From a virus: 51,174 nucleotides of DNA. A program made the translations under genes and the position numbers. How positions within the stretch are numbered: the stretch's first letter is position 1; every line of letters begins with the position of its first letter. Shown here in pieces: positions 1 through 51,174 of this stretch. The notes beneath the pieces are model-generated. The model did no database searches. It had not been told where the DNA came from and was given only the letters and a program-made list of their open reading frames with translations. The stretch is from positions 1 through 51,174 of the IMG/VR virus record IMGVR_UViG_3300050132_000130; one strand, given 5' to 3'.

Positions 1-127
1 CCGTCCTCTTGGCTTACAAGCTTCGCCTTGCTCTTTCTAGCCAGAGCAAGAAAATCTCGGAAATGTTTTTCATCTTCCGCGATAACCCCAAGACTTACTA
101 CATGCAAAGCATCACGACACTTGCGGG
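1..127. repeat. Left copy of terminal direct repeat (circular join)
   Basis: These 127 bases are identical to the last 127 bases of the window. The reverse-strand gene crossing the join stays open in frame when the two copies are merged, so the molecule closes as a 51047-bp circle. A length of 127 equals a common maximum assembly k-mer, so the repeat is better read as an assembly overlap than as a packaged terminal repeat. Confidence 0.95.
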
Positions 128-263
128 TTGTCGGACGAAACAATTGATCTAGATCGTCGGGCAAAACAAAAATGGATGCGTCGGGAAAATTAACCCGAAA
201 ATACTCATCCTGACTATCGAGCGTCCGATAGGTATATGAGGAAATTACGGCTTTATCAGTCAT
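1..263 (-). CDS. Degenerate serine-recombinase-like protein, N-terminal part (continues across the join)
   Basis: The first ATG of this reverse-strand gene is at 263-261, with an AAGGTCAAGA leader. The frame runs to base 1 and continues at 51047 down to 50687, giving 207 residues on the circle. The N-terminus (VISSYTYRTLDSQDE) resembles the first strand of serine resolvases (YARVSTDDQ) but leucine or threonine stands where the catalytic serine should be. The segment around residues 53-88 (HVVSLGVIAEDEKHFRDFLA) resembles the resolvase stretch that normally reads 'DRLGRDLRDLLALL'. This is the first gene of the leftward small-gene operon and lies directly downstream of the minus-strand half of the palindromic promoter. 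The gene and its continuity are certain; the family assignment is an inference from motif shape. Confidence 0.85.
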   Translation of the reverse strand, partial: MTDKAVISSYTYRTLDSQDEYFRVNFPDASIFVLPDDLDQLFRPTTRKCRDALHVVSLGVIAEDEKHFRDFLALARKSKAKLVSQED

Positions 264-298
264 TCTTGACCTTGTGGGTTTGATACGCAAGATTGCGC

Positions 299-327
299 TT
301 GACAGGGTATTAAATACTTGGTATTTG
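299..327 (+). promoter_or_regulatory. Sigma70-type promoter reading right
   Basis: TTGACA at 299-304, a 17-base spacer and TATTTG at 322-327 give a near-consensus promoter, with transcription predicted to start around 334. It would drive the candidate structured RNA and the gene at 546. Its -10 lies inside the spacer of the opposite promoter. Confidence 0.65.
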
Positions 328-339
328 ATTGGGTGTCAA
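311..339 (-). promoter_or_regulatory. Sigma70-type promoter reading left, overlapping the rightward one
   Basis: On the reverse strand TTGACA (339-334), a 17-base spacer and TATTTA (316-311) form a strong promoter for the leftward operon starting at 263. The start site is predicted near 304, leaving a leader of about 40 bases. The two promoters are symmetric about base 319: CTTGACA arms at 298-304 and 334-340, and AAATAC/GTATTT arms at 312-317 and 321-326. RNA polymerase cannot occupy both at once, and the palindrome could also serve as an operator. Confidence 0.65.
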
Positions 340-370
340 GACAATAAAAAAGAACTTCACCTCTAACCCC

Positions 371-521
371 AATTTCTACCGAGAGAACCTGCAAAGAGGA
401 TCGTGATCGCAGAGCAGGGGTAAAACAGGATGAGAGGAAACCGCTAGGCCAGCGGGATTATACTTGTCTGAAAGCCGGACGCGGTGGGGAACCTCCGCCC
501 TTCTCGCGGTAGAAATTTGTT
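371..521 (+). ncRNA. Candidate structured noncoding RNA, about 150 nt
   Basis: Bases 371-387 pair with 501-517 in a 17-bp closing stem with one mismatch (382/506). Inside lie several hairpins: CCTGC/GCAGG (388-392 with 414-418), CCGCT/AGCGG around 441-455, GTCTG/CGGAC (466-470 with 476-480) and GCGG..GG/CC..CCGC with a GGAA-type loop at 481-498. The closing stem runs directly into ATTTGTTT, which looks like a terminator tail. A good rightward promoter lies about 40 bases upstream, and no ORF fits the region. I compared it by eye with 6S, RNase P, tmRNA, common riboswitches and small ribozymes and recognised none. A leader function for the gene at 546 is possible but less likely given the U-rich end. 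Confidence 0.55.
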
Positions 522-545
522 TAACATCTAGACCCAAAAATTGCG

Positions 546-848
546 ATGACATGCTTTAGTGAATCCGATCATAAGGCCCGAAAACAGCACCAATGTTTTG
601 GCTGTTTACAAGCTATCGTAAAGGGCGAAATCTATACGCGCTGGGTAGGCATGTGTGATGGAGATTTTTCAACAAGCGCCTATCACAAAGACTGCCGAGA
701 ATTTGAGTCCAAACTGAACCATGAGAACGACCCATATTATGATGACTGGTATCCGCTGTATGAACTCGTTTCAAATGGAGGAAGGGAAATTCTTGACGGC
801 GCACCAGAGGCTGTCAGAGCAAGATTCCCAGAGAGAAAATCTGCTTAA
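546..848 (+). CDS. Small conserved phage protein with Cys/His pairs
   Basis: 100 residues. The N-terminal half has a CFGC pair (residues 17-20) and a later YHKDCREFE segment (near residue 50), with a KGEIYTRWVGMCDGDF core between them. This arrangement recurs in small phage proteins that look like zinc-binding domains, so metal binding is an inference. It is the first gene right of the control region; no clear Shine-Dalgarno precedes the ATG. The C-terminus is acidic and aromatic (YYDDWYPLYEL). Function unknown. Confidence 0.65.
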   Translation: MTCFSESDHKARKQHQCFGCLQAIVKGEIYTRWVGMCDGDFSTSAYHKDCREFESKLNHENDPYYDDWYPLYELVSNGGREILDGAPEAVRARFPERKSA

Positions 849-1019
849 CCCCAGAATTTGTCATGTACACCAAGAGACAACACTATATTGGATGCGCGTT
901 GACGGCATTCTCTGCACTCATGCTGCAGGATATAATCAGGCATTTTTTCCCTAACTTCTGACACCCCTCGCCCCAGTCGCACGGCGATCAAAGCTGCGAC
1001 GAATGAAGGAGACATACCG

Positions 1020-1313
1020 ATGACCGATGAACAAACCCAAGCGACCCTACAAGACACCCCCGATCCTGCGCTGATAAACGAGCAGGTGCGCGCGCAGGCT
1101 ATGGCGAACATGGCAGGGCAGACTCTCGGGCAGATCACGCAGGCCGCGATGCAGTTGCTCACGACGGCGACCTGTAATAACCCGCGCCTGTGCCTGGCTG
1201 TGGCGAACGAATTGTCTCTGATATACGCGGAGGCGTTGCGGCGCGGTCTGATGGTTAATCAGGCGACCGAGAAGGCCGACGAGGCGCCAGCACCGGAGGC
1301 CGCAAATGGCTGA
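1020..1313 (+). CDS. Hypothetical protein, overlaps the GapR-like gene
   Basis: 97 residues, with a strong AAGGAG ribosome-binding site 8 bases before the ATG. The protein is mostly helical and Ala/Gln-rich with a tail ending APAPEAANG, and has no recognisable catalytic motif. It overlaps the next gene by 8 bases, suggesting translational coupling. The 171 bases upstream (849-1019) contain a TATAAT at 931-936 but no convincing -35. Family not recognised. Confidence 0.6.
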   Translation: MTDEQTQATLQDTPDPALINEQVRAQAMANMAGQTLGQITQAAMQLLTTATCNNPRLCLAVANELSLIYAEALRRGLMVNQATEKADEAPAPEAANG

Positions 1314-1554
1314 GGTCGGGGGCGTATCTGGTGAACGGCTGATGTCGTTTATCAAAAGGATTGAAAAACTGAATGAAGATAGGGACGCCGTTACGTCTGA
1401 TTTGACCGAGGTGTACGCGGAAAGCAAGTCGGTAGGATTCGACGTTAAAATCCTGCGCCAGATCGTGAATCTGCGTAAACAAGAGGTTGAGAAGCGGCGC
1501 GAGGAGTCCGAATTATTAGAACTCTACGCGAGTGCAATCGGCCTCGAAACCTAA
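1306..1554 (+). CDS. GapR / DUF2312-family DNA-binding protein
   Basis: 82 residues, matching the usual length of the alphaproteobacterial GapR family, a small helical nucleoid protein that binds overtwisted AT-rich DNA ahead of replication forks. Diagnostic stretches are GVSGERLMSFIKRIEKL (residues 6-22), EVYAESKSVGFDVKILRQIV (residues 35-54) and the LYASAIG end. It is read from within the end of the preceding gene. In a phage it could help the phage's own replication or displace host GapR; that role is inferred. This is the best single pointer to the host class. Confidence 0.85.
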   Translation: MAEVGGVSGERLMSFIKRIEKLNEDRDAVTSDLTEVYAESKSVGFDVKILRQIVNLRKQEVEKRREESELLELYASAIGLET

Positions 1555-1561
1555 CGGGGGA

Positions 1562-1582
1562 CGCCATGCACACCACATGGCG
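1562..1582. terminator. Possible weak stem-loop between convergent genes
   Basis: CGCCATG (1562-1568) pairs perfectly with CATGGCG (1576-1582) across a 7-base loop, in the 31-base gap where the rightward GapR-like gene meets the end of the leftward fibre operon. Neither side has a strong T run, so termination is uncertain. Confidence 0.3.
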
Positions 1583-1585
1583 GTC

Positions 1586-1819
1586 TTACCCTGCCGTTGA
1601 CGGGACGCACGAATAATTAACCGTAAACGTCGCGGCCACAACACTAACCGCCGACGTGATGTTGAAGCCCGTTGTTGTCGCCACGGAACTGCCGATACCG
1701 AAGTTCGTGGAGCCGCCGTTTTCATTCCCTTGGCAAACGTAGGTTGTAGGCGTTGCCGTCCAAGCTGAGGCTATCGAAGCCCCAATCTTCCCATAGCCCT
1801 GTGGTTGCGTGTCGGTCAT
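1586..1819 (-). CDS. Small protein following the S74 fibre gene
   Basis: 77 residues, rich in Thr, Ser, Ala and Gly with two cysteines, beginning MTDTQPQGYGKIG. The ATG overlaps the fibre stop codon (ATGA), so it is coupled to that gene and is the last member of the leftward operon. The composition resembles a beta-rich virion surface protein. Family not recognised; a fibre accessory or cap is a guess from position. Confidence 0.6.
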   Translation of the reverse strand: MTDTQPQGYGKIGASIASAWTATPTTYVCQGNENGGSTNFGIGSSVATTTGFNITSAVSVVAATFTVNYSCVPSTAG

Positions 1820-4800
1820 CTACGCCCCGTGAAAAGCCACTTTATCCTGCTCAAAAACGTGTCGTGAATTGGCACGGCATTTTGTTCATCTTCTAAACCC
1901 TGTATTTCTGTTTGCTCGTCTTGCAAAGCCTTCACCAAAACCGCCGTAAGCTGCATATACCGCACACCCGCAACAGAACCGTCGGGATGCAATCCGATTA
2001 AGCGCGGGTCAATATCGCCAACTTCTTCCGCGATAAGGCCAACCTGTCTACCAAGATGTTCAGGGTTAAATTCAGGCTTCAAGTCATATGACACCGGACG
2101 CATTGCTAGAACTTCGGACAATCCATCGTCAAGGTTCTCGATGTTCATTTTTACTTTCAACGTGGACGAGAGACAGGCTAGCGTCGTGTCAACATTTACA
2201 AGCCCCGTTGAGGTCGTCCAACAAAGAGTGCCCGTCGTGGCTGCGCTTGACGATGCCAGACCCGGCAAGTTCAAAGCCCCATAAAGTGTCGTTGCGGTCG
2301 TCGTCCCACTCAACCCTATTTCCGTGGTGTTGCTGCCAAGACCCACACCACCGATTGCGATTGAACCTGTGTCCCCTGCGGCATTCGTCGTCGTCGTTGC
2401 GCTTGTGCCGATTAGGATATTGTTGGAGCCTGTGTTTAGCGTTGTACTCGCCACCCCTGTGCCGATAACAGTGTTAGAAGATCCCGACCAAGATGCTGTT
2501 GAGCATGAGCCCCGCCCGACACAAGTATTACTCGCGGCTGCACCAGTTATGCCGCTTAAAGCGGTTCTTCCTAACGCGGTATTGCCACTGCCAGTTAACT
2601 GTGCCCCATTAAAAGTCCCAGAATTAGCACCGAAAAAAGTATTTGTACTGCCAGAACTAATCGCCGCCCCGGCTCCTTGCCCGACACATGTATCTTCCGC
2701 GCCAGAGGTAACATTCTTACATGCGGCATTACCAAATGCAGTATCCGTTATCGCCGCTGATGTCATAGTGGCAGACAAAGCATTGTACCCGAAGGCCGTA
2801 GCGTTATAGGCTGCTTTTGCACTCATCCCAGATAGTGCCGACGAGCCTGCTGCAACACTTGCGCCGAAAGTGGTGTCATAGGGTGAGAATAATACAGCGG
2901 GTTGTCCTGCGATATTATATCCGTATTGAGTATTTTGATACCCCGTCTTCGTTGTACTGTATTGCCCTATATAGGGCAAAAGCACTGGCGTGATCGCTGC
3001 CGCAAAGTCCTCGTATCCCACCATATTGGGGTGAACATTATCGCCCGCACTTTCACCTAAAGTAACCATTTGACTATAGGACACAAGCCGAGCCCACTCA
3101 TCTACAATAGGCAACCCGGACACATTGGCTGAATTGTTGTTTGCTGCCGCGAGAGAATACATAGCAGAAATAATAGCTGCCTGTACGGCTTGTGATGCCG
3201 ACCCTATGGCTGACGGTGCAGGAGTAAGGATAATAACATCTGCATTTGCAGAATTTTCCGCAGCCGTAATCAGGGTTTGCATATTTGTCGTGTACGCAGA
3301 CGGAGTAATTCCGTTTAGCCAATCATTTATCCCGAGATCAAACACAAACGCGCTGCACCCAAGAGAGTTATTTTTTATAATAGAAACTGCGTCCCATCCA
3401 GCCGTTCCGTTAGTGGCTGACCAATCACCAGATTTAGAACCCGACCACCCAAGATTAACCATGTGCACGGAACTTTTAGTACTATCATATGTTGAAAAAC
3501 CTATGATGAACACGCTACCTGAAACCCAATTAAGATTTACGGTGTTGGCACCAAGAGAACCCGTGATTGTAACAGACCCTATACCTGACGTTCCTGCTGT
3601 GGCCTGCGAAGTGTTCGAACCGCCGTTTAGATTATAATTAAATGAACCGAGGCCGCTATCAATTCTGTAATACACAATAAACGTATCCACGGGGGTAGGA
3701 GCCGTGTACGCCAAGCTTGCTGTAGTAGATGTTGCTGTAAACATGGCTCCGCCTATTGTGGCTTGCGGAGATAGCGTTTCAGACCACCCAGAACCGACCG
3801 TCAGAACATTTGTAAAGCCGCTATGTTTTGTTCCCGGTCCGTCGCCTATGAAATTATTGACATCTGCCATAACGCCTGCATTTCTAAATGCCTGCATAAC
3901 TTGTCCGGGCATACTGTTATAGTAAATTGGAGACGTTGATCCTTGTCCGGTTGTCGTGCTGTCGCCAATCCAGCAAATATTCGTGTTACCAGTTCCCGTA
4001 GGGTTAGCAAGCACGCTATTTACAGCCGCTTTGAGGTGTGGGAGTGACAACGCGTAATTTGTGGTGATGTTGTTTATAGCTCCCGATCCACTCGTCGCCC
4101 CCGTCCCCCCGTTCGCCAAGGGGAGTGTGCCGGTGACGCCAGTGGTCAGGGGCAATCCGGTCAAATTTGTCGCCACGCCAGAGTTCGGCGTACCAAGTAG
4201 CGGCGTCGTCATCGAGCATGATGTAGTCAGACATACCGAGCCGCTACCCGACGAACCTGTCCATGTTGGAGCGGTTGCCGCGCTGCCGCTTCCTGTGCTG
4301 GACAAGAATTTCGGGGTTGTCGTCGTGTTTCCTGCAAGCCGCGTAGGTGCGCCGGATGCTGCGCCGTACACCATGTCGCCGAGCGTCGTCGCCACGGTTT
4401 CGTAAAATGATGTGAAGGCGTTCGCAACCGATGTTTGACCAGTGCCGCCGTTTGCCCCAACGAGCGTACCCGCAAGCGTTATCGCGCCGGACGTAGCCGA
4501 ATTTGGAGTAAGGCCAGTCGTCCCGCCGTTAAATGTCGTGACGCCAGTTGAAGCCGTGAGATACGCCGCTCCATTGCTGAGTTGATTATTATTCGTGATC
4601 GGCGTCACGGTGCAATTGATGATCGTGCCGTTCGTCAAGCACCAATCGCCGTTCGTTAACGTGTTGGCGTGAAGCTCCGTTACGTTCAACGTAAGACTGC
4701 CCGCCGTGTTGGTAGCGTCCCCCGTGTGCGCTGGCTCCTGCGCGGCTTGTAGGGTGCCGCTGGCATAACTTGAAAGATTGATTGCCGTTCCGTTCCATGT

Positions 4801-5361
4801 TCCCGCCGTGATCGTGCCGACCGTCGCAATGTCGGTGCCGACAAGTTTCGACGCGGCAATGCTGCCCGCGAGCATGGCATTCGTGACGACACCGGACGCG
4901 ATGGCAGTTGCATTCCCGACACTCGTCACATTGCCGGTCAAATTGGCATTTGTTATGACCGTCGCCGCATTCCCGACCGATGTCACGCCGCCAGTTAGAT
5001 TTGCGTTCGTCGTCACTGTGGCCGCGTTTCCGCTGATGCTGCCTGTGATCGTGTTTGAAAATGTATCGTTGCCACCAAAGGTCAGGTTACCATTGAGCAA
5101 GCCGAGGACGGCTCCCGACGTCCCGGTCTGCAACGAAGTTCCCCACGCGCTGCCTGTCGATACTGCCACGCCTGCGCCCGGATAAATCTGCACGAACGGC
5201 GCGCCGCCATCACCAACCTGATCTTTGGCCGTCCATGTTGCGTAATGCCCCGGGGTGACGCTACCGACTTGCTGGACACCGGATGATGTTGGGGTGCCTG
5301 CAAATGCTGCGGAAATTATCGCGGCGAAAGATATGGCAATAACGAGAAGTTCTTTTTTCAT
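1816..5361 (-). CDS. Tail fibre with signal peptide, SGNH hydrolase domain and S74 chaperone
   Basis: 1181 residues. Residues 1-21 (MKKELLVIAISFAAIISAAFA) form a textbook Sec signal peptide with an AFA cleavage site, unusual for a virion protein. Residues 20-130 resemble fibre shafts with repeated TNANLTG.VTSVGNA units. An SGNH/GDSL hydrolase domain follows: block I GDS at 466-468, LGIND in the middle and the DNVH pair D774/H777, so it could cut host surface glycans or esters. Residues about 860-1040 carry YadA-like head repeats (NTAFG, NTALG, NTVIG). The C-terminal 116 residues match peptidase S74 intramolecular chaperones (LSSTLKVKMNIENL, GLIAEEV, YMQLTAVLVKAL), with likely self-cleavage at Ser1065/1066. 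It lies far from the baseplate genes, in the helicase/methyltransferase operon. Confidence 0.85.
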   Translation of the reverse strand: MKKELLVIAISFAAIISAAFAGTPTSSGVQQVGSVTPGHYATWTAKDQVGDGGAPFVQIYPGAGVAVSTGSAWGTSLQTGTSGAVLGLLNGNLTFGGNDTFSNTITGSISGNAATVTTNANLTGGVTSVGNAATVITNANLTGNVTSVGNATAIASGVVTNAMLAGSIAASKLVGTDIATVGTITAGTWNGTAINLSSYASGTLQAAQEPAHTGDATNTAGSLTLNVTELHANTLTNGDWCLTNGTIINCTVTPITNNNQLSNGAAYLTASTGVTTFNGGTTGLTPNSATSGAITLAGTLVGANGGTGQTSVANAFTSFYETVATTLGDMVYGAASGAPTRLAGNTTTTPKFLSSTGSGSAATAPTWTGSSGSGSVCLTTSCSMTTPLLGTPNSGVATNLTGLPLTTGVTGTLPLANGGTGATSGSGAINNITTNYALSLPHLKAAVNSVLANPTGTGNTNICWIGDSTTTGQGSTSPIYYNSMPGQVMQAFRNAGVMADVNNFIGDGPGTKHSGFTNVLTVGSGWSETLSPQATIGGAMFTATSTTASLAYTAPTPVDTFIVYYRIDSGLGSFNYNLNGGSNTSQATAGTSGIGSVTITGSLGANTVNLNWVSGSVFIIGFSTYDSTKSSVHMVNLGWSGSKSGDWSATNGTAGWDAVSIIKNNSLGCSAFVFDLGINDWLNGITPSAYTTNMQTLITAAENSANADVIILTPAPSAIGSASQAVQAAIISAMYSLAAANNNSANVSGLPIVDEWARLVSYSQMVTLGESAGDNVHPNMVGYEDFAAAITPVLLPYIGQYSTTKTGYQNTQYGYNIAGQPAVLFSPYDTTFGASVAAGSSALSGMSAKAAYNATAFGYNALSATMTSAAITDTAFGNAACKNVTSGAEDTCVGQGAGAAISSGSTNTFFGANSGTFNGAQLTGSGNTALGRTALSGITGAAASNTCVGRGSCSTASWSGSSNTVIGTGVASTTLNTGSNNILIGTSATTTTNAAGDTGSIAIGGVGLGSNTTEIGLSGTTTATTLYGALNLPGLASSSAATTGTLCWTTSTGLVNVDTTLACLSSTLKVKMNIENLDDGLSEVLAMRPVSYDLKPEFNPEHLGRQVGLIAEEVGDIDPRLIGLHPDGSVAGVRYMQLTAVLVKALQDEQTEIQGLEDEQNAVPIHDTFLSRIKWLFTGRR

Positions 5362-5775
5362 TTAATTCAACTCCCAAACGCCGACGATCGACGTTACAAT
5401 CCATTGTGTTGCCGATATTAACGTGACTGTAACAAAATTTCCAACAGTGTTCGATGAAATAGAGCCGCCGGACGAGGATGAGTCGGCGCCGTTCGTGATT
5501 GTTACTCCGGGTGGCGCGACAAGAGACAGTGTTTCAGCGGCGACAACCAAAGCAGAGATTGCCACTGGATAAAACGTCGAGGGCGCGGCAGGCAGTGTGA
5601 GATCAACTTCCGCTATCGCACCTGTGTTGGTAAACATAGTTCCGCTCTGGGTAAGAGATAACCCCGCCGATGCTGTCAGCGGCACTACGCCAGAGAATGG
5701 CAACCCAGACGCCCCCTGCGGGCCGCCTGATGCAACAACAAATGTGACTGAATTTCCGATGCCTGAAAAACTCAT
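5362..5775 (-). CDS. Putative virion surface/fibre-associated protein
   Basis: 137 residues from the ATG at 5775, which overlaps the upstream stop as ATGA; longer in-frame starts lie inside the upstream gene. Gly/Ser/Thr/Val-rich beta-type sequence (SGIGNSVTFVVASGGPQG, VDLTLPAAPSTFYPV) typical of tail tip or fibre decorations. The stop codon directly abuts the start of the large fibre gene. Role inferred from composition and position. Confidence 0.6.
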   Translation of the reverse strand: MSFSGIGNSVTFVVASGGPQGASGLPFSGVVPLTASAGLSLTQSGTMFTNTGAIAEVDLTLPAAPSTFYPVAISALVVAAETLSLVAPPGVTITNGADSSSSGGSISSNTVGNFVTVTLISATQWIVTSIVGVWELN

Positions 5776-6155
5776 GGAACCACCGTGATGGGTTTTGTTA
5801 TTGTGATTGCACCCGTTATGTATTGGTTTTCGACAGGTGGAGATGTCTGGTATTCGATCCAAACATCGTATGGATATGTGCCGATTGACATGCCTGCTGT
5901 GGTTGTGCTGCTGATATTGATAGAGAACTGTCCGGCGGGTGCATCAGTCACCGTAATGCCGCCGTTTCCAGTTGAGAGCAGCAACGGCGTTGGTGTGGCA
6001 ATCGTCATTTTAATCGAACATCCGGTTAAATTCACCGGAGTCGAGTTAATCGCCATCGTCAACGCCAAAGAAACGTCGTCACCCTGCACGAATGCGGCAT
6101 TTAACTGCTGTGCCCCTGCCGAGCCTGTGACTGAAACTTGGAGCATGAATACCAC
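5772..6155 (-). CDS. Putative baseplate/receptor-module protein (BppU-like fold)
   Basis: 127 residues; an alternative start nine bases downstream (MLQVSV) is equally plausible because neither has a clear ribosome-binding site. Segments such as FVQGDDVSLALTMAINSTPV, GCSIKMTIAT and YPYDVWIEYQ resemble small immunoglobulin-like domains found in baseplate upper proteins. It opens the fibre cluster after the VRR-NUC gene. Structural assignment is an inference. Confidence 0.55.
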   Translation of the reverse strand: MVFMLQVSVTGSAGAQQLNAAFVQGDDVSLALTMAINSTPVNLTGCSIKMTIATPTPLLLSTGNGGITVTDAPAGQFSINISSTTTAGMSIGTYPYDVWIEYQTSPPVENQYITGAITITKPITVVP

Positions 6156-6180
6156 ATATAGTTGCGAGTCGCAGGATATA

Positions 6181-6534
6181 TCAACGGGTGGTGTTTTGCA
6201 ATAGCGCCGCAGCCTCGTCGGGGGAGAACGCTACGCCAGCGATGCCGCCGGATGCCTTGACATGGTTTAGGAAATTTAGTTGGTGCGCCGATAGCTTGCC
6301 GCCGACATCCTTACATTCAATCGCGGTAAAGACGGCCAGCGTCATTCCGAGGTGAGATTCGGTTATTTTAACCTTTTGGAAGCCTATCAGATCGGCACCA
6401 CCCGGGTTTGCCACGCCAAATTTGACGGGGATGCCGCGTCGGTCTGGGAGGATGCCGCAATTGTTACGCCAGACGGTGACGCCCAACTCGGAACATCTCA
6501 GCATTATCCGGCGGAGGACGTTGGATTCGGACAT
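6181..6534 (-). CDS. VRR-NUC domain nuclease
   Basis: 117 residues covering the whole VRR-NUC fold: GILPDRRGIPVKFGVANPGG, ADLIGFQ, AIECKDVGGKLSAHQLNFL and GGIAGVAFS. The catalytic PD-(D/E)xK elements correspond to D of GGADLIG and E-C-K of AIECK. Phage VRR-NUC proteins of this size are stand-alone nucleases usually next to helicases and are thought to act on branched DNA. Here it follows a methyltransferase and a DEAD/DEAH helicase in one operon, and precedes the fibre genes. Confidence 0.85.
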   Translation of the reverse strand: MSESNVLRRIMLRCSELGVTVWRNNCGILPDRRGIPVKFGVANPGGADLIGFQKVKITESHLGMTLAVFTAIECKDVGGKLSAHQLNFLNHVKASGGIAGVAFSPDEAAALLQNTTR

Positions 6535-6555
6535 CCGGCGAGGATAGGGGGCGAA

Positions 6556-7260
6556 TCAGAACAGTTCAATCTGTTTGGCGGCGGATTCGATGCGGCGCAG
6601 TCCGGCCTCGAACCATTTCTCTGATTTTTCGATGCCGATGTACCGACGACCGGCCTTGATCGCCGCGACGCCGGATGAGAACACGCCAGCGAACGGATCA
6701 CATACGAGTTCGCCGGTCTGAGTGCTGTTTTCGATGTAGGATTGGAATAGGGCGACGGGTTTCTGCGTGGGATGACCTGAATCGTCATCGACCTGGGGGC
6801 ATCGAATGAGTTGTTTTGAGCCGCAATCGTTGATATATTTTGCCTTACCCTTGAAGAAAAACCCCGTAAATTCTAAATTTTTCATGAACCAGCGGTTCGG
6901 TGTTGCCGTCACCTTATCCCACACGAGCAGGTTATGAAATTTGAATCCCGCCACCTCAGCTGCGTTGAGCATGGGCTGGACATTGCGGTTATTTGCCATG
7001 ATGTAAGCATGTCCCGCCGGGAGAGCCGCCGACAATAACGGCATGAAATCCGGCCAGTCAATATCGCAATCGACGATCGACCCAGAATTGTCGTATGTCC
7101 CGCGCGCGAAACAGCCGCCCATCTCTCCGGTTGTATTGCCGCCGGATTCTAGTTTATATGGGGGGTCACAGCATATCATATCGACCGTGCCAATCGTCGG
7201 CAGGATTTCCATACTGTCGCCGCAGATCAGAGTCGCGCCGCCGATTATTTCCGTTCTCAT
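6556..7260 (-). CDS. Site-specific DNA methyltransferase (DPPY type)
   Basis: 234 residues. Motif IV DPPY is at residues 32-35; the SAM-binding DPFAG stretch (about residues 193-197) and GRRYIGIEKSEKW come last, the beta-class order (N6-adenine or N4-cytosine). HPTQKPVALFQSYI is also characteristic. Starts by ATGA overlap with the DUF7768 gene. One of three methyltransferases in this genome; probably protects phage DNA from host restriction or marks it. Target site cannot be read from sequence. Confidence 0.85.
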   Translation of the reverse strand: MRTEIIGGATLICGDSMEILPTIGTVDMICCDPPYKLESGGNTTGEMGGCFARGTYDNSGSIVDCDIDWPDFMPLLSAALPAGHAYIMANNRNVQPMLNAAEVAGFKFHNLLVWDKVTATPNRWFMKNLEFTGFFFKGKAKYINDCGSKQLIRCPQVDDDSGHPTQKPVALFQSYIENSTQTGELVCDPFAGVFSSGVAAIKAGRRYIGIEKSEKWFEAGLRRIESAAKQIELF

Positions 7261-7583
7261 TCCGTTACCCCGATCGTGCGGTATTCAATTATAACGCATC
7301 TTTCCTTCGCCTTGGCTATAGCTGCGTCGACTCCCCTTGACGTTCCCCGATCCGTATAAACAACCATTTTGCAGGCCACGTCCAGCCACGCCAAACCAGC
7401 CGCGATGCCGTGCGCGCGCTCCTCTGGTATATTTTCGTCAAGGATGCCCGGCTGCGTATATAATAAATGGCTGGCAATCGGACTCTCGCCGCGCATAAGG
7501 CTGTCTCTCACGCATCGCCTCGCATAGGAAGTATTTGCCTCTATGTCTCCCGCGTAAGGCGATTCAATAATAACTAGTTTCAT
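7257..7583 (-). CDS. DUF7768 / DUF4406-like nucleotide-hydrolase-fold protein
   Basis: 108 residues matching the short phage family that begins KLVIIESPYAGDI and continues YARRCVRDSLMRGESPIASHLLYTQPG and VVYTDRGTSRGVDAAI. The fold resembles nucleoside 2-deoxyribosyltransferases, suggesting a role in nucleotide or DNA-base metabolism; that is unproven for this family. It overlaps both neighbours by four bases, so it is translated together with the helicase and methyltransferase. Confidence 0.75.
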   Translation of the reverse strand: MKLVIIESPYAGDIEANTSYARRCVRDSLMRGESPIASHLLYTQPGILDENIPEERAHGIAAGLAWLDVACKMVVYTDRGTSRGVDAAIAKAKERCVIIEYRTIGVTE

Positions 7584-9034
7584 GCAAACAACTTCCTCCT
7601 GCTCATAGCGATCCCATAATTAGGCTTCCGCTTCTCCCTCGCCGCCAACCTGATCTCGGCCCAGACCGTCGGGCTTTTATACCCACGCTTAACCGCCAAC
7701 CGCTCCCAATCCTCGCGCGTCCGACAATTTCTCTCCTCGACAACATCCATCGGAACGCTGATGCCCTCGCCTGAAAAACCGCCGCGTTTTAACTGAGTGA
7801 GTTCGCCGTCAACGGTTTCGATCTCACGCGGCTTGACTGGATACACATGGCCGCAGTACGCGCAGACTGGCGCCGGGCGGTGTGACAGGTAGCATTTCGG
7901 GCATTGGCGGATTTTGAGTTCGGCCTCGGACTGTTGTTTGGCGGTGCGACGTTTCTGGTCGGCAAGTGTCCATGCGTGGTCGTCGTCGGGAAAACCCAAG
8001 CGCTTATGATTCCCTGAATGGTCAAAAATAAATGCGGGATAATCCTTATATCTCATCGCCCGCCCACAAATCTGCCTCCACAATGCGTCCGATTGCGTGG
8101 GGCGCGCGACGGATATGCTCTCGATCGTTACGTCCATCCCGGCTGCGCTGGCGACATCGAAACCAAAAGTAAGCAACTCACAATTACAAACATTCAATAT
8201 CTCACGACGCGCCAATGAAAGAAATATCTTCCTGCGTTCGTCGTGCGGTGTATTTCCGTCAACGTAAGCCGACGGTATTCCAATACCGAGAAATGACTGG
8301 TTCAGCATTCTGGCGTGATCTCGGCTCGTGGCGAACGTGATGTTCAATTTGCCGAGCGCGTGTTGTTTGTAATGCGCCGCCACGTTGCCGACGAGGATTC
8401 TATCGTTCTCCATCCGCTCGGCAAGCTGCCCACGGTTATAATCGCCAGCCGTGGTTTTGATGCCGGACAGGTCGGGGCTATCAACGCCGAATATGAGGTA
8501 GTCGGACAGGCGTTTGTTCTTAATGAGCCATGCGACGGGTTTCCCCTGCACCATTGAGTCGTACCAACAGCCGAGTCCCTTGCCGGAAGTTTTGCAAGGT
8601 GTGGCCGATGCGCCGATGATATAGGTGCCTTTGGACTTGTAGTGCTGAATTATTTTGTCGAGCGCCGTGCTGCCGTAGTGCGTTTCATCTATTGCGAGGA
8701 AATCCACATCCGGCGCATCATCAAGGCGATTAACCAGCGTTCCAGACGTGGCGATAAACGACGGCGCGGCTGGATCATATTTATGCCCCGCCGACACAAA
8801 GGAATGTTTGAGTCCGAACTCTGTGAAGGTGTTGGACGTTTGCGACAAAAGTTCCTGACGCGGGACTACCATCATCGACCGGCGTTTTTTTATAGCTGCG
8901 GCCTCAAACATATAGGCGATGACGACGGTTTTCCCCGCACCTGTCGCCGCTTGCATGAGAACGGATTTGTTCGTGCGTAGGGCGTTTCGAGTGTTGTCAA
9001 CCAACTCGACCTGATCGGGGTAGAGGGTTATCAT
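7580..9034 (-). CDS. DEAD/DEAH-box SF2 helicase with zinc ribbon
   Basis: 484 residues from the ATG at 9034, which overlaps the HTH gene stop (ATGA); an earlier in-frame codon lies inside that gene. Walker A AATGAGKTVV (K35), box II DETH (116-119), ASATPCKTSGKG as motif III, and RQICGRAMRY as motif VI. A four-cysteine ribbon CPKC...CAYC (about residue 390) sits near the C-terminus. Resembles phage UvsW/ResIII-like helicases used in replication restart or recombination. Confidence 0.88.
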   Translation of the reverse strand: MITLYPDQVELVDNTRNALRTNKSVLMQAATGAGKTVVIAYMFEAAAIKKRRSMMVVPRQELLSQTSNTFTEFGLKHSFVSAGHKYDPAAPSFIATSGTLVNRLDDAPDVDFLAIDETHYGSTALDKIIQHYKSKGTYIIGASATPCKTSGKGLGCWYDSMVQGKPVAWLIKNKRLSDYLIFGVDSPDLSGIKTTAGDYNRGQLAERMENDRILVGNVAAHYKQHALGKLNITFATSRDHARMLNQSFLGIGIPSAYVDGNTPHDERRKIFLSLARREILNVCNCELLTFGFDVASAAGMDVTIESISVARPTQSDALWRQICGRAMRYKDYPAFIFDHSGNHKRLGFPDDDHAWTLADQKRRTAKQQSEAELKIRQCPKCYLSHRPAPVCAYCGHVYPVKPREIETVDGELTQLKRGGFSGEGISVPMDVVEERNCRTREDWERLAVKRGYKSPTVWAEIRLAAREKRKPNYGIAMSRRKLFA

Positions 9035-9255
9035 TTTTTCCGCGCCGCCGGAGCCGTCACCAACCAATCATCGCGCGTGACGGCTCCCTTGGTGTATTCC
9101 TCTATAAGGGTCGAGGTCAGCAGGTCGGGACAGTTATCGCCTGACAGAACGCGGTGAATCGTACTCGGGAACTTCCCTAGTTCTCTTGCGAATATCGCTG
9201 ATTTTATCTTGTGCTTATCAAGATACTGTCTCAGCTTTACTGCCCCGACCAACAT
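9031..9255 (-). CDS. Small helix-turn-helix (Cro/YdaS-like) protein
   Basis: 74 residues; AVKLRQYLDKHKIKSAIFARELGKFPSTIHRVLSG (residues 5-39) reads as an XRE-type helix-turn-helix in which FARELGKFPSTIHRVLSG is the recognition half. The start shares one base with the preceding stop (TAATG). As the only such protein next to a strong early promoter, it is the best candidate regulator of the divergent region at 9438-9558. Operator not identified. Confidence 0.75.
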   Translation of the reverse strand: MLVGAVKLRQYLDKHKIKSAIFARELGKFPSTIHRVLSGDNCPDLLTSTLIEEYTKGAVTRDDWLVTAPAARKK

Positions 9256-9437
9256 TACGCTGCCGCCTTGTTGAGATCGAGGGTTAACAGCTTGGCCTTC
9301 TTCGCCCGCAGTTCCTTCATCACGGCCTGACGTGACTCTTGCAGCTTGGCGATCTCCGCGTCCAGATTGGCGACCTGCTTGGTTAGCGTGATCGCGTCAT
9401 GGCGCAGGGTTTCTTCTGGGGTCTGTTCGTGTGTCAT
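9255..9437 (-). CDS. Small coiled-coil protein, first gene of leftward operon
   Basis: 60 residues, almost entirely one amphipathic helix: LTKQVANLDAEIAKLQESR and KELRAKKAKLLTL. A GAGGAG ribosome-binding site lies 8 bases before the ATG and a good promoter at 9495-9466 ends just upstream. No enzyme motif. Function unknown. Confidence 0.65.
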   Translation of the reverse strand: MTHEQTPEETLRHDAITLTKQVANLDAEIAKLQESRQAVMKELRAKKAKLLTLDLNKAAA

Positions 9438-9465
9438 GGTAGCTCCTCTGGTTACATTGGGAATC

Positions 9466-9495
9466 AGTATCTCATAAGCGGGTTCTTTTTGTCAA
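9466..9495 (-). promoter_or_regulatory. Promoter for the leftward helicase/methylase/fibre operon
   Basis: Reverse strand TTGACA (9495-9490), an 18-base spacer and GATACT (9471-9466). The predicted start near 9459 gives a leader of about 20 bases with an excellent ribosome-binding site ahead of the gene at 9437. Confidence 0.65.
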
Positions 9496-9509
9496 TCAGC
9501 AAATTTGTC

Positions 9510-9538
9510 TTGACGCGACTCGGCGGGAGGGGTAGGAA
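9510..9538 (+). promoter_or_regulatory. Possible promoter for the recombination operon
   Basis: TTGACG (9510-9515), 17-base spacer, TAGGAA (9533-9538). The -10 is poor. It sits where a rightward promoter is needed for the genes at 9559-11996, and TTTGTC repeats at 9489 and 9504 could bind a regulator. Confidence 0.35.
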
Positions 9539-9558
9539 TGGTGGCAGGGGAGAATCAC

Positions 9559-10674
9559 ATGACTGAACTGATAGTAATCGACCAACTCGATCCCGTAACG
9601 GTATATTCCGGCGGCCTCGACACCGTACTCGAACAACTCGCCAAAGAGTTGCGCGCTGATTTGCCTGACATCTCAACGGAAAAAGGCCGCACGGAGATAA
9701 AATCCCGCGCGTACAAGGCCAGTCGTTGCAAGACGAAGCTTGACGATCTCGCTGTATCGCTGACGGAAGAAGCGCGGATTAAGATCGCTGCGATTAACAA
9801 GGATCGGAAAAAATCCGCCGAGTTCCTGGACGCGCTAAGGGATGAGATCAGGAAGCCGGTCGATGATTTTGAGGACGCCGAGAAAAAGCGCGTTGCCGAT
9901 CACGAGGCTAAGTTGTTGGAGGTATCTGCTCTCACAACATTTTATCAATCGCCGCCATCTTCTGACGAGGTTCTTGATCGTATGGCTCAATTGGGAATGT
10001 TTGACCATTTGAAAATGGAGGAGTTTTGTTTCCGTGCTGAGAATCTAAAGAAAGAAGTCAATACGACACTAAACGCGATGTTGTTGTCAGCACAGAGTCG
10101 GGAGCGTGACGCAGCCGAACTCGCCAAACTTCGTATCGCGCAGGCTGCCCGTGACGCCGAGGATGCCGCCCGTAAGCTGGCCGAACGTGAGGCACAGATC
10201 GCCGCCGATGCCGCTGAGAAGGCGCGTAAGGATGCCGAGGCTGCGGCGGAACTGGCGGCGAAGGCGGCTGCCGACAAGGCGGCGAGTGAACTGGCAGCCC
10301 AGAAAGCTGCCGAACAGAAAGCCCGTGACGAGGCTGCTGCTGCTGAGGAACGCGCCAAGAAGGCCGAGGCCGACGCTCTGGCTGCGGCTGCACGAGCCGA
10401 GGCAGCACGAATCGCCGCCATTGAGCAGGCGCGGGTCGATCAGGAGGCTGCTGTCGAGGCAGAACGTAAACGCGCAGCGTATGCCAAGGCTGCCGATGAC
10501 GATGCTGCGGCGGCGAGAGAGGCGAACAAGAAGCATTGCGCGAAGATAAACGGCGAGGTGCTGGCATCGATACAGGCTGTATGCGATGCCGTTCCTGCTG
10601 GTGGCGATGCGGTCAAAGCCATCGTCATCGCCATTGTGTCGGGGAAGATTCCACATACGTCCATTAAATACTAG
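9559..10674 (+). CDS. Long Ala/Glu/Lys-rich coiled-coil phage protein
   Basis: 371 residues from the ATG at 9559, preceded by AGGGGAG; an upstream in-frame ATG at 9538 lacks a site. The N-terminal 110 residues form a conserved-looking helical domain (VIDQLDPVTVYSGG, DISTEKGRTEIKSRAYKASR). Residues about 185-340 are a TolA-like low-complexity helix of repeated ARDAAEKA type. Proteins of this shape are common in phage recombination modules next to YqaJ-type exonucleases. Exact role unknown. Confidence 0.75.
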   Translation: MTELIVIDQLDPVTVYSGGLDTVLEQLAKELRADLPDISTEKGRTEIKSRAYKASRCKTKLDDLAVSLTEEARIKIAAINKDRKKSAEFLDALRDEIRKPVDDFEDAEKKRVADHEAKLLEVSALTTFYQSPPSSDEVLDRMAQLGMFDHLKMEEFCFRAENLKKEVNTTLNAMLLSAQSRERDAAELAKLRIAQAARDAEDAARKLAEREAQIAADAAEKARKDAEAAAELAAKAAADKAASELAAQKAAEQKARDEAAAAEERAKKAEADALAAAARAEAARIAAIEQARVDQEAAVEAERKRAAYAKAADDDAAAAREANKKHCAKINGEVLASIQAVCDAVPAGGDAVKAIVIAIVSGKIPHTSIKY

Positions 10675-10682
10675 GAGTAGAT

Positions 10683-10859
10683 ATGCCAGACGCAAAACTA
10701 TTCGATTTCGCCGCCGAACTGAAACACGAAACCGAGAACGCATTTCTTGTGACAGACGGCGATAAAGATTATTGGCTTCCCAAAAGCATGACGGAAGATA
10801 ATGGGGATGGGACTTGGACGATTCCTGAATGGATTGCCATCGAGAAGGGCATTGTATGA
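10683..10859 (+). CDS. Small acidic ORF ahead of the YqaJ exonuclease
   Basis: 58 residues, too short for a usual cutoff but well supported: TAGGAGTAGAT before the ATG, and its stop overlaps the next start (ATGA). The sequence reads MPDAKLFDFAAELKHETE then FLVTDGDKDYWLPKSMTE and ends WTIPEWIAIEKGIV. The DGDKDYWLPKS segment suggests a small beta domain. Family not recognised. Confidence 0.65.
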   Translation: MPDAKLFDFAAELKHETENAFLVTDGDKDYWLPKSMTEDNGDGTWTIPEWIAIEKGIV

Positions 10860-11548
10860 CCGTAAAATACCACAACGACCTAGAACAAGGCTCTGACGCG
10901 TGGAGGGAGTGCAGGCGCGGACTGATAACCGCCTCAGAAATGAAACTCCTAATCTCCCATACGCTAAAACTAAACGCCACGGATAAGGAAAAAGCCCACG
11001 TCCTAGAACTAGCCGCCCAACGTGTCTCTGGCTTCGTCGAAGATTATTATGTCACCGACGACATGACCCGTGGCAATGCCGACGAAATAAGAGCCAAGGC
11101 AAAATACCAAGAGGTCTATAAAACGGAAATCACCGATGTCGGGTTCATCACCAACGACAAATTCGGTCTGACGATAGGTTACTCGCCGGACGGACTCATT
11201 GGCGGCGATGGGTGTGTCGAGTGCAAGTCGCGCCGCCAGAAATTCCAGATCGACACCATCGCCACATACCGAGTCCCTGACGCGCACATAATTCAGGTTC
11301 AAACTGGCCTGATGGTTTCGGAGCGTAAGTGGTGCGATTTTGTTTCATACTCCGGCGGTTGGCCGATGACGACGATCAGGGTTTATCCAGACCAGAAAAT
11401 ACAGGAAGCGATTTTCCAAGCCGCATATAAGTTCGAGAAGCGCATCAAAGAGGTTATCAAAAATTATGAGGAGCGCATTGCGCTGATGCCTAATGCGTTT
11501 ATACCAACCGAGAGAGTCATAGACACAGGGGAGATACAAGATGAGTGA
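10856..11548 (+). CDS. YqaJ-like viral recombinase / lambda-type exonuclease
   Basis: 230 residues from the ATG that overlaps the small ORF. Family signposts: EQGSDAWRECRRGLITASEM at the N-terminus, GLTIGYSPDGLIGGDGCVECKSR carrying the metal-binding D and ExK, and HIIQVQTGLMVSERKWCDFV. This PD-(D/E)xK exonuclease resects double-stranded ends for single-strand annealing. The gene after it overlaps by 8 bases and is the presumed partner protein. Confidence 0.88.
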   Translation: MTVKYHNDLEQGSDAWRECRRGLITASEMKLLISHTLKLNATDKEKAHVLELAAQRVSGFVEDYYVTDDMTRGNADEIRAKAKYQEVYKTEITDVGFITNDKFGLTIGYSPDGLIGGDGCVECKSRRQKFQIDTIATYRVPDAHIIQVQTGLMVSERKWCDFVSYSGGWPMTTIRVYPDQKIQEAIFQAAYKFEKRIKEVIKNYEERIALMPNAFIPTERVIDTGEIQDE

Positions 11549-11996
11549 TATGAATCACAGCGTTGCGCCGAAAACTGACCAAGTTTCGTACGATCATTTT
11601 ATTAGCGGCAAGTCCATCACGATCAAAATAACCGGAGTCGATTTTACTGCCGGTGAACAGCCCGTCGCATTGAAATTCGAGAACAGCAACGGCAAGGTGT
11701 TCCGGCCATGCAAGTCAATGCGCCGAGTTCTGATCGCGGCATGGGGCGACAAGGCATCGAATTATGTCGGGCGCAGCATGACTCTATACGGCGATCCGAC
11801 GGTTAGGTACGGCGCGCTGGAAGTCGGCGGGGTTCGCATAAGCCACCTGTCTCATATTGATAAAGAGTTGAAGGTGATCCTGACGGCGACGAAGGGGAAC
11901 AAGAAACCTTACACGGTCAAGCCGCTGGTGGTTACTGAGCAGCCAGCAGCAGTCGTCGAATCAAAAGAAACCCCGTCAGCCCAACCCAAAGACTGA
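11541..11996 (+). CDS. Probable recombination partner (ssDNA-binding/annealing-like) protein
   Basis: 151 residues. The core FRPCKSMRRVLIAAWGDKAS, YVGRSMTLYGDPTVRYG and GGVRISHLSHIDKELKVILT recurs in phage proteins found beside YqaJ exonucleases. An OB-fold-like, nucleic-acid-binding role is inferred from this context, not from a known active site. The tail from about residue 133 is low complexity. Its stop codon is embedded in a stem-loop (11971-12001) that terminates the opposing operon. Confidence 0.65.
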   Translation: MSDMNHSVAPKTDQVSYDHFISGKSITIKITGVDFTAGEQPVALKFENSNGKVFRPCKSMRRVLIAAWGDKASNYVGRSMTLYGDPTVRYGALEVGGVRISHLSHIDKELKVILTATKGNKKPYTVKPLVVTEQPAAVVESKETPSAQPKD

Positions 11997-12001
11997 CGGG
12001 G
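11971..12001 (-). terminator. Terminator of the long leftward structural operon
   Basis: CCCCGTCAG (11971-11979) pairs perfectly with CTGACGGGG (11993-12001). Read on the reverse strand, the 9-bp GC-rich stem is followed by TTTCTTTT, a good rho-independent signal just after the endolysin gene. The rightward side lacks T residues, so it mainly stops leftward transcription. Confidence 0.75.
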
Positions 12002-12037
12002 ATACCGCAGCAAGGTGAGGAGACAACCTGCGCGATC

Positions 12038-12589
12038 TCAAGCGGCGAACTGACCGCCAGCATTAGAATATGCGTCCTTGACCTCGGCCATCGTGCGGAT
12101 TGTCTGACCGTATGGAGAACCCGGGAGCGACGCCCACCTATGTCCGGCTTTTGCCACAGCCGACTCGAACCGGCCAGCATCGATGTCGTCGAGCGCGTTG
12201 ACTTCGCGGAGTGAGTTCATCGCCCACTTGTCTTGATATGGCGGCGAGAAGTCCAATAGGCCAAGCTGCTCGATATAAGGCGTCCACTCACGGGATAATA
12301 TCTGATAGCGGCCACTACCGTCCGAGTAACGCCCGATACGTTGAATCCATACTGGACTATTCGGATGCTTGGCGTAGCTTTCAAACGTACCTCCTCCGCA
12401 GAGTGCGCGGTATCCGTTGTCGGAGTCGGGGATTTGAATGGTGCCTTCTGACCAGCCGATCATCGTGAGAAATGCGGCGCGGTTTTTCGCGCGGTTGACA
12501 TACGGTGATTGAGGCGCGGGAATCGGTAACGGCGTCGGTGGATCGGTGTGGAACATCTCGACGAGCGCCTTCATAATTTCAAGGAACAT
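12038..12589 (-). CDS. Endolysin, lambda R-like lytic transglycosylase
   Basis: 183 residues. The lambda R / GH104-type domain spans residues about 38-170: MIGWSEGT with catalytic Glu48, then DGSGRYQILSREWTPYIEQL, GLLDFSPPYQDKWAM and WASLPGSPYGQ. It cuts peptidoglycan at lysis. There is no cleavable signal peptide, so it should depend on a holin; candidates are the membrane proteins just upstream. Last gene of the leftward late block. Confidence 0.9.
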   Translation of the reverse strand: MFLEIMKALVEMFHTDPPTPLPIPAPQSPYVNRAKNRAAFLTMIGWSEGTIQIPDSDNGYRALCGGGTFESYAKHPNSPVWIQRIGRYSDGSGRYQILSREWTPYIEQLGLLDFSPPYQDKWAMNSLREVNALDDIDAGRFESAVAKAGHRWASLPGSPYGQTIRTMAEVKDAYSNAGGQFAA

Positions 12590-12591
12590 TT

Positions 12592-12810
12592 TTATTCACT
12601 CAGATTATTCGTTGATGCAGGCGGCGCGGGCGGGTGCGGGTAATCTTCAGGAGCCGAATAAACCTTGATTCCCTTCGCGTCGGTATAAATCGCATACCCG
12701 GCCTTTATCGCCACCTTCTCAGCCCAGTTTGTGAATCCGGTATTCTCTAGGATGTAAATCGCTAGAGGAACACCGTATTTGAGCAGGAGGGCGGCGACAA
12801 AGGGGGGCAT
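12592..12810 (-). CDS. Small membrane protein of the lysis cassette
   Basis: 72 residues from the ATG at 12810, four bases after the previous stop. A hydrophobic N-terminal segment (FVAALLLKYGVPLAIYILE) is followed by a soluble, proline-rich tail (YPHPPAPPASTN). Position between the holin-like gene and the endolysin suggests a lysis role. Family not recognised. Confidence 0.6.
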   Translation of the reverse strand: MPPFVAALLLKYGVPLAIYILENTGFTNWAEKVAIKAGYAIYTDAKGIKVYSAPEDYPHPPAPPASTNNLSE

Positions 12811-12814
12811 GATA

Positions 12815-13246
12815 TTAGTTCGTTTCTGTCGAGGATGACGCAACACCAGCGGCAGGATCAACCGTCGCTGCGGCTTCTTCGGCCTTGGCGGTCAGGTTGG
12901 CTTCCAATGGTGCCTCAACCTTGGCTGCAACGGCGGCAACGACCGGGAGATTAGCCACGGCGCCTTCGATTGCCAGATTGATCTGGTTAAACGCAATCGG
13001 CAGTCCAGCAGCGGTAAGCTGCGAGACAACGCCAGCCTGAGCAACGGCGAACTTCTGAGCGCCGGTAGCCACACTGCCTGATTCGACACCAGCAATAACC
13101 GCAGTTTCAGCCGCAGCGACTTCCTGCGTGGCGATTGCCTGGACTTGCGGATTGCCAGCCAAAGCCGTCGCCGTGCCCTTCAAGAACGCCAAAGTCTCTG
13201 CTGGGATGCCCATAAAGAACGCCCCGATGTCTGTAAGAAAACTCAT
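12815..13246 (-). CDS. Holin-like protein (LL-H holin type, tentative)
   Basis: 143 residues from the ATG at 13246, chosen for its AGGAG leader. Alanine-rich helices with a pattern seen in LL-H-type holins: GAQKFAVAQAGVVSQLTAAG then QINLAIEGAVANLPVVAAVAA. Hydrophobicity is moderate rather than strong, so it could instead be a virion or lysis accessory protein. Confidence 0.5.
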   Translation of the reverse strand: MSFLTDIGAFFMGIPAETLAFLKGTATALAGNPQVQAIATQEVAAAETAVIAGVESGSVATGAQKFAVAQAGVVSQLTAAGLPIAFNQINLAIEGAVANLPVVAAVAAKVEAPLEANLTAKAEEAAATVDPAAGVASSSTETN

Positions 13247-13297
13247 ATCATATCTCCTCGTCATGTTCGGGCTGAGAACCGCCGCCCGATACGCGGT

Positions 13298-13588
13298 TTA
13301 ATGTGATAGGGATGCAGCCATAGCCTTAACGGTGCCCCATGCAGTTATAACTCCGGTCAATATCGACAACAGGATCGTGGCCGTATGACTCATACTCGCC
13401 ATCGCCTTACGACCGCCTGCTTCCGATGCGTTGCTGATTTTCATCTCGCTGATGTCGGCTGCGATCTTCTCGACGGTGGACTGTGTTTTCTCGGTCGTTT
13501 GCTTCAGGTATCCGACATCGGCGCGAAGGGTGCCGAGAAGGATGAGAGGGTCGCGCTTGGAGTCTTGGTCGGATTGGAAGTCGTCCAT
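13298..13588 (-). CDS. Coiled coil plus C-terminal membrane segment (XhlA-like)
   Basis: 96 residues from the ATG at 13588. Residues about 20-50 form a coiled coil (YLKQTTEKTQSTVEKIAADI) and residues about 66-90 a membrane segment (TATILLSILTGVITAWGTV). This layout is shared with XhlA/haemolysin-type lysis proteins. It lies two bases after the neighbour's stop. Confidence 0.6.
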   Translation of the reverse strand: MDDFQSDQDSKRDPLILLGTLRADVGYLKQTTEKTQSTVEKIAADISEMKISNASEAGGRKAMASMSHTATILLSILTGVITAWGTVKAMAASLSH

Positions 13589-13590
13589 GT

Positions 13591-13908
13591 TTATCCCGCT
13601 GTGATGTCTGGTGGAACTCCGTCCATTGACTCGGTGCAATGGTCGCCTTTGATGCGGATGATGTGGTTCTGAATGGCGGTCAGAATCTTGCAGACGAAAC
13701 AGCCCTGCCTATACATCCAGATTGGTTCGCCTTTAAGGTGTAAATCTCGCATCTCTGCCCACGCCTCAGAGCAGGTGTAATGAGGGTTAGACAATGCGGG
13801 AACATTCGTTTTTATCAGCATCGCCATGACACCGCCGATGAAAACATTTGCGGATATGTCAATCAGGATAAGGATATTCAGGAGATAGCGCCAGATGCTT
13901 ATCCGCAT
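13591..13908 (-). CDS. Membrane-anchored phage protein of the lysis cassette
   Basis: 105 residues from the ATG at 13908, which has a GAGG site; the longer frame begins at a TTG inside the upstream gene. A membrane helix (YLLNILILIDISANVFIGG) precedes a soluble part with CSEAWAEMRDLH, CFVCKIL and KGDHC. The D..AN...GG motif followed by a Ser/Arg-Ala-Trp region recurs in phage lysis-region proteins of unknown function. Confidence 0.6.
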   Translation of the reverse strand: MRISIWRYLLNILILIDISANVFIGGVMAMLIKTNVPALSNPHYTCSEAWAEMRDLHLKGEPIWMYRQGCFVCKILTAIQNHIIRIKGDHCTESMDGVPPDITAG

Positions 13909-13915
13909 TTTATCC

Positions 13916-14392
13916 TCACGCAATCGTTACAGAACTACTCGGCAAACTCGAATTAATCCCCATCGCATATTTCCGCACGCCGGATACAAACGCGGCCAGA
14001 TCGGTCGAAAACGCCTTGAACTGCGTGATGTTGAACGTGTGCAGCGCTAGGGAAGTGTCCGGCCATGCGAGTGATGTCGTGCCGTCGGCGAACGTCGCGT
14101 TCAGCATGATCGAGGTGATCTCGGCGTTGATGTTGGCGGTCGTGTTGGAATCGCAGGCGTAGGTGCCGTTGAGTGCTGGTGTGCCGGTCGAGGTTACGGT
14201 TAAGCCTGCGGAGAGGGCGGCGGCGGCGGCGGCGGGAACACCTGCTGCGGCAACGGCAGCGGCATAGCCTGAGAACGCGGCGGTCAGTTCTGTTGGTGTG
14301 GCGATTGCGGGGAATAAGACCTCGCCGGATTGTGCGACGTAGGACGAATCAACCATGCGAAAAGAAGTTCCATTATTTGAGTATGCGTACAT
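13916..14392 (-). CDS. Tail fibre-associated protein with DUF4376-like C-terminus
   Basis: 158 residues. After an alanine-rich helix (residues about 45-65), residues 63-150 resemble DUF4376-type regions: ALSAGLTVTSTGTPALNGTY, LAWPDTSLALHTFNITQFK and FSTDLAAFVSG. Such domains occur in distal tail or fibre-assembly proteins. Follows the fibre gene after 9 bases. Confidence 0.6.
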   Translation of the reverse strand: MYAYSNNGTSFRMVDSSYVAQSGEVLFPAIATPTELTAAFSGYAAAVAAAGVPAAAAAALSAGLTVTSTGTPALNGTYACDSNTTANINAEITSIMLNATFADGTTSLAWPDTSLALHTFNITQFKAFSTDLAAFVSGVRKYAMGINSSLPSSSVTIA

Positions 14393-14401
14393 TTTGTCCT
14401 C

Positions 14402-15319
14402 TTAGAAGTTGTCGATGTAGCCGACGCAGGAAACATTGTTTGTACTTGCCCCGCTAGTTGAATAAGTTGCGTATATGTTGGTTGACTCCAACAGAATAGA
14501 ACACGGTATATTTAAGGCTGGTGAACCACCGCTAACTTCAACCAGATTGTTTGAGCTGTTTGAACCGACAGTAAGATTAGATGTTCCGGAAGATGGATCA
14601 TTATAGACCGTAACATTTATCATGGCCGCCGTCGGCGGGACAGCAGAACTAACTGAAACAGTATTTGTTGCTGCAGGTGCTTGGCTTATTAGGACAACTG
14701 GCGTCCCGGTATATTGAGTATTCCGGCCAGCCTGCACGAATCCATAAAGATATTTCGTGGACGCAGATGTATAAACAGTCCCAATCCTCGCAAAATAAGT
14801 GTACCCACTTGGCATCGTCGGTGCAGTAGCAGACAATGACATCAGGATGGACGTTCCAGACGTCCCGTAAATTGCAAAAACATTGTACCATGTTGATGCT
14901 GCGAGCGTTCCTGTATCGAGTCCACCCGCGCCGGATAGAGCCGTATTCAGCGTTTTACTGTATGCCGTCAACAGAAACGGCAGACCAGAACCGTTCCCCA
15001 ACATAACAGCATCAGCCGTCCATGTCGCCGTTGTATTCGATACCCAAACGCCTTTCAAATTCTTAAATCCACCCTGAGCCGGTGCCGAAAACAATCCCTG
15101 CAACGCCGTCAAAACCTGATTATGCGTCGTCTTACTCGGCGCAACCGATGCCGCCGTCAAAATCGAAATCAGTTCTTCCTGAATATCGTTGCACCAATCG
15201 TTATCAACGATCGTCGGCGTTCCTGATCCGGGCGTCGCGTTGGAGAAATACCCAGCGGTGCCAGCCGATGCTGGTGTTGGCAATGATGCGGCGGCGGTTA
15301 CGTTGTCAATTCTGTGCAT
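14402..15319 (-). CDS. Tail fibre/collar protein
   Basis: 305 residues. The N-terminus MHRIDNVTAAASLPTP, then TIVDNDWCNDIQEELISIL and LTALQGLF, is the common attachment region of baseplate-linked tail fibres. The rest is Ser/Thr/Gly-rich beta structure with a C-terminal domain that may bind receptor. It follows the DUF2313 gene, as expected in Mu/P2-type tails, and is separate from the large S74 fibre elsewhere in the genome. Confidence 0.75.
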   Translation of the reverse strand: MHRIDNVTAAASLPTPASAGTAGYFSNATPGSGTPTIVDNDWCNDIQEELISILTAASVAPSKTTHNQVLTALQGLFSAPAQGGFKNLKGVWVSNTTATWTADAVMLGNGSGLPFLLTAYSKTLNTALSGAGGLDTGTLAASTWYNVFAIYGTSGTSILMSLSATAPTMPSGYTYFARIGTVYTSASTKYLYGFVQAGRNTQYTGTPVVLISQAPAATNTVSVSSAVPPTAAMINVTVYNDPSSGTSNLTVGSNSSNNLVEVSGGSPALNIPCSILLESTNIYATYSTSGASTNNVSCVGYIDNF

Positions 15320-15354
15320 GATACCCTCTCTGTTAATCTGTATCTGATTCGCGG

Positions 15355-15960
15355 TTAAGTCGCAAACATTGGATAGCTGTGCGCGGGAGCGTACTGGTGA
15401 ATCACATATTCGAGTTCCGACGTGCCAATCAGCGTGAACAGCGCGTCATTTGCAGCCGAGAAATTCGTCTCAAAATACTGGACGCTGAGATTCGGAATCG
15501 TCACCGTCCAGCCGAACGCCCACGCTTGTCCGTATAAAATCCCGTTTGCCACCCCTACGTTCGCGCAAAACGGCGTATATTCCGTGATCGTCGCGCCCGT
15601 AAACCCCAAGGATTCGATAACCGACAGGAAATATGGCACCGACTGGCCGCCGTCGTTGGCGAATTTCTGTAAAACCTGCGCCTGCCGTTGCGGAATCGTC
15701 TGGACACCCGCGAACGGATTCGGCAAGCCGAGCGTCGCCTCCCATTCGGGGAGCAACTGCACAGGGTTTGACGGGAACGCATCGGCCAATAAATCCTGCA
15801 ATGATTGAGTTTGCCGTTCATACGTCGGCGCGAGACAGGCGATCGTTTGCGCGATAACCGAGTCCACATCACGCGGCCAGACCTTACCCGTTGGCATCAG
15901 CGAGAGGTATGCTGCGGTGAAATCAGCGGTGGAGAATAGGGGGGCTAGGGCTTGGGTCAT
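15355..15960 (-). CDS. Baseplate protein gp48 / DUF2313 (tail protein I-like)
   Basis: 201 residues. Family pattern: YLSLMPTGKVWPRD, a coiled QTQSLQDLLADAFPSNPVQLLPEWEATLGLP, RQAQVLQKFANDGGQS and ITEYTPF. Mu gp48-like proteins join the baseplate wedge and the tail fibre. Its ATG overlaps the homing endonuclease stop (ATGA), so the mobile gene now provides its translational coupling. Confidence 0.85.
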   Translation of the reverse strand: MTQALAPLFSTADFTAAYLSLMPTGKVWPRDVDSVIAQTIACLAPTYERQTQSLQDLLADAFPSNPVQLLPEWEATLGLPNPFAGVQTIPQRQAQVLQKFANDGGQSVPYFLSVIESLGFTGATITEYTPFCANVGVANGILYGQAWAFGWTVTIPNLSVQYFETNFSAANDALFTLIGTSELEYVIHQYAPAHSYPMFAT

Positions 15961-16709
15961 TTCCAGATTTTCCCGCTTCGGATAGACTTGACCGTTCCCT
16001 CACAAATACCGTATTCGGCTGCGATGATTCGTTTCTTTCTTTTATCAAGGCGAATGGCGTCAGCCTGAAGTCTGGTAAGTTTTGCCATTGGGTGCCCTTC
16101 CCCGCGCAGGTGCTGCCTAGAAATGACCCAACCTGCTTTTTGCTCAGGAGTCATCGGTTTCTGTGGTTTTCCGCGATGAGCAGCAGCTATTTTTTCCTTT
16201 GTTTCAGCAGAATGTGGTTGGTTCTTTCTCCCCAACAAAGACTGACGAATTTTCTCTCTTTGTTCTGGTGACTTTGGACTTGGCTTCCCCATATTTCCCA
16301 GAGATATTTTTCTCCTATGTTCTTCAGTAAGGGGGCGGCGCTTCTTGCCTTTCTGTGCAGCAGATATTTTCGCACGGTGTTCGGGGGAAAGTGTATTTCC
16401 AGGAGTTCCCTCGCCACCTTCTGTTGCGTTCACAACCTGAGAGCCATTCTTTGATCGCAACAACTTGATCCAAAACCTTTCTCTTTCTGCCCAATTATCT
16501 CCTGCCGTCTCCAAGAGGTACATCTTCGGCTTCATGCCGGAAGAAAGAAGGCTCCTAATCCATTTACCACGATAAGACATATCTCCGCGCTTAGCGTCAC
16601 GCACATGGATATACAAACGATTGGCCATCGGTCGTATCGTTTTACCAACATACCTACCCCTAGAAGTTCTGGGATCGATAAGAACATAGATCATTGTTGT
16701 CACGCCCAT
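15957..16709 (-). CDS. GIY-YIG homing endonuclease with NUMOD repeats
   Basis: 250 residues. GIY-YIG nuclease: MIY (6-8), YVG (20-22), Arg31, His35, acidic ETAGDNWAERERFW (67-80) and Asn94. Next come tandem NUMOD3-type DNA-binding repeats (LSPEHRAKISAAQKGKK, LTEEHRRKISLGNMGK, KSPEQREKIRQSLLGRK) and a C-terminal helix-turn-helix (ITAEYGICEGTVKSIRSGKIWK-like, with K for T). It is free-standing between two baseplate genes and overlaps both. No intron boundary is visible, as both neighbours are complete. Confidence 0.9.
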   Translation of the reverse strand: MGVTTMIYVLIDPRTSRGRYVGKTIRPMANRLYIHVRDAKRGDMSYRGKWIRSLLSSGMKPKMYLLETAGDNWAERERFWIKLLRSKNGSQVVNATEGGEGTPGNTLSPEHRAKISAAQKGKKRRPLTEEHRRKISLGNMGKPSPKSPEQREKIRQSLLGRKNQPHSAETKEKIAAAHRGKPQKPMTPEQKAGWVISRQHLRGEGHPMAKLTRLQADAIRLDKRKKRIIAAEYGICEGTVKSIRSGKIWK

Positions 16710-17836
16710 GAAATGACTCCAAGCTGACTCAACCTGCCCGTCGTCGCCACAACATCAGCCGACGGAACGGTAATAATATAATCCTGAATCCCCGGTATCG
16801 CATCGATCGCAGCCTCAAACGCGGCGAATGGTATCGTGCCACCTGTCTGGCCGTTCGGGAGCAACACGCCGCCGACAGTACCGAGCGACAGGAACGTGGC
16901 AGTCAGCGCCGCCGAGACCGAGGCTTTCATCGCCGTCGTGTTCGGGCTCAGGTTTGTGATAGTAAACGGCACAAGCGACTGCACCGGCGCGCACGAAATA
17001 ACCAGCGCCGTCACAGGCCGCTTCAAGAATATCGCGTTCGCCACCAATAACTGATCGCCGGTCGCAGCCGCCGTCCGTGTTTCCAGTGTCGCGCCGCCGT
17101 TCGTGCCCTGCGGGAACCCCCCATACGTCGACTCGGTATTATCAAACATCGTGTAAACATTAACCGTTCCGATGCCGGAACCATTCGGCAAACACCACGC
17201 CCGCGTCACGCCCGGAACCGCCAATGCCCATCCGATGTAATCTGCAACCGCGCCGCCTTGCGGGGGCTGCGCGTACCGTTGCAGCATTTCGGTACGGAAT
17301 GACGGAATGGTCTGAATATCCGCGCCGCCCGTGAACGCCGTCGAAACGGTGCCGGTCGCGTTAATACCGGGAATCGCCACGGAGAACGTCATCGTCGCGC
17401 CGAGCAGGGTGTTCCCCGCCGCGCCTGCGATCTGCGCCGTCGCGGGGACGACCACCGAACCACCGGAAACAACGGCATCGGCGGTCGAGGTGAACAGCGC
17501 GCCGTCTGATCGGGTCAGGACGGTGCCGATCGGGCAGTCGGTCGTGTTGGTGCCCGTGAACGTCGCGGAACCGCTGGCGGCAGTCGCTTGGCCTTGGAAC
17601 ACGCCTTTAAGCGCCGCCCAGCCCTGCAAATACTCGTCGGTCGCCGTGAACGGAACCGCCTGCATGGCGATCCAGTCCTCATACCCGTAATGCAGGTTTG
17701 CCAACCCGGCCTGTATCGACGCGATGACGTTAAGGTTCGATCGGCGCAAGAAACCATCGGCACCCGCGAGATTTGTCGTTACATCGCCATAAGCCTGTTG
17801 GCGTAACGCGGTGAGGGTGGGGCGTGAAAATGGCAT
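16700..17836 (-). CDS. Baseplate assembly protein J / Mu gp47-like
   Basis: 378 residues. MPFSRPTLTALRQQAYGDV, EDWIAMQAVPFTATDEYLQGWA, GTVLTRSDGALFTST and WCLPNGSGIGTVNVYTM match the gp47/JayE family that forms the baseplate wedge. One base separates it from gp46-like; the homing endonuclease begins 10 bases inside its end. The C-terminus (IPGIQDYIITVPSADVV) is intact, so the insertion did not truncate it. Confidence 0.88.
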   Translation of the reverse strand: MPFSRPTLTALRQQAYGDVTTNLAGADGFLRRSNLNVIASIQAGLANLHYGYEDWIAMQAVPFTATDEYLQGWAALKGVFQGQATAASGSATFTGTNTTDCPIGTVLTRSDGALFTSTADAVVSGGSVVVPATAQIAGAAGNTLLGATMTFSVAIPGINATGTVSTAFTGGADIQTIPSFRTEMLQRYAQPPQGGAVADYIGWALAVPGVTRAWCLPNGSGIGTVNVYTMFDNTESTYGGFPQGTNGGATLETRTAAATGDQLLVANAIFLKRPVTALVISCAPVQSLVPFTITNLSPNTTAMKASVSAALTATFLSLGTVGGVLLPNGQTGGTIPFAAFEAAIDAIPGIQDYIITVPSADVVATTGRLSQLGVISWA

Positions 17837-17837
17837 A

Positions 17838-18302
17838 TCAGACTCCTATTTCGTTCCACAGCAGATTATACGTCATATTCACAGGCTTCGTCCCGTTAGT
17901 TTGATATATCGACACCAAAACCGCCAGAAAATTGTTAGCATTCCAGTTCGCCTGCACGTCAACCTTCGCTGCAACGCCGTCAGTCACCAGCCATGCCAGC
18001 GCCTCCTGACAATATCCGATCGCCGCATTCAAGACGGCCTGCGTCGGGGCGATGCTTCGGTCGAGCAGCCAGAGACGTGAACCCCATTCGTCGAGATTCC
18101 CCTCAACTGTCATGTCGCCCCACCAGCCGCGCGGGTTCGTCGTGCCATCGGGGATGATGTCAGACGGTTGCGCGCGCCGATCGGTGAACAGGGAGATCAG
18201 AACCGCCGTGTAGAGGTCGTCGCCGGACGTCAGCGCGCCAGCAGAGAGAGTCCAGTCGCCCCGACCGTTCGCCGCGTCCCAAGTTGTGAGAATGTCACTC
18301 AT
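17838..18302 (-). CDS. Mu gp46-like baseplate protein
   Basis: 154 residues. GDWTLSAGALTSGDDLYTAV, SLFTDRRAQPSD and a WWGD...GSRLWLLDR region are typical of GP46 wedge proteins. ATGA overlap with the spike gene. Usual length for the family. Confidence 0.85.
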   Translation of the reverse strand: MSDILTTWDAANGRGDWTLSAGALTSGDDLYTAVLISLFTDRRAQPSDIIPDGTTNPRGWWGDMTVEGNLDEWGSRLWLLDRSIAPTQAVLNAAIGYCQEALAWLVTDGVAAKVDVQANWNANNFLAVLVSIYQTNGTKPVNMTYNLLWNEIGV

Positions 18303-18847
18303 GGCGGCCCCGGCGGTGAAATTGCATGAGTGTTTGTCGTCACAGTCGCACCTGTCGTATAGTTATCGATCGTCCAGTTCGAGCCGCCAGTCCAAGTAAT
18401 TTTTTGGCCGTACCCGTTGACATCCCATTCGTAGCAGGTTTTTCCGTGAACCTTGATTCCCGCCGCCGTCATATTAACAGAATTTCCCGTTAAGTCTGTC
18501 AGAGAAATCCCCGTGGACGACAAAACCACCGTGTTGCCGAACATGTCGTAGAGGGCGACTGAGCCATTACCCATGTTTCGGATGCCGTAGGATTGGTGAT
18601 TCGACCCGATAATCTGCGCGACAGATCGATCGCCGTTTATCGACAGAACAGCGACATCGGAGTTTGCGGGGGGATTTGATGCGAAACCGTAATGCTGCAT
18701 CACGGGTATATTGTCCTTGACTTGGTTCGCGCCCAGAAGTGCCTGAACTGTGCGAATCACGCCGGAGTCGGTGACGGCGGTCGAGGTGCGGCCTACGCCT
18801 ATAACGTGCTGTACTCTATGGATCAGGTTTTGGATAATTTGCATCAT
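18299..18847 (-). CDS. Mu gp45-like baseplate spike (puncturing) protein
   Basis: 182 residues. MGNGSVALYDMFGNTVVLSSTGI with following NSVNMTAAGIKV repeats forms the beta-helical spike; the tail ends THAISPPGPP. The OB-type N-terminal region holds QHYGFASNPPANSDVAVLSINGD. In Mu-like tails this trimer pierces the host outer membrane. Two adjacent ATGs; the first overlaps the upstream stop. Confidence 0.85.
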   Translation of the reverse strand: MMQIIQNLIHRVQHVIGVGRTSTAVTDSGVIRTVQALLGANQVKDNIPVMQHYGFASNPPANSDVAVLSINGDRSVAQIIGSNHQSYGIRNMGNGSVALYDMFGNTVVLSSTGISLTDLTGNSVNMTAAGIKVHGKTCYEWDVNGYGQKITWTGGSNWTIDNYTTGATVTTNTHAISPPGPP

Positions 18848-20103
18848 GGCGGCGTTAACCCTGATGCGTTGACGGGAGTGACCCCGCTTGTCGGGACGTT
18901 CAATACGCCGGGTGCCGCGACAAGGTTTGTGGGATCAGAATACGCCGGATAATTAACTGTTTGGACTCCACTGATGGTCGTTCCCTGACTTGTGGCAGAC
19001 GATCCATTATTGCCCGGCACGTCTGGATAACGCGACGGGATGAGGACGATCGGCTCAGGTATGAACGCTTCGGGCGGGTTTATCAGGAGTGTCGCGGTCG
19101 TGCCCTTCTCATTATCCCTAGCAAACGTGACCTCACTTATCAGCCATGTCGCCTTTGGTATTTTCAGCGTCGGTAACGCCAGATCGACAAGCGTGTTCGG
19201 CTCCCAGAGATTTCCAGCAGAATCCACCCAGCTATCAGTGGTGATCCTGACTTCCCATGCTTTACCAAAACGGCGATTTTTCTCCCACAACGCGCGCGAA
19301 GTTGTAACAGGAAACGGTGCGAAATCTCCGCTTTCGAGGATGATATATTTTTTCCTGTTACGGAGGACGGTTGAGTCAACCTGCGGCGTACCGATCTGGT
19401 TTACGCTGTTGTTCTGGCCGGAGTTTTGTTGTGTGAGATCGGAATACTGCACAACGGAATTGAACTCGCAAATATATTGCTGGAACCTGTTCATCGTAAA
19501 TGTCGCCGTAGCCTCCTGCACATTCACTCCCTCAGTGAATCCGCAAGCAGCTTTTTTCGATGATGCTGTCGTTAGAACAATACTCCCGTCGGGCATATCA
19601 TAAAACAACAGTTTGGCGTACCGACAAATCCGCGAGATTATCTCCGCAGCAGTTTCGCCATAAATGAATGTGAGCTGAGGAATGTGGTTTTTCGTCGTAT
19701 CTGGAATCACGGTCTGGGTCACGGGAATCCCATAAGGAGTCGTCGCCAACCCCTTAACGATATTTATAATCGTCGAACTCAAAATCTGCGCGTTCGGCCA
19801 TTCAGCGGAACAGTCCACCAAGTCCTCACTCATGCTCCTGCCATAAATAGAAATCCTATGAGTGTCACCCTTTATGGTTACGTCATATTCATCAACATAG
19901 CCCTTCAGAACAGGTTTCCCCATGAGAAATACTTGGCATGGCGCACCGGGAGAAATGACGACCGTTGAATTATCGCCAGAATAAAATTCCGTCATCTCGA
20001 TCTCGAAATCACTCGGCATACGCTCGATCCCGCGAGTCACACGAACGCGCGTCCATCCAGATATGGTCTGATCTCCTACGATGATTGAGATGTCGCCGGT
20101 CAT
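18844..20103 (-). CDS. Baseplate hub (gpD / Mu gp44-like)
   Basis: 419 residues. GWTRVRVTRGIERMPSDFEI, PGAPCQVFLMGKPVLKGYVD, RSMSEDLVDCSAEW and the WEVRITTDSWVDSAGNLWEPN region are typical of gp44/late-control D proteins, the trimeric hub on which the spike sits. The C-terminal 60 residues are low complexity. ATGA overlap with the upstream gene. Confidence 0.87.
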   Translation of the reverse strand: MTGDISIIVGDQTISGWTRVRVTRGIERMPSDFEIEMTEFYSGDNSTVVISPGAPCQVFLMGKPVLKGYVDEYDVTIKGDTHRISIYGRSMSEDLVDCSAEWPNAQILSSTIINIVKGLATTPYGIPVTQTVIPDTTKNHIPQLTFIYGETAAEIISRICRYAKLLFYDMPDGSIVLTTASSKKAACGFTEGVNVQEATATFTMNRFQQYICEFNSVVQYSDLTQQNSGQNNSVNQIGTPQVDSTVLRNRKKYIILESGDFAPFPVTTSRALWEKNRRFGKAWEVRITTDSWVDSAGNLWEPNTLVDLALPTLKIPKATWLISEVTFARDNEKGTTATLLINPPEAFIPEPIVLIPSRYPDVPGNNGSSATSQGTTISGVQTVNYPAYSDPTNLVAAPGVLNVPTSGVTPVNASGLTPP

Positions 20104-20648
20104 GAACTCAAAGCCTGAAAAACAAGGGGCATAAACGCGGGGTGTGCAGGAGACGCCGATGCGATCAACTGATCGGTGCGCGTGATGTCATCATAATACT
20201 GGTACGCCAGAACGAGCGCAGGCATAGGCACGTTCGTCGTAAATGTCTGCAATGGAGGCAGCGCAGCGCCGCGCGTTGTCAAGTCCTGTGATACGGCGTT
20301 TTTCAGCGATGTGAGCGCGAAAAATGTCTCGTCTTGCCCTTGATCGCCTGCGATCGTTATTTCGTCATCAAGGATTGTGCTAACGGCCAACAGGACGGTT
20401 TGTGCGTCGTTCTGCGAGGTTGGCTGATACAACGCCGTTGCCTGCGCCAGAGCAACACACGCCGTTCGACGGCATAAGTCAGCGATACCCGCCTGCACGA
20501 CGGCGCTATTCGCGTCGGCAACAGGCGTATATGGGAACGCGCAGAGATCAGTGAATATCCGCACAGCATCGGCAGGGTCGGCAATCGTGGCAAGCAACGT
20601 CGCCGCGAGAGCTTGGATTGAGGTCGCCACATCTGAAGGTTGGCTCAT
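20100..20648 (-). CDS. C-terminal half of DNA-circulation (Mu gp43-like) protein as a separate gene
   Basis: 182 residues. Helical protein with FFALTSLKNAVSQDLTTRG, LQTFTTNVPMPALVLAYQYY and PAHPAFMPLVFQALS, which resemble the C-terminal domain normally fused to the gp43-like 'DNA circularisation' protein encoded just upstream. The ATG overlaps the upstream stop (ATGA), so the two halves could still be made in equal amounts. Either a natural split or a fission by frameshift. Confidence 0.7.
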   Translation of the reverse strand: MSQPSDVATSIQALAATLLATIADPADAVRIFTDLCAFPYTPVADANSAVVQAGIADLCRRTACVALAQATALYQPTSQNDAQTVLLAVSTILDDEITIAGDQGQDETFFALTSLKNAVSQDLTTRGAALPPLQTFTTNVPMPALVLAYQYYDDITRTDQLIASASPAHPAFMPLVFQALSS

Positions 20649-21472
20649 AATCCCCCCAATACTGTCGTCAGCGACGTTATTCCAGAGGTTATGTTGGCTC
20701 GATCAGCCGATGCGGCATTGACCAGATTAGCCACCTGAGATGAAATTTGACTTGGCGAAACATAAGAGCCGGTGATGCTGCCAGAACCAGAACCCGTCGA
20801 TCCCCCGAAGAAACGCCCGAATCCACCCACAAGCCCAGAGGCAAGATGTGTAATGTTCGCCGCATCGTTGCCTAGTGTCTGAACGTCGCCAATCCACACA
20901 GATGCCGTCGTGAGTGCCTGCCCGGCCGCCTGTGCGCCGGACTTGACCGCATCCGTAACCTGAGACACAAAATCATCGCTTGCAGCAGCGTTTGCGTTTG
21001 CCGCAGCAGTAGCAACGGCATTTCCTGTCGCCACGACCGTTGCGGGGAATATCTGTAGGCCAGACTCCTCGAACACCAGCCGCATCTCGATAACGCGGCC
21101 ATGCGTCATATCCTCTTCAAACGTGCATTGATCGAGGGCTGTGACGGTGAGGCGCCCATAGGTGGGGTGAACTAAAACGCCGGGGCCGGGATATTCCAGA
21201 GCGTCCTGCATAGCGTTACGCTGGGATATAACATCGTCGCCAATTAAGAACCCAACGATATTATATCGACGCGCCTTACGACCCACATCCTCAATCCAAG
21301 GCTGATCGCGGAATGGGTAAATATGTTCGGCAACGCGGCGCCCCACCACCGTCGAGTTCGACCGCGTGACGAACGGGACGCCGTTAAACGATGCAGGCTG
21401 CAACTGCGTAAAATAGTTCGTCAGCGTTGCAAGTGGGTTCGACAGCGCAAAAATTTGGTCAAGAACGCTCAT
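20645..21472 (-). CDS. DNA circulation N-terminal domain protein (Mu gp43-like baseplate protein)
   Basis: 275 residues. FNGVPFVTRSNSTVVGRRVAEHIYPFRDQPWIEDVGRKARRYNI-type N-terminus, GFLIGDDVI and PGPGVLVHPTYGRLTVT are diagnostic. These proteins connect tape measure and hub in Mu-type baseplates. The protein continues with Ala/Ser/Gly-rich sequence and ends near where the canonical C-terminal domain should begin; that domain follows as the next gene. Confidence 0.85.
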   Translation of the reverse strand: MSVLDQIFALSNPLATLTNYFTQLQPASFNGVPFVTRSNSTVVGRRVAEHIYPFRDQPWIEDVGRKARRYNIVGFLIGDDVISQRNAMQDALEYPGPGVLVHPTYGRLTVTALDQCTFEEDMTHGRVIEMRLVFEESGLQIFPATVVATGNAVATAAANANAAASDDFVSQVTDAVKSGAQAAGQALTTASVWIGDVQTLGNDAANITHLASGLVGGFGRFFGGSTGSGSGSITGSYVSPSQISSQVANLVNAASADRANITSGITSLTTVLGGL

Positions 21473-22746
21473 TGGTCAAACCCCACATGGTTGATTTTTG
21501 ACCTTACCTTCACGGGCTGGTTAGGGGGTGCCGTTACCGTGGTGCCGGGAGGAGCGCCGTTGATATTTACATCGAGGGTGATTGTCTGTTCTCTCGGGGC
21601 GTTTCCTGATAGGGAAATTCCAGAACTAACACCAGCCACAGACGGGTTATTTACCCCCAATAGATTGTCAATAGGGCGCAACCAATCCCCAAACATATCT
21701 CCGAAGGATTGTTTCCCCTTCATTGCGTTAATGCCATGCTGATCCAGAAGTTTGTCCCCGCTAAAAGTATCAGCGGAGAAATTATAAATCCTCGAAAATA
21801 GAGGAGTCAGATGCGCGCCAATCTTTGATGTCAGCGAATCCCACGACAAACCCATCCTGTGCTTGCTTAAATCTTCTTCCCTGCCCTGACTTAATTGTTT
21901 GTCATTCGGGAGGAATGCCTTATTCGCTGCGGCCTCGGCGTCCTTTTTCTGCTTATCAGACAGCATCATCCAAGGCTCTGATCCAGTCAGGCCAAGTTCT
22001 CCCATTAGTGGAACGGCAGCAGAGGGGTCGGCCTTGTAAACACGCTCCGTAGCCTTCATCATTTCCTGCAAGAGAGCCTCTCTCTTTGCCGGATTATTAT
22101 ATCTCTGATAAATATCTTTGACGCCGAGTTGGTTCTGGACTGTCCCCAGTAAGCCGTTGCTGGCGTTCAGCGCCATTCCGCGAACGGCCTGAGTGAAACT
22201 CGTCAATGTCGCTGCCGTCGCGTCTGGCGCGATACCGGCGGCCTGCCATTGGTTCTGCAATTTATAGATGCTCTTTGGTGAATAGCCGGTTTCAAACTGA
22301 GATTTCAGAACGCCGGTTGACCGCTCACCGAACGCATTCGCCAGCTTTGTGACGCCGGTTATGACCCCAGCGCCAGTCAATGTCAGGATTGGCGCCAGCA
22401 ACGCGCTTACAGTCTTGAACAGGAAACCAGCCGAGTCAGAAACGCCATCGAAGCCGGATTTCAAATCCTTAAATCCGGCATGTCTATCCCATTGATCCTG
22501 AGAAACAGTGAGCGTCTTGATAATCCCCTGCACATTTTTCAGGCGATCTCCAATGGAATTTAATTCTTTTTCATCGAATAGAGTGCCGGAACCTTTGGTC
22601 TTATCTTTGGCAGCGGCGCGCTGCGCGGCATTTGCCTGCTTGAACCCAGAGTTCAGCTTATTCATGGCAACAGATAATTCGCTGAGTGCTTTGATGGCCG
22701 GACTGTTATCCGCGCCGATGGTAAATTGGAGTTTTTTGTCGGCCAT
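21469..22746 (-). CDS. Tape measure protein
   Basis: 425 residues. MADKKLQFTIGADNSPAIKA and the following coiled-coil AMNKLNSGFKQANAAQR are typical tape-measure N-termini; a hydrophobic stretch (VSALLAPILTLTGAGVITGV) lies near residue 115. The position after the frameshifted chaperone gene is diagnostic. At roughly 0.15 nm per residue it predicts a short tail of about 60-65 nm (inference). Starts two bases after the chaperone extension stops. Confidence 0.87.
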   Translation of the reverse strand: MADKKLQFTIGADNSPAIKALSELSVAMNKLNSGFKQANAAQRAAAKDKTKGSGTLFDEKELNSIGDRLKNVQGIIKTLTVSQDQWDRHAGFKDLKSGFDGVSDSAGFLFKTVSALLAPILTLTGAGVITGVTKLANAFGERSTGVLKSQFETGYSPKSIYKLQNQWQAAGIAPDATAATLTSFTQAVRGMALNASNGLLGTVQNQLGVKDIYQRYNNPAKREALLQEMMKATERVYKADPSAAVPLMGELGLTGSEPWMMLSDKQKKDAEAAANKAFLPNDKQLSQGREEDLSKHRMGLSWDSLTSKIGAHLTPLFSRIYNFSADTFSGDKLLDQHGINAMKGKQSFGDMFGDWLRPIDNLLGVNNPSVAGVSSGISLSGNAPREQTITLDVNINGAPPGTTVTAPPNQPVKVRSKINHVGFDQ

Positions 22747-22747
22747 C

Positions 22748-22900
22748 TTATTCCCCTCGGACGGCCTTTTGTATTCTTTCGGCCTGTTTAGCCCACCATA
22801 TTATCTGCGTTCCCGTCAGTCCCCACGACTCCTCTAGCCCGAAATGAAACGTGTAGGCTATCTCAGCTACGAGGTCGCGCCAGTTTCCTGGCCATCCTCG
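22748..22900 (-). CDS. Frameshift extension of the tail assembly chaperone (gpGT-type)
   Basis: Reading in the -1 frame from base 22900 gives 50 residues (WRDLVAEIAYTFHFGLEE, then SWGLTGTQIIWWAKQAERI) ending at TAA 22750-22748. There is no good start codon of its own. The sequence resembles T-type or P2 gpE-like chaperone extensions. Fused to the first 87 residues of the upstream gene it would yield a 137-residue protein that recruits tape measure to tube subunits. Confidence 0.82.
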   Translation of the reverse strand, partial: RGWPGNWRDLVAEIAYTFHFGLEESWGLTGTQIIWWAKQAERIQKAVRGE

Positions 22901-23160
22901 AAAAAACTTCCCAGCACCTTTTGCGCCTTCACATAATCGCTGCCAGAAATCTGCTTCACGACGGTCGGGTGCAAGCCACAGGCCAGCCCGAGCAGAACGA
23001 TACCCTGCTCTGTGCCACCGCCCTTTGCGGTCTGCTCGGCCATTGCCATCTGACCTGCGTTTGGCTCCTTAATCACCAACTCCGTGATCGTCTTTTCACC
23101 AATCACGAGTGGCTTTTTCAAAACCAGCGTCACACTATCTTCGGGCATACCATCAGACAT
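22867..23160 (-). CDS. Tail assembly chaperone, short form (Mu gp41 / gpG-type)
   Basis: 97 residues. SVTLVLKKPLVIGEKTITEL, VIKEPNAGQMAMAEQ and LACGLHPTVVKQISGSDY match the tail assembly chaperone family between tube and tape measure genes. It begins by one-base overlap with the tube gene stop (TAATG). A slippery heptamer near its end lets a fraction of ribosomes continue in the -1 frame. Confidence 0.85.
   Translation of the reverse strand: MSDGMPEDSVTLVLKKPLVIGEKTITELVIKEPNAGQMAMAEQTAKGGGTEQGIVLLGLACGLHPTVVKQISGSDYVKAQKVLGSFFEDGQETGATS
22879..22906 (-). promoter_or_regulatory. Programmed -1 ribosomal frameshift site
   Basis: On the reverse strand the in-frame heptamer T TTT TTC (22906-22900) matches the X XXY YYZ rule. 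Seven bases later a perfect hairpin GCCAG-GAAA-CTGGC (22892-22879) can stall the ribosome. The -1 frame opened here encodes the conserved chaperone extension. Confidence 0.88.
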
Positions 23161-23534
23161 TACAGAACCTCAGTAACAGAAGTGCCTTCAAACTTGACTT
23201 CAAACGTGGCCTCTTGGGTTTTCACTTCTTGAACGCCCGTACACCACATATTACGCCCGACGACTTGTTTGCCGTTCGCCAGCGACAGCGAGATCGTCAC
23301 GTTCGTCATCTGGTTGAAATCGGCAACTGTCAGATTATTCGTATCCCGCAAGCTGCCGGAGATAAACGACGCCACCGGCATCTCCTTGAACCCGTGAACC
23401 TGATCCTGGCCGGCCAAGGTTTCGCGTGTAACCGTCGAGGGCGAGTACGACAACTCGCCTTGCAGCAAATACGTCACGCCGCCGACTTGGATCGAGGCGA
23501 TGCCAGCAAGTCTATTCGTTGTATCTTCGGCCAT
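23160..23534 (-). CDS. Tail tube protein (Mu gpM-like)
   Basis: 124 residues. NRLAGIASIQVGGVTYLLQG, SPSTVTRETLAGQDQVHGF and FISGSLRDTNNLTVADFN are typical of Mu-like tube proteins. It follows the sheath gene by 11 bases and shares a base with the chaperone start. Forms the inner tube through which DNA passes. Confidence 0.88.
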   Translation of the reverse strand: MAEDTTNRLAGIASIQVGGVTYLLQGELSYSPSTVTRETLAGQDQVHGFKEMPVASFISGSLRDTNNLTVADFNQMTNVTISLSLANGKQVVGRNMWCTGVQEVKTQEATFEVKFEGTSVTEVL

Positions 23535-23545
23535 GTTCTAACCCC

Positions 23546-25027
23546 TTATTTCAAGCGGAACTGCGCCAACAGCGCGAAAATATCAAGTTGATCGATCAGT
23601 ATGCCATCCCAGAGAACGTCAACCCGGTTCGGGTTCGTGGAGTTCTGCTGGACAATCAGGCCAGCGATAAACGCCGCGCTGTCTTGAACCTGGCCGTTGT
23701 ATTCCATCTCCTGATACTGCGCGATCAGGAACGCCTTAATCGTGCTCGGCGTGACGATATTCGAGCCATCGGCAAACTTCGTGCCGTCAGCCGCCAGTTT
23801 GAATCGCGCGAAGTTCGATGACACGGCGATATTCAACTGCGTCAGGATCGATGCGAGGTTATACATCGTGTTGATTTGCAGATACGAGTTATCGGCCTGA
23901 CCAAATTTATTCGTCTGGTACGTCGTGATCGTACCCTCCAACATAACCGTGCCGGCATCGTTGACAGTGAACGTCGATATGCCGTCAAACAGCAACGTAT
24001 TTCGCTCGGTCGGAGGGAAACGATACATCGACTTAGGCGGCAACATCGTGCTAAGCGCCAAAGTATGCAGCGGGGTCGCGGGGTCAGTGCGTAAAGACAC
24101 AGCGGCAGTCGCGGCGAAATCAGCGGCGATTTTCCATTCTGTCGTCGGGCTTTGGTAGAAACCAAGGATCGATGTATGCTGGTCGTTCATCGCGTTGCCA
24201 GCAGTCACCAAAGATCCGAACGTGCCGCGCAGCGCACACCATGCGTGGCCATAAATCTGCTGATCCCAACTCCATGTCCCGGTCACATCGTTCAGATACG
24301 CCGTGATCGCGGCCAATGAAGTTGAATCGGTATATGGCGAGATTATGAAATCGAAACGCTTGGTGAGGTTCCCAAGGGCAGTCGTCAGAACAGGGTTCGC
24401 TGTGCCGCCAGACATCGCAACGATCGTGAATGTCAGACCTGCCGGGGTGAACTCGCCGCCAGATGTACCACGATAATTAACCTGAATGTCGATGTCGTTC
24501 GCGGTCAGGCCCTTGTGGTTAGACGTGAAGGTGATAACACCTGCCGAGTTCGCGGCGGTTACAGGCAGATTTGGGGTCGCGGCACAGGCCGCAACGATCG
24601 CGGCAGCAACCAGGGTCACAGTCGAGAGTGCGGTCGTGATCGCAGTTTGAACGAGGACACCGCCGATATACAGGTTCAAGGTGCCGTTCGCGGTAGGGAC
24701 AGCCGTGACAGTCAGGGTTCCTGTCGCAACAGAACCGGCACCATTATCGGCAACGGGCAGCAGCCACAATTCGCCAAACGGATCAGCCGCGCGATACGCC
24801 GCAACCATGTCGGCCAGCATCGAACCAGCGCCGCCCTGCGTGATCGCATCAAGCGGGCCTGCGGAAATGATCGGAGTGTTGGCCACAGCAGCGCCGGTCG
24901 AGAGCATCTGGCCGATAATCAGCGCGCGCGATGTGACCTGCCCAGTGTTCGCCTTGGAATTATTGACCTCGGCGTAGAACAGGGGGAGACGGAGATTGCT
25001 CGGAATGTTGGAAAAAGGAATGGACAC
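23546..25027 (-). CDS. Contractile tail sheath protein (Mu gpL-like)
   Basis: 493 residues. Start is GTG at 25027 overlapping the DUF2635 stop (AAGGAG eight bases upstream). N-terminal FSNIPSNLRLPLFYAEVNNS, TRALIIGQML and WLLPVADNG are classical for subtilisin-like sheath proteins; the C-terminal domain contains QYQEMEYNGQVQDSAAFIAGL and NPNRVDVLWDGILIDQLDI. This is the main evidence that the phage is a myovirus. Confidence 0.92.
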   Translation of the reverse strand: MSIPFSNIPSNLRLPLFYAEVNNSKANTGQVTSRALIIGQMLSTGAAVANTPIISAGPLDAITQGGAGSMLADMVAAYRAADPFGELWLLPVADNGAGSVATGTLTVTAVPTANGTLNLYIGGVLVQTAITTALSTVTLVAAAIVAACAATPNLPVTAANSAGVITFTSNHKGLTANDIDIQVNYRGTSGGEFTPAGLTFTIVAMSGGTANPVLTTALGNLTKRFDFIISPYTDSTSLAAITAYLNDVTGTWSWDQQIYGHAWCALRGTFGSLVTAGNAMNDQHTSILGFYQSPTTEWKIAADFAATAAVSLRTDPATPLHTLALSTMLPPKSMYRFPPTERNTLLFDGISTFTVNDAGTVMLEGTITTYQTNKFGQADNSYLQINTMYNLASILTQLNIAVSSNFARFKLAADGTKFADGSNIVTPSTIKAFLIAQYQEMEYNGQVQDSAAFIAGLIVQQNSTNPNRVDVLWDGILIDQLDIFALLAQFRLK

Positions 25028-25233
25028 TATTCATTCTCCTTGGACAGGGAAACGGGCGCGGCTTTCGCGGCAGGCTTGAAACTCGCGTCGGGCGGCAGAA
25101 CAATCTCCGCGTCACCGTCCCGTAACCGGCGCTGCCAGAACGGAGAATCGACGACGTTGCAGCCCTCATCGGGAATCAGCAATTTCGTCAAATGATCCCG
25201 TATTTTCAGGCCGCGTGTGGCTCGGATGAACAT
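25027..25233 (-). CDS. DUF2635 protein (Mu gp38-like)
   Basis: 68 residues. RATRGLKIRDHLTKLLIPDEG and SPFWQRRLRDGDAEIV match the DUF2635 family that precedes the sheath gene in Mu-like phages. GTG of the sheath overlaps its stop. A promoter with a 17-base spacer ends about 30 bases upstream, making this the first gene of an internal tail transcript. Confidence 0.85.
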   Translation of the reverse strand: MFIRATRGLKIRDHLTKLLIPDEGCNVVDSPFWQRRLRDGDAEIVLPPDASFKPAAKAAPVSLSKENE

Positions 25234-25265
25234 GGAGGCTCCACGAATCAGAAATTTCTGTGACC

Positions 25266-25294
25266 ACTATATATGGTAGAAATGGACACGTCAA
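25266..25294 (-). promoter_or_regulatory. Internal promoter for the tail genes
   Basis: Reverse strand TTGACG (25294-25289), 17-base spacer, TATAGT (25271-25266), start predicted near 25259. It lies in the 69-base gap between the tail terminator and DUF2635 genes. The -10 overlaps ACCATATATAGT, which recurs almost unchanged upstream of the scaffold gene. Confidence 0.6.
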
Positions 25295-25302
25295 ACACTA
25301 CA

Positions 25303-25917
25303 TCAGGTGTTGTTCGTGTTTAGATTGTCTGACTCAACGTAGCCTTCGAGACGCCCATCAGGCCCTGTCGTGCGTGGCGCCGTCGTCGCATCGTTCGGGA
25401 ACAGCGGATCAGTATAAGTCCCGCTCGGGTCGAATATGTTCTGCAAGTCCACGCTGACCGTGATCGTCGAGAGCGGCAGGGCTTGCGGCTGATAGACCTC
25501 GAAGTAAGACATGTGAATTTCGAGGATCGCGCTGGCGATAAAAAATTCAGAGTCGGCATCGGTAATGTTCACACAATCGACCGCAGGAAACTCCTGCAAC
25601 AACGGCGTGATCGTGGGGTCTGTGAGAATCACCTGCTGGATTTGCCCGACGAGGGTATCCAGTTTCGCGTTCGCGGCGGACATTGTTACATCGACCACGC
25701 GCACATCCAGCCTTAATACGAAAGTGGTATTAAAATTGGCGACGGTTTTCGCGCCGGAGATTTTCGATTCTCTGCTCCAATTTACCAAAATCGCCGGGCT
25801 TGTCTTTTCGTTCGTCGGCCACGCATAAAGGAACACGTTGCTGCCAGCCAGCGTTCCGCCGTTTAAGAGCGCCGCGATGGATAGGTCACGAAGCTGGGCG
25901 CGGTTGGTTTGGGTCAT
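25303..25917 (-). CDS. Tail terminator-like protein
   Basis: 204 residues. LRDLSIAALLNGGTLAGSNVFLYAWPTNE, PAILVNWSRESK and LRLDVRVVDVT resemble tail terminator/minor tail proteins that cap the tube. Sits between the FII-like head joiner and the DUF2635/sheath genes, the usual position. ATGA overlap with the upstream gene. Confidence 0.68.
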   Translation of the reverse strand: MTQTNRAQLRDLSIAALLNGGTLAGSNVFLYAWPTNEKTSPAILVNWSRESKISGAKTVANFNTTFVLRLDVRVVDVTMSAANAKLDTLVGQIQQVILTDPTITPLLQEFPAVDCVNITDADSEFFIASAILEIHMSYFEVYQPQALPLSTITVSVDLQNIFDPSGTYTDPLFPNDATTAPRTTGPDGRLEGYVESDNLNTNNT

Positions 25918-26267
25918 TCGAGTAATGTCGCCGAGAGGTGAAGCAATAATGATCCGTGTCCGTCATCCAAGGCACTCCGGACGAGGTATGTGCGGCCCCT
26001 GACAACAATCTGGTCCCCCTGCAACAGCGTCCAGTTCGTAGGCGGGTTCGGAAAATCGCTGCAACGGCATCCAAAAACTGGCACATGCACCACGACTTCC
26101 ATTCCGTCTTTGATTTTTATCTCGGCTGATACGGGGTCGAATATGCCGCTCAGATTAAACGGTGTACCGTTCTGGGGCGTATAGACGGGGATCGGGTAGC
26201 CCTGATTGACTTCCCCAAAAGCAGCGTCGCAGGCGGCGAGGACGGTTAAATCGAAACTTAACGTCAT
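25914..26267 (-). CDS. Head-tail joining protein (lambda gpFII-like)
   Basis: 117 residues, the same length as FII proteins. ACDAAFGEVNQGYPIPVYTP, LSGIFDPVSAEIKIKDG and GDQIVVRGRTYLVRSALDDGHG match the family. It attaches the tail to the filled head. 15 bases separate it from the preceding small gene. Confidence 0.8.
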   Translation of the reverse strand: MTLSFDLTVLAACDAAFGEVNQGYPIPVYTPQNGTPFNLSGIFDPVSAEIKIKDGMEVVVHVPVFGCRCSDFPNPPTNWTLLQGDQIVVRGRTYLVRSALDDGHGSLLLHLSATLLE

Positions 26268-26282
26268 CCTCGCCCCCGTGAA

Positions 26283-26561
26283 TTAACGACTCCCGCGCCG
26301 GATTTGCTGGTCGGTCTGTTCTGTGACTTGGACATCTCCGCCAGGCACATAATCAGCAACGGACGCAGCTTCAATATCAGCCGCAGACAGTTTCTTGGCG
26401 TGTGGGTCAACGATGAACTTCTGTTTAACCAGACGTTCAATTTCCGACTCATCCACCGTGACTTTTTCGCCCGGCAACTTAATCGTGTCAGGCTTGCCAT
26501 TTAACCCATTCACATGAATGGAATGACCGCGCGCGACAGTAACTTCAACTGGCTTACCCAT
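26283..26561 (-). CDS. Small head-region protein of unknown function
   Basis: 92 residues, ARGHSIHVNGLNGKPDTIKLPGEKVTV then IERLVKQKFIVDP. Resembles short proteins that follow major capsid genes in related phages, possibly FI-like head completion factors; the match is only positional. AGGAG-type site upstream (GAGGAGAATACC). Confidence 0.6.
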   Translation of the reverse strand: MGKPVEVTVARGHSIHVNGLNGKPDTIKLPGEKVTVDESEIERLVKQKFIVDPHAKKLSAADIEAASVADYVPGGDVQVTEQTDQQIRRGSR

Positions 26562-26589
26562 ATCGGTATTCTCCTCGGCTAGTTAATCG

Positions 26590-27678
26590 TTAGACATCGA
26601 CGCCGGTGCAAACAACCGCCGACAGGCAGGCATTCACACGAGCGGGGATCGGCAACGGGCTGCTCTGCATGAGCAGGAACCGCTGTGCGGGATCAGGCTG
26701 CGTCCAGACTTTCGGAGCATACTGCATCGTCGCATAGCTGAAATCGGGGTCGAGAATGGTCGCAAACGCGCGAACACCCATCAACTGCGGCGAGGTCAGC
26801 AAGATCGTGCCGTCGGGGATCATGCGGTATTCTGTTTCCAGAGTGCCGCCTTCCGTGCCCATATCGACGTACCAATCGTTGTAAACCCACAGGCGGTAGT
26901 TGCCCCAGACACCCTTCAAGATCGCGCCGTGCTTCGCTTCGGACGCCATCTGGACTTGGTTCTTATTCGGGAAACCAAACTTCGAGGTGTCATAAACGAC
27001 GGCCTTGGCGACTTCAGGATCGTTCATGAAGTAACGGAAGGGGGTCGGCGTGAAGATGATGTCCTGGACGGTGGCGCCGGAATACTTCAACACGAGGTTC
27101 TGCCAAGTGTCAATATTCGCGGCGGGCGTTGCGGTCGAACCGGCGCCGTAATCCCAGACGTTCGTCGAGGTCAGGGTGATGGTCAGAGCCGCCGCGCGAC
27201 CGAAATCGATGGTCACGGCGGGGAAACCTTCGCCCTTGATGGTGATCGTGCCGTTAATCAGTTCTTGGCAGGCCATCCATTCCATGCGGCGCTGGATCAT
27301 ATCAATCTGATCGGCCATCTCGAATTGGAGGTTCTGCATCATGCGTTCGACTGGGTTCTTGTCGCCACCGATACGCTCGCCAATCATGCGGCGTACAGGC
27401 TTACGCAGGTCGGGCGCACGCTTGTCTTTAATATAGGGCGGCTTGAACGTGTTCGTCTGAATGCGACGTTGTTCGACCAGCTTGCCCTCGACCATAGGCG
27501 AAACGAACGGTGCGAGGCGGCGTTTACCGACATCGACATCGATCGACACAAATTCCGTTTCCGACAGTTCTTGCAAAGGGAAGAACGTGTCGAGGATGAA
27601 AGTCTGTGCGACTTTCAAGTTCGGCACCACAGCGATCAGGGCGTTGGTGTCGAAAATCGATGGAAAACTGTATGCCAT
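26590..27678 (-). CDS. Major capsid protein (lambda gpE family)
   Basis: 362 residues. FILDTFFPLQELSETEFVSIDVDVG, LAPFVSPMVEG, KPPYIKDKRAPDL and MEWMACQELINGTI are family signatures; the C-terminal PQLMGVRAFATILDPDFSYA and WTQPDPAQRFLLMQSSPLPI are also diagnostic. Two bases beyond a lone intergenic spacer follow the decoration gene. Full family length. Confidence 0.92.
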   Translation of the reverse strand: MAYSFPSIFDTNALIAVVPNLKVAQTFILDTFFPLQELSETEFVSIDVDVGKRRLAPFVSPMVEGKLVEQRRIQTNTFKPPYIKDKRAPDLRKPVRRMIGERIGGDKNPVERMMQNLQFEMADQIDMIQRRMEWMACQELINGTITIKGEGFPAVTIDFGRAAALTITLTSTNVWDYGAGSTATPAANIDTWQNLVLKYSGATVQDIIFTPTPFRYFMNDPEVAKAVVYDTSKFGFPNKNQVQMASEAKHGAILKGVWGNYRLWVYNDWYVDMGTEGGTLETEYRMIPDGTILLTSPQLMGVRAFATILDPDFSYATMQYAPKVWTQPDPAQRFLLMQSSPLPIPARVNACLSAVVCTGVDV

Positions 27679-27696
27679 GTTTTGATTCCCTTATGG

Positions 27697-28392
27697 TTAG
27701 TTCGGATCGGACGCGACGTTGGCGCTCTTCAGGAAGATGTTGAAAGGACGCAGCAGCGGAGCAAGAGCAGCCACCGTGTAACCAGAGTCGAACGTGATGG
27801 CGTTCAGATTGAACTCGCCGGTCAGATAGACACCAGCCGTTACCGCACCCGCGCTCGGGTCACATTGGTCGGCCAAGATTGCCGAAGGAACCTGCGAACC
27901 ATCAGTCGCCGTGGCAACCGACGGGATGTAGTTTCCGGTACCGGCAGCAACCGTGAACAGGGCTTGGTCGCCAGCAACCATCGCGGTGCCACCGGCAGTC
28001 ATCGTGAAGCCGATTTCATTGGCGAACGCTGCACTCAGCGTACCCTGGCCGACTTCGTTGCCGAGCGGATCGAATACGTTGAACGTGGTCGCGGTCAGGA
28101 ACTTCGCAATATAAACGCCAACCTTCGCATTTGCGGCGACAGTCACGGCGCTGCACGTTGCGTTGCCCGTGTCGCCAGCTTTCAGGGCGAACGTAGCGGC
28201 CCCGATTGTGGACTGACCCAGAACAGTGCCGCGTGGCAATGGGGTGACAGTGTTAACCGTTGCACCAGAGGTGACGGTCACGTTCGCGGTAACTCGCGGA
28301 TATACGCCAGCGATCAGTTGATCGGGCAAATACGAGTTATCGAAATTCATCGGTTGCTGAGGAACGTCGCCGTTTGGAGTGATGGTAACCAT
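27697..28392 (-). CDS. Head decoration protein (lambda gpD family, enlarged)
   Basis: 231 residues. TPLPRGTVLGQSTI and VPSAILADQCDPSAGAVTAGVYLTGEFN are gpD signatures. Between them lies an inserted beta domain (residues about 95-150: FNVFDPLGNEVGQGTLSAAF, IGFTMTAGGTAMVAGD) making it about twice the length of lambda gpD. It trimers on the capsid surface. Confidence 0.85.
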   Translation of the reverse strand: MVTITPNGDVPQQPMNFDNSYLPDQLIAGVYPRVTANVTVTSGATVNTVTPLPRGTVLGQSTIGAATFALKAGDTGNATCSAVTVAANAKVGVYIAKFLTATTFNVFDPLGNEVGQGTLSAAFANEIGFTMTAGGTAMVAGDQALFTVAAGTGNYIPSVATATDGSQVPSAILADQCDPSAGAVTAGVYLTGEFNLNAITFDSGYTVAALAPLLRPFNIFLKSANVASDPN

Positions 28393-28405
28393 ATTGTTTT
28401 ACCCC

Positions 28406-29101
28406 TTAGTTCAGTTTGGTGAGAGGAGCTTCGCCTTCCAGCGAACGCATGGAATTCACGATCATCAGAGCCTGTTGTTCGGACGACAGTTTAGCGAATG
28501 CTTCTTCGGAAATGCCTTCAGCTTCGACCTTCGCCACAGGCAACACATCGCTGCCGACGTTCGCGCTGGCTACTTTCGCCATGCGTTCGTCGATGCTTGC
28601 GCGGCGCGGTGCAACGGCGGCTGCGGTCGGAATGGTTTCCATGATCGCAATCGCCGCATCAGCCGACAAATCCGTGTGGAATGCGAACTGGCAAGCGGTT
28701 TCAATACGACCGGCTGCCGCATCGCTGCGGAAAATACGGGCGCAACGGACGCGCTCTTCGAGGCGGGCTGCTTCCATGTGGGGGGCGAGGTCGTAGGAGG
28801 AGGCAGAGGCTTTTTTGGCCTTTTTGCTCTTTTTATCTTCACGATCCTCGTCGTCCTGTTCGTCTTTTTCTTCTTTATCTTCGCGCTTCTCGTCATCTTC
28901 GCCTTCTTCGTCCTCGTCCTTTTCGGACTCCATCTTTTTGGACTTGGCTTTTTTGCTCTTCTTGCCGTCCAACTCGTCGTCCTTCGGTTCCGGCTTTTCG
29001 TCGGCGCCCTTTACAGGTTTCGCGTCGATTCCGCCGTCAACTTCCTTCGCTGCGGCTGCTTGAACGGACGATAGGAGATGTGCATACGAGGTTTTTGACA
29101 T
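28406..29101 (-). CDS. Stand-alone scaffolding-type protein
   Basis: 231 residues. Residues about 25-100 are an extremely charged Lys/Asp/Glu tract (KDDELDGKKSKKAKSKK, EEGEDDEKREDKEEKDEQ). The C-terminal 130 residues (LEERVRCARIFRSDAAAGR then TDLSADAAIAIMETIP and IDERMAKVAS) resemble the scaffold tail usually fused to S49 head proteases. Here protease and scaffold are separate genes. The gene follows a 105-base gap containing a promoter-like element. Confidence 0.7.
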   Translation of the reverse strand: MSKTSYAHLLSSVQAAAAKEVDGGIDAKPVKGADEKPEPKDDELDGKKSKKAKSKKMESEKDEDEEGEDDEKREDKEEKDEQDDEDREDKKSKKAKKASASSYDLAPHMEAARLEERVRCARIFRSDAAAGRIETACQFAFHTDLSADAAIAIMETIPTAAAVAPRRASIDERMAKVASANVGSDVLPVAKVEAEGISEEAFAKLSSEQQALMIVNSMRSLEGEAPLTKLN

Positions 29102-29145
29102 TTATGGCTCCAGAAGTTGATTCGAGAGAATCAGTAAATTTCTCT

Positions 29146-29178
29146 ATCATACTGAAGCATACCATATATGGTTGTCAA
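29146..29178 (-). promoter_or_regulatory. Possible internal promoter for the capsid genes
   Basis: Reverse strand TTGACA (29178-29173) followed by a perfect palindrome ACCATATATGGT (29172-29161). No good -10 at 17 bases (TCAGTA); TATGAT occurs at 21. The same motif, one base different, lies in the tail promoter at 25266-25277, suggesting a shared activator or late sigma element. Confidence 0.4.
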
Positions 29179-29206
29179 CTGTGTTTTGAACACAAGCTAT
29201 TGTGTG

Positions 29207-30076
29207 TCAGCGAATCGAGTTCACTAAAGTCTCGAAAGCCTTCTCCGGCGACAAAACGCTGTCGGCCAGACCGACATCAACGCCCTTTTGCCCCATGAAC
29301 GTGCTGGCGTTCATGGCGCGCACAGCCTTTATCGACAACCCACGATTCCGCGCGACAGTCCTGCAAAAAATTTCACCCAAGCGATTCACTTCTTCCTGCA
29401 TCCTGCCCAGAGCAGAATCAGTCATCGGCACGGCAGGATTCCCGTCGGCCTTGTTTTTTCCGTAAGTGATGAGATGAATCTTGACGCCCTCGTTCTCAAG
29501 TTTCTGAGAATAGTCAGTCGCCATTGCGATTATGCCTATGCTGCCAACGCCGCCAGAAACGGGAACGGTTATCACATCTGCCGCCGACGCTATCGCATAC
29601 GCCGCAGAAAACGCGACTTCGCTAAGAATAGCCATCATCGGCTTCTTCCCGCGCGCGCGGTAAATATCGTCAACCAAATCAAAACAACCAGAGCATTCTC
29701 CGCCGGGCGAAGACGTATCAAAAACAACAGCCTTCACGGTTGGGTCATTCATCGCCGCCGTAAATGCAGCGCGGATCGAATTATATCCGCTCATTCCGCT
29801 CATCGGGTTTATCGAGCCGAGTTTATGGACGAGGGTTCCTATGACGGGGATAATGCCAATCGAGTGTTCGACAATATATCCTTTGTCTTTTTGGGATGAT
29901 TCCAGCGCGCCGCCAACCTTCGCTTGGAAATCATAGGGCAGTTGCTCCAAGTTAAACCCGTCATGCGACACGCCGAAACGACCGCCAAGGGCAGAGATGA
30001 TAACCTCGGCCTTTGATGGGTGGAGCATAAGCGGGACATCGAAAATTTGCTGTGCGAGATGAGGGAGGTGGTTCAT
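29207..30076 (-). CDS. S49-family head maturation protease (gpC-like, no scaffold tail)
   Basis: 289 residues. SppA/S49 fold: VVFDTSSPGGECSGCFDLVDD, LSEVAFSAAYAIASAAD with nucleophile Ser157, GGVGSIG, and TYGKNKADGNP with the probable general-base lysine (207 or 209). It processes scaffold and portal during head maturation. Starts inside the portal gene end (ATGA). Ends at GLADSVLSPEKAF... without the usual scaffold, which is the next gene. Confidence 0.88.
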   Translation of the reverse strand: MNHLPHLAQQIFDVPLMLHPSKAEVIISALGGRFGVSHDGFNLEQLPYDFQAKVGGALESSQKDKGYIVEHSIGIIPVIGTLVHKLGSINPMSGMSGYNSIRAAFTAAMNDPTVKAVVFDTSSPGGECSGCFDLVDDIYRARGKKPMMAILSEVAFSAAYAIASAADVITVPVSGGVGSIGIIAMATDYSQKLENEGVKIHLITYGKNKADGNPAVPMTDSALGRMQEEVNRLGEIFCRTVARNRGLSIKAVRAMNASTFMGQKGVDVGLADSVLSPEKAFETLVNSIR

Positions 30077-31704
30077 CCGACTTTCTCCACAACAGAATCC
30101 GTTTCAATTTCCATGCCCCAACTTGGAATTGGAATACCGCGCTGTTTGAATGCATCGATCTCGATTTTTCTCTGATCCAAAACTTCTTCCCATTCGCGGC
30201 CCTGCGCGTTTGCTTCTTCTGAAAGTGTGGAAATTCCGCACTCCATTGCGATCTGCGCGCCCTGCATTTCCTTACTTTTGTCGATCGCACCCAAACCGGG
30301 CCCAATGAATTTGCAAGCCGAATATGCTTGGCGCATGTCTATAAAATCAGGCGCACCACTCGGCAACGGCAGATCATCAACTTCAAAACTTTCTTCCGCG
30401 AAGCATGTGAATATCGGACGCACGAAACCGACGCCAAAATCATTGCGGCCTTTCAGCATCGACTTGTAGCTCTCCTCAAGGGCTGAGCGCACTGAAGAGT
30501 ATGTTGCCGATGCAAAATCACCAGAAACCTGCATTTCAGACTGCCCGGTGGCCTGCGCGACGGCGCGCAGAACTGATTTCTGGAACTCGGCATAACCGCT
30601 TGTGGGGTGTTCTGATTTAACACTCTGCAAATCTTCGCCGGGGAACAGGTGCGGGATTCTCGCGCCGCCGAGGGCTATCTGTTTCTTGTTGTGGAACTCG
30701 CCGCGCATTTGCTGGTAGCCGCCGAGGCTGTCATTGCCAAGGGCGGATTGCACCAGTTCTGGGTCGAATGGCGACTTGATGAACGTGCCGAATATCGCGC
30801 TGATGATCGCCTGATCGAGTTCTGCATTGTCGTAGGTGTAGAGCATCTTCAATTTCTGCAAAACAGGTGTCAGGATGCCATAACCGCCGCGATGCTGCCC
30901 CGCTCGATCAGAGTCGAAATCATGCACGACGAGTGCCCTGCCGTCGGGAGTCATGCGTGGAATCCTGTCCCAGACCATTGTGTCGCCAGCATTAAACCAG
31001 TCGCCTTGATGGGCGCGCCGAATTTGATAAGCAACAGCCGCACCCTCATGACTAACAATAACGCCGCCGCGAGAAGTATGGGTGTCGTATGTATTTTGTG
31101 GATTCGATAAACGATCGGGATCAACCAACTGTACTGCCGTGCAATATCTGGCGCGCCCGCGACCGAGCCGTTCTGGCATCCACAGCATAGTTGCCAGTGC
31201 ATCTCCATCGATTATCTTGTGTCGAAACGCAAGGCCGTAAATCTGCGACATCGTGTGGCGCATCGCTGCGTCACAGTAATTATTCGCATCCTCCGACCAT
31301 GCGCGGTAATGTGAGTCTAGGGCGCGACCAAATTCCGCAGCCCATACAGCATCAAATTTCTTGTTGCCTGTGTAGTGTTCCAACGCGCGGTAATCAGGTT
31401 TTGATATTGGACGGAAAGAGGAGCCAATCGTGCTGTCGCTCAGCCTCTTGATTGCCCCGTTTGCCCAGCCATCATTGCGAACGAGGTCACGATTACGAGC
31501 CGTGATCGTGTCGCGGAATGTATTTACCTCAGCATCGCTCGACCAGAGCCACGGCTGCCAGTCGCCCATGCGCTGCGAGAAACGATCGCTTGCATCGCGC
31601 GGCGTCGATCCCGACATCCCCGTCCCGCCCGCGATCATGGACGCCTTCGACACGGCAGGGAGCATCGGTTTGCCGTTGGAATCTAAAATCTGAATATCAC
31701 CCAT
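30073..31704 (-). CDS. Portal protein (lambda gpB family)
   Basis: 543 residues from the ATG at 31704, which overlaps the gpW stop by 8 bases; the frame is open further upstream but inside gpW. NRDLVRNDGWANGAIKRLSDSTIG, WMPERLGRGRARYCTAVQLVDPDRL, MVWDRIPRMTPDGRALVVHDF and SGDFASATYSSVRSALEE are typical. Forms the dodecameric ring for DNA entry. Confidence 0.9.
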   Translation of the reverse strand: MGDIQILDSNGKPMLPAVSKASMIAGGTGMSGSTPRDASDRFSQRMGDWQPWLWSSDAEVNTFRDTITARNRDLVRNDGWANGAIKRLSDSTIGSSFRPISKPDYRALEHYTGNKKFDAVWAAEFGRALDSHYRAWSEDANNYCDAAMRHTMSQIYGLAFRHKIIDGDALATMLWMPERLGRGRARYCTAVQLVDPDRLSNPQNTYDTHTSRGGVIVSHEGAAVAYQIRRAHQGDWFNAGDTMVWDRIPRMTPDGRALVVHDFDSDRAGQHRGGYGILTPVLQKLKMLYTYDNAELDQAIISAIFGTFIKSPFDPELVQSALGNDSLGGYQQMRGEFHNKKQIALGGARIPHLFPGEDLQSVKSEHPTSGYAEFQKSVLRAVAQATGQSEMQVSGDFASATYSSVRSALEESYKSMLKGRNDFGVGFVRPIFTCFAEESFEVDDLPLPSGAPDFIDMRQAYSACKFIGPGLGAIDKSKEMQGAQIAMECGISTLSEEANAQGREWEEVLDQRKIEIDAFKQRGIPIPSWGMEIETDSVVEKVG

Positions 31705-31984
31705 CGTGGCGGCCTCCGCGACCTGATGTAAAATATGGCGTGATCGGAGAACGCCCATGTCCTATGCCCAATTGTCGTTTTAGCTCGGCTATATAGCCTC
31801 TGAGCGCGCCCATATCGGCCATTTTGTACGTCACCATACGGTTGCCTTGATTCTGCCCATATTGGACTTGAACGACCTTTGCGCCACAGGCGAGATCGTG
31901 CATCGCCGTTTGAGCATCTAGCAACCACTGCTTGAGAGTAGCGGTAGGGATGCCTGCTAGGTCTGACGTATTCGGATCAAACAT
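31697..31984 (-). CDS. gpW-like head-tail connector
   Basis: 95 residues. TLKQWLLDAQTAMHDLACG, VVQVQYGQNQGNRMVTYKMADMGALRGYIAELKRQLG and a GHGRSP... tail match gpW, the small protein that joins the portal to the tail. Lies between terminase and portal, as in lambda. Confidence 0.85.
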   Translation of the reverse strand: MFDPNTSDLAGIPTATLKQWLLDAQTAMHDLACGAKVVQVQYGQNQGNRMVTYKMADMGALRGYIAELKRQLGIGHGRSPITPYFTSGRGGRHDG

Positions 31985-31992
31985 CTTTTCCC

Positions 31993-34077
31993 CTATGGCA
32001 TGAAATCTATCAGACTCGCCCGATTGGACTTCGCCTGCGTAATAATTCTCACGCCTGACTCCTCGACATGGACTCCTGCGCGAGTTTGAGTCTGAACTAT
32101 TTCGCTGATTCGGTCAATCGGAACGAGGAAACTGTTAACGCTCCATTCGGCTGCCCATGACGGCGGCTTGTCCCATTTTATCGCGCTGAGTCCGTGGAGG
32201 TGCGCGATGACGTGATTCATAACCATGAGATCGAGTGCTTCGTTGCGCGCACCTTTGTTAATTTTCTCCCACCGGCCCTTGATGTCGCGTGATTCGGAAA
32301 CCAACTGCTCGAACCACGGATGCGGCGGGTTCTGTGAGCGCAGTTCGGCGGGGAAATGCACGAACCACGGCCCGTCGTCGGCGCGCTGCAACTGGCCGTT
32401 TAGATCGTCCTTGAACAGATTCGGGTTAAACATCGCCACAGGAACGACGCCTTTTGACGCCGCGCGGTTTTTATTCCCCGACGTGTCTGGATATGTGACC
32501 GTCAGTTTCTTCGACATCTGCGCCGACATGCCCTTCGTCGGGATCACGGACCACGCCTCTTTGTCGTTCACCATGCCGTAATTCCGCACCAAACCGGCGT
32601 CTTTCCACCGGCTCCATGCGTCGTAACCCTGCCGCGACACGCCAGGCTGGCCGCTCAAATCGTACCCTATGCCACGGATTGGCATGGCTTTATCGCCAAC
32701 ACCTTCCATCGGATACGCGCGTTTCAGGAGCAGGTTAATCAACTCATCCCAATCCTCGGCCGAGGTCGCCGGGTCGCCCTTGACGCGGAACTTATCGATC
32801 ACCCACGACTCGCCGTGTTGCCCCCAGCCGCGCACGAGCGCGTCGAAATACCCCGATTGGATGTCGACTCCCGCAGTCAGAAACCGGACGCCGGGCGGAA
32901 CGATTTTCAGCGGTGATTCGTGTTCGCAGCGCGCCGCCAGTTCGTTCGCCGTCACCGAGCCGACTTGGCGCGGCGGGGTGTACGGGAACCCGAATTGTTT
33001 GGTCATCACCTCGCGCAGGGTCTTGTCGTCACCGGAAACCTCGAATTCCCGTTCGGCCTTGGCTTTTGCGCGCGCGAGGGCGCCTATCCCGCCCAGGACG
33101 AATGGGGACATCGCGCCGACCGCCCAGAAACCGGCCACATCGCGCTTCACTCTGGCGCCCGTTACGGTGCCGTCGATCGCTATTTTCTGGCCCGTGCCAA
33201 CCCAAATGCCCGTTTTTGTCATTTTCAGGCGCTCTTTGTCCGTGATGACGCAGCCATTCACAGGGCAAACGAGGCAGGCTTGCTCCTGCACCTCGTCGAG
33301 CGTTCCATCTTCCGGGTATGACAAGCACATATATCGATCGGCCACGGGGCACGGCGACGACCATGCGGCGCAATGAGGGCATTTCCAGTACCACATGCGG
33401 CGGTCGCTATCGGCGTAAACCCCCATCACGCCGTCTGTCCAGTCCTTGTCGGGGTTTAGGCCGCGCGCGCGATCTGGATGCGAGGTTATCAGCAGCTTGG
33501 ACTCTTTGCCGAATGTTTGGCGCCGGATGTCCAGCAGCGGTTTTACGTTACCCAATGTCTCGGGATAGGCGTCAATTTCGTCGGCCACGATGCGTGGCGC
33601 GGATTTATTGATGAGATTCGAGTATGTGGCAGACAGGAATTCAATCGTCATCGCGCCGAAATTCTTGAAATGCAAGCTGTCGTCCTTGGATTTCTTGCCC
33701 TGCGCGTCCACCATAAACGGGTGGTTTTTCACCATAGGGTTGATTCTGGACTTAACGTACGCCTCTAAGCTGTCGTCTGTTTGCATGAACCAGAGGATAT
33801 TTCCGGGCACAGAATGGACGGATCGCATAAACCAGTTCTCACCCACAGTGGTTTTGCCGCTTTGGCCTGGGCCTGCAAAAACGATCGTCTGAATATCAAA
33901 ATTATCCAGTTCGTCCATCGGTTCGACCATGTAAGGAACGATCGAATTGTCCCATTTACCGACATGGCCGCCGCCCTCGTTGAACAGCCACCGGTGTTTT
34001 TCTGAGAATTCCGACACCGAGAGCCGTTCCTTCGCAGGATAGTACCCGATAATCCGCTCGGTCAGTTCCCTACTCAT
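31993..34077 (-). CDS. terL: Terminase large subunit (lambda GpA family)
   Basis: 694 residues from the ATG at 34077, overlapping the small subunit stop by 8 bases; codons upstream belong to that gene. Walker A GPGQSGKTT with K75, Walker B IVADEID (D166/E167) and the nuclease region beginning LTAGVDIQSGYFDALVRGWG. A four-cysteine zinc site (CPHC...CLVCPVNGC) lies near residues 230-280. It cuts and packages DNA; GpA enzymes usually act at cos sites. Confidence 0.92.
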   Translation of the reverse strand: MSRELTERIIGYYPAKERLSVSEFSEKHRWLFNEGGGHVGKWDNSIVPYMVEPMDELDNFDIQTIVFAGPGQSGKTTVGENWFMRSVHSVPGNILWFMQTDDSLEAYVKSRINPMVKNHPFMVDAQGKKSKDDSLHFKNFGAMTIEFLSATYSNLINKSAPRIVADEIDAYPETLGNVKPLLDIRRQTFGKESKLLITSHPDRARGLNPDKDWTDGVMGVYADSDRRMWYWKCPHCAAWSSPCPVADRYMCLSYPEDGTLDEVQEQACLVCPVNGCVITDKERLKMTKTGIWVGTGQKIAIDGTVTGARVKRDVAGFWAVGAMSPFVLGGIGALARAKAKAEREFEVSGDDKTLREVMTKQFGFPYTPPRQVGSVTANELAARCEHESPLKIVPPGVRFLTAGVDIQSGYFDALVRGWGQHGESWVIDKFRVKGDPATSAEDWDELINLLLKRAYPMEGVGDKAMPIRGIGYDLSGQPGVSRQGYDAWSRWKDAGLVRNYGMVNDKEAWSVIPTKGMSAQMSKKLTVTYPDTSGNKNRAASKGVVPVAMFNPNLFKDDLNGQLQRADDGPWFVHFPAELRSQNPPHPWFEQLVSESRDIKGRWEKINKGARNEALDLMVMNHVIAHLHGLSAIKWDKPPSWAAEWSVNSFLVPIDRISEIVQTQTRAGVHVEESGVRIITQAKSNRASLIDFMP

Positions 34078-34669
34078 CGCTGTCGTCCTTCGCCGCATAA
34101 TCATCGGACAACACGCCAGCCATCGCGCTACGCAGGAACCCCGCGCGCGCCTGATCGAGATAATCACGCAGGAACCGGATCGCCTCGTCGGTATATCCGA
34201 ATTTCTTGCCAATCAGGTTCGGCAACATCTCCAACTGTTTCGCAAGCGCAACGACAACCGGCGCCAACTCGTTAATCACATCATCCCGATCCACCAGCCG
34301 ACCGCGTTTTTTGTCGAGTTCGAGTTGCAGCAGCGCGGTTTGGACTTGTGATTTAGTGCTCTTGTCTTTGTCTTTGTCGATGTATTTCTGGATCGACGGC
34401 GGTAACAAGCGCGGCCCGGCGCTGTTTCCCGCCGCCAAGTCGCGCTTGGCCTGGGCGCCAAACCCGTGTTTGGTGCCCGCCTCCTGTTTTCCGTAAGCCC
34501 ATGTGTGCGTTTGCAGCCATAGATCAATCTCATGCCGGTGAAACGCATATTTCAGTTTGTCATAGTTAGAATTACCGGGCGGGAAATCTATGTTTTCCGC
34601 TATAGTTTTCCTGATTATCTTGCGATCGACCCCATAAATTTTCTCTAATTCCCCGAGAGAGAGCGTCAT
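34070..34669 (-). CDS. terS: Terminase small subunit (Nu1-like)
   Basis: 199 residues. A winged-helix N-terminus (LGELEKIYGVDRKIIRKTIA, HRHEIDLWLQTH) binds DNA; residues 105-195 form a helical oligomerisation part (LQLELDKKRGRLVDRDDVINEL). Immediately upstream of TerL, with ATGA overlap to the 59-residue gene before it. It should recognise the packaging site, which I could not locate. Confidence 0.8.
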   Translation of the reverse strand: MTLSLGELEKIYGVDRKIIRKTIAENIDFPPGNSNYDKLKYAFHRHEIDLWLQTHTWAYGKQEAGTKHGFGAQAKRDLAAGNSAGPRLLPPSIQKYIDKDKDKSTKSQVQTALLQLELDKKRGRLVDRDDVINELAPVVVALAKQLEMLPNLIGKKFGYTDEAIRFLRDYLDQARAGFLRSAMAGVLSDDYAAKDDSDE

Positions 34670-34845
34670 TTGGCACCGTCCTGAAACATCATGCAGCCGC
34701 GCAGGGTTGCCAGCGCGTCGGCGCGTGGGTCAGGCGACTCGCCAAACGCAATCCGCGCCACGCAATCGGTCAGCAGGGCGGTCATGTCTTTGATCCGATC
34801 TCCCTGAGTGATAAGTTTCATCGTCAGTTCTTCCAGTTCGGTCAT
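34666..34845 (-). CDS. Small helical protein upstream of terminase
   Basis: 59 residues from the ATG at 34845, which overlaps the upstream stop (ATGA). TELEELTMKLITQGDRIKDM is one helix; the tail is DPRADALATLRGCMMFQ. Coupled to terS. Function unknown. Confidence 0.6.
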   Translation of the reverse strand: MTELEELTMKLITQGDRIKDMTALLTDCVARIAFGESPDPRADALATLRGCMMFQDGAK

Positions 34846-35462
34846 CGCATACTCCCCAATGCCTTCATTAACGCCTGTTCGAGTGCGTCCTGCACGTTTT
34901 TCTCTACCACATCGCGCGCGCGCTCCTCGAACGCAAAATGCTGTTTCACCGACCACGGATCGGTAAATCTGACGAGAATTTTCAGCCGCTGCGCCCCCTT
35001 AGCTCCCTTTAGACGCTGGAATACGCCGCCAATAGTCGCGCCGGATTTCGTTTTTATCGACCCGACGAATACGCCGCCAGAGCCTTTTAATGCCGCTATC
35101 TTCCCGCGCGGGATATTCCCGAATTTATTCAGCCCGATCCCCTTCGGCACACGCATCGCGCCGCCCGGCGTCGGGATCGACTGGCCGCCGTCGGTGTATG
35201 GATCGAGATATGTCTCCTGAATGTCTTTTGCAAAGACCGTGGCGAACTGATTGTTTTTCGTCGCGGGGATATAACTGAAACCATTCTGCGTGAACGGTGT
35301 CGCCGTGGGAAAATCCTTCAAGACTTCTTCTTTTTCGCCAACAACGACGAGGCGCGCCAGTGAGTTGATCGCCAGTGCCGTGGCATACGGTATTTGTGTG
35401 CGCGCGATGTCGTCGAGGTCTTTTATGAAGGCGTCGATGTTTGATTTAATCGAGATTTCCAT
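34842..35462 (-). CDS. Minor virion/tail-completion-like protein
   Basis: 206 residues. YATALAINSLARLVVVGEKE, TATPFTQNGFSYIPATKNNQFATVF then IPRGKIAAL, and ILVRFTDPWSVKQHFAFEERARDVV recur in phage proteins of the gp10/gpZ-like tail-completion type. Its location before the terminase is unusual for that role, so the function is tentative. Confidence 0.55.
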   Translation of the reverse strand: MEISIKSNIDAFIKDLDDIARTQIPYATALAINSLARLVVVGEKEEVLKDFPTATPFTQNGFSYIPATKNNQFATVFAKDIQETYLDPYTDGGQSIPTPGGAMRVPKGIGLNKFGNIPRGKIAALKGSGGVFVGSIKTKSGATIGGVFQRLKGAKGAQRLKILVRFTDPWSVKQHFAFEERARDVVEKNVQDALEQALMKALGSMR

Positions 35463-35808
35463 TAAACCCCTCCAATTTTGCAGCCTGCGCCGCCTCGTCG
35501 TTCAGCGCATTTCCCATCGCCATCATGCGTTTCCAGAAGCCATGCCCCTCGCCATCGCTCTCCATGAAGAGCAAAAACATAAAGAGGTGGTACATTTTCT
35601 GTGACACCCACATTTCCGGCGACTGCAAACACGAGTCGACCATCAGACTATCACAAACCAGCTTTTTATTCGACATCAGTCGCGCGACGAAACGAGTCTC
35701 GTTGGCAATCTTGATGCGGGTTCGCTTTATCTCGGCCTTAACGTGTTCGTCGAGGAGGTATGACGAGGGCTGTGATGTGCCGAGCGCGGAGGGGTGTTGG
35801 ATTGTCAT
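35446..35808 (-). CDS. Hypothetical helical protein after the RecD-like helicase
   Basis: 120 residues from the ATG at 35808, which overlaps the helicase stop (ATGA). YLLDEHVKAEIKRTRIKIANETRF and WVSQKMYHLFMFLLFMESDGEG are its main features; alpha-helical, many methionines in the second half (WKRMMAMGN). No known family. Sits between replication and packaging genes. Confidence 0.6.
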   Translation of the reverse strand: MTIQHPSALGTSQPSSYLLDEHVKAEIKRTRIKIANETRFVARLMSNKKLVCDSLMVDSCLQSPEMWVSQKMYHLFMFLLFMESDGEGHGFWKRMMAMGNALNDEAAQAAKLEGFNGNLD

Positions 35809-37100
35809 CTTAATTCCTCTGGAACAACTATCGTGCAACGCAATCTGGCTCTTGTTACGGCACTATAAAGCCAACGGGCCATATTATTGTCGCGCAAAGA
35901 TTCAAAATGAACTATCACGCTATCCCACTCACTACCCTGCGATTTATGGGCGGTTATGGAGTAAGCCAGATCGACCATCTGTGTTCTGCGTCGTTCCGCA
36001 GTTTTTGGGTGCGTGATAAATTCGTTGTAAACCAGATAATCCTGAAAGTTTACATCCTCGGTGCTTCCAGTTATTTCCCAATATAGATGCGGAAAATCCA
36101 ATCTAGCATCAGAAGGATCGGGGCGCTTAACATCAGACACGGTGCCCATAATGCCATTGAAAATCTCATTCTCATAATCATTGGCAAGGAAAATTATACG
36201 GTCGTTGATGCAGATGTGTTTGTCTGGCAACAAACATTCTATAGGTTTTACTATATTATCTATGATCTTTCTGCGTTGGATTTTCGCGTTCATGGCCAGA
36301 CGAGTGGCATTCGAGGCACATATTATCTGATCGTGAGAATCATACAATTCATAACCGGCCATGCTTTTTGGAACGATGGAAAGTTCTTGATCGCCGTTCA
36401 ACTCTTTTCTTGCCTCATAATCGAACCATTTTCCTTCCCGCAAATTTGTTGCGAAACGAAGCACGGGACTGTCAAGGGCCTGCCGATGAACCTCCGAAAG
36501 AAGAATATCCGGCTTTATCAAGCCAAGAGGTGATCGACCCTTTACCGGGGGCAATTGAAACGGGTCGCCACAATAGATTACAGGGAGTCCTGTCGATGCC
36601 ATATCTGCAACCATTTTCTCAGTAACCATAGAACTCTCATCGACGACAATTATTTTTGATCTGTTGATTCTATCTTCATCAGGAGCAGATTCAAACGATG
36701 CCTCCTTCAAGTATTTTTGCTCTTCCTTTATAAGTCTGAGCATGGCCAAAGAAGCCTCACTTCGATGTTTTGGGTCGCTTCTTTCTAAAACCGCCAAATT
36801 CTCTTTAAGGTCATCAAGTTTTTTGCTGCCTTTGTTTATCGGCTTATAAAGCAATTTATGAATCGTCGTCGCGTCGTCGCATCCTTTCTTCCGTAATTGG
36901 GAAGCGGCCTTTCCTGTAAAGGCCGTGTATATCACCTTAGACTGATCGAAGCCCAATGTGTCTCCTATGTGTTTTGCAATGGTTGTTTTTCCCGTACCTG
37001 CAAAACCGTTTATAATAAACGGGCGCCTATGGTCGCTCTTATACCATTCACGCATCGCCTTCATGGCCTGTGTCTGCTGCGGAGAGAATTTAATATCCAT
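35805..37100 (-). CDS. RecD/Dda-like SF1B DNA helicase
   Basis: 431 residues. Walker A NGFAGTGKTT (K38), motif II VVDESSM, CGDPFQLPPVKG (motif III), LSEVHRQ (IV) and SITAHKSQGSEWDSVIV plus YSAVTRAR at the C-terminus. Overlaps the replication ATPase gene by one base. Such helicases unwind 5'-3' and aid phage replication and recombination. Confidence 0.9.
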   Translation of the reverse strand: MDIKFSPQQTQAMKAMREWYKSDHRRPFIINGFAGTGKTTIAKHIGDTLGFDQSKVIYTAFTGKAASQLRKKGCDDATTIHKLLYKPINKGSKKLDDLKENLAVLERSDPKHRSEASLAMLRLIKEEQKYLKEASFESAPDEDRINRSKIIVVDESSMVTEKMVADMASTGLPVIYCGDPFQLPPVKGRSPLGLIKPDILLSEVHRQALDSPVLRFATNLREGKWFDYEARKELNGDQELSIVPKSMAGYELYDSHDQIICASNATRLAMNAKIQRRKIIDNIVKPIECLLPDKHICINDRIIFLANDYENEIFNGIMGTVSDVKRPDPSDARLDFPHLYWEITGSTEDVNFQDYLVYNEFITHPKTAERRRTQMVDLAYSITAHKSQGSEWDSVIVHFESLRDNNMARWLYSAVTRARLRCTIVVPEELR

Positions 37101-38863
37101 TATACCACCCCATGAGGAATAAAAACACCGCGTGATTTCAGTTCACGGGAACCAAATGAAGTTTTTTCTGTGGGCCTCGCTCCATCTATCCGGCGCATCA
37201 CGGAATTCCATGCAACCGCGTAAGGTGTCCCGGCGTATATCTTTTTAAGTTCGGGGTGAGAATTGCTGATATTCAGTCCGAGCGGCTCGACCTTCATGCC
37301 GTATCTGAGGAGAATATCCTCGGCCTGCGTGTCAGCCAAATACGCCTGACCTTTCCTAGCCAACGCCACATCGATCAATTCCCCGACAGACATACTCTCA
37401 TGCCCCTTTTCCAATCGCACATCGATGAGACTCTGCATCAGGTGTGTGTAACATTTCGCGGCGTCGTCATTATCGGCGTCATCCTGTTTCTTCTCCTCCA
37501 AGAAATTTTTACCGACCAGATCATCGGCCTGCGCCGGAGTTATTACCTCGTCACTCATCAGACTCCATGTTCCGGACAGGAGCGCGCCCAACTGATCGCC
37601 GGTGCGCTGTGAGCCGTAGCGCGCGGCGACGGCGCGCGACAGTATCTTCGCGCTCTGCCTGATAACAGGAACCATAGAAATCGCGCGCGACATGAACGCC
37701 GAGCAGTAAGACTCATCGATCGTGTCGCAGACAATCTCTTCGAGTTCGGAAAATTGCCCCGTTCTGTCGGGGACGAGCTCGACCGTCGTGATGCGGCTGG
37801 AATCCGCCGACTGCACAATTGTCGAGTTTATCGACGCCATGCCGAAACACGACCGCACGTTAAACGACATCGGGCGACCGCTGACGGTGCCTTTGCCCTG
37901 AATCGCGCCCGTTTGGCTTGATGCTTGGCGGGCAAGTTCTAGGACATTCTGGATTCTCTTCACGGCGATTTCGGTGTTTCCCTCGGCCTCGTCGAACAGA
38001 ACGGGGATGGAGTCGTTGCCAAGAGCCTGCCGGATGAACGCCTCGCTGGTGTTGCCGGAAACGAACAGGCAGTTTTTACCGAATATCGGGCGCATGATTT
38101 TCGAGATCACCCAGCTTTTTCCCGTGCCCGCGCCGCCGTTCATCCAAACGTGTGGGCGCCATTCCAGCGCGCCGCCGATGTGGGCCACGACGCAATATCC
38201 AGCGATGTAGGCCGCCATAGCAGGATCGCGCCATTGAAGTTTTGAGCATATTTTATAAAACGTCGATGCCTCGGAGACTTCAAGCGGGTCGTCGATCTTT
38301 CCGGTTAGTGACAGATTGTTTTCATACAGGCATCCTCCCACGATGCCCGGCTTGAAATACCTGCCATCGGAAAAAACCTTATCGCCCATGTGGAAAATCA
38401 CGCTCTCAGTTTCGGAATTCCACCATGCTCCGCGACCACGCGTGTTGTTTGGATCAAAAATTCCAATGTCATGATTTATTGAGATCAGGTCGCTGGCGAT
38501 CGAGACAATGCTGACATCTTTCGTTGTCGGGTCGTAGTATTGGGAAAACCAATAAAACTCCGGTGCCAACTCCAAGATCGACATACGGGTGTGACCGCTA
38601 GACGGGAAACTTACGACCTGCCCCTTGTTGCGGGCAAAATAGAAATAATGCCCGTTATTGTGGCCGAGCAGGTCAAAATGACCGCCGCGATCCCTTAAAT
38701 CTGCCGTGACCCTTTGTGGCTGAGGACGGCCTCCTTTAACAAGTTTATCAAGCAAACTAACAGGTATGCCTAGGCTTTTGGCCTCATTGGTTCGCACCAT
38801 CGCGTAATCCACCTCATCGAGAAGGGATAACTTGGACGCAATTTCTTTGACTTGTTCGTTCAT
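37100..38863 (-). CDS. Phage replication ATPase/helicase (primase-associated SF3/DUF927-like)
   Basis: 587 residues from the ATG at 38863; the frame is open further but upstream sequence is hairpin-rich leader. N-terminal linker LGIPVSLLDKLVKGG resembles phage primase-helicase N-termini. ATPase: Walker A NGGAGTGKS (K249), Walker B PVLFDEAEGN, and IVQSADSSRITTVEL as arginine-finger region. It is next to the iteron region and probably initiates replication there. I see no primase catalytic triad, so it is likely helicase only. Confidence 0.75.
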   Translation of the reverse strand: MNEQVKEIASKLSLLDEVDYAMVRTNEAKSLGIPVSLLDKLVKGGRPQPQRVTADLRDRGGHFDLLGHNNGHYFYFARNKGQVVSFPSSGHTRMSILELAPEFYWFSQYYDPTTKDVSIVSIASDLISINHDIGIFDPNNTRGRGAWWNSETESVIFHMGDKVFSDGRYFKPGIVGGCLYENNLSLTGKIDDPLEVSEASTFYKICSKLQWRDPAMAAYIAGYCVVAHIGGALEWRPHVWMNGGAGTGKSWVISKIMRPIFGKNCLFVSGNTSEAFIRQALGNDSIPVLFDEAEGNTEIAVKRIQNVLELARQASSQTGAIQGKGTVSGRPMSFNVRSCFGMASINSTIVQSADSSRITTVELVPDRTGQFSELEEIVCDTIDESYCSAFMSRAISMVPVIRQSAKILSRAVAARYGSQRTGDQLGALLSGTWSLMSDEVITPAQADDLVGKNFLEEKKQDDADNDDAAKCYTHLMQSLIDVRLEKGHESMSVGELIDVALARKGQAYLADTQAEDILLRYGMKVEPLGLNISNSHPELKKIYAGTPYAVAWNSVMRRIDGARPTEKTSFGSRELKSRGVFIPHGVV

Positions 38864-38911
38864 GAGTTCCAGCCAAGTAGGACGGGTGCCAAGATGTAGG
38901 GTTGGGGGCGC

Positions 38912-38958
38912 GCATGTCTTGGCAACATGCAACGGATGCAGCCGTTGCCCCCGCATGT
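38912..38958. promoter_or_regulatory. Nested hairpins upstream of the replication ATPase gene
   Basis: GCAACGG (38929-38935) pairs with CCGTTGC (38942-38948); GCATGT (38912-38917), ACATGC (38924-38929) and GCATGT (38953-38958) offer competing pairings. In the leader of the ATPase transcript this could be a translational switch or part of an origin. Confidence 0.4.
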
Positions 38959-39027
38959 TGGATAAACAGATTCGGGTGTGTTGTAAAGGGGGCGTGAAGA
39001 TGTTCCGTGTATGCAACGAAATTAACC

Positions 39028-39056
39028 AAAATACGGTAATAATTTAGTGTGTGAAA
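39028..39056 (-). promoter_or_regulatory. Probable promoter for the replication/late block
   Basis: Reverse strand TTTCAC (39056-39051), 17-base spacer, TATTTT (39033-39028). It is the best promoter-like element upstream of the 27-kb leftward block and lies at the edge of the iteron cluster. Confidence 0.4.
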
Positions 39057-39074
39057 CATAGTTCCACAGAGGGC

Positions 39075-39324
39075 GGGGAACCGATCTGCAAAAATATGCC
39101 AAATTTCCCTTATTTTTCAACGTTCCCCGTGTTCCCCGCTTTTCCCCAGAAACATATAGAATACCATAGACGAAGGCATATGGTTACCCATTATACCAAT
39201 AGTCCTATATATATAATTATATGTAGTCAAAGATATATATAAGGGGAACGGAACACTAAGCCTTTGATATATAAGAAAAATCGGTTCCCCAGTCCGTTCC
39301 CCAGTGGTTCCCCAGTCGGGGAAC
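39075..39324. repeat. GTTCCCC iteron cluster (candidate replication origin)
   Basis: GTTCCCC occurs at 39122, 39131, 39284, 39296 and 39307 on the plus strand and as GGGGAAC at 39075, 39243 and 39318; TTTCCCC at 39141 is a near match. Three copies at 39284-39313 extend to GTTCCCCAGT and are spaced 12 and 11 bases, about one helical turn, like replication-initiator iterons. The flanks are almost pure A/T. The replication ATPase gene begins 212 bases away. Confidence 0.75.
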
Positions 39325-39810
39325 ATGGCGTGTAATACATTGAACGGTATATATAATTTCGTTCCCACACCTGTATTCATGCTGTGATCGGCGGGAAAGT
39401 AAGGGGTTTTTCGGGAAGCCGCATATCCCATCCACCAGTGCGCCGAACTATAAACCGCACCCCAGTGACGCCCACCCCGTTTAAACGAGCCACGCCTCAA
39501 CCTGCACAGGATAAACGGCGGCAGAACAAACACGTGAGGTCGGGGATGGTTTCAAAATTAGTTTCAGTCAGATTTTACGCGCGCCCGAAATGCCCGTGTA
39601 CGTTGCAGACCTCTGGGAGGACCCTAAGTCTTTGATATATATAGACATTCCTTGTGTGGTATCCCGATACCATTACTCAACTCATTGATATATAATATAT
39701 TACATTATTGTATATTATATATCATTATCAATATGTTATGTATTATGTTAAATGAAATAACATATAGTATATTCAACCACTTAAGTATTATGTTAAATGA
39801 ACAAGACAAG
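39325..39810. other. Non-coding AT-rich segment with short repeats
   Basis: I find no convincing gene here. It holds a 17-bp direct repeat (39740-39756 and 39785-39801, GTATTATGTTAAATGAA), an inverted repeat TGGTAT/ATACCA at 39658-39673, and TTTGATATATA copies near 39262 and 39631 with a reverse copy near 39227. Stretches at 39190-39242 and 39680-39780 are nearly all A/T and would unwind easily. Confidence 0.6.
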
Positions 39811-39840
39811 AAAAAGGCGAGTCAATCTTGTTGACTCGCC
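39811..39840 (-). terminator. Terminator of the HNH endonuclease gene
   Basis: GGCGAGTCAA (39816-39825) pairs perfectly with TTGACTCGCC (39831-39840) over a 5-base loop. On the reverse strand the 10-bp stem is followed by TTTTTC, 20 bases past the stop codon of the HNH gene. Confidence 0.88.
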
Positions 39841-39859
39841 TTGATAGTTATGAATGAAA

Positions 39860-40591
39860 TTATATGCCCCGACAGTTATCGGCGAGTCGTTGCCATTTAG
39901 GATCGTCGCTTGAATGCTTGAGTCTATTACAATCAAGGCAACATATAACAATGTTATCTTGCGTATGTAATCCGCCAGAAACAAGCGGCTTAACGTGATC
40001 CATTGACTTGTTTGCAGGTGTAAGAGGCTTGCGACAATAAGGGCAGTCTTGCGATGAATCAAAAAGATTCTGGAGCCATTGCTTTGTAACACTTCCATCG
40101 CTTGCACGTTTTGCAGCTAGTTGATTCGTGCTTAGGTGTTTTTCATTATCCACAAAATATCGCCTTGATTTTTCTTTGAATGTGTTGCGCCTATATCTAT
40201 CCCTGTACCGCGCGGCTTCTTTCTGTCTAAAATATTTTGCTTCTTCTTCCGTTAGCGTTGCATACCAGGCCTTTGTACCTTGTGCAGGTTTTGCCGGATG
40301 GTCTAGGCGATAGAGTCGCTTGGCTTCCTTCCTTGCGGCTTGGTCAATAATCCGTTGCGCCTTGTGTTCGACTGATAGGATAGATTGAATCGCCTTAGGG
40401 ATATATTCCTTGTTTGTTTCTCCTCTCCTGCGCCGCCCGTCTGCCCTTGCTTGTGGCGAATGTGCAGCAATAAAAGACGGCGAATTCCTTACACAATGCG
40501 TGCAGGATGCCGTTAATCCATCTTTTGATGCCTTACGTTTAGAAAAGGCGGATTCTTCCTTCTCTATTAGGCAGGTTGTGCAAGTTTTCAT
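39860..40591 (-). CDS. HNH homing endonuclease with N-terminal zinc ribbon
   Basis: 243 residues from the ATG at 40591 (AAAGGA site); the frame is open upstream but AT-rich and without a site. An N-terminal ribbon CTTC...CTHC (residues about 3-34) precedes a basic helical region. The C-terminal HNH reads CPYCRKPLTP, MDHVKPLVSGG, DNIVICCLDCNRLKH. It has its own promoter and terminator between the origin and early operon, as expected of a mobile gene. Confidence 0.87.
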   Translation of the reverse strand: MKTCTTCLIEKEESAFSKRKASKDGLTASCTHCVRNSPSFIAAHSPQARADGRRRRGETNKEYIPKAIQSILSVEHKAQRIIDQAARKEAKRLYRLDHPAKPAQGTKAWYATLTEEEAKYFRQKEAARYRDRYRRNTFKEKSRRYFVDNEKHLSTNQLAAKRASDGSVTKQWLQNLFDSSQDCPYCRKPLTPANKSMDHVKPLVSGGLHTQDNIVICCLDCNRLKHSSDDPKWQRLADNCRGI

Positions 40592-40628
40592 GTTGGAATA
40601 TCCTTTGTTGTTTGTTAAATATGCCCTT

Positions 40629-40658
40629 ATAATAGGCACAAAATACCCCCATAAGCAA
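40629..40658 (-). promoter_or_regulatory. Promoter for the HNH gene
   Basis: Reverse strand TTGCTT (40658-40653), 18-base spacer, TATTAT (40634-40629), about 40 bases before the ATG at 40591. Confidence 0.45.
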
Positions 40659-40671
40659 TAAAACAATAAAC

Positions 40672-40701
40672 TTGACATTATAAAATAGCGTTTATTGCTA
40701 T
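40672..40701 (+). promoter_or_regulatory. Possible promoter for the right early operon
   Basis: TTGACA (40672-40677), 18-base spacer, TGCTAT (40696-40701). A perfect -35 with a weak -10, upstream of operator-like repeats and the first early gene at 40800. Confidence 0.45.
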
Positions 40702-40712
40702 CTTTGCGCTTA

Positions 40713-40758
40713 GACAAAATTGTCCATTGACAAAGCAATTGATAAGGCGCAAATTGTC
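40713..40758. repeat. Operator-like TTGTC/GACAA repeats
   Basis: GACAAAATTGTC (40713-40724) is an inverted repeat; a further GACAA follows near 40729 and AAATTGTCA near 40751. They lie just downstream of the early promoter, where a repressor would block it. TTTGTC copies also occur in the divergent region at 9489-9509. Confidence 0.4.
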
Positions 40759-40799
40759 ATCAAGAGAACAAAACAACCCGCAAACAAACGGAGTCTAAA

Positions 40800-40997
40800 A
40801 TGAAAACAGCACAAGCAACAATTACTAAGGACATGACACTAGGTCAGGCCGTTGCAGCTATCCAATATGCGTGGCCTGCTACAAGATGCCGTATTTCTTA
40901 CCCCGAAAATAATGTTGTTACAATCGAGGAAAACGAAAAAGGAATACAGCGTTGCGATATTGGATTTACGATAGCTTGCCTTTACCGCCAATCCTAA
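40800..40997 (+). CDS. Small early protein, first gene of the right rightward operon
   Basis: 65 residues with the leader GGAGTCTAAA. ATITKDMTLGQAVAAIQYAW then CRISYPENNVVTIEENEKG. No known family. Small proteins at this position often modify host functions. Confidence 0.6.
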   Translation: MKTAQATITKDMTLGQAVAAIQYAWPATRCRISYPENNVVTIEENEKGIQRCDIGFTIACLYRQS

Positions 40998-41017
40998 CAA
41001 ACCAATAGGAGTCTAAA

Positions 41018-41200
41018 ATGAAAAAACAACCACAAACAATCACAACTCTATTCATGGGCTATCAGGCTAATCTTGCAACATGCCACACAAGCCTAGAGCG
41101 TCAATTGTCGCGCGTGATAACCGGAAAAGAGATTCGCGCGCTTGCCATAAAGAAGGGCATGTTGACGAGTCGCGAGTCTGCTATCGTCGCGCAATTTTAA
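41018..41200 (+). CDS. Small early protein
   Basis: 60 residues, leader AGGAGTCTAAA. Basic helical protein with SLERQLSRVITGKEIRALAI and two cysteine-free halves; ends SRESAIVAQF. Family not recognised. Confidence 0.55.
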   Translation: MKKQPQTITTLFMGYQANLATCHTSLERQLSRVITGKEIRALAIKKGMLTSRESAIVAQF

Positions 41201-41224
41201 TCCCTCATACAAAAGGAGTCTAAA

Positions 41225-41515
41225 ATGTATGAATTAAAAATAATCGCCGCGCCCGTATCATCCTACAAGGTGGAATCGAACGGCGAGTCGATAACCATGA
41301 TAAGCCAAGCATGGAATAGCCCTGCATTGCTGCATCAAGTCCGGCATGTAAAAAACCTACAGGAAGGGATTCATGTTGTGCAAGCCTGTTTTAATCAGGT
41401 TAGGCAGGATCACCCCGAAACCGAATTTAGTTTTTCGACTCGTGCTATCGGGCGTAAACCTAACGGATTCGACAAAGTGAGAGTCCAGCTGAATCCTAGC
41501 TACACTAACGTTTAA
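41225..41515 (+). CDS. Small early protein
   Basis: 96 residues, leader AGGAGTCTAAA. ELKIIAAPVSSYKVESNGES, SPALLHQVRHVKNLQEGIH and HVVQACFNQVRQDHPETE; mixed alpha/beta with a basic tail (RKPNGFDKVRVQL). Family not recognised. Confidence 0.6.
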   Translation: MYELKIIAAPVSSYKVESNGESITMISQAWNSPALLHQVRHVKNLQEGIHVVQACFNQVRQDHPETEFSFSTRAIGRKPNGFDKVRVQLNPSYTNV

Positions 41516-41538
41516 CCCTCAAACAAAAGGAAAATACC

Positions 41539-42171
41539 ATGTTGCACACACAGACTCCCCTAGAAAAAATAACTGCGCGTAGGTCACAATATAACCCTGA
41601 TAGAGCGTTTTTTATCCCTCCCGGATATACGCTTGCAATTGACGACGAGTCGCTAGGAGTCGCCATATATCACGGACTCGGCGTAAAATATGGTAAGCCT
41701 TGTTCTATTCGGTTTTTCGGGAAGTCTAAAAAACCCCGTGAACATTACAGGTATGACTCGGAAGAAAAACGCGCGGAAGGTGACTCAAAATTCATGGAGT
41801 CGAGTCGATCGTGTATGAATTACAGGGAAGCAAACAAAGCGGCGGCAAAGGCAAAACGCGCGACTCCCCATACACTAAAAGAAGGCGATATATTGGTTAG
41901 TTCATGGGGTTATGAGCAAACCAATGTTGAATTCTATCAGGTGATAGGACTCAAGGGTCAATTCACGGTTTTATTGAAAGAGATAGGCGGAAAAAGCGTA
42001 GGTTGCGAGGGTTCCAGCATGTCAGATATGGTAATCCCTGTTAAGGACTCGTTCGGGGATTCTAAGGTAATAGAAAGGCGCGCGTGTGTTGGCAATTATA
42101 TCAAGATTAATGACTGCCAACAGGCGAGTCTATGGGAAGGGTGCCCTATGTATAGGTCTTGGTACGCATAA
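41539..42171 (+). CDS. Conserved phage protein of unknown function
   Basis: 210 residues, with AAAAGGAAAATACC before the ATG. Residues about 117-150 (LKEGDILVSSWGYEQTNVEF, YQVIGLKGQFTVLLKEI) recur in many phage early proteins. Upstream is a basic segment with IRFFGKSKKPREHYRYDSEE and an Ala/Lys helix. No catalytic motif. In this genome it lies just before the clamp-like gene. Confidence 0.65.
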   Translation: MLHTQTPLEKITARRSQYNPDRAFFIPPGYTLAIDDESLGVAIYHGLGVKYGKPCSIRFFGKSKKPREHYRYDSEEKRAEGDSKFMESSRSCMNYREANKAAAKAKRATPHTLKEGDILVSSWGYEQTNVEFYQVIGLKGQFTVLLKEIGGKSVGCEGSSMSDMVIPVKDSFGDSKVIERRACVGNYIKINDCQQASLWEGCPMYRSWYA

Positions 42172-42179
42172 AGGACGAA

Positions 42180-42193
42180 ACGCCGAAAGGCGT
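42180..42193 (+). other. Small GNRA-loop hairpin between early genes
   Basis: ACGCC-GAAA-GGCGT forms a perfect 5-bp stem with a GAAA loop in the 74-base gap before the clamp-like gene, followed by AGGG....CCCT. No T run follows, so RNA processing or stability is more likely than termination. Confidence 0.3.
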
Positions 42194-42245
42194 CTTAGGG
42201 TATGTTCCCTAACTGAAGAGTCCACAAACAAATGGAGAGTCTAAA

Positions 42246-42929
42246 ATGTCTATCATCAACACACGAGTCGAATGCCTTAAAGCCGTTTTCCCATTCGTTT
42301 CAAAAGAGGAAACGCGCTATTACCTGAACGGCGTTTACGCCGAGTCCGGCCTGTTAGTCGCCACTGACGGGCATAGGCTTGCAGCGATTAAACCTGCCCT
42401 AATGGAGTCGCAAGGGGCGGGATTCATAATCCCTAGTGCGACGATTAAACAGGTCTTGTCTATCAAGGCCGGGAAACGCGAAGAATTATTCTCTGAATTC
42501 AATACGGAAACGGGAGTCGCCACGGTTTACACGTTAGACCGCGATAAGAATCGCGATTCAAAAGGCGCGTTTCCGTTTAAACCTATCGACGGCACGTTTC
42601 CAGAATGGCGGCGCGTGATTCCATCGGCGGAAAATTTTAATACCGCCAACCATAAGGATCGGAATCAAAACACGGGCGCGGAATTCAATTCCGCATATCT
42701 TGCCACTTTTCAGGCATTCGGGGATAAGGTAAACGTGTTTTTGAATAATGATCCCGGCGCGCCTTCACTTGTGACGGCAAAAACGGAATTGTTTGAGGCT
42801 GTAGGGGTGATTATGCCAATGCGTAGCTATGAATTGGCCGCCGTATTGCCTGAATGGATCAAGGTGACACCTACCCCCCCGGCGGCATTGGATTCAGAAA
42901 CGGTAAAGGAATCTGAATCGGTTATTTAA
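42246..42929 (+). CDS. Shortened sliding-clamp (DNA polymerase III beta)-like protein
   Basis: 227 residues against about 370 for DnaN. It carries landmarks of the beta clamp middle domain in order: YYLNGVY (25-31), ATDGHRLA (39-46), FIIPSATIKQV (60-70) and FPEWRRVIP (118-126). Later VGVIMPMRS (187-194) matches the end of cellular DnaN (VVMPMRL). The first domain is missing and the third shortened. Probably interacts with replication proteins or mimics the clamp. Leader AATGGAGAGTCTAAA. Confidence 0.8.
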   Translation: MSIINTRVECLKAVFPFVSKEETRYYLNGVYAESGLLVATDGHRLAAIKPALMESQGAGFIIPSATIKQVLSIKAGKREELFSEFNTETGVATVYTLDRDKNRDSKGAFPFKPIDGTFPEWRRVIPSAENFNTANHKDRNQNTGAEFNSAYLATFQAFGDKVNVFLNNDPGAPSLVTAKTELFEAVGVIMPMRSYELAAVLPEWIKVTPTPPAALDSETVKESESVI

Positions 42930-42940
42930 TGTAAGACCGT

Positions 42941-42959
42941 GCCCGTGCGGTTCACGGGC
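42941..42959 (+). other. Perfect hairpin between clamp-like and next gene
   Basis: GCCCGTG (42941-42947) and CACGGGC (42953-42959) around a 5-base loop, 12 bases after the clamp-like gene stop. No T tract on the plus strand; could attenuate or stabilise the upstream message. Confidence 0.4.
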
Positions 42960-42988
42960 GAATTATGTAAATAAACAGGAGTCGAGTC

Positions 42989-43267
42989 ATGTCAAAACAT
43001 ACGCCAGCATCTTGGATCGTAAGGGATGTATTTATAGAAAATTTTCCTAATAAATACATGATAACAGAAAATAAATGGGGCGGTAAAACCATTGCTGATT
43101 GTGGAATTACTGTATCACAAGAAAGCATAGCTAATGCCCGATTAATGGCGGCGAGTCCTGAATTGTTTCACATTGTAACCGAGTTTTTAGAATGCGGTGA
43201 CAATGCCGGGCACAATGAAGAATTAAAGGCATTGGCACGAGCCGCTATTGCCAAAGCTAGGGGATAA
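42989..43267 (+). CDS. Conserved small phage protein (NARL.AA.PEL type)
   Basis: 92 residues, leader CAGGAGTCGAGTC. The stretch IANARLMAASPELFHIVTEFLE matches a very common but uncharacterised phage family, often at the end of early operons. GGGGA/TCCCC (43260-43272) forms a hairpin whose loop holds the stop codon. Confidence 0.65.
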   Translation: MSKHTPASWIVRDVFIENFPNKYMITENKWGGKTIADCGITVSQESIANARLMAASPELFHIVTEFLECGDNAGHNEELKALARAAIAKARG

Positions 43268-43338
43268 TCCCCCCGGCATTGATAAAAATAAACCGAGTCG
43301 GGCAATAATGCCCCCTCATACAAAAGGGAGTATATAAA

Positions 43339-43560
43339 ATGAGCAACGTATCAGGCACAACGCCGCGCTATCTGCCCGGCCAAAAATTCAAGACAGGCGG
43401 CAAGCGAGGGGATATTTGCACCGTTACAGATATTCATAAAACCTATAACGGCTCGGGGGAATTGGTAAAAACCCGTTACGTTGCAACGCATGAATTTTGC
43501 GGTCAGGTGATAACGGACTCGGATGTTGTGGAAGCAACTATCGCGCGGGGGTTGCTATGA
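43339..43560 (+). CDS. Small phage protein
   Basis: 73 residues, leader AAGGGAGTATATAAA. Beta-rich: RYLPGQKFKTGGKRGDICTV, RYVATHEFCGQVITDSDVVE, TIARGL. Resembles small phage proteins of unknown function that end in a T-I-(K/A)-R-G-L motif. ATGA overlap with the next gene. Confidence 0.6.
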   Translation: MSNVSGTTPRYLPGQKFKTGGKRGDICTVTDIHKTYNGSGELVKTRYVATHEFCGQVITDSDVVEATIARGLL

Positions 43561-43805
43561 TCCGCGCCGCGCTATTAACCGCTTGCCTTGTCGCCGGGTT
43601 CACGGCGGGGCACTACACAAGGCCGCCGCCGCAACCCGTGCGAACGGTGCACCAATCCGTTTACATCCCGGCATTTATCCCGTTACGGCATCCAGCGAGT
43701 CGGTATGTCGGGCAACAGATTAACCGGATAGCGGCAACAATTCCGGCGGGGGTTTTGTTACCCCCTCCCGGCATCACTCATAAAAAACACCACAAGGGGG
43801 GATAG
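43557..43805 (+). CDS. Small membrane-anchored or exported protein
   Basis: 82 residues from the ATG overlapping the previous stop. N-terminal hydrophobic segment AALLTACLVAGFTAGHY (one membrane helix or signal), then proline-rich PPPQPVRTVHQSVYIPAF and a basic His/Lys tail. Possibly spanin-like, but it is far from the lysis genes. Confidence 0.55.
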   Translation: MIRAALLTACLVAGFTAGHYTRPPPQPVRTVHQSVYIPAFIPLRHPASRYVGQQINRIAATIPAGVLLPPPGITHKKHHKGG

Positions 43806-43809
43806 GCCG

Positions 43810-43959
43810 ATGATCGACGCGCGACAGGGTAATTATAGGGCGGCGACATTGACCGCGCAGGACATGCGGCGATTGTCGCATCAAGACAGGGGACAGCCGC
43901 GCGAGACGGAAAAACCTGAGATTTTGTGGGAACAACCGAAAAATGAGGTGAAATCATGA
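43810..43959 (+). CDS. Tiny ORF between overlapping early genes
   Basis: 49 residues (MIDARQGNYRAATLTAQDMR then RLSHQDRGQPRETEKPE), starting 4 bases after the previous stop and ending in an ATGA overlap with the next start. The coupling and lack of other use of this strand support it. Highly polar; no family known. Confidence 0.5.
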   Translation: MIDARQGNYRAATLTAQDMRRLSHQDRGQPRETEKPEILWEQPKNEVKS

Positions 43960-44360
43960 GTATCATCCCCGCCCCGTCATCCATCGGCGGCCATTATGAG
44001 AGTCACGCCCCCGGCCACGGCGGACTAACATTCCGCCACATATACCTCGGCCAGCCCACAACGCAGCCCGTGCCCCGCCAGATCGCGCAACGCCTGACTC
44101 CGCCCGGATGGGTGCTGAGATCGCCGGGCAGCGTGCTGGAGGCGTACAGGCCGTTTAGACGCCTGTCACCAAACACGCTGGAACACCCGAGCGGCTCGGT
44201 TTACATGCACGCCATTATATCGCACCCCTCCCCCGGCTATCAATTTTGGCTCTGGAACGGCGGGGTATGGGAAATTGCGCGGAACGAGTCGTGGCGCGCG
44301 AGTCTCCGGTATTTTCTGACGCATGAGAGCCTGTTGCTCGACGAGGTGGCCGATGCGTGA
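43956..44360 (+). CDS. Hypothetical early protein
   Basis: 134 residues. GWVLRSPGSVLEAYRPFRRL, HAIISHPSPGYQFWLWNGGVWEIAR and WRASLRYFLTHESLLLDE; aromatic and arginine-rich. Family not recognised. Followed by overlapping small ORFs. Confidence 0.55.
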   Translation: MSIIPAPSSIGGHYESHAPGHGGLTFRHIYLGQPTTQPVPRQIAQRLTPPGWVLRSPGSVLEAYRPFRRLSPNTLEHPSGSVYMHAIISHPSPGYQFWLWNGGVWEIARNESWRASLRYFLTHESLLLDEVADA

Positions 44361-44589
44361 CAGGGATGCGCTGCTCTGGTCGCTGCTCGGCACCGGAAAC
44401 ACCAACAAACTGAGGGAGATATATTATGCTGACGGATGCCCAATGCCGACTCCGCGCGTTAAACGCCCGGCACGACGAACTAAGGCGGTTGGATGTGTCA
44501 CAGACCGTTCTGTTGGCATGTGCAATAGTTTTGAGATTAACGGAGGGATGCGGTTCGACGATGGCGGCATGGAGCGTACCGGAGGATAA
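44353..44589 (+). CDS. Possible small ORF overlapping the next frame
   Basis: 78 residues from the ATG overlapping the previous gene by 8 bases. The N-terminal 25 residues (MRDRDALLWSLLGTGNTNKL) look coding; the remainder is basic and irregular and shares its DNA with the ORF at 44426. Perhaps only the first part is real, with a frameshift into the other frame. Confidence 0.35.
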   Translation: MRDRDALLWSLLGTGNTNKLREIYYADGCPMPTPRVKRPARRTKAVGCVTDRSVGMCNSFEINGGMRFDDGGMERTGG

Positions 44590-44593
44590 CTGA
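44426..44593 (+). CDS. Small helical ORF in an overlapping frame
   Basis: 55 residues starting MLTDAQCRLRALNARHDELR, then VSQTVLLACAIVLRLTEG. GAGGGAG lies 9 bases before the ATG. A good amphipathic helix followed by a hydrophobic stretch makes this frame the more convincing use of the segment. Confidence 0.45.
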   Translation: MLTDAQCRLRALNARHDELRRLDVSQTVLLACAIVLRLTEGCGSTMAAWSVPEDN

Positions 44594-44641
44594 CCGATGG
44601 GGATGACCCCCGGCGGCATCTAAAACTGAAGGAGAAAAGTA

Positions 44642-45172
44642 ATGAAACAGCCCCTAATTGATGGCTCTAGACTCCAATTTGTTTATCTCGATAAACCTAT
44701 TTCTTTGGAGCTAACAGACTTGGATATAGATACAAGGCACGACTTCAAATACTGGAATTATGAATCAGAAATGCGCGGTGATAAGCCAATCGTGACATCA
44801 ACGACTAATTTTTTTGCGACATGTTTGGAAGGTCAGAATGTCCGGTCTTTTGGTATGGGGGAACTATGCCGTCTCCAATGTACCGCGTTTGCTAATACAA
44901 AATCAGGAGAGATAATATATCAGTTCCGCAATGATGGTTCTGTCGATGTTATATTCCCAGAAGAAAAGCCAGTTGTGAAGATAGATATCAGCGACGATCT
45001 TGAGAAAAATGCTATTGATAGGTTGAAAGAACTGATAGGTCGCGGCTTCCAAGTTAAGAGCATCGGAGAGTGCGGTACGGCGCAAGATATCGAATTCTGT
45101 GTGAAGATGTCTCGTCTCTCGAAACCAACCCTCACCACCCCCATCAAACGTCCCAGCAGGAGCAAGAAATGA
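44642..45172 (+). CDS. Hypothetical early protein
   Basis: 176 residues, AAGGAGAAAAGTA before the ATG. LIDGSRLQFVYLDKPISLEL, YQFRNDGSVDVIFPEEKP and a C-terminal helix (DLEKNAIDRLKELIGRGF) with a basic tail PIKRPSRSKK. ATGA overlap with the next gene. Family not recognised. Confidence 0.6.
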   Translation: MKQPLIDGSRLQFVYLDKPISLELTDLDIDTRHDFKYWNYESEMRGDKPIVTSTTNFFATCLEGQNVRSFGMGELCRLQCTAFANTKSGEIIYQFRNDGSVDVIFPEEKPVVKIDISDDLEKNAIDRLKELIGRGFQVKSIGECGTAQDIEFCVKMSRLSKPTLTTPIKRPSRSKK

Positions 45173-45351
45173 AAGTAAAATTGTATGATATAAAATCCGG
45201 CGCACAACGCGGAGAGATAAATATCCCTGAAGATGTTGGGTATATGGCGATCCGTGTGGCGGCATGGATGAAGGAGAATGCCGTTGATTGTTTTCAGGAC
45301 TTACAGTTGCGAGACCGTACCCCGGCGGCATCATCGCCACGGAAACGCTGA
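45169..45351 (+). CDS. Small hypothetical protein
   Basis: 60 residues from the ATG overlapping the previous stop. VKLYDIKSGAQRGEINIPED and GYMAIRVAAWMKENAVDCF; compact alpha/beta. No family known. Confidence 0.5.
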   Translation: MKVKLYDIKSGAQRGEINIPEDVGYMAIRVAAWMKENAVDCFQDLQLRDRTPAASSPRKR

Positions 45352-45422
45352 CTCGATGATTTCCCCTCGACAAACGCCCGCGAATCATATACCGATTATT
45401 AACCAACCCAAGGAGACACCCT

Positions 45423-45587
45423 ATGAATATCTGCGATTGCCGTCCGAGAATTGATCTAGTCTGGGCCGCACAGAAGATACCAGGATTTGCCGAAATGGTC
45501 GCCACCCAGGCGCGCGTTCGGGCAAGTGAGTTGGAATACAAACAGAAACATGGAGTATCACATGGCCGCCAAGAAGAAGCACGTTAA
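45423..45587 (+). CDS. Small hypothetical protein
   Basis: 54 residues with a good AAGGAGACACCCT leader. MNICDCRPRIDLVWAAQKIP, then a helix ATQARVRASELEYKQKHG. It overlaps the next gene by 26 bases. No family known. Confidence 0.55.
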   Translation: MNICDCRPRIDLVWAAQKIPGFAEMVATQARVRASELEYKQKHGVSHGRQEEAR

Positions 45588-45828
45588 GTCTCGCACAAAA
45601 CCGTTGCGCGGTAACGATGTGCCCGCACCAAAGACTCCCCCGGCATCGATCTCAAAACCGTACACGATTGCCGAAGCGACCGAGGACGGACACCGCACCG
45701 GTTACGCGATCGGGTGTGAGGACGGTTACGACAAGGGGCAGGAATCCGGCATTCTCATCGGCGCGATATTCGGTGCCGTGGCTGCGTTTATCGCCGCGCT
45801 GATATTTGCGGCGTTGAAATTCCAGTAA
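45562..45828 (+). CDS. Small protein with C-terminal membrane segment
   Basis: 88 residues from the ATG at 45562, chosen because GGAG lies 7 bases upstream; MEYHM at 45550 is an alternative. Basic N-terminus (MAAKKKHVKSRTK), a GYAIGCEDGYDKGQESG loop, and a strong C-terminal membrane helix (IGAIFGAVAAFIAALIFAAL). Possibly a membrane-acting early protein. Confidence 0.6.
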   Translation: MAAKKKHVKSRTKPLRGNDVPAPKTPPASISKPYTIAEATEDGHRTGYAIGCEDGYDKGQESGILIGAIFGAVAAFIAALIFAALKFQ

Positions 45829-45836
45829 ATGGCCCC

Positions 45837-46262
45837 ATGTCGGCAGCCATAACCCAATCAATACTGACGTGGCAACAGCGGGCGGAAATGTACCAGCGCC
45901 GATGTGAGGCGCTCGAACAGCAATTATTCGAGATGAAATTAGTTATCGCTGAACCGAAACAATTTGATGCGACTTTTATTAATGCGTTTGGACTAACAAA
46001 ACAGGAAGACTTGGCGCTCGATTATATTATGCGACACGATTATCCGACGAGAGAAAGAATATATCACGCATGTTCACAGGATGGCCGCATTAATGCGGGG
46101 TCGTCTCCTAAGATCGTCGATGTTCTGGTCAGCAGAATACGGAATAAATTGAAGAAACACGGCATCAGGATCGAGACACAATGGGGAGTCGGTTATCGTA
46201 TGAGCAACGAGAGTAAGGCGCTGGTGAGGCGCGTGGCGGCAGCGTATCAGGGGCAGGTGTAG
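45837..46262 (+). CDS. Winged-helix (OmpR/PhoB-type) DNA-binding protein
   Basis: 141 residues. After an N-terminal coiled coil (WQQRAEMYQRRCEALEQQL), residues about 50-125 fit the response-regulator effector fold: LTKQEDLALDYIM, PKIVDVLVSRIRNKLKKHGI, and IETQWGVGYRMSNES as the wing. There is no receiver domain. In alphaproteobacteria CtrA uses this fold, so it might read or compete at host-type promoters, or switch on phage genes. Last gene of the rightward operon, facing a leftward gene five bases away. Confidence 0.75.
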   Translation: MSAAITQSILTWQQRAEMYQRRCEALEQQLFEMKLVIAEPKQFDATFINAFGLTKQEDLALDYIMRHDYPTRERIYHACSQDGRINAGSSPKIVDVLVSRIRNKLKKHGIRIETQWGVGYRMSNESKALVRRVAAAYQGQV

Positions 46263-46266
46263 GTTG

Positions 46267-46545
46267 TTACTGGTTCAGGCATGTCGCACCTTTCATCTGC
46301 TCAATAATTTCTGGGTGACAATATATCTTATCGCCCATCTGGATCATTCCCGGCACCTGCTTGCTTTGAAAGCCCCAAGCCTTCATAAGCTTCTTGTGGA
46401 CGCGGCGTGACCGATTACGGCTCTTTTTGAAGTTCTCAATCTTTTGCATAATGCGGTCGCTCGATATAATAGGAATACCCGCAAGCATCGAGAGCATACC
46501 AGACTGATGTCCGATATAAGCTAACGGGTTCGTGGTTTGTGTCAT
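46267..46545 (-). CDS. Last gene of the small-gene leftward operon
   Basis: 92 residues, starting MTQTTNPLAYIGHQSGML with the shared MTQTT start. Basic helix IENFKKSRNRSRRVHKKLMKAWGFQS, then PGMIQMGDKIYCHPEII. ATGA overlap with the previous ORF. A small DNA- or RNA-binding role is suggested only by charge. Confidence 0.6.
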   Translation of the reverse strand: MTQTTNPLAYIGHQSGMLSMLAGIPIISSDRIMQKIENFKKSRNRSRRVHKKLMKAWGFQSKQVPGMIQMGDKIYCHPEIIEQMKGATCLNQ

Positions 46546-46649
46546 TGCATCACCTGCCGGTAAAGAGAGGCCAATCTTTCTTTGCTCATTTTCTTGATCT
46601 TGCGATTTTTTGCTTTTGGTTTCTTTTTCGTGGTTTTAGATTCTGTCAT
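46542..46649 (-). CDS. Tiny, very basic ORF
   Basis: 35 residues: MTESKTTKKKPKAKNRKIKK then MSKERLASLYRQVMQ. It overlaps both neighbours (14 and 4 bases) and its 5' end is nearly identical to that of the ORF at 49747 over 18 bases (GAATCTAAAACCACGAAA). Confidence 0.5.
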   Translation of the reverse strand: MTESKTTKKKPKAKNRKIKKMSKERLASLYRQVMQ

Positions 46650-46842
46650 TTAATGCCTCCTGATAACCCTTGGCCCAAGCTGCGTCTAATTCTTTGGCGC
46701 TATCGCTTGCCATCTCGATACTTTCCAACAAATCAGTGATTTCGCTCTCTACTGGCGGCGGCAGTCCGTTATCAGCGAACCATGTGAAAACCGCCCATCG
46801 CTTCGGGTCGCGCATTGTCTGGGTCGTTTGGGTTTTATCCAT
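46636..46842 (-). CDS. Small acidic protein
   Basis: 68 residues: MDKTQTTQTMRDPKRWAVFT then SEITDLLESIEMASDSAKEL and WAKGYQEALNDRI. Helical; the N-terminus carries a version of the QTT start. Family not recognised. Confidence 0.55.
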   Translation of the reverse strand: MDKTQTTQTMRDPKRWAVFTWFADNGLPPPVESEITDLLESIEMASDSAKELDAAWAKGYQEALNDRI

Positions 46843-47020
46843 TTAGCATCTCCAAGACATCCGGCTTAACATTGATGACGCAAATATCTTCCTTTTCCTC
46901 GATCTTCCCAATGGATGAACATACCCGATGGTAGGCAAGAGGAGCATTGCCGTCTTTCAAATTCTTTTTTAGAGAATAGAGAAATAACAGCAATTTATCT
47001 TTCGATATTTCAGTTTTCAT
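46835..47020 (-). CDS. Small hypothetical protein
   Basis: 61 residues: KDKLLLFLYSLKKNLKDGNA then CSSIGKIEEKEDICVINV. It overlaps neighbours on both sides. Unknown. Confidence 0.5.
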   Translation of the reverse strand: MKTEISKDKLLLFLYSLKKNLKDGNAPLAYHRVCSSIGKIEEKEDICVINVKPDVLEMLNG

Positions 47021-47198
47021 TGCCCATCGCCTCCATGTTGCCGAGTGATTGAATTAGCTGGCTGCGTAATTCATTGTCACGCTTGAGGTTCGCGCTCAGT
47101 TTTTCAATCTCTGCTTTTACAAGCGAGATGATAAACTCAGGAACGTGAACTTTCGTGGCATAAGGCGGCATAGTCATTGTTTTAGTTGTGGATTGCAT
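47010..47198 (-). CDS. Small hypothetical protein
   Basis: 62 residues: MQSTTKTMTMPPYATKVHVP then FIISLVKAEIEKLSANLKRD, a helix-rich body. Begins inside the preceding ORF. Unknown. Confidence 0.5.
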   Translation of the reverse strand: MQSTTKTMTMPPYATKVHVPEFIISLVKAEIEKLSANLKRDNELRSQLIQSLGNMEAMGNEN

Positions 47199-47313
47199 CA
47201 GGCTTCTCCCAGAACCAATGATGATTTACTGCACGCCAGAAGCGGATAAAAGCTATCGCGTCTTTGTCGCGCCGATAATGGATTTTTAAGGTGCGCTTGG
47301 TCGTTACTGTCAT
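47182..47313 (-). CDS. Tiny aromatic ORF
   Basis: 43 residues: MTVTTKRTLKIHYRRDKDAI then AFIRFWRAVNHHWFWEKPD. Its ATG overlaps the stop of the 128-residue gene upstream (ATGA), the usual coupling here, so I prefer it to the longer frame from 47398 across the same DNA. Confidence 0.55.
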   Translation of the reverse strand: MTVTTKRTLKIHYRRDKDAIAFIRFWRAVNHHWFWEKPDAIHN

Positions 47314-47696
47314 TCAAATCCTCCGAAGAATGAAAATGGTTTAGTCGGGCCATTTGGTTGATAAAGCCAACATTGAGATTCACCGCATGGGTTATCAAAT
47401 TGATCTAGCGGTCTAGCTGTGTACATGACTGTTCGGCCATCTTCGCATTTCCACATCCTATTCCCACAGTAGCTCCAATTGCCGCCGAGACGCTTTTTCA
47501 AGATAGACGTTTTACTGCCAGCGCGAACAGCCTTTAGAGACAAAAGAAAATCAGGAATTTCTGTCGTTTTAGATTCCACCCTTGGCGTAGCTTCCTGCTG
47601 CTTAACAGTTGAGTTCTCGGCTCGGTGTCCATCGCTGGTATCCGCCGCCAGCGTCCGAGATACGGTGGAATTATTCGCCGTTTGTGGATTAGTCAT
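47310..47696 (-). CDS. Hypothetical protein with a C-terminal compact domain
   Basis: 128 residues. The first 45 are polar and disordered (NNSTVSRTLAADTSDGHRAE). Residues about 50-125 form a folded domain with LKKRLGGNWSYCGNRMWKC, EDGRTVMYTARP and QCWLYQPNGPTKPF. Cysteines could bind metal. ATGA coupling on both sides. Confidence 0.6.
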   Translation of the reverse strand: MTNPQTANNSTVSRTLAADTSDGHRAENSTVKQQEATPRVESKTTEIPDFLLSLKAVRAGSKTSILKKRLGGNWSYCGNRMWKCEDGRTVMYTARPLDQFDNPCGESQCWLYQPNGPTKPFSFFGGFE

Positions 47697-47914
47697 AGTG
47701 CCTCCATTTTCTCTATTTGTCTGATTATGCTATCAGCCATCTCAACAGCATCTTCGTGGCGAACAAAATTCCTGATTGTGATCCAATCCAAAATAACATC
47801 CTTAACTGACCACCTCTCATGCCATGCTGAAGTTCCGCAGTGATAATCAGCCGAAGAGACATTCCGCAAACACGCGAATACCTCAGACAATGAGATCATT
47901 TGTGGTTCGGTCAT
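47693..47914 (-). CDS. Small hypothetical protein
   Basis: 73 residues: SLSEVFACLRNVSSADYHCG then WSVKDVILDWITIRNFVRHE and AVEMADSIIRQIEKMEA. Helical. ATGA overlap with the next gene. Unknown. Confidence 0.55.
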   Translation of the reverse strand: MTEPQMISLSEVFACLRNVSSADYHCGTSAWHERWSVKDVILDWITIRNFVRHEDAVEMADSIIRQIEKMEAL

Positions 47915-48087
47915 ACATTCACCTTTATTTTTAATTCCAAAGCCCCATCTTCCATGTATTGGCGCATGTAACGAAAGGCTTCCGCTACAACCATATCAAT
48001 GGGTCCGCATCCTTCAGCCACAATCATCCCGTCTTGCTCAATAAAAAATTCAGCATCTGGTTTCGTGGTTTGTGAATTATTCGTCAT
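47911..48087 (-). CDS. Small hypothetical protein
   Basis: 58 residues: MTNNSQTTKPDAEFFIEQDG then IVAEGCGPIDMVVAEAFRYM. Begins with a variant of the shared QTT start and ends in an ATGA overlap. Unknown. Confidence 0.55.
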   Translation of the reverse strand: MTNNSQTTKPDAEFFIEQDGMIVAEGCGPIDMVVAEAFRYMRQYMEDGALELKIKVNV

Positions 48088-48253
48088 CGGATGCTCCCGC
48101 GCCTAAAGTTTGAGTAGTTATCCAACGCCCACGACCGCCGCTAGTCTGGCGTACGAGGTGCTGCAAATATATTGCTCCCCACGAGGAACGACGAAGGCGG
48201 TATCGTCCGGTCGGAACTACAGTTCCTTCCCACCAATTCGTGGTTTGGGTCAT
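48077..48253 (-). CDS. Small Trp/Arg-rich protein
   Basis: 58 residues from the ATG at 48253 (ATGA overlap with the gene upstream): MTQTTNWWEGTVVPTGRYRL then IYLQHLVRQTSGGRGRWITT. Shared MTQTT start; beta-rich. Unknown. Confidence 0.5.
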   Translation of the reverse strand: MTQTTNWWEGTVVPTGRYRLRRSSWGAIYLQHLVRQTSGGRGRWITTQTLGAGASDDE

Positions 48254-48444
48254 ATCGTAGCCTCCCCGCAAACTGCCCTCAGAATATGTTCCGGGACGTT
48301 GGCATTATGTAGCGCAAACCAGTCGGTTACGCCCTTGGCTCGCCATTTCCATTTGCCCGCTCCGAGGAATCTGTAGGAGATCCCCTCACATTCAAGGTCA
48401 ATGCGATTTGAATATTTAAAAATCGTGATCTCCGCTTTTGTCAT
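48250..48444 (-). CDS. Small hypothetical protein
   Basis: 64 residues: MTKAEITIFKYSNRIDLECE, then YRFLGAGKWKWRAKGVTDWF. The WKWRAKGVTDWF segment is striking but I do not know a family. ATGA overlaps on both sides. Confidence 0.55.
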   Translation of the reverse strand: MTKAEITIFKYSNRIDLECEGISYRFLGAGKWKWRAKGVTDWFALHNANVPEHILRAVCGEATI

Positions 48445-48650
48445 TTGTGCACCCGAGGGTTTTTGAGTTTGTTCTTCTTAGGTAGCGGCGGAAATCCACG
48501 AAGAGTCGCCTTCGATTCCATACCCATCCCGGGCTTCGATGAGAACTCCATAGAGGTGCAGACCCATCGCTGGCTTCTGATAGTTTCCCGCGTGAATGAA
48601 GACACGGAACCAGGCATTTGCACGGTGATAGTGATAGTGGTTTGTGTCAT
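48441..48650 (-). CDS. Small hypothetical protein
   Basis: 69 residues from the ATG at 48650, overlapping the methyltransferase stop: MTQTTITITVQMPGSVSSFT then MEFSSKPGMGMESKATLRGF and a basic tail PKKNKLKNPRVHK. Shared MTQTT start. Unknown. Confidence 0.5.
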   Translation of the reverse strand: MTQTTITITVQMPGSVSSFTRETIRSQRWVCTSMEFSSKPGMGMESKATLRGFPPLPKKNKLKNPRVHK

Positions 48651-49171
48651 GCTACTTTCCCCCTCAAGATAAATTGCGCGATATGTCGGGCAGTTCCTTT
48701 GCCAGCGGATCCGTCCTCGGTTGCTAACCACTTCACATCGCCAAGATTGCGAATTTCTGCACCAGCCTTAACGAGCATGAGCAACCATTTATCAACCGGA
48801 AAAACTATCACGACATCTTTGCCTTTTTCCTGTTCTTTGATCGCTTTGCGAACCCATGCGGTCGGCCCCTTTTTCTTGCCTTCGTGCATGATGTATCCGA
48901 ACGGCGGATTGACGTAACTCGACTTCCCCCATTCGCAGGTTAGCCCGTCGAAGTATTCGGGCTTCGGATACGGGCAAGGATCAAAGTCGAAATTAAACTC
49001 GCCCTGCATCTGAGCCATAAGTTCAGGCGGCGTAAGCCAATAATGTTTTCCGTCATCTCCATTGCCTTTGTGGAATTTGTTGTCAGCGGGCGCAAGCAAT
49101 GATTGATGAGGCGTCGCTGGTTCATCCCAGATTTTTGCCATCTGTTCGCTAAAAGTCGTTTCCATTGTCAT
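48647..49171 (-). CDS. Phage N6-adenine DNA methyltransferase (Dam-type)
   Basis: 174 residues. The family order is present: WLTPPELMAQM (45-55), FDFDPCPYPKPEYFDGL (61-77), SYVNPPFGYI (catalytic NPPF at 88-91) and VVIVFPVDKWLLMLV. Such enzymes modify phage DNA to evade restriction. The second of three methyltransferases here; recognition site unknown. ATGA overlap at both ends. Confidence 0.85.
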   Translation of the reverse strand: MTMETTFSEQMAKIWDEPATPHQSLLAPADNKFHKGNGDDGKHYWLTPPELMAQMQGEFNFDFDPCPYPKPEYFDGLTCEWGKSSYVNPPFGYIMHEGKKKGPTAWVRKAIKEQEKGKDVVIVFPVDKWLLMLVKAGAEIRNLGDVKWLATEDGSAGKGTARHIAQFILRGKVA

Positions 49172-49320
49172 GTCTTTTCCCTCATATATTTTGTGATCTG
49201 AACCCAGTCTTTAGAAAACTTTTGGAAATCTGATGGATCGGCAAACACCGTATCAAATTTACCGTTCTTCTTTTCGATAATCCAAACTTCCTTTGGTAAT
49301 TCTGTCGTTATTGTTGTCAT
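49168..49320 (-). CDS. Tiny ORF upstream of the Dam-type gene
   Basis: 50 residues: MTTITTELPKEVWIIEKKNG then KFDTVFADPSDFQKFSKDW. ATGA overlaps at both ends strongly suggest translation. Unknown. Confidence 0.55.
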   Translation of the reverse strand: MTTITTELPKEVWIIEKKNGKFDTVFADPSDFQKFSKDWVQITKYMREKT

Positions 49321-49580
49321 GGCTTTCTTCCCTTCATGGCGTCGATGAAATTTAGCAAGACGCCGTTCGTCTCAAGTTTGGCGATTTTCATCCACTCGAA
49401 AAGCTCGGCACAGAAATTTGCGGGAGCAATAGCATTCTTGCAAGCTTGGTTATAAAGTCGCTCATAGGCCGGAGCGTACTTCTGCGGCAAGCCGTCCTCA
49501 TTTTCTTCCTCAGCGTAATCGACCGCCTCCTTTAAGAGAAGCCAATCAACGATTGTAGGATCGGGTGTGGTTTGTGTCAT
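49317..49580 (-). CDS. Small hypothetical helical protein
   Basis: 87 residues: MTQTTPDPTIVDWLLLKEAV, then YAEEENEDGLPQKYAPAYER and ELFEWMKIAKLETNGVLLNF. The leader and start GGTGATGCAATGACACAAAC are identical to those of the gene at 46545. Unknown. Confidence 0.6.
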   Translation of the reverse strand: MTQTTPDPTIVDWLLLKEAVDYAEEENEDGLPQKYAPAYERLYNQACKNAIAPANFCAELFEWMKIAKLETNGVLLNFIDAMKGRKP

Positions 49581-49747
49581 TGCATCACCTTCAAAGCTAA
49601 GATTGATTTCTCGACATCCTCAAATAAGTCTTGGCGGTTTGCTTTAGGAAATTTGCGCGCAATTTTTGCTGCTAGTTCCAGAGCATCATTGAACCCGTCA
49701 TCGTATAGTTTTTGATCGTTAGATTTCGTGGTTTTAGATTCACTCAT
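49577..49747 (-). CDS. Small hypothetical helical protein
   Basis: 56 residues from the ATG at 49747, overlapping the lipoprotein stop by 8 bases: MSESKTTKSNDQKLYDDGFN then LELAAKIARKFPKANRQDLF. Shares its SESKTT start with the ORF at 46649. Unknown. Confidence 0.55.
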   Translation of the reverse strand: MSESKTTKSNDQKLYDDGFNDALELAAKIARKFPKANRQDLFEDVEKSILALKVMQ

Positions 49748-49967
49748 TGCAGACTTTCTCCTGTGCTTGATAATAGGCGGCATCATCGCAAGCCTTCACG
49801 AGATCGCCGTTATTATCTTCATGATTGTGTTCCGGTTGTGCGCCGGAAATTTTAATGCACTCCTCAAAATAAGCATGTCGCTTGTCTTGATTGGTTTCAT
49901 GGTCGCAGACTTTGCAACCGGACAGAAGCAGTAGTGCGGCCAGAATAACTGTTGTTTTATATTCCAT
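49740..49967 (-). CDS. Small lipoprotein
   Basis: 75 residues from the ATG at 49967. N-terminus MEYKTTVILAALLLLSGCKV has a lipobox LSGC, so Cys18 should be lipidated after export. The mature part is small, acidic and cysteine-containing (ECIKISGAQPEHNHEDNN). Phage lipoproteins may block superinfection or assist lysis (o-spanin-like); its place in an early-type operon favours the former. The function is an inference. Confidence 0.7.
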   Translation of the reverse strand: MEYKTTVILAALLLLSGCKVCDHETNQDKRHAYFEECIKISGAQPEHNHEDNNGDLVKACDDAAYYQAQEKVCNE

Positions 49968-50166
49968 TGAGAATGCCTCCTGCAAGATTTCCAATATCTG
50001 AGAAACCTTCTCGGTAGTCCTCAGAATTAAGAGAGCAGAGGGCATCTATTTTCTGGAAAGCATCCTGAAGATAATTTACTGCCGTAAGTGCATCCGCAAC
50101 AGTCTGCACATCTTGATCGAGAATGCCGAGCTTGATGATGTCGAATAGGGTCGTTTGTGTTGTCAT
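49957..50166 (-). CDS. Small hypothetical protein
   Basis: 69 residues: MTTQTTLFDIIKLGILDQDV then VADALTAVNYLQDAFQKIDAL. QTT start; helical. ATGA overlap with the methyltransferase stop. Unknown. Confidence 0.55.
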   Translation of the reverse strand: MTTQTTLFDIIKLGILDQDVQTVADALTAVNYLQDAFQKIDALCSLNSEDYREGFSDIGNLAGGILNGI

Positions 50167-50690
50167 ATCAATTTCCTTTCAGGTTCCAGCTTCCGTTCTG
50201 CCAAGCAGATCGTATCGTTATGCGCCCCACCGTGGCAGACAAGCAGTATTTCCTCTATCTCATACCCGCGCCCTTTTCCCATGCCAACTGTGTTCCAGCC
50301 GAATGAAAGGACGATGCCGCCGACTTCAACAATCGGATCGAAAGCATCCCTGACGCGCTTGTAGAGCAATGCGCTCTGCGTTTCCTTCATGCCGACTTCC
50401 ATGCCGATATTCTTATAACATTCCGAAATCTGGCGAGGGGAATAAGGTGGATCGAACAGAACGAGATCAATAGGTTTGCCGAGCTGTTTGCAGAACTCTT
50501 CAGCGTCCATATGGCTATCGGCTTGTGTGGTAGGGTCAAGATCATTCGTGTAGGTTGCCAGACGCTTGTTTCTAGCAAACGGGTCGATACTTACCTTTGA
50601 CGCAGAAAGATAGCGGCGCACAAAGTCGCCGATTGGGGCAATCGAGAATGTTTCGTGATTAGGCATCGCCCATGCGCGTGAGAATTTCAT
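50163..50690 (-). CDS. Adenine-specific DNA methyltransferase-like protein
   Basis: 175 residues. RAWAMPNHETFSIAPIGDFV, SIDPFARNKRLATYTNDLDP (SAM-binding DPF at 36-38), VLFDPPYSPRQISECYKNIG (catalytic DPPY at 80-83) and VLSFGWNTVGMGKGRGYEI match a phage family annotated as adenine-specific methyltransferases. Third methyltransferase of the genome; second gene of the leftward operon. Confidence 0.8.
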   Translation of the reverse strand: MKFSRAWAMPNHETFSIAPIGDFVRRYLSASKVSIDPFARNKRLATYTNDLDPTTQADSHMDAEEFCKQLGKPIDLVLFDPPYSPRQISECYKNIGMEVGMKETQSALLYKRVRDAFDPIVEVGGIVLSFGWNTVGMGKGRGYEIEEILLVCHGGAHNDTICLAERKLEPERKLI

Positions 50691-51174
50691 TTTTTCTTAC
50701 CCCATATATGACTATGGAGGTCTTGGCTTTCTTGCTTAGTAAGGGGCTTCTTTTTTGTTGCCGCTTCCGCACGCCAGATAGCGCGTTGGCGGTCATGCCC
50801 CCAGCCTCTATCGCTTGCAATGCGCCGAAGCGTGTTGATGCTCATATCGTATTTCTCGACAAGCTGCGCGTTCTTGATTGAGCCATCAACCCATTCGGCT
50901 TTGGTAAATGCCTTTGCACGTTCTTCGACAGCGGCTTTCTTTGCCGCGCCGCCCCGTTCGCCGCCAATTTTTGCCGACCCTTTGCGCCTCGCATCCTTCC
51001 ACCATTTGACCAGATTTTCTATGTTGCTAGGGACAATCCAAAAGTTTCCGTCCTCTTGGCTTACAAGCTTCGCCTTGCTCTTTCTAGCCAGAGCAAGAAA
51101 ATCTCGGAAATGTTTTTCATCTTCCGCGATAACCCCAAGACTTACTACATGCAAAGCATCACGACACTTGCGGG
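50687..51174 (-). CDS. Degenerate serine-recombinase-like protein, C-terminal part (continues from base 263)
   Basis: This is the rest of the 207-residue gene whose start is at base 263; the last 127 bases of the window duplicate its 5' portion. After a resolvase-like helix (RDFLALARKSKAKLVSQEDG) come KWWKDARRKGSAKIGGERGG, typical of the arm before resolvase DNA-binding domains, and a helix-turn-helix (NAQLVEKYDMSINTLRRIAS, then RGWGHDRQ). The active-site serine is missing, so it is more likely a DNA-binding regulator than an invertase. Overlaps the methyltransferase start (ATGA). Confidence 0.8.
   Translation of the reverse strand, partial: RKCRDALHVVSLGVIAEDEKHFRDFLALARKSKAKLVSQEDGNFWIVPSNIENLVKWWKDARRKGSAKIGGERGGAAKKAAVEERAKAFTKAEWVDGSIKNAQLVEKYDMSINTLRRIASDRGWGHDRQRAIWRAEAATKKKPLTKQESQDLHSHIWGKKK
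51048..51174. repeat. Right copy of terminal direct repeat (circular join)
   Basis: Identical to bases 1-127; merge the two copies when closing the circle. Confidence 0.95.

Follow-up and report, generated by a model that had tools for sequence, protein, structure and literature searches.

Closest Described Systems

One general kind of RNA element already known is the structured 5′ leader found in mRNAs of bacteria and phages. A different architecture is found in 6S RNA, a single long hairpin whose central bubble mimics an open promoter. Bidirectional promoters of E. coli share their −10 element, with divergent transcription starts situated mostly 18 bp, and also 10 or 23 bp, apart (Warman et al., PMC12825309).

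The locus considered here belongs to the virus record IMGVR_UViG_3300050132_000130 of IMG/VR, which was analyzed as a whole (positions 1 to 51,174, 51,174 nucleotides, hereinafter the window). Its central feature is an inverted repeat delimiting positions 371–517 in an intergenic region of 282 nt (264–545), next to a pair of mirror-image promoter sequences and ahead of a 100-aa ORF (Table 1).

Table 1. Positions of the features in and around the intergenic region of the window
Feature	Positions	Strand	Basis and details
Leftward gene start	1..263	−	207 aa from ATG at ~263, through the circular junction to 50687; wrapped ORF and 127-nt terminal repeat
Rightward promoter	299..327	+	TTGACA 299–304, 17-bp spacer ending in TG, weak −10 TATTTG 322–327 (3/6); exact TTGACA-N17-TATTT
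Leftward promoter, mirror of the rightward one	311..339	−	TTGACA 339–334, 17-bp spacer, TATTTA 316–311; exact pattern
5′ arm of closing helix	371..387	+	Pairing, fold, inverted-repeat count
P2 hairpin, predicted	388..418	+	388–392/414–418 plus inner 3 bp; pair probabilities ~0.95; interior not above shuffles
P3 long irregular hairpin, predicted	419..476	+	Pair probabilities 0.6–1.0; interior not above shuffles
P4 hairpin, predicted	477..500	+	Pair probabilities 0.63–0.84; interior not above shuffles
3′ arm of closing helix	501..517	+	Pairing, fold, inverted-repeat count
First ORF after the RNA, 100 aa	546..848	+	CxxC...HxxxC zinc-finger-like phage protein; PHROG 7314, E 1e-10; tblastn homologs

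The Phage Genome and Its Putative Host

The ends of the record are identical over 127 nt (1–127 and 51048–51174), so the assembly is circular (51,047 bp), and the point where it was opened falls within the leftward gene beside the inverted repeat. In the circle, the 371–517 region is flanked by a block of small leftward genes on one side and by a short rightward block (546–1554) on the other. The phage has a contractile tail (tail sheath, PHROG 165; baseplate wedge), its terminase and portal being of the lambda type, and it encodes a GapR-like DNA-binding protein of its own (1306–1554; PF10073, E 5e-26). The latter, together with the distant relatives of the 100-aa ORF product in Azospirillum phage Cd and Sinorhizobium phage PBC5, suggests an alphaproteobacterial host.

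Two further peculiarities of the genome were documented. The site of CcrM methylation in alphaproteobacteria is GANTC, and GAGTC/GACTC is ~5.5 times denser in 39800–43600 (36 sites per 3.8 kb, 26 of them being GAGTC on the + strand) than in 1–39800; the 46300–51047 stretch contains a single site. Several Shine–Dalgarno (SD) sequences in the 39800–43600 block read GGAGTC. In addition, several small leftward genes of the 46500–50170 stretch (minus strand), whose proteins begin with MTQTT..., have a nearly identical start region, ATGACACAAACCAC, in common; its repetition looks as if a translation-initiation cassette was copied.

The Closing Helix and Its Interior

The inverted repeat is real and unusual. 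Its arms form 16 Watson–Crick pairs out of 17, the single mismatch being A382/G506; hence, the nearly perfect closing stem of the preliminary description is confirmed. By direct count, this is the sole inverted repeat of the genome with at least 16/17 pairs at a spacing of up to ~300 nt, and a repeat of this quality never arose when the intergenic region was dinucleotide-shuffled 1,500 times. On the + strand, 371–517 folds with −55.6 kcal/mol vs. −41.7 ± 3.9 kcal/mol in the shuffles (z ~ −3.5; for 371–521, z = −3.4). The minus strand also folds (z = −2.7), since the repeat is strand-symmetric, and the + strand is favored solely by G–U pairs inside the fold model. In a coarse genome-wide scan of fold z-scores, the repeat region was among the top windows on both strands. 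The closing helix is retained when 334–600, including the leader and the beginning of the ORF, is folded. The region proved to be gene-free as initially described: it is not spanned by a conserved ORF, sense ORFs of at least 40 aa overlapping 371–517 are lacking, and the antisense ORF 376–552 (58 aa) has no family match.

The part enclosed by the helix behaves differently. The minimum free energy (MFE) structure of the interior comprises three hairpin branches, so the multibranched fold described earlier is reproduced with three hairpins instead of four. Folded alone, 388–500 is no more stable than its shuffles (z = −0.8); when only the core was shuffled and the arms were left intact, the fold was at least as stable in 110 of 500 cases. 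Therefore, the whole excess of fold stability of 371–517 is due to the arms, and the multibranched model is unproven past the closing stem. The ensemble diversity of the real core is lowish (47 of 300 shuffles are as low), which is no more than suggestive; by A-richness of the loops, the real core is not separable from the shuffled ones.

The 5′ arm contains AATTTCTAC, which resembles the start of Cas12a repeats. This resemblance was put down to chance and dropped: a 9-mer is expected to occur randomly ~0.4 times per 51-kb genome, and the rest of such a repeat is absent. The idea of a decoy against a defense system is without support.

The Mirror-Image Promoter Pair

Upstream of the helix, the CTTGACAGGGTATTAAATACTTGGTATTTGATTGGGTGTCAAG stretch (298–340) reads TTGACA-N17-TATTT on both strands. 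Three matches to this pattern were found in the window against 0.10 expected, two of them at 298–340, and 0 of 100 shuffles reached three. Given its mirror symmetry, the pair is unlikely to have arisen by chance. The promoter called strong at first glance does possess a perfect −35 element and a 17-bp spacer; its −10 is weak, although TG-extended, and it makes up one half of the pair. Judging by the spacing, transcription is expected to start near 334 (rightward) and 304 (leftward), so one polymerase should exclude the other. A −10 element common to both directions is lacking, the two lying separately at 311–316 and 322–327. The core of the pair holds an operator-like dyad, AAATAC-TTG-GTATTT. 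Possibly, the promoter pair and the inner dyad constitute an operator or a switch that selects either the early genes on the left or the transcript running rightward.

The First ORF and the Stretch before It

The ATG at 546 is the right start of the 100-aa ORF because its distant homologs begin at the same place in the alignment. It is situated about 28 nt downstream of the closing helix and has almost no SD: the SD energy is +0.5 kcal/mol vs. a median of −6.3 kcal/mol, placing it among the three weakest of the 41 gene starts examined. No intrinsic terminator was scored between the 371–517 domain and the ORF, including at 517–525. The U-rich end reported previously thus corresponds to a weakly U-rich sequence, AUUUGUUU, following the helix but not to an intrinsic terminator. 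In Arthrobacter phages and Azospirillum phage Cd, the homologs of the ORF reside inside tight operons without such a leader. Hence, the RNA is not tied to this gene family, and any regulation would be a matter of local arrangement.

Search for Homologs

No matches to Rfam 15 were found in the window at the gathering threshold, and permissive E-values gave chance matches only, in accord with the initial failure to recognize a known RNA class. A blastn search in annotated phages and plasmids returned nothing relevant to the RNA. Exact patterns derived from the 3′ part, P3, and the arms were searched for in viral contigs (one pattern, in genome contigs) and filtered with a covariance model; only chance matches were obtained, the best pattern-derived one (L086) scoring 16.9 bits vs. 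199 bits for the window itself. The model was built from one sequence and would miss diverged members; within this scope, it revealed no homolog in 40 loci of TerL relatives or in 754 proteobacterial genomes (385 alpha- and 369 gammaproteobacterial). P0001 was found in none of the 385 alphaproteobacterial genomes. Anchoring on the neighboring proteins (those of the 100-aa ORF, the left gene, and primase) revealed no close relative in viral contigs; the ORF family varied too much for its alignment to serve as a query.

The closest TerL relatives (G001, G003, and G005; TerL about 72–73% identical) match only the window genes within 6181–35462. They contain no counterpart of the neighbors of the RNA, and their contigs appear to end before the region, so the absence of the RNA there is not evidence. 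Inverted repeats of comparable size in G001 and G005 were considered as possible homologs and rejected: they are AT-rich, GTTGACC-based, and of other sequence, that of G001 scoring at most 9.1 bits. The AT-rich gene-free stretches upstream of late genes in these relatives (~3000–3450 in L149 of G001 and ~13060–13445 in L152 of G005) display many direct and inverted GTTGACC repeats and resemble iterons or a regulator-binding array.

Possible Roles of the 371–517 Domain

Judging by the promoter sequences, the domain is probably transcribed. Tentatively, and with somewhat less than an even chance, it can be regarded as a structured leader at the 5′ end of an early phage transcript. This reading is favored because no terminator was scored before the ATG at 546, the ORF start is kept in homologs, its SD is weak, and the helix persists in the 334–600 fold; the uniqueness of the inverted repeat in the genome and among the shuffles also speaks for it. 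The inverted repeat, the promoter sequences, the lack of a scored terminator, and the weak SD are direct observations. Moreover, the domain is located between a promoter-like sequence and an ORF with no terminator scored in between; among the roles put forward in the preliminary description, the leader element is the sole one with positional support (no terminator, proximity to the start codon, and a weak SD). At the same time, the shuffle-level stability of the interior, the lack of homologs in the databases and genomes searched, and the leaderless operons of the distant ORF homologs speak against it. An expression platform, as expected of a switch, is not recognizable either: the ORF has no SD that could be hidden, and the 3′ end of the domain shows no terminator.

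Under the leader reading, host RNA polymerase would start near 334 from the rightward half of the divergent promoter. The transcript would then comprise a 37-nt unstructured start, the helix-closed domain, 28 nt, and the ORF. The domain would most likely act in cis, its long helix protecting or insulating the 5′ end. The helix may also serve as an RNase III substrate, so the domain could perhaps be cut out; such cutting might set the level or translation of an mRNA nearly devoid of an SD.

A rather less likely explanation is a free-standing, trans-acting phage small RNA whose ends are locked by the closing helix and which either terminates immediately past 517 or is freed by processing. The compact helix-closed architecture, the gene-free location downstream of a promoter without coding potential, and the weak U-richness of the sequence after the helix would fit such an RNA. 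However, transcription is expected to start 37 nt ahead of the helix, no terminator was scored at 517–525, and no homolog turned up in the phages, plasmids, viral loci, TerL relatives, and proteobacterial genomes searched.

The repeat might also operate, with a lower likelihood, at the level of DNA, being what is left of a small element with terminal inverted repeats or a pair of protein-binding sites, with no RNA function. The arms alone beat chance and are strand-symmetric, and the closest relatives carry unrelated inverted repeats of ~140–170 nt in AT-rich, gene-free, GTTGACC-studded DNA resembling arrays of binding sites; this explanation is kept because such long repeats can be DNA-level arrays in this phage group. 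However, the arms are unlike the GTTGACC repeats, the genome contains no other arm copy beyond one match with three mismatches, and none of 80 viral loci with one arm had a convincing partner. Of the MITE-like traits, terminal inverted repeats (16/17) are present; further copies and a clear target-site duplication are not, the flanks inspected by eye being ACCCC before 371 and TGTTT after 517 and sharing no more than a 4-bp TAAC that is displaced from either end.

It is improbable, although conceivable, that the domain exemplifies a new class of phage early RNA, helix-closed and ~150 nt long, produced first from one arm of the promoter switch and acting in trans either on machinery of the host or on the early operon of the other direction. 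A retron ncRNA finds no support in the gene neighborhood, where matches to a zinc-finger-like PHROG, a DNA methyltransferase, and GapR were found but no RT. The least credible option is a 6S-like polymerase-binding RNA or another known class missed by Rfam: the length and the closing stem are within the range of several known classes, but Rfam yielded no match whether the gathering or a permissive threshold was applied, and both the MFE structure and the ensemble are multibranched (P2 pair probability 0.95) rather than a bulged rod with a central bubble, which disfavors the regulator of host polymerase proposed initially.

At present, the locus amounts to a single orphan sequence in which a single helix is significant. 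Should it be transcribed and adopt the predicted fold, it would represent an early RNA element of no assigned class in a phage group that has hardly been sampled. Owing to the adjacent mirror-image promoter, one could then test directly how the phage chooses between its leftward early genes and the rightward transcript headed by this RNA.

Comparison with Known Systems

With the riboswitch, sRNA, and 6S families of Rfam, the domain shares the size range and the helix-closed form, but no family scores above noise. It is similar to the structured 5′ leaders in that a structured non-coding domain follows a promoter and precedes an ORF, with 28 nt separating the helix from the start codon and without a terminator before the ORF; it differs from the known ones in that no known ligand, SD sequestration, terminator/antiterminator pair, conserved motif, or homologs are evident. 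As to the promoter pair, each strand has a −35 and a −10 element of its own and the starts are predicted to lie ~30 bp apart, unlike in the bidirectional promoters of E. coli (Warman et al., PMC12825309); still, both are built on pseudo-symmetrical DNA where one RNA polymerase would exclude the other.

Follow-up and report, generated by a model that had tools for sequence, protein, structure and literature searches.

The window analysed here, i.e. the whole stretch of 51,174 nt, begins and ends with an identical 127-bp direct terminal repeat (positions 1–127 and 51048–51174) and therefore appears to be a complete genome (about 51 kb). Its gene set (terminase, portal, capsid, sheath, and baseplate genes) is that of a contractile-tail phage. 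The tail module contains a conventional, leaderless tail-fibre gene on the minus strand (14402–15319), which matches phrog_1833 and other families and has weak matches, below threshold, to DUF5023 and to the second domain of Mtd. A DGR was ruled out because the window contains no reverse transcriptase gene. A homing-endonuclease-like gene (phrog_314) is located at 15957–16709, between the baseplate J gene and the downstream tail genes. Short direct repeats were found at 39712–39801 and 40782–41250; the core of one repeat family, GGAGTCTAAAATG, is present at three places.

Outside the tail module, downstream of genes for a helicase and a methyltransferase (both named from their sequences) and a VRR_NUC nuclease, lies a fibre-like gene with Pfam matches, whose product, P0001, is a predicted exported protein of 1181 aa. 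The gene occupies positions 1816–5361, as originally reported together with the protein length, and is encoded by the minus strand (5361→1816), a point absent from the original prediction. Its ATG abuts the stop codon of the upstream gene and is located 9 nt beyond a Shine–Dalgarno-like GGGAG sequence (5375–5371). The first in-frame ATG after this start corresponds to residue 163; given this and the plausible ribosome-binding site before the ATG, a wrong start codon was ruled out. The gene directly abutting it upstream (5362–5775, minus strand) encodes a leaderless protein of 137 aa with no Pfam match, and leaderless partners occupy the same position in the relatives described below. The following gene (5772–6155, minus strand) encodes a phrog_1084 protein of 127 aa that matches BppU_N, a baseplate-adaptor N-terminal domain, below threshold. 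At the other end, a 77-aa ORF with no family match in Pfam or PHROGs overlaps the end of the P0001 gene (1586–1819, minus strand). Operon promoter and terminator signals were not in excess of those in shuffled sequences. The nearest relatives found for the window are viral contigs and MAG contigs labelled Burkholderiales, Acidobacteriia, and Telmatospirillum. A first scan for relatives of P0001 over its full length yielded one partial match only, and the records reached via TerL and the sheath protein contained no P0001 relative.

The N-terminus of P0001 consists of MKKELLVIAISFAAIISAAFA followed by GTPTSS. Residues 1–21 (5299–5361, minus strand) form a predicted Sec/SPase I signal peptide with a positive n-region, a hydrophobic core, and small residues at −3 and −1, and the predicted cleavage site is located between AFA and G. 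Leaders were called throughout by our own Sec/SPase I rule, not by SignalP. The rule gave P0001 a score of 4.93, a value reached in 0.07% of trials when its first 40 residues were shuffled, and no window among 1081 taken from within the protein passed the rule; neither a twin arginine nor a lipobox was found in the sequence. The clean signal peptide ending in AFA, on which the original prediction was built, was thus confirmed, and the leader is very probably functional. P0001 is the only large ORF product of the window with a convincing leader. Chance occurrence of the leader was ruled out by the shuffles together with the class evidence given below, and because P0001 has no close full-length homolog, the argument for export of this particular protein draws on its leader and its class. 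The alternative at this point is a hydrophobic N-terminus that does not work as a signal peptide, in which case P0001 would be an ordinary tail fibre assembled in the cytoplasm. This would be compatible with a leader prediction that is rule-based only and with the domains of P0001, since virion fibres often contain S74 or SGNH domains; the relatives and cysteine contents described below make it very improbable.

An SGNH hydrolase domain is located at residues about 461–790 (2992–3981, minus strand; PF13472, 1.8e-9). Blocks I (GDS), III (GxND), and V (DxxH) are all represented, with S468 in GDS, N679 in GIND, and D774 and H777 in DNVHPN. The Pfam Lipase_GDSL_2 match (38.7 bits against a cut-off of 32.9) is limited to residues 635–784 because about 165 residues, a large insert between blocks I and II, separate block I from the remainder. 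The motifs and the above-threshold profile match agree with the earlier claim that S468, D774, and H777 are intact, and esterase chemistry of P0001 is likely. A single-sequence structure model of this part (mean pLDDT, 38.7) was too poor for use.

The C-terminal region contains an S74 intramolecular chaperone domain (1867–2166, minus strand; PF13884, 5.4e-8; Pfam Peptidase_S74, 33.5 bits against a cut-off of 22). Its dyad, Ser1066/Lys1071, is invariant across 12 aligned sequences. A structure model of the domain has a mean pLDDT of 67, with most blocks past residue 50 above 75, and its fold is that of the intramolecular chaperones: the best Foldseek match (E 1.5e-5) is 7dc3 (MyRF ICA), and 3gud, 3gw6, and 4uw8 (T5) are matched as well. 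The S74 domain is thus intact, as had been noted, and P0001 resembles other S74 fibres and spikes, such as the T5 L-shaped tail fibre and proteins with endosialidase-type chaperones, in having S74 at the C-terminus and a Ser/Lys dyad spaced by five. The interval between the SGNH and S74 domains contains 'NTAFGYNAL...' repeats (residues about 850–1010; 2332–2814, minus strand) with a weak match to the tail-spike family phrog_4636. Just before the S74 cleavage site is a cysteine pair, C1047 and C1063 (2173–2223, minus strand), which is as invariant in the 12 aligned sequences as the catalytic Ser and Lys and is not found in ordinary S74 fibres.

Sampled S74 phage fibres differ from P0001 in that nearly all lack both a leader and this cysteine pair. 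In an unselected sample of 56 dereplicated full-length phage S74 proteins, picked by S74 sequence pattern only, one has a leader, whereas the nearest S74 relatives of P0001 among uncultivated phages nearly all possess a leader and the invariant cysteine pair. Among proteins drawn from 50 loci chosen by similarity to the S74 region of the window, 11 have both leader and pair, 30 have neither, and one each has the leader only or the pair only (Fisher p 2e-8, a somewhat generous value because the rows include near-identical contigs). If P0001 were an ordinary cytoplasmically assembled fibre, this association would have no ready explanation in a reducing cytoplasm.

A second link to other phage proteins is provided by a motif, VQQxGxVTPGHxAxW, located close behind the predicted cleavage site. 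In P0001, the mature N-terminal motif is GVQQVGSVTPGHYATWTAKDQVGDGG (residues 28–53; 5203–5280, minus strand), and it is common to leader-bearing and leaderless phage proteins. An HMM of the motif matches the window with E 3.6e-13, the window sequence being part of the seed alignment. A pattern scan of viral contigs detected the motif both in leaderless proteins, in which the start Met just precedes it, and in proteins with Sec-type leaders, in which the leader just precedes it. The mature N-terminus generated by the predicted cleavage thus aligns with the natural N-terminus of leaderless paralogs, and the recurrence of predicted cleavage sites just ahead of the same mature N-terminus is a further argument against a non-functional hydrophobic N-terminus. 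Several contigs of 60–68 kb carry leaderless and leader-bearing motif proteins in tandem, and some contigs carry two or three leader-bearing genes in succession. In contig L230 (3554–9529), leaderless and leader-bearing fibre-like genes alternate upstream of a portal gene, and near-identical proteins of four loci (L021, L028, L055, and L057) contain the motif twice in succession behind the leader. The motif contigs are derived from phages, as several contain capsid, portal, sheath, and connector genes and others contain endolysin genes nearby; the genes for exported proteins in these relatives reside within structural, late, or lysis modules. The 137-aa partner of P0001 in the window does not contain the motif. 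The consensus N-terminus had no match in cultured phages or plasmids, and the N-terminal profile detected nothing in 289 genomes of one class, in a search that included no positive control. Searches of Pfam, PHROGs, and NCBIfam revealed no known virion-docking N-terminal domain in P0001, whose N-terminus is the leader.

Cysteines of disulfide-bonded periplasmic proteins are usually paired, and the parity of cysteine counts was therefore compared between leader-bearing and leaderless proteins. The set comprised 294 ORFs of >=200 aa, dereplicated at 40% identity, from loci that had been selected via fibre-type proteins. Many of these proteins bear a leader, and among the longest ORFs, some may represent wrong frames. 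By the rule, 43 of the 294 ORFs have a leader, and 42 of these contain any mature cysteine. The mature count is even in 41 of the 42, and in all 41 of those with at least two cysteines, whereas even counts were found in 101 of 183 leaderless ORFs with at least two (binomial p 1e-11). An earlier hand-picked set, which overlaps the 294-ORF set, gave 22 of 23 even counts. Because the leader rule ignores cysteine counts, parity independently supports export, cleavage, and the formation of disulfides, and it too is left without a ready explanation if the leaders do not work and the proteins stay in a reducing cytoplasm. Seven related or neighbouring proteins have a leader whose own cysteine count is odd, and their mature counts are even without exception. 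This result, together with the alignment of mature N-termini with those of leaderless paralogs, argues against the suggestion in the original prediction that the leader is retained as an attachment tip. P0001 has 12 mature cysteines and none in the leader, and its cleavage is thus inferred from the class.

These results suggest that phages of one class export fibre-type proteins from the cytoplasm. P0001 is, as judged from its sequence, a member of this exported S74/fibre class, and no description of the class, or of leader-bearing phage fibres, was found in the literature searched. Export of P0001 is highly probable on these sequence statistics, and removal of the leader is very likely, as is disulfide bonding of the mature protein. 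The original reading can therefore be followed in part: export is strongly supported at the class level by leaders and cysteine parity, whereas the retained tip is disfavoured and the designation 'virion fibre' was an assumption that is not established, given the location of the gene away from the tail module and the presence of another fibre gene at 14402–15319.

Leader-bearing fibre-type proteins are also encoded by two cultured phages. The C-terminal domain of a leader-bearing relative (L062) recurs in gp19 of BcepC6B and gp35 of PBR31, both of which have a leader, and also in the phiKMV/T7-type fibres of PPWS1, KpV74, Peat1, and Kp2, which differ in being leaderless and in having another N-terminal region. 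Like P0001, gp19 and gp35 combine a signal peptide on a fibre-type protein with an even number of mature cysteines, and a normal fibre or spike gene, leaderless and located immediately upstream, is present besides. Unlike P0001, they are short (357 and 269 aa, respectively) and have a different C-terminal domain, and no S74 or SGNH part was recognised in them. No remark on their leaders was found in the literature searched. Virion proteomics of Bcep22-like phages (JC1 and BcepIL02) was considered as a source of evidence and dropped; the fibres of BcepIL02 are leaderless.

P0001 is very probably directed by its Sec signal peptide across the inner membrane, trimmed by signal peptidase I, and folded outside the cytoplasm with disulfide bonds. 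As judged from its families, it would form trimers, the S74 domain would cleave itself off after Ser1066, and the SGNH domain would remove acetyl or similar ester groups from envelope or surface polysaccharide. Because the tail module of the window already provides a conventional fibre, encoded separately, the exported fibre would be an additional one. It may be held in the periplasm and freed at lysis as an enzyme, most likely modifying or masking the receptor polysaccharide and thereby preventing the loss of progeny to debris or already infected cells. The term 'periplasm' assumes a diderm host here. That P0001 acts off the virion has about an even chance of being correct, and the same holds for our best reading as a whole, a periplasmic, lysis-released esterase fibre. 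The additional, off-virion role is favoured because further fibre-type genes, without leaders, are present in the window, contig G671, BcepC6B, and PBR31.

The sequence fits a fibre loaded onto virions from the periplasm as well as a free protein. In the former case, P0001 would be exported, cleaved, disulfide-bonded, and self-trimmed and would attach to virions once lysis has mixed the compartments, possibly via a leaderless partner with the same motif, as present in the relatives, or via a BppU_N-like adaptor. The tandem arrangement of leaderless and leader-bearing proteins with a common motif and the late-module location of the exported fibres among capsid, portal, sheath, and lysis genes in relatives make this a serious rival, and the phrog_1084/BppU_N-like protein upstream of P0001 and the few other fibre candidates seen in a 63-kb relative (G676) point in the same direction. 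However, the leaderless fibre or spike genes of the four phages and contigs named above speak against it, as do the position of the P0001 gene outside the tail module and the 137-aa partner without the shared motif. In addition, the BppU_N match is below the Pfam cut-off, and phrog_1084, the candidate for a shared adaptor, was not found in 24 relatives, in a search that matched no control genome either. We know of no precedent for fibres loaded onto virions from the periplasm, and this route is possible for P0001 but somewhat doubtful. The corresponding statement for the class, namely that tailed phages of this group mature some receptor-binding fibres in the periplasm in disulfide-bonded form and fit them at lysis, so that tail assembly ends outside the cytoplasm, is put forward only tentatively.

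P0001 could also act at the cell surface or in lysogenic conversion; in that case it would be exported in the lysogenic state or early in infection, would alter surface polysaccharide, and would exclude other phages. The combination of an SGNH esterase domain with a leader and a gene location that follows helicase, methyltransferase, and nuclease genes instead of tail genes would fit such a role, but the genes of relatives reside in late structural or lysis modules, neither a lipobox nor an outer-membrane anchor was seen in P0001, and the promoter signal is not above chance. This possibility is accordingly unlikely.

The favoured role, a lysis-released fibre acting off the virion, has a functional counterpart among exported receptor blockers of phages, such as T5 Llp, a small lipoprotein: the proposed role is alike in that progeny would be kept off receptors in debris, whereas P0001 is an enzyme-bearing fibre without a lipobox. 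Assembly of tailed phages is regarded as cytoplasmic, and in one study, the lack of signal peptides on variable (DGR) phage proteins was taken as support for their phage origin (PMC6199706). Should whole fibres be exported by phages, virions could be completed outside the cytoplasm or, alternatively, free fibre-enzymes would be released at lysis; either outcome, if true, would change the annotation of receptor-binding genes. The cysteine-parity test offers a cheap search for exported fibre-type proteins in any sequence collection, and the question of fibre export is testable because BcepC6B and PBR31, two cultured phages, have leader-bearing fibre-type proteins.

PBR31 also encodes gp40, a published SGNH esterase that has a signal peptide (PMC10975493). 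This protein resembles P0001 in family, in being a phage esterase, and in its signal peptide, but it has 215 aa and belongs to the lysis block, and no fibre or S74 parts are described for it (PMC10975493). As for the S74 domain, a profile search over 398 genomes of one phylum gave matches in eight genomes, and the readable ones are of a different kind, including one with a prepilin-like N-terminus. Proteins from bacterial genomes, in L275 and L018 (1357–2781), have S74 at the C-terminus; the type IV prepilin-like N-terminus of the one in L275 represents another exported setting for this domain.
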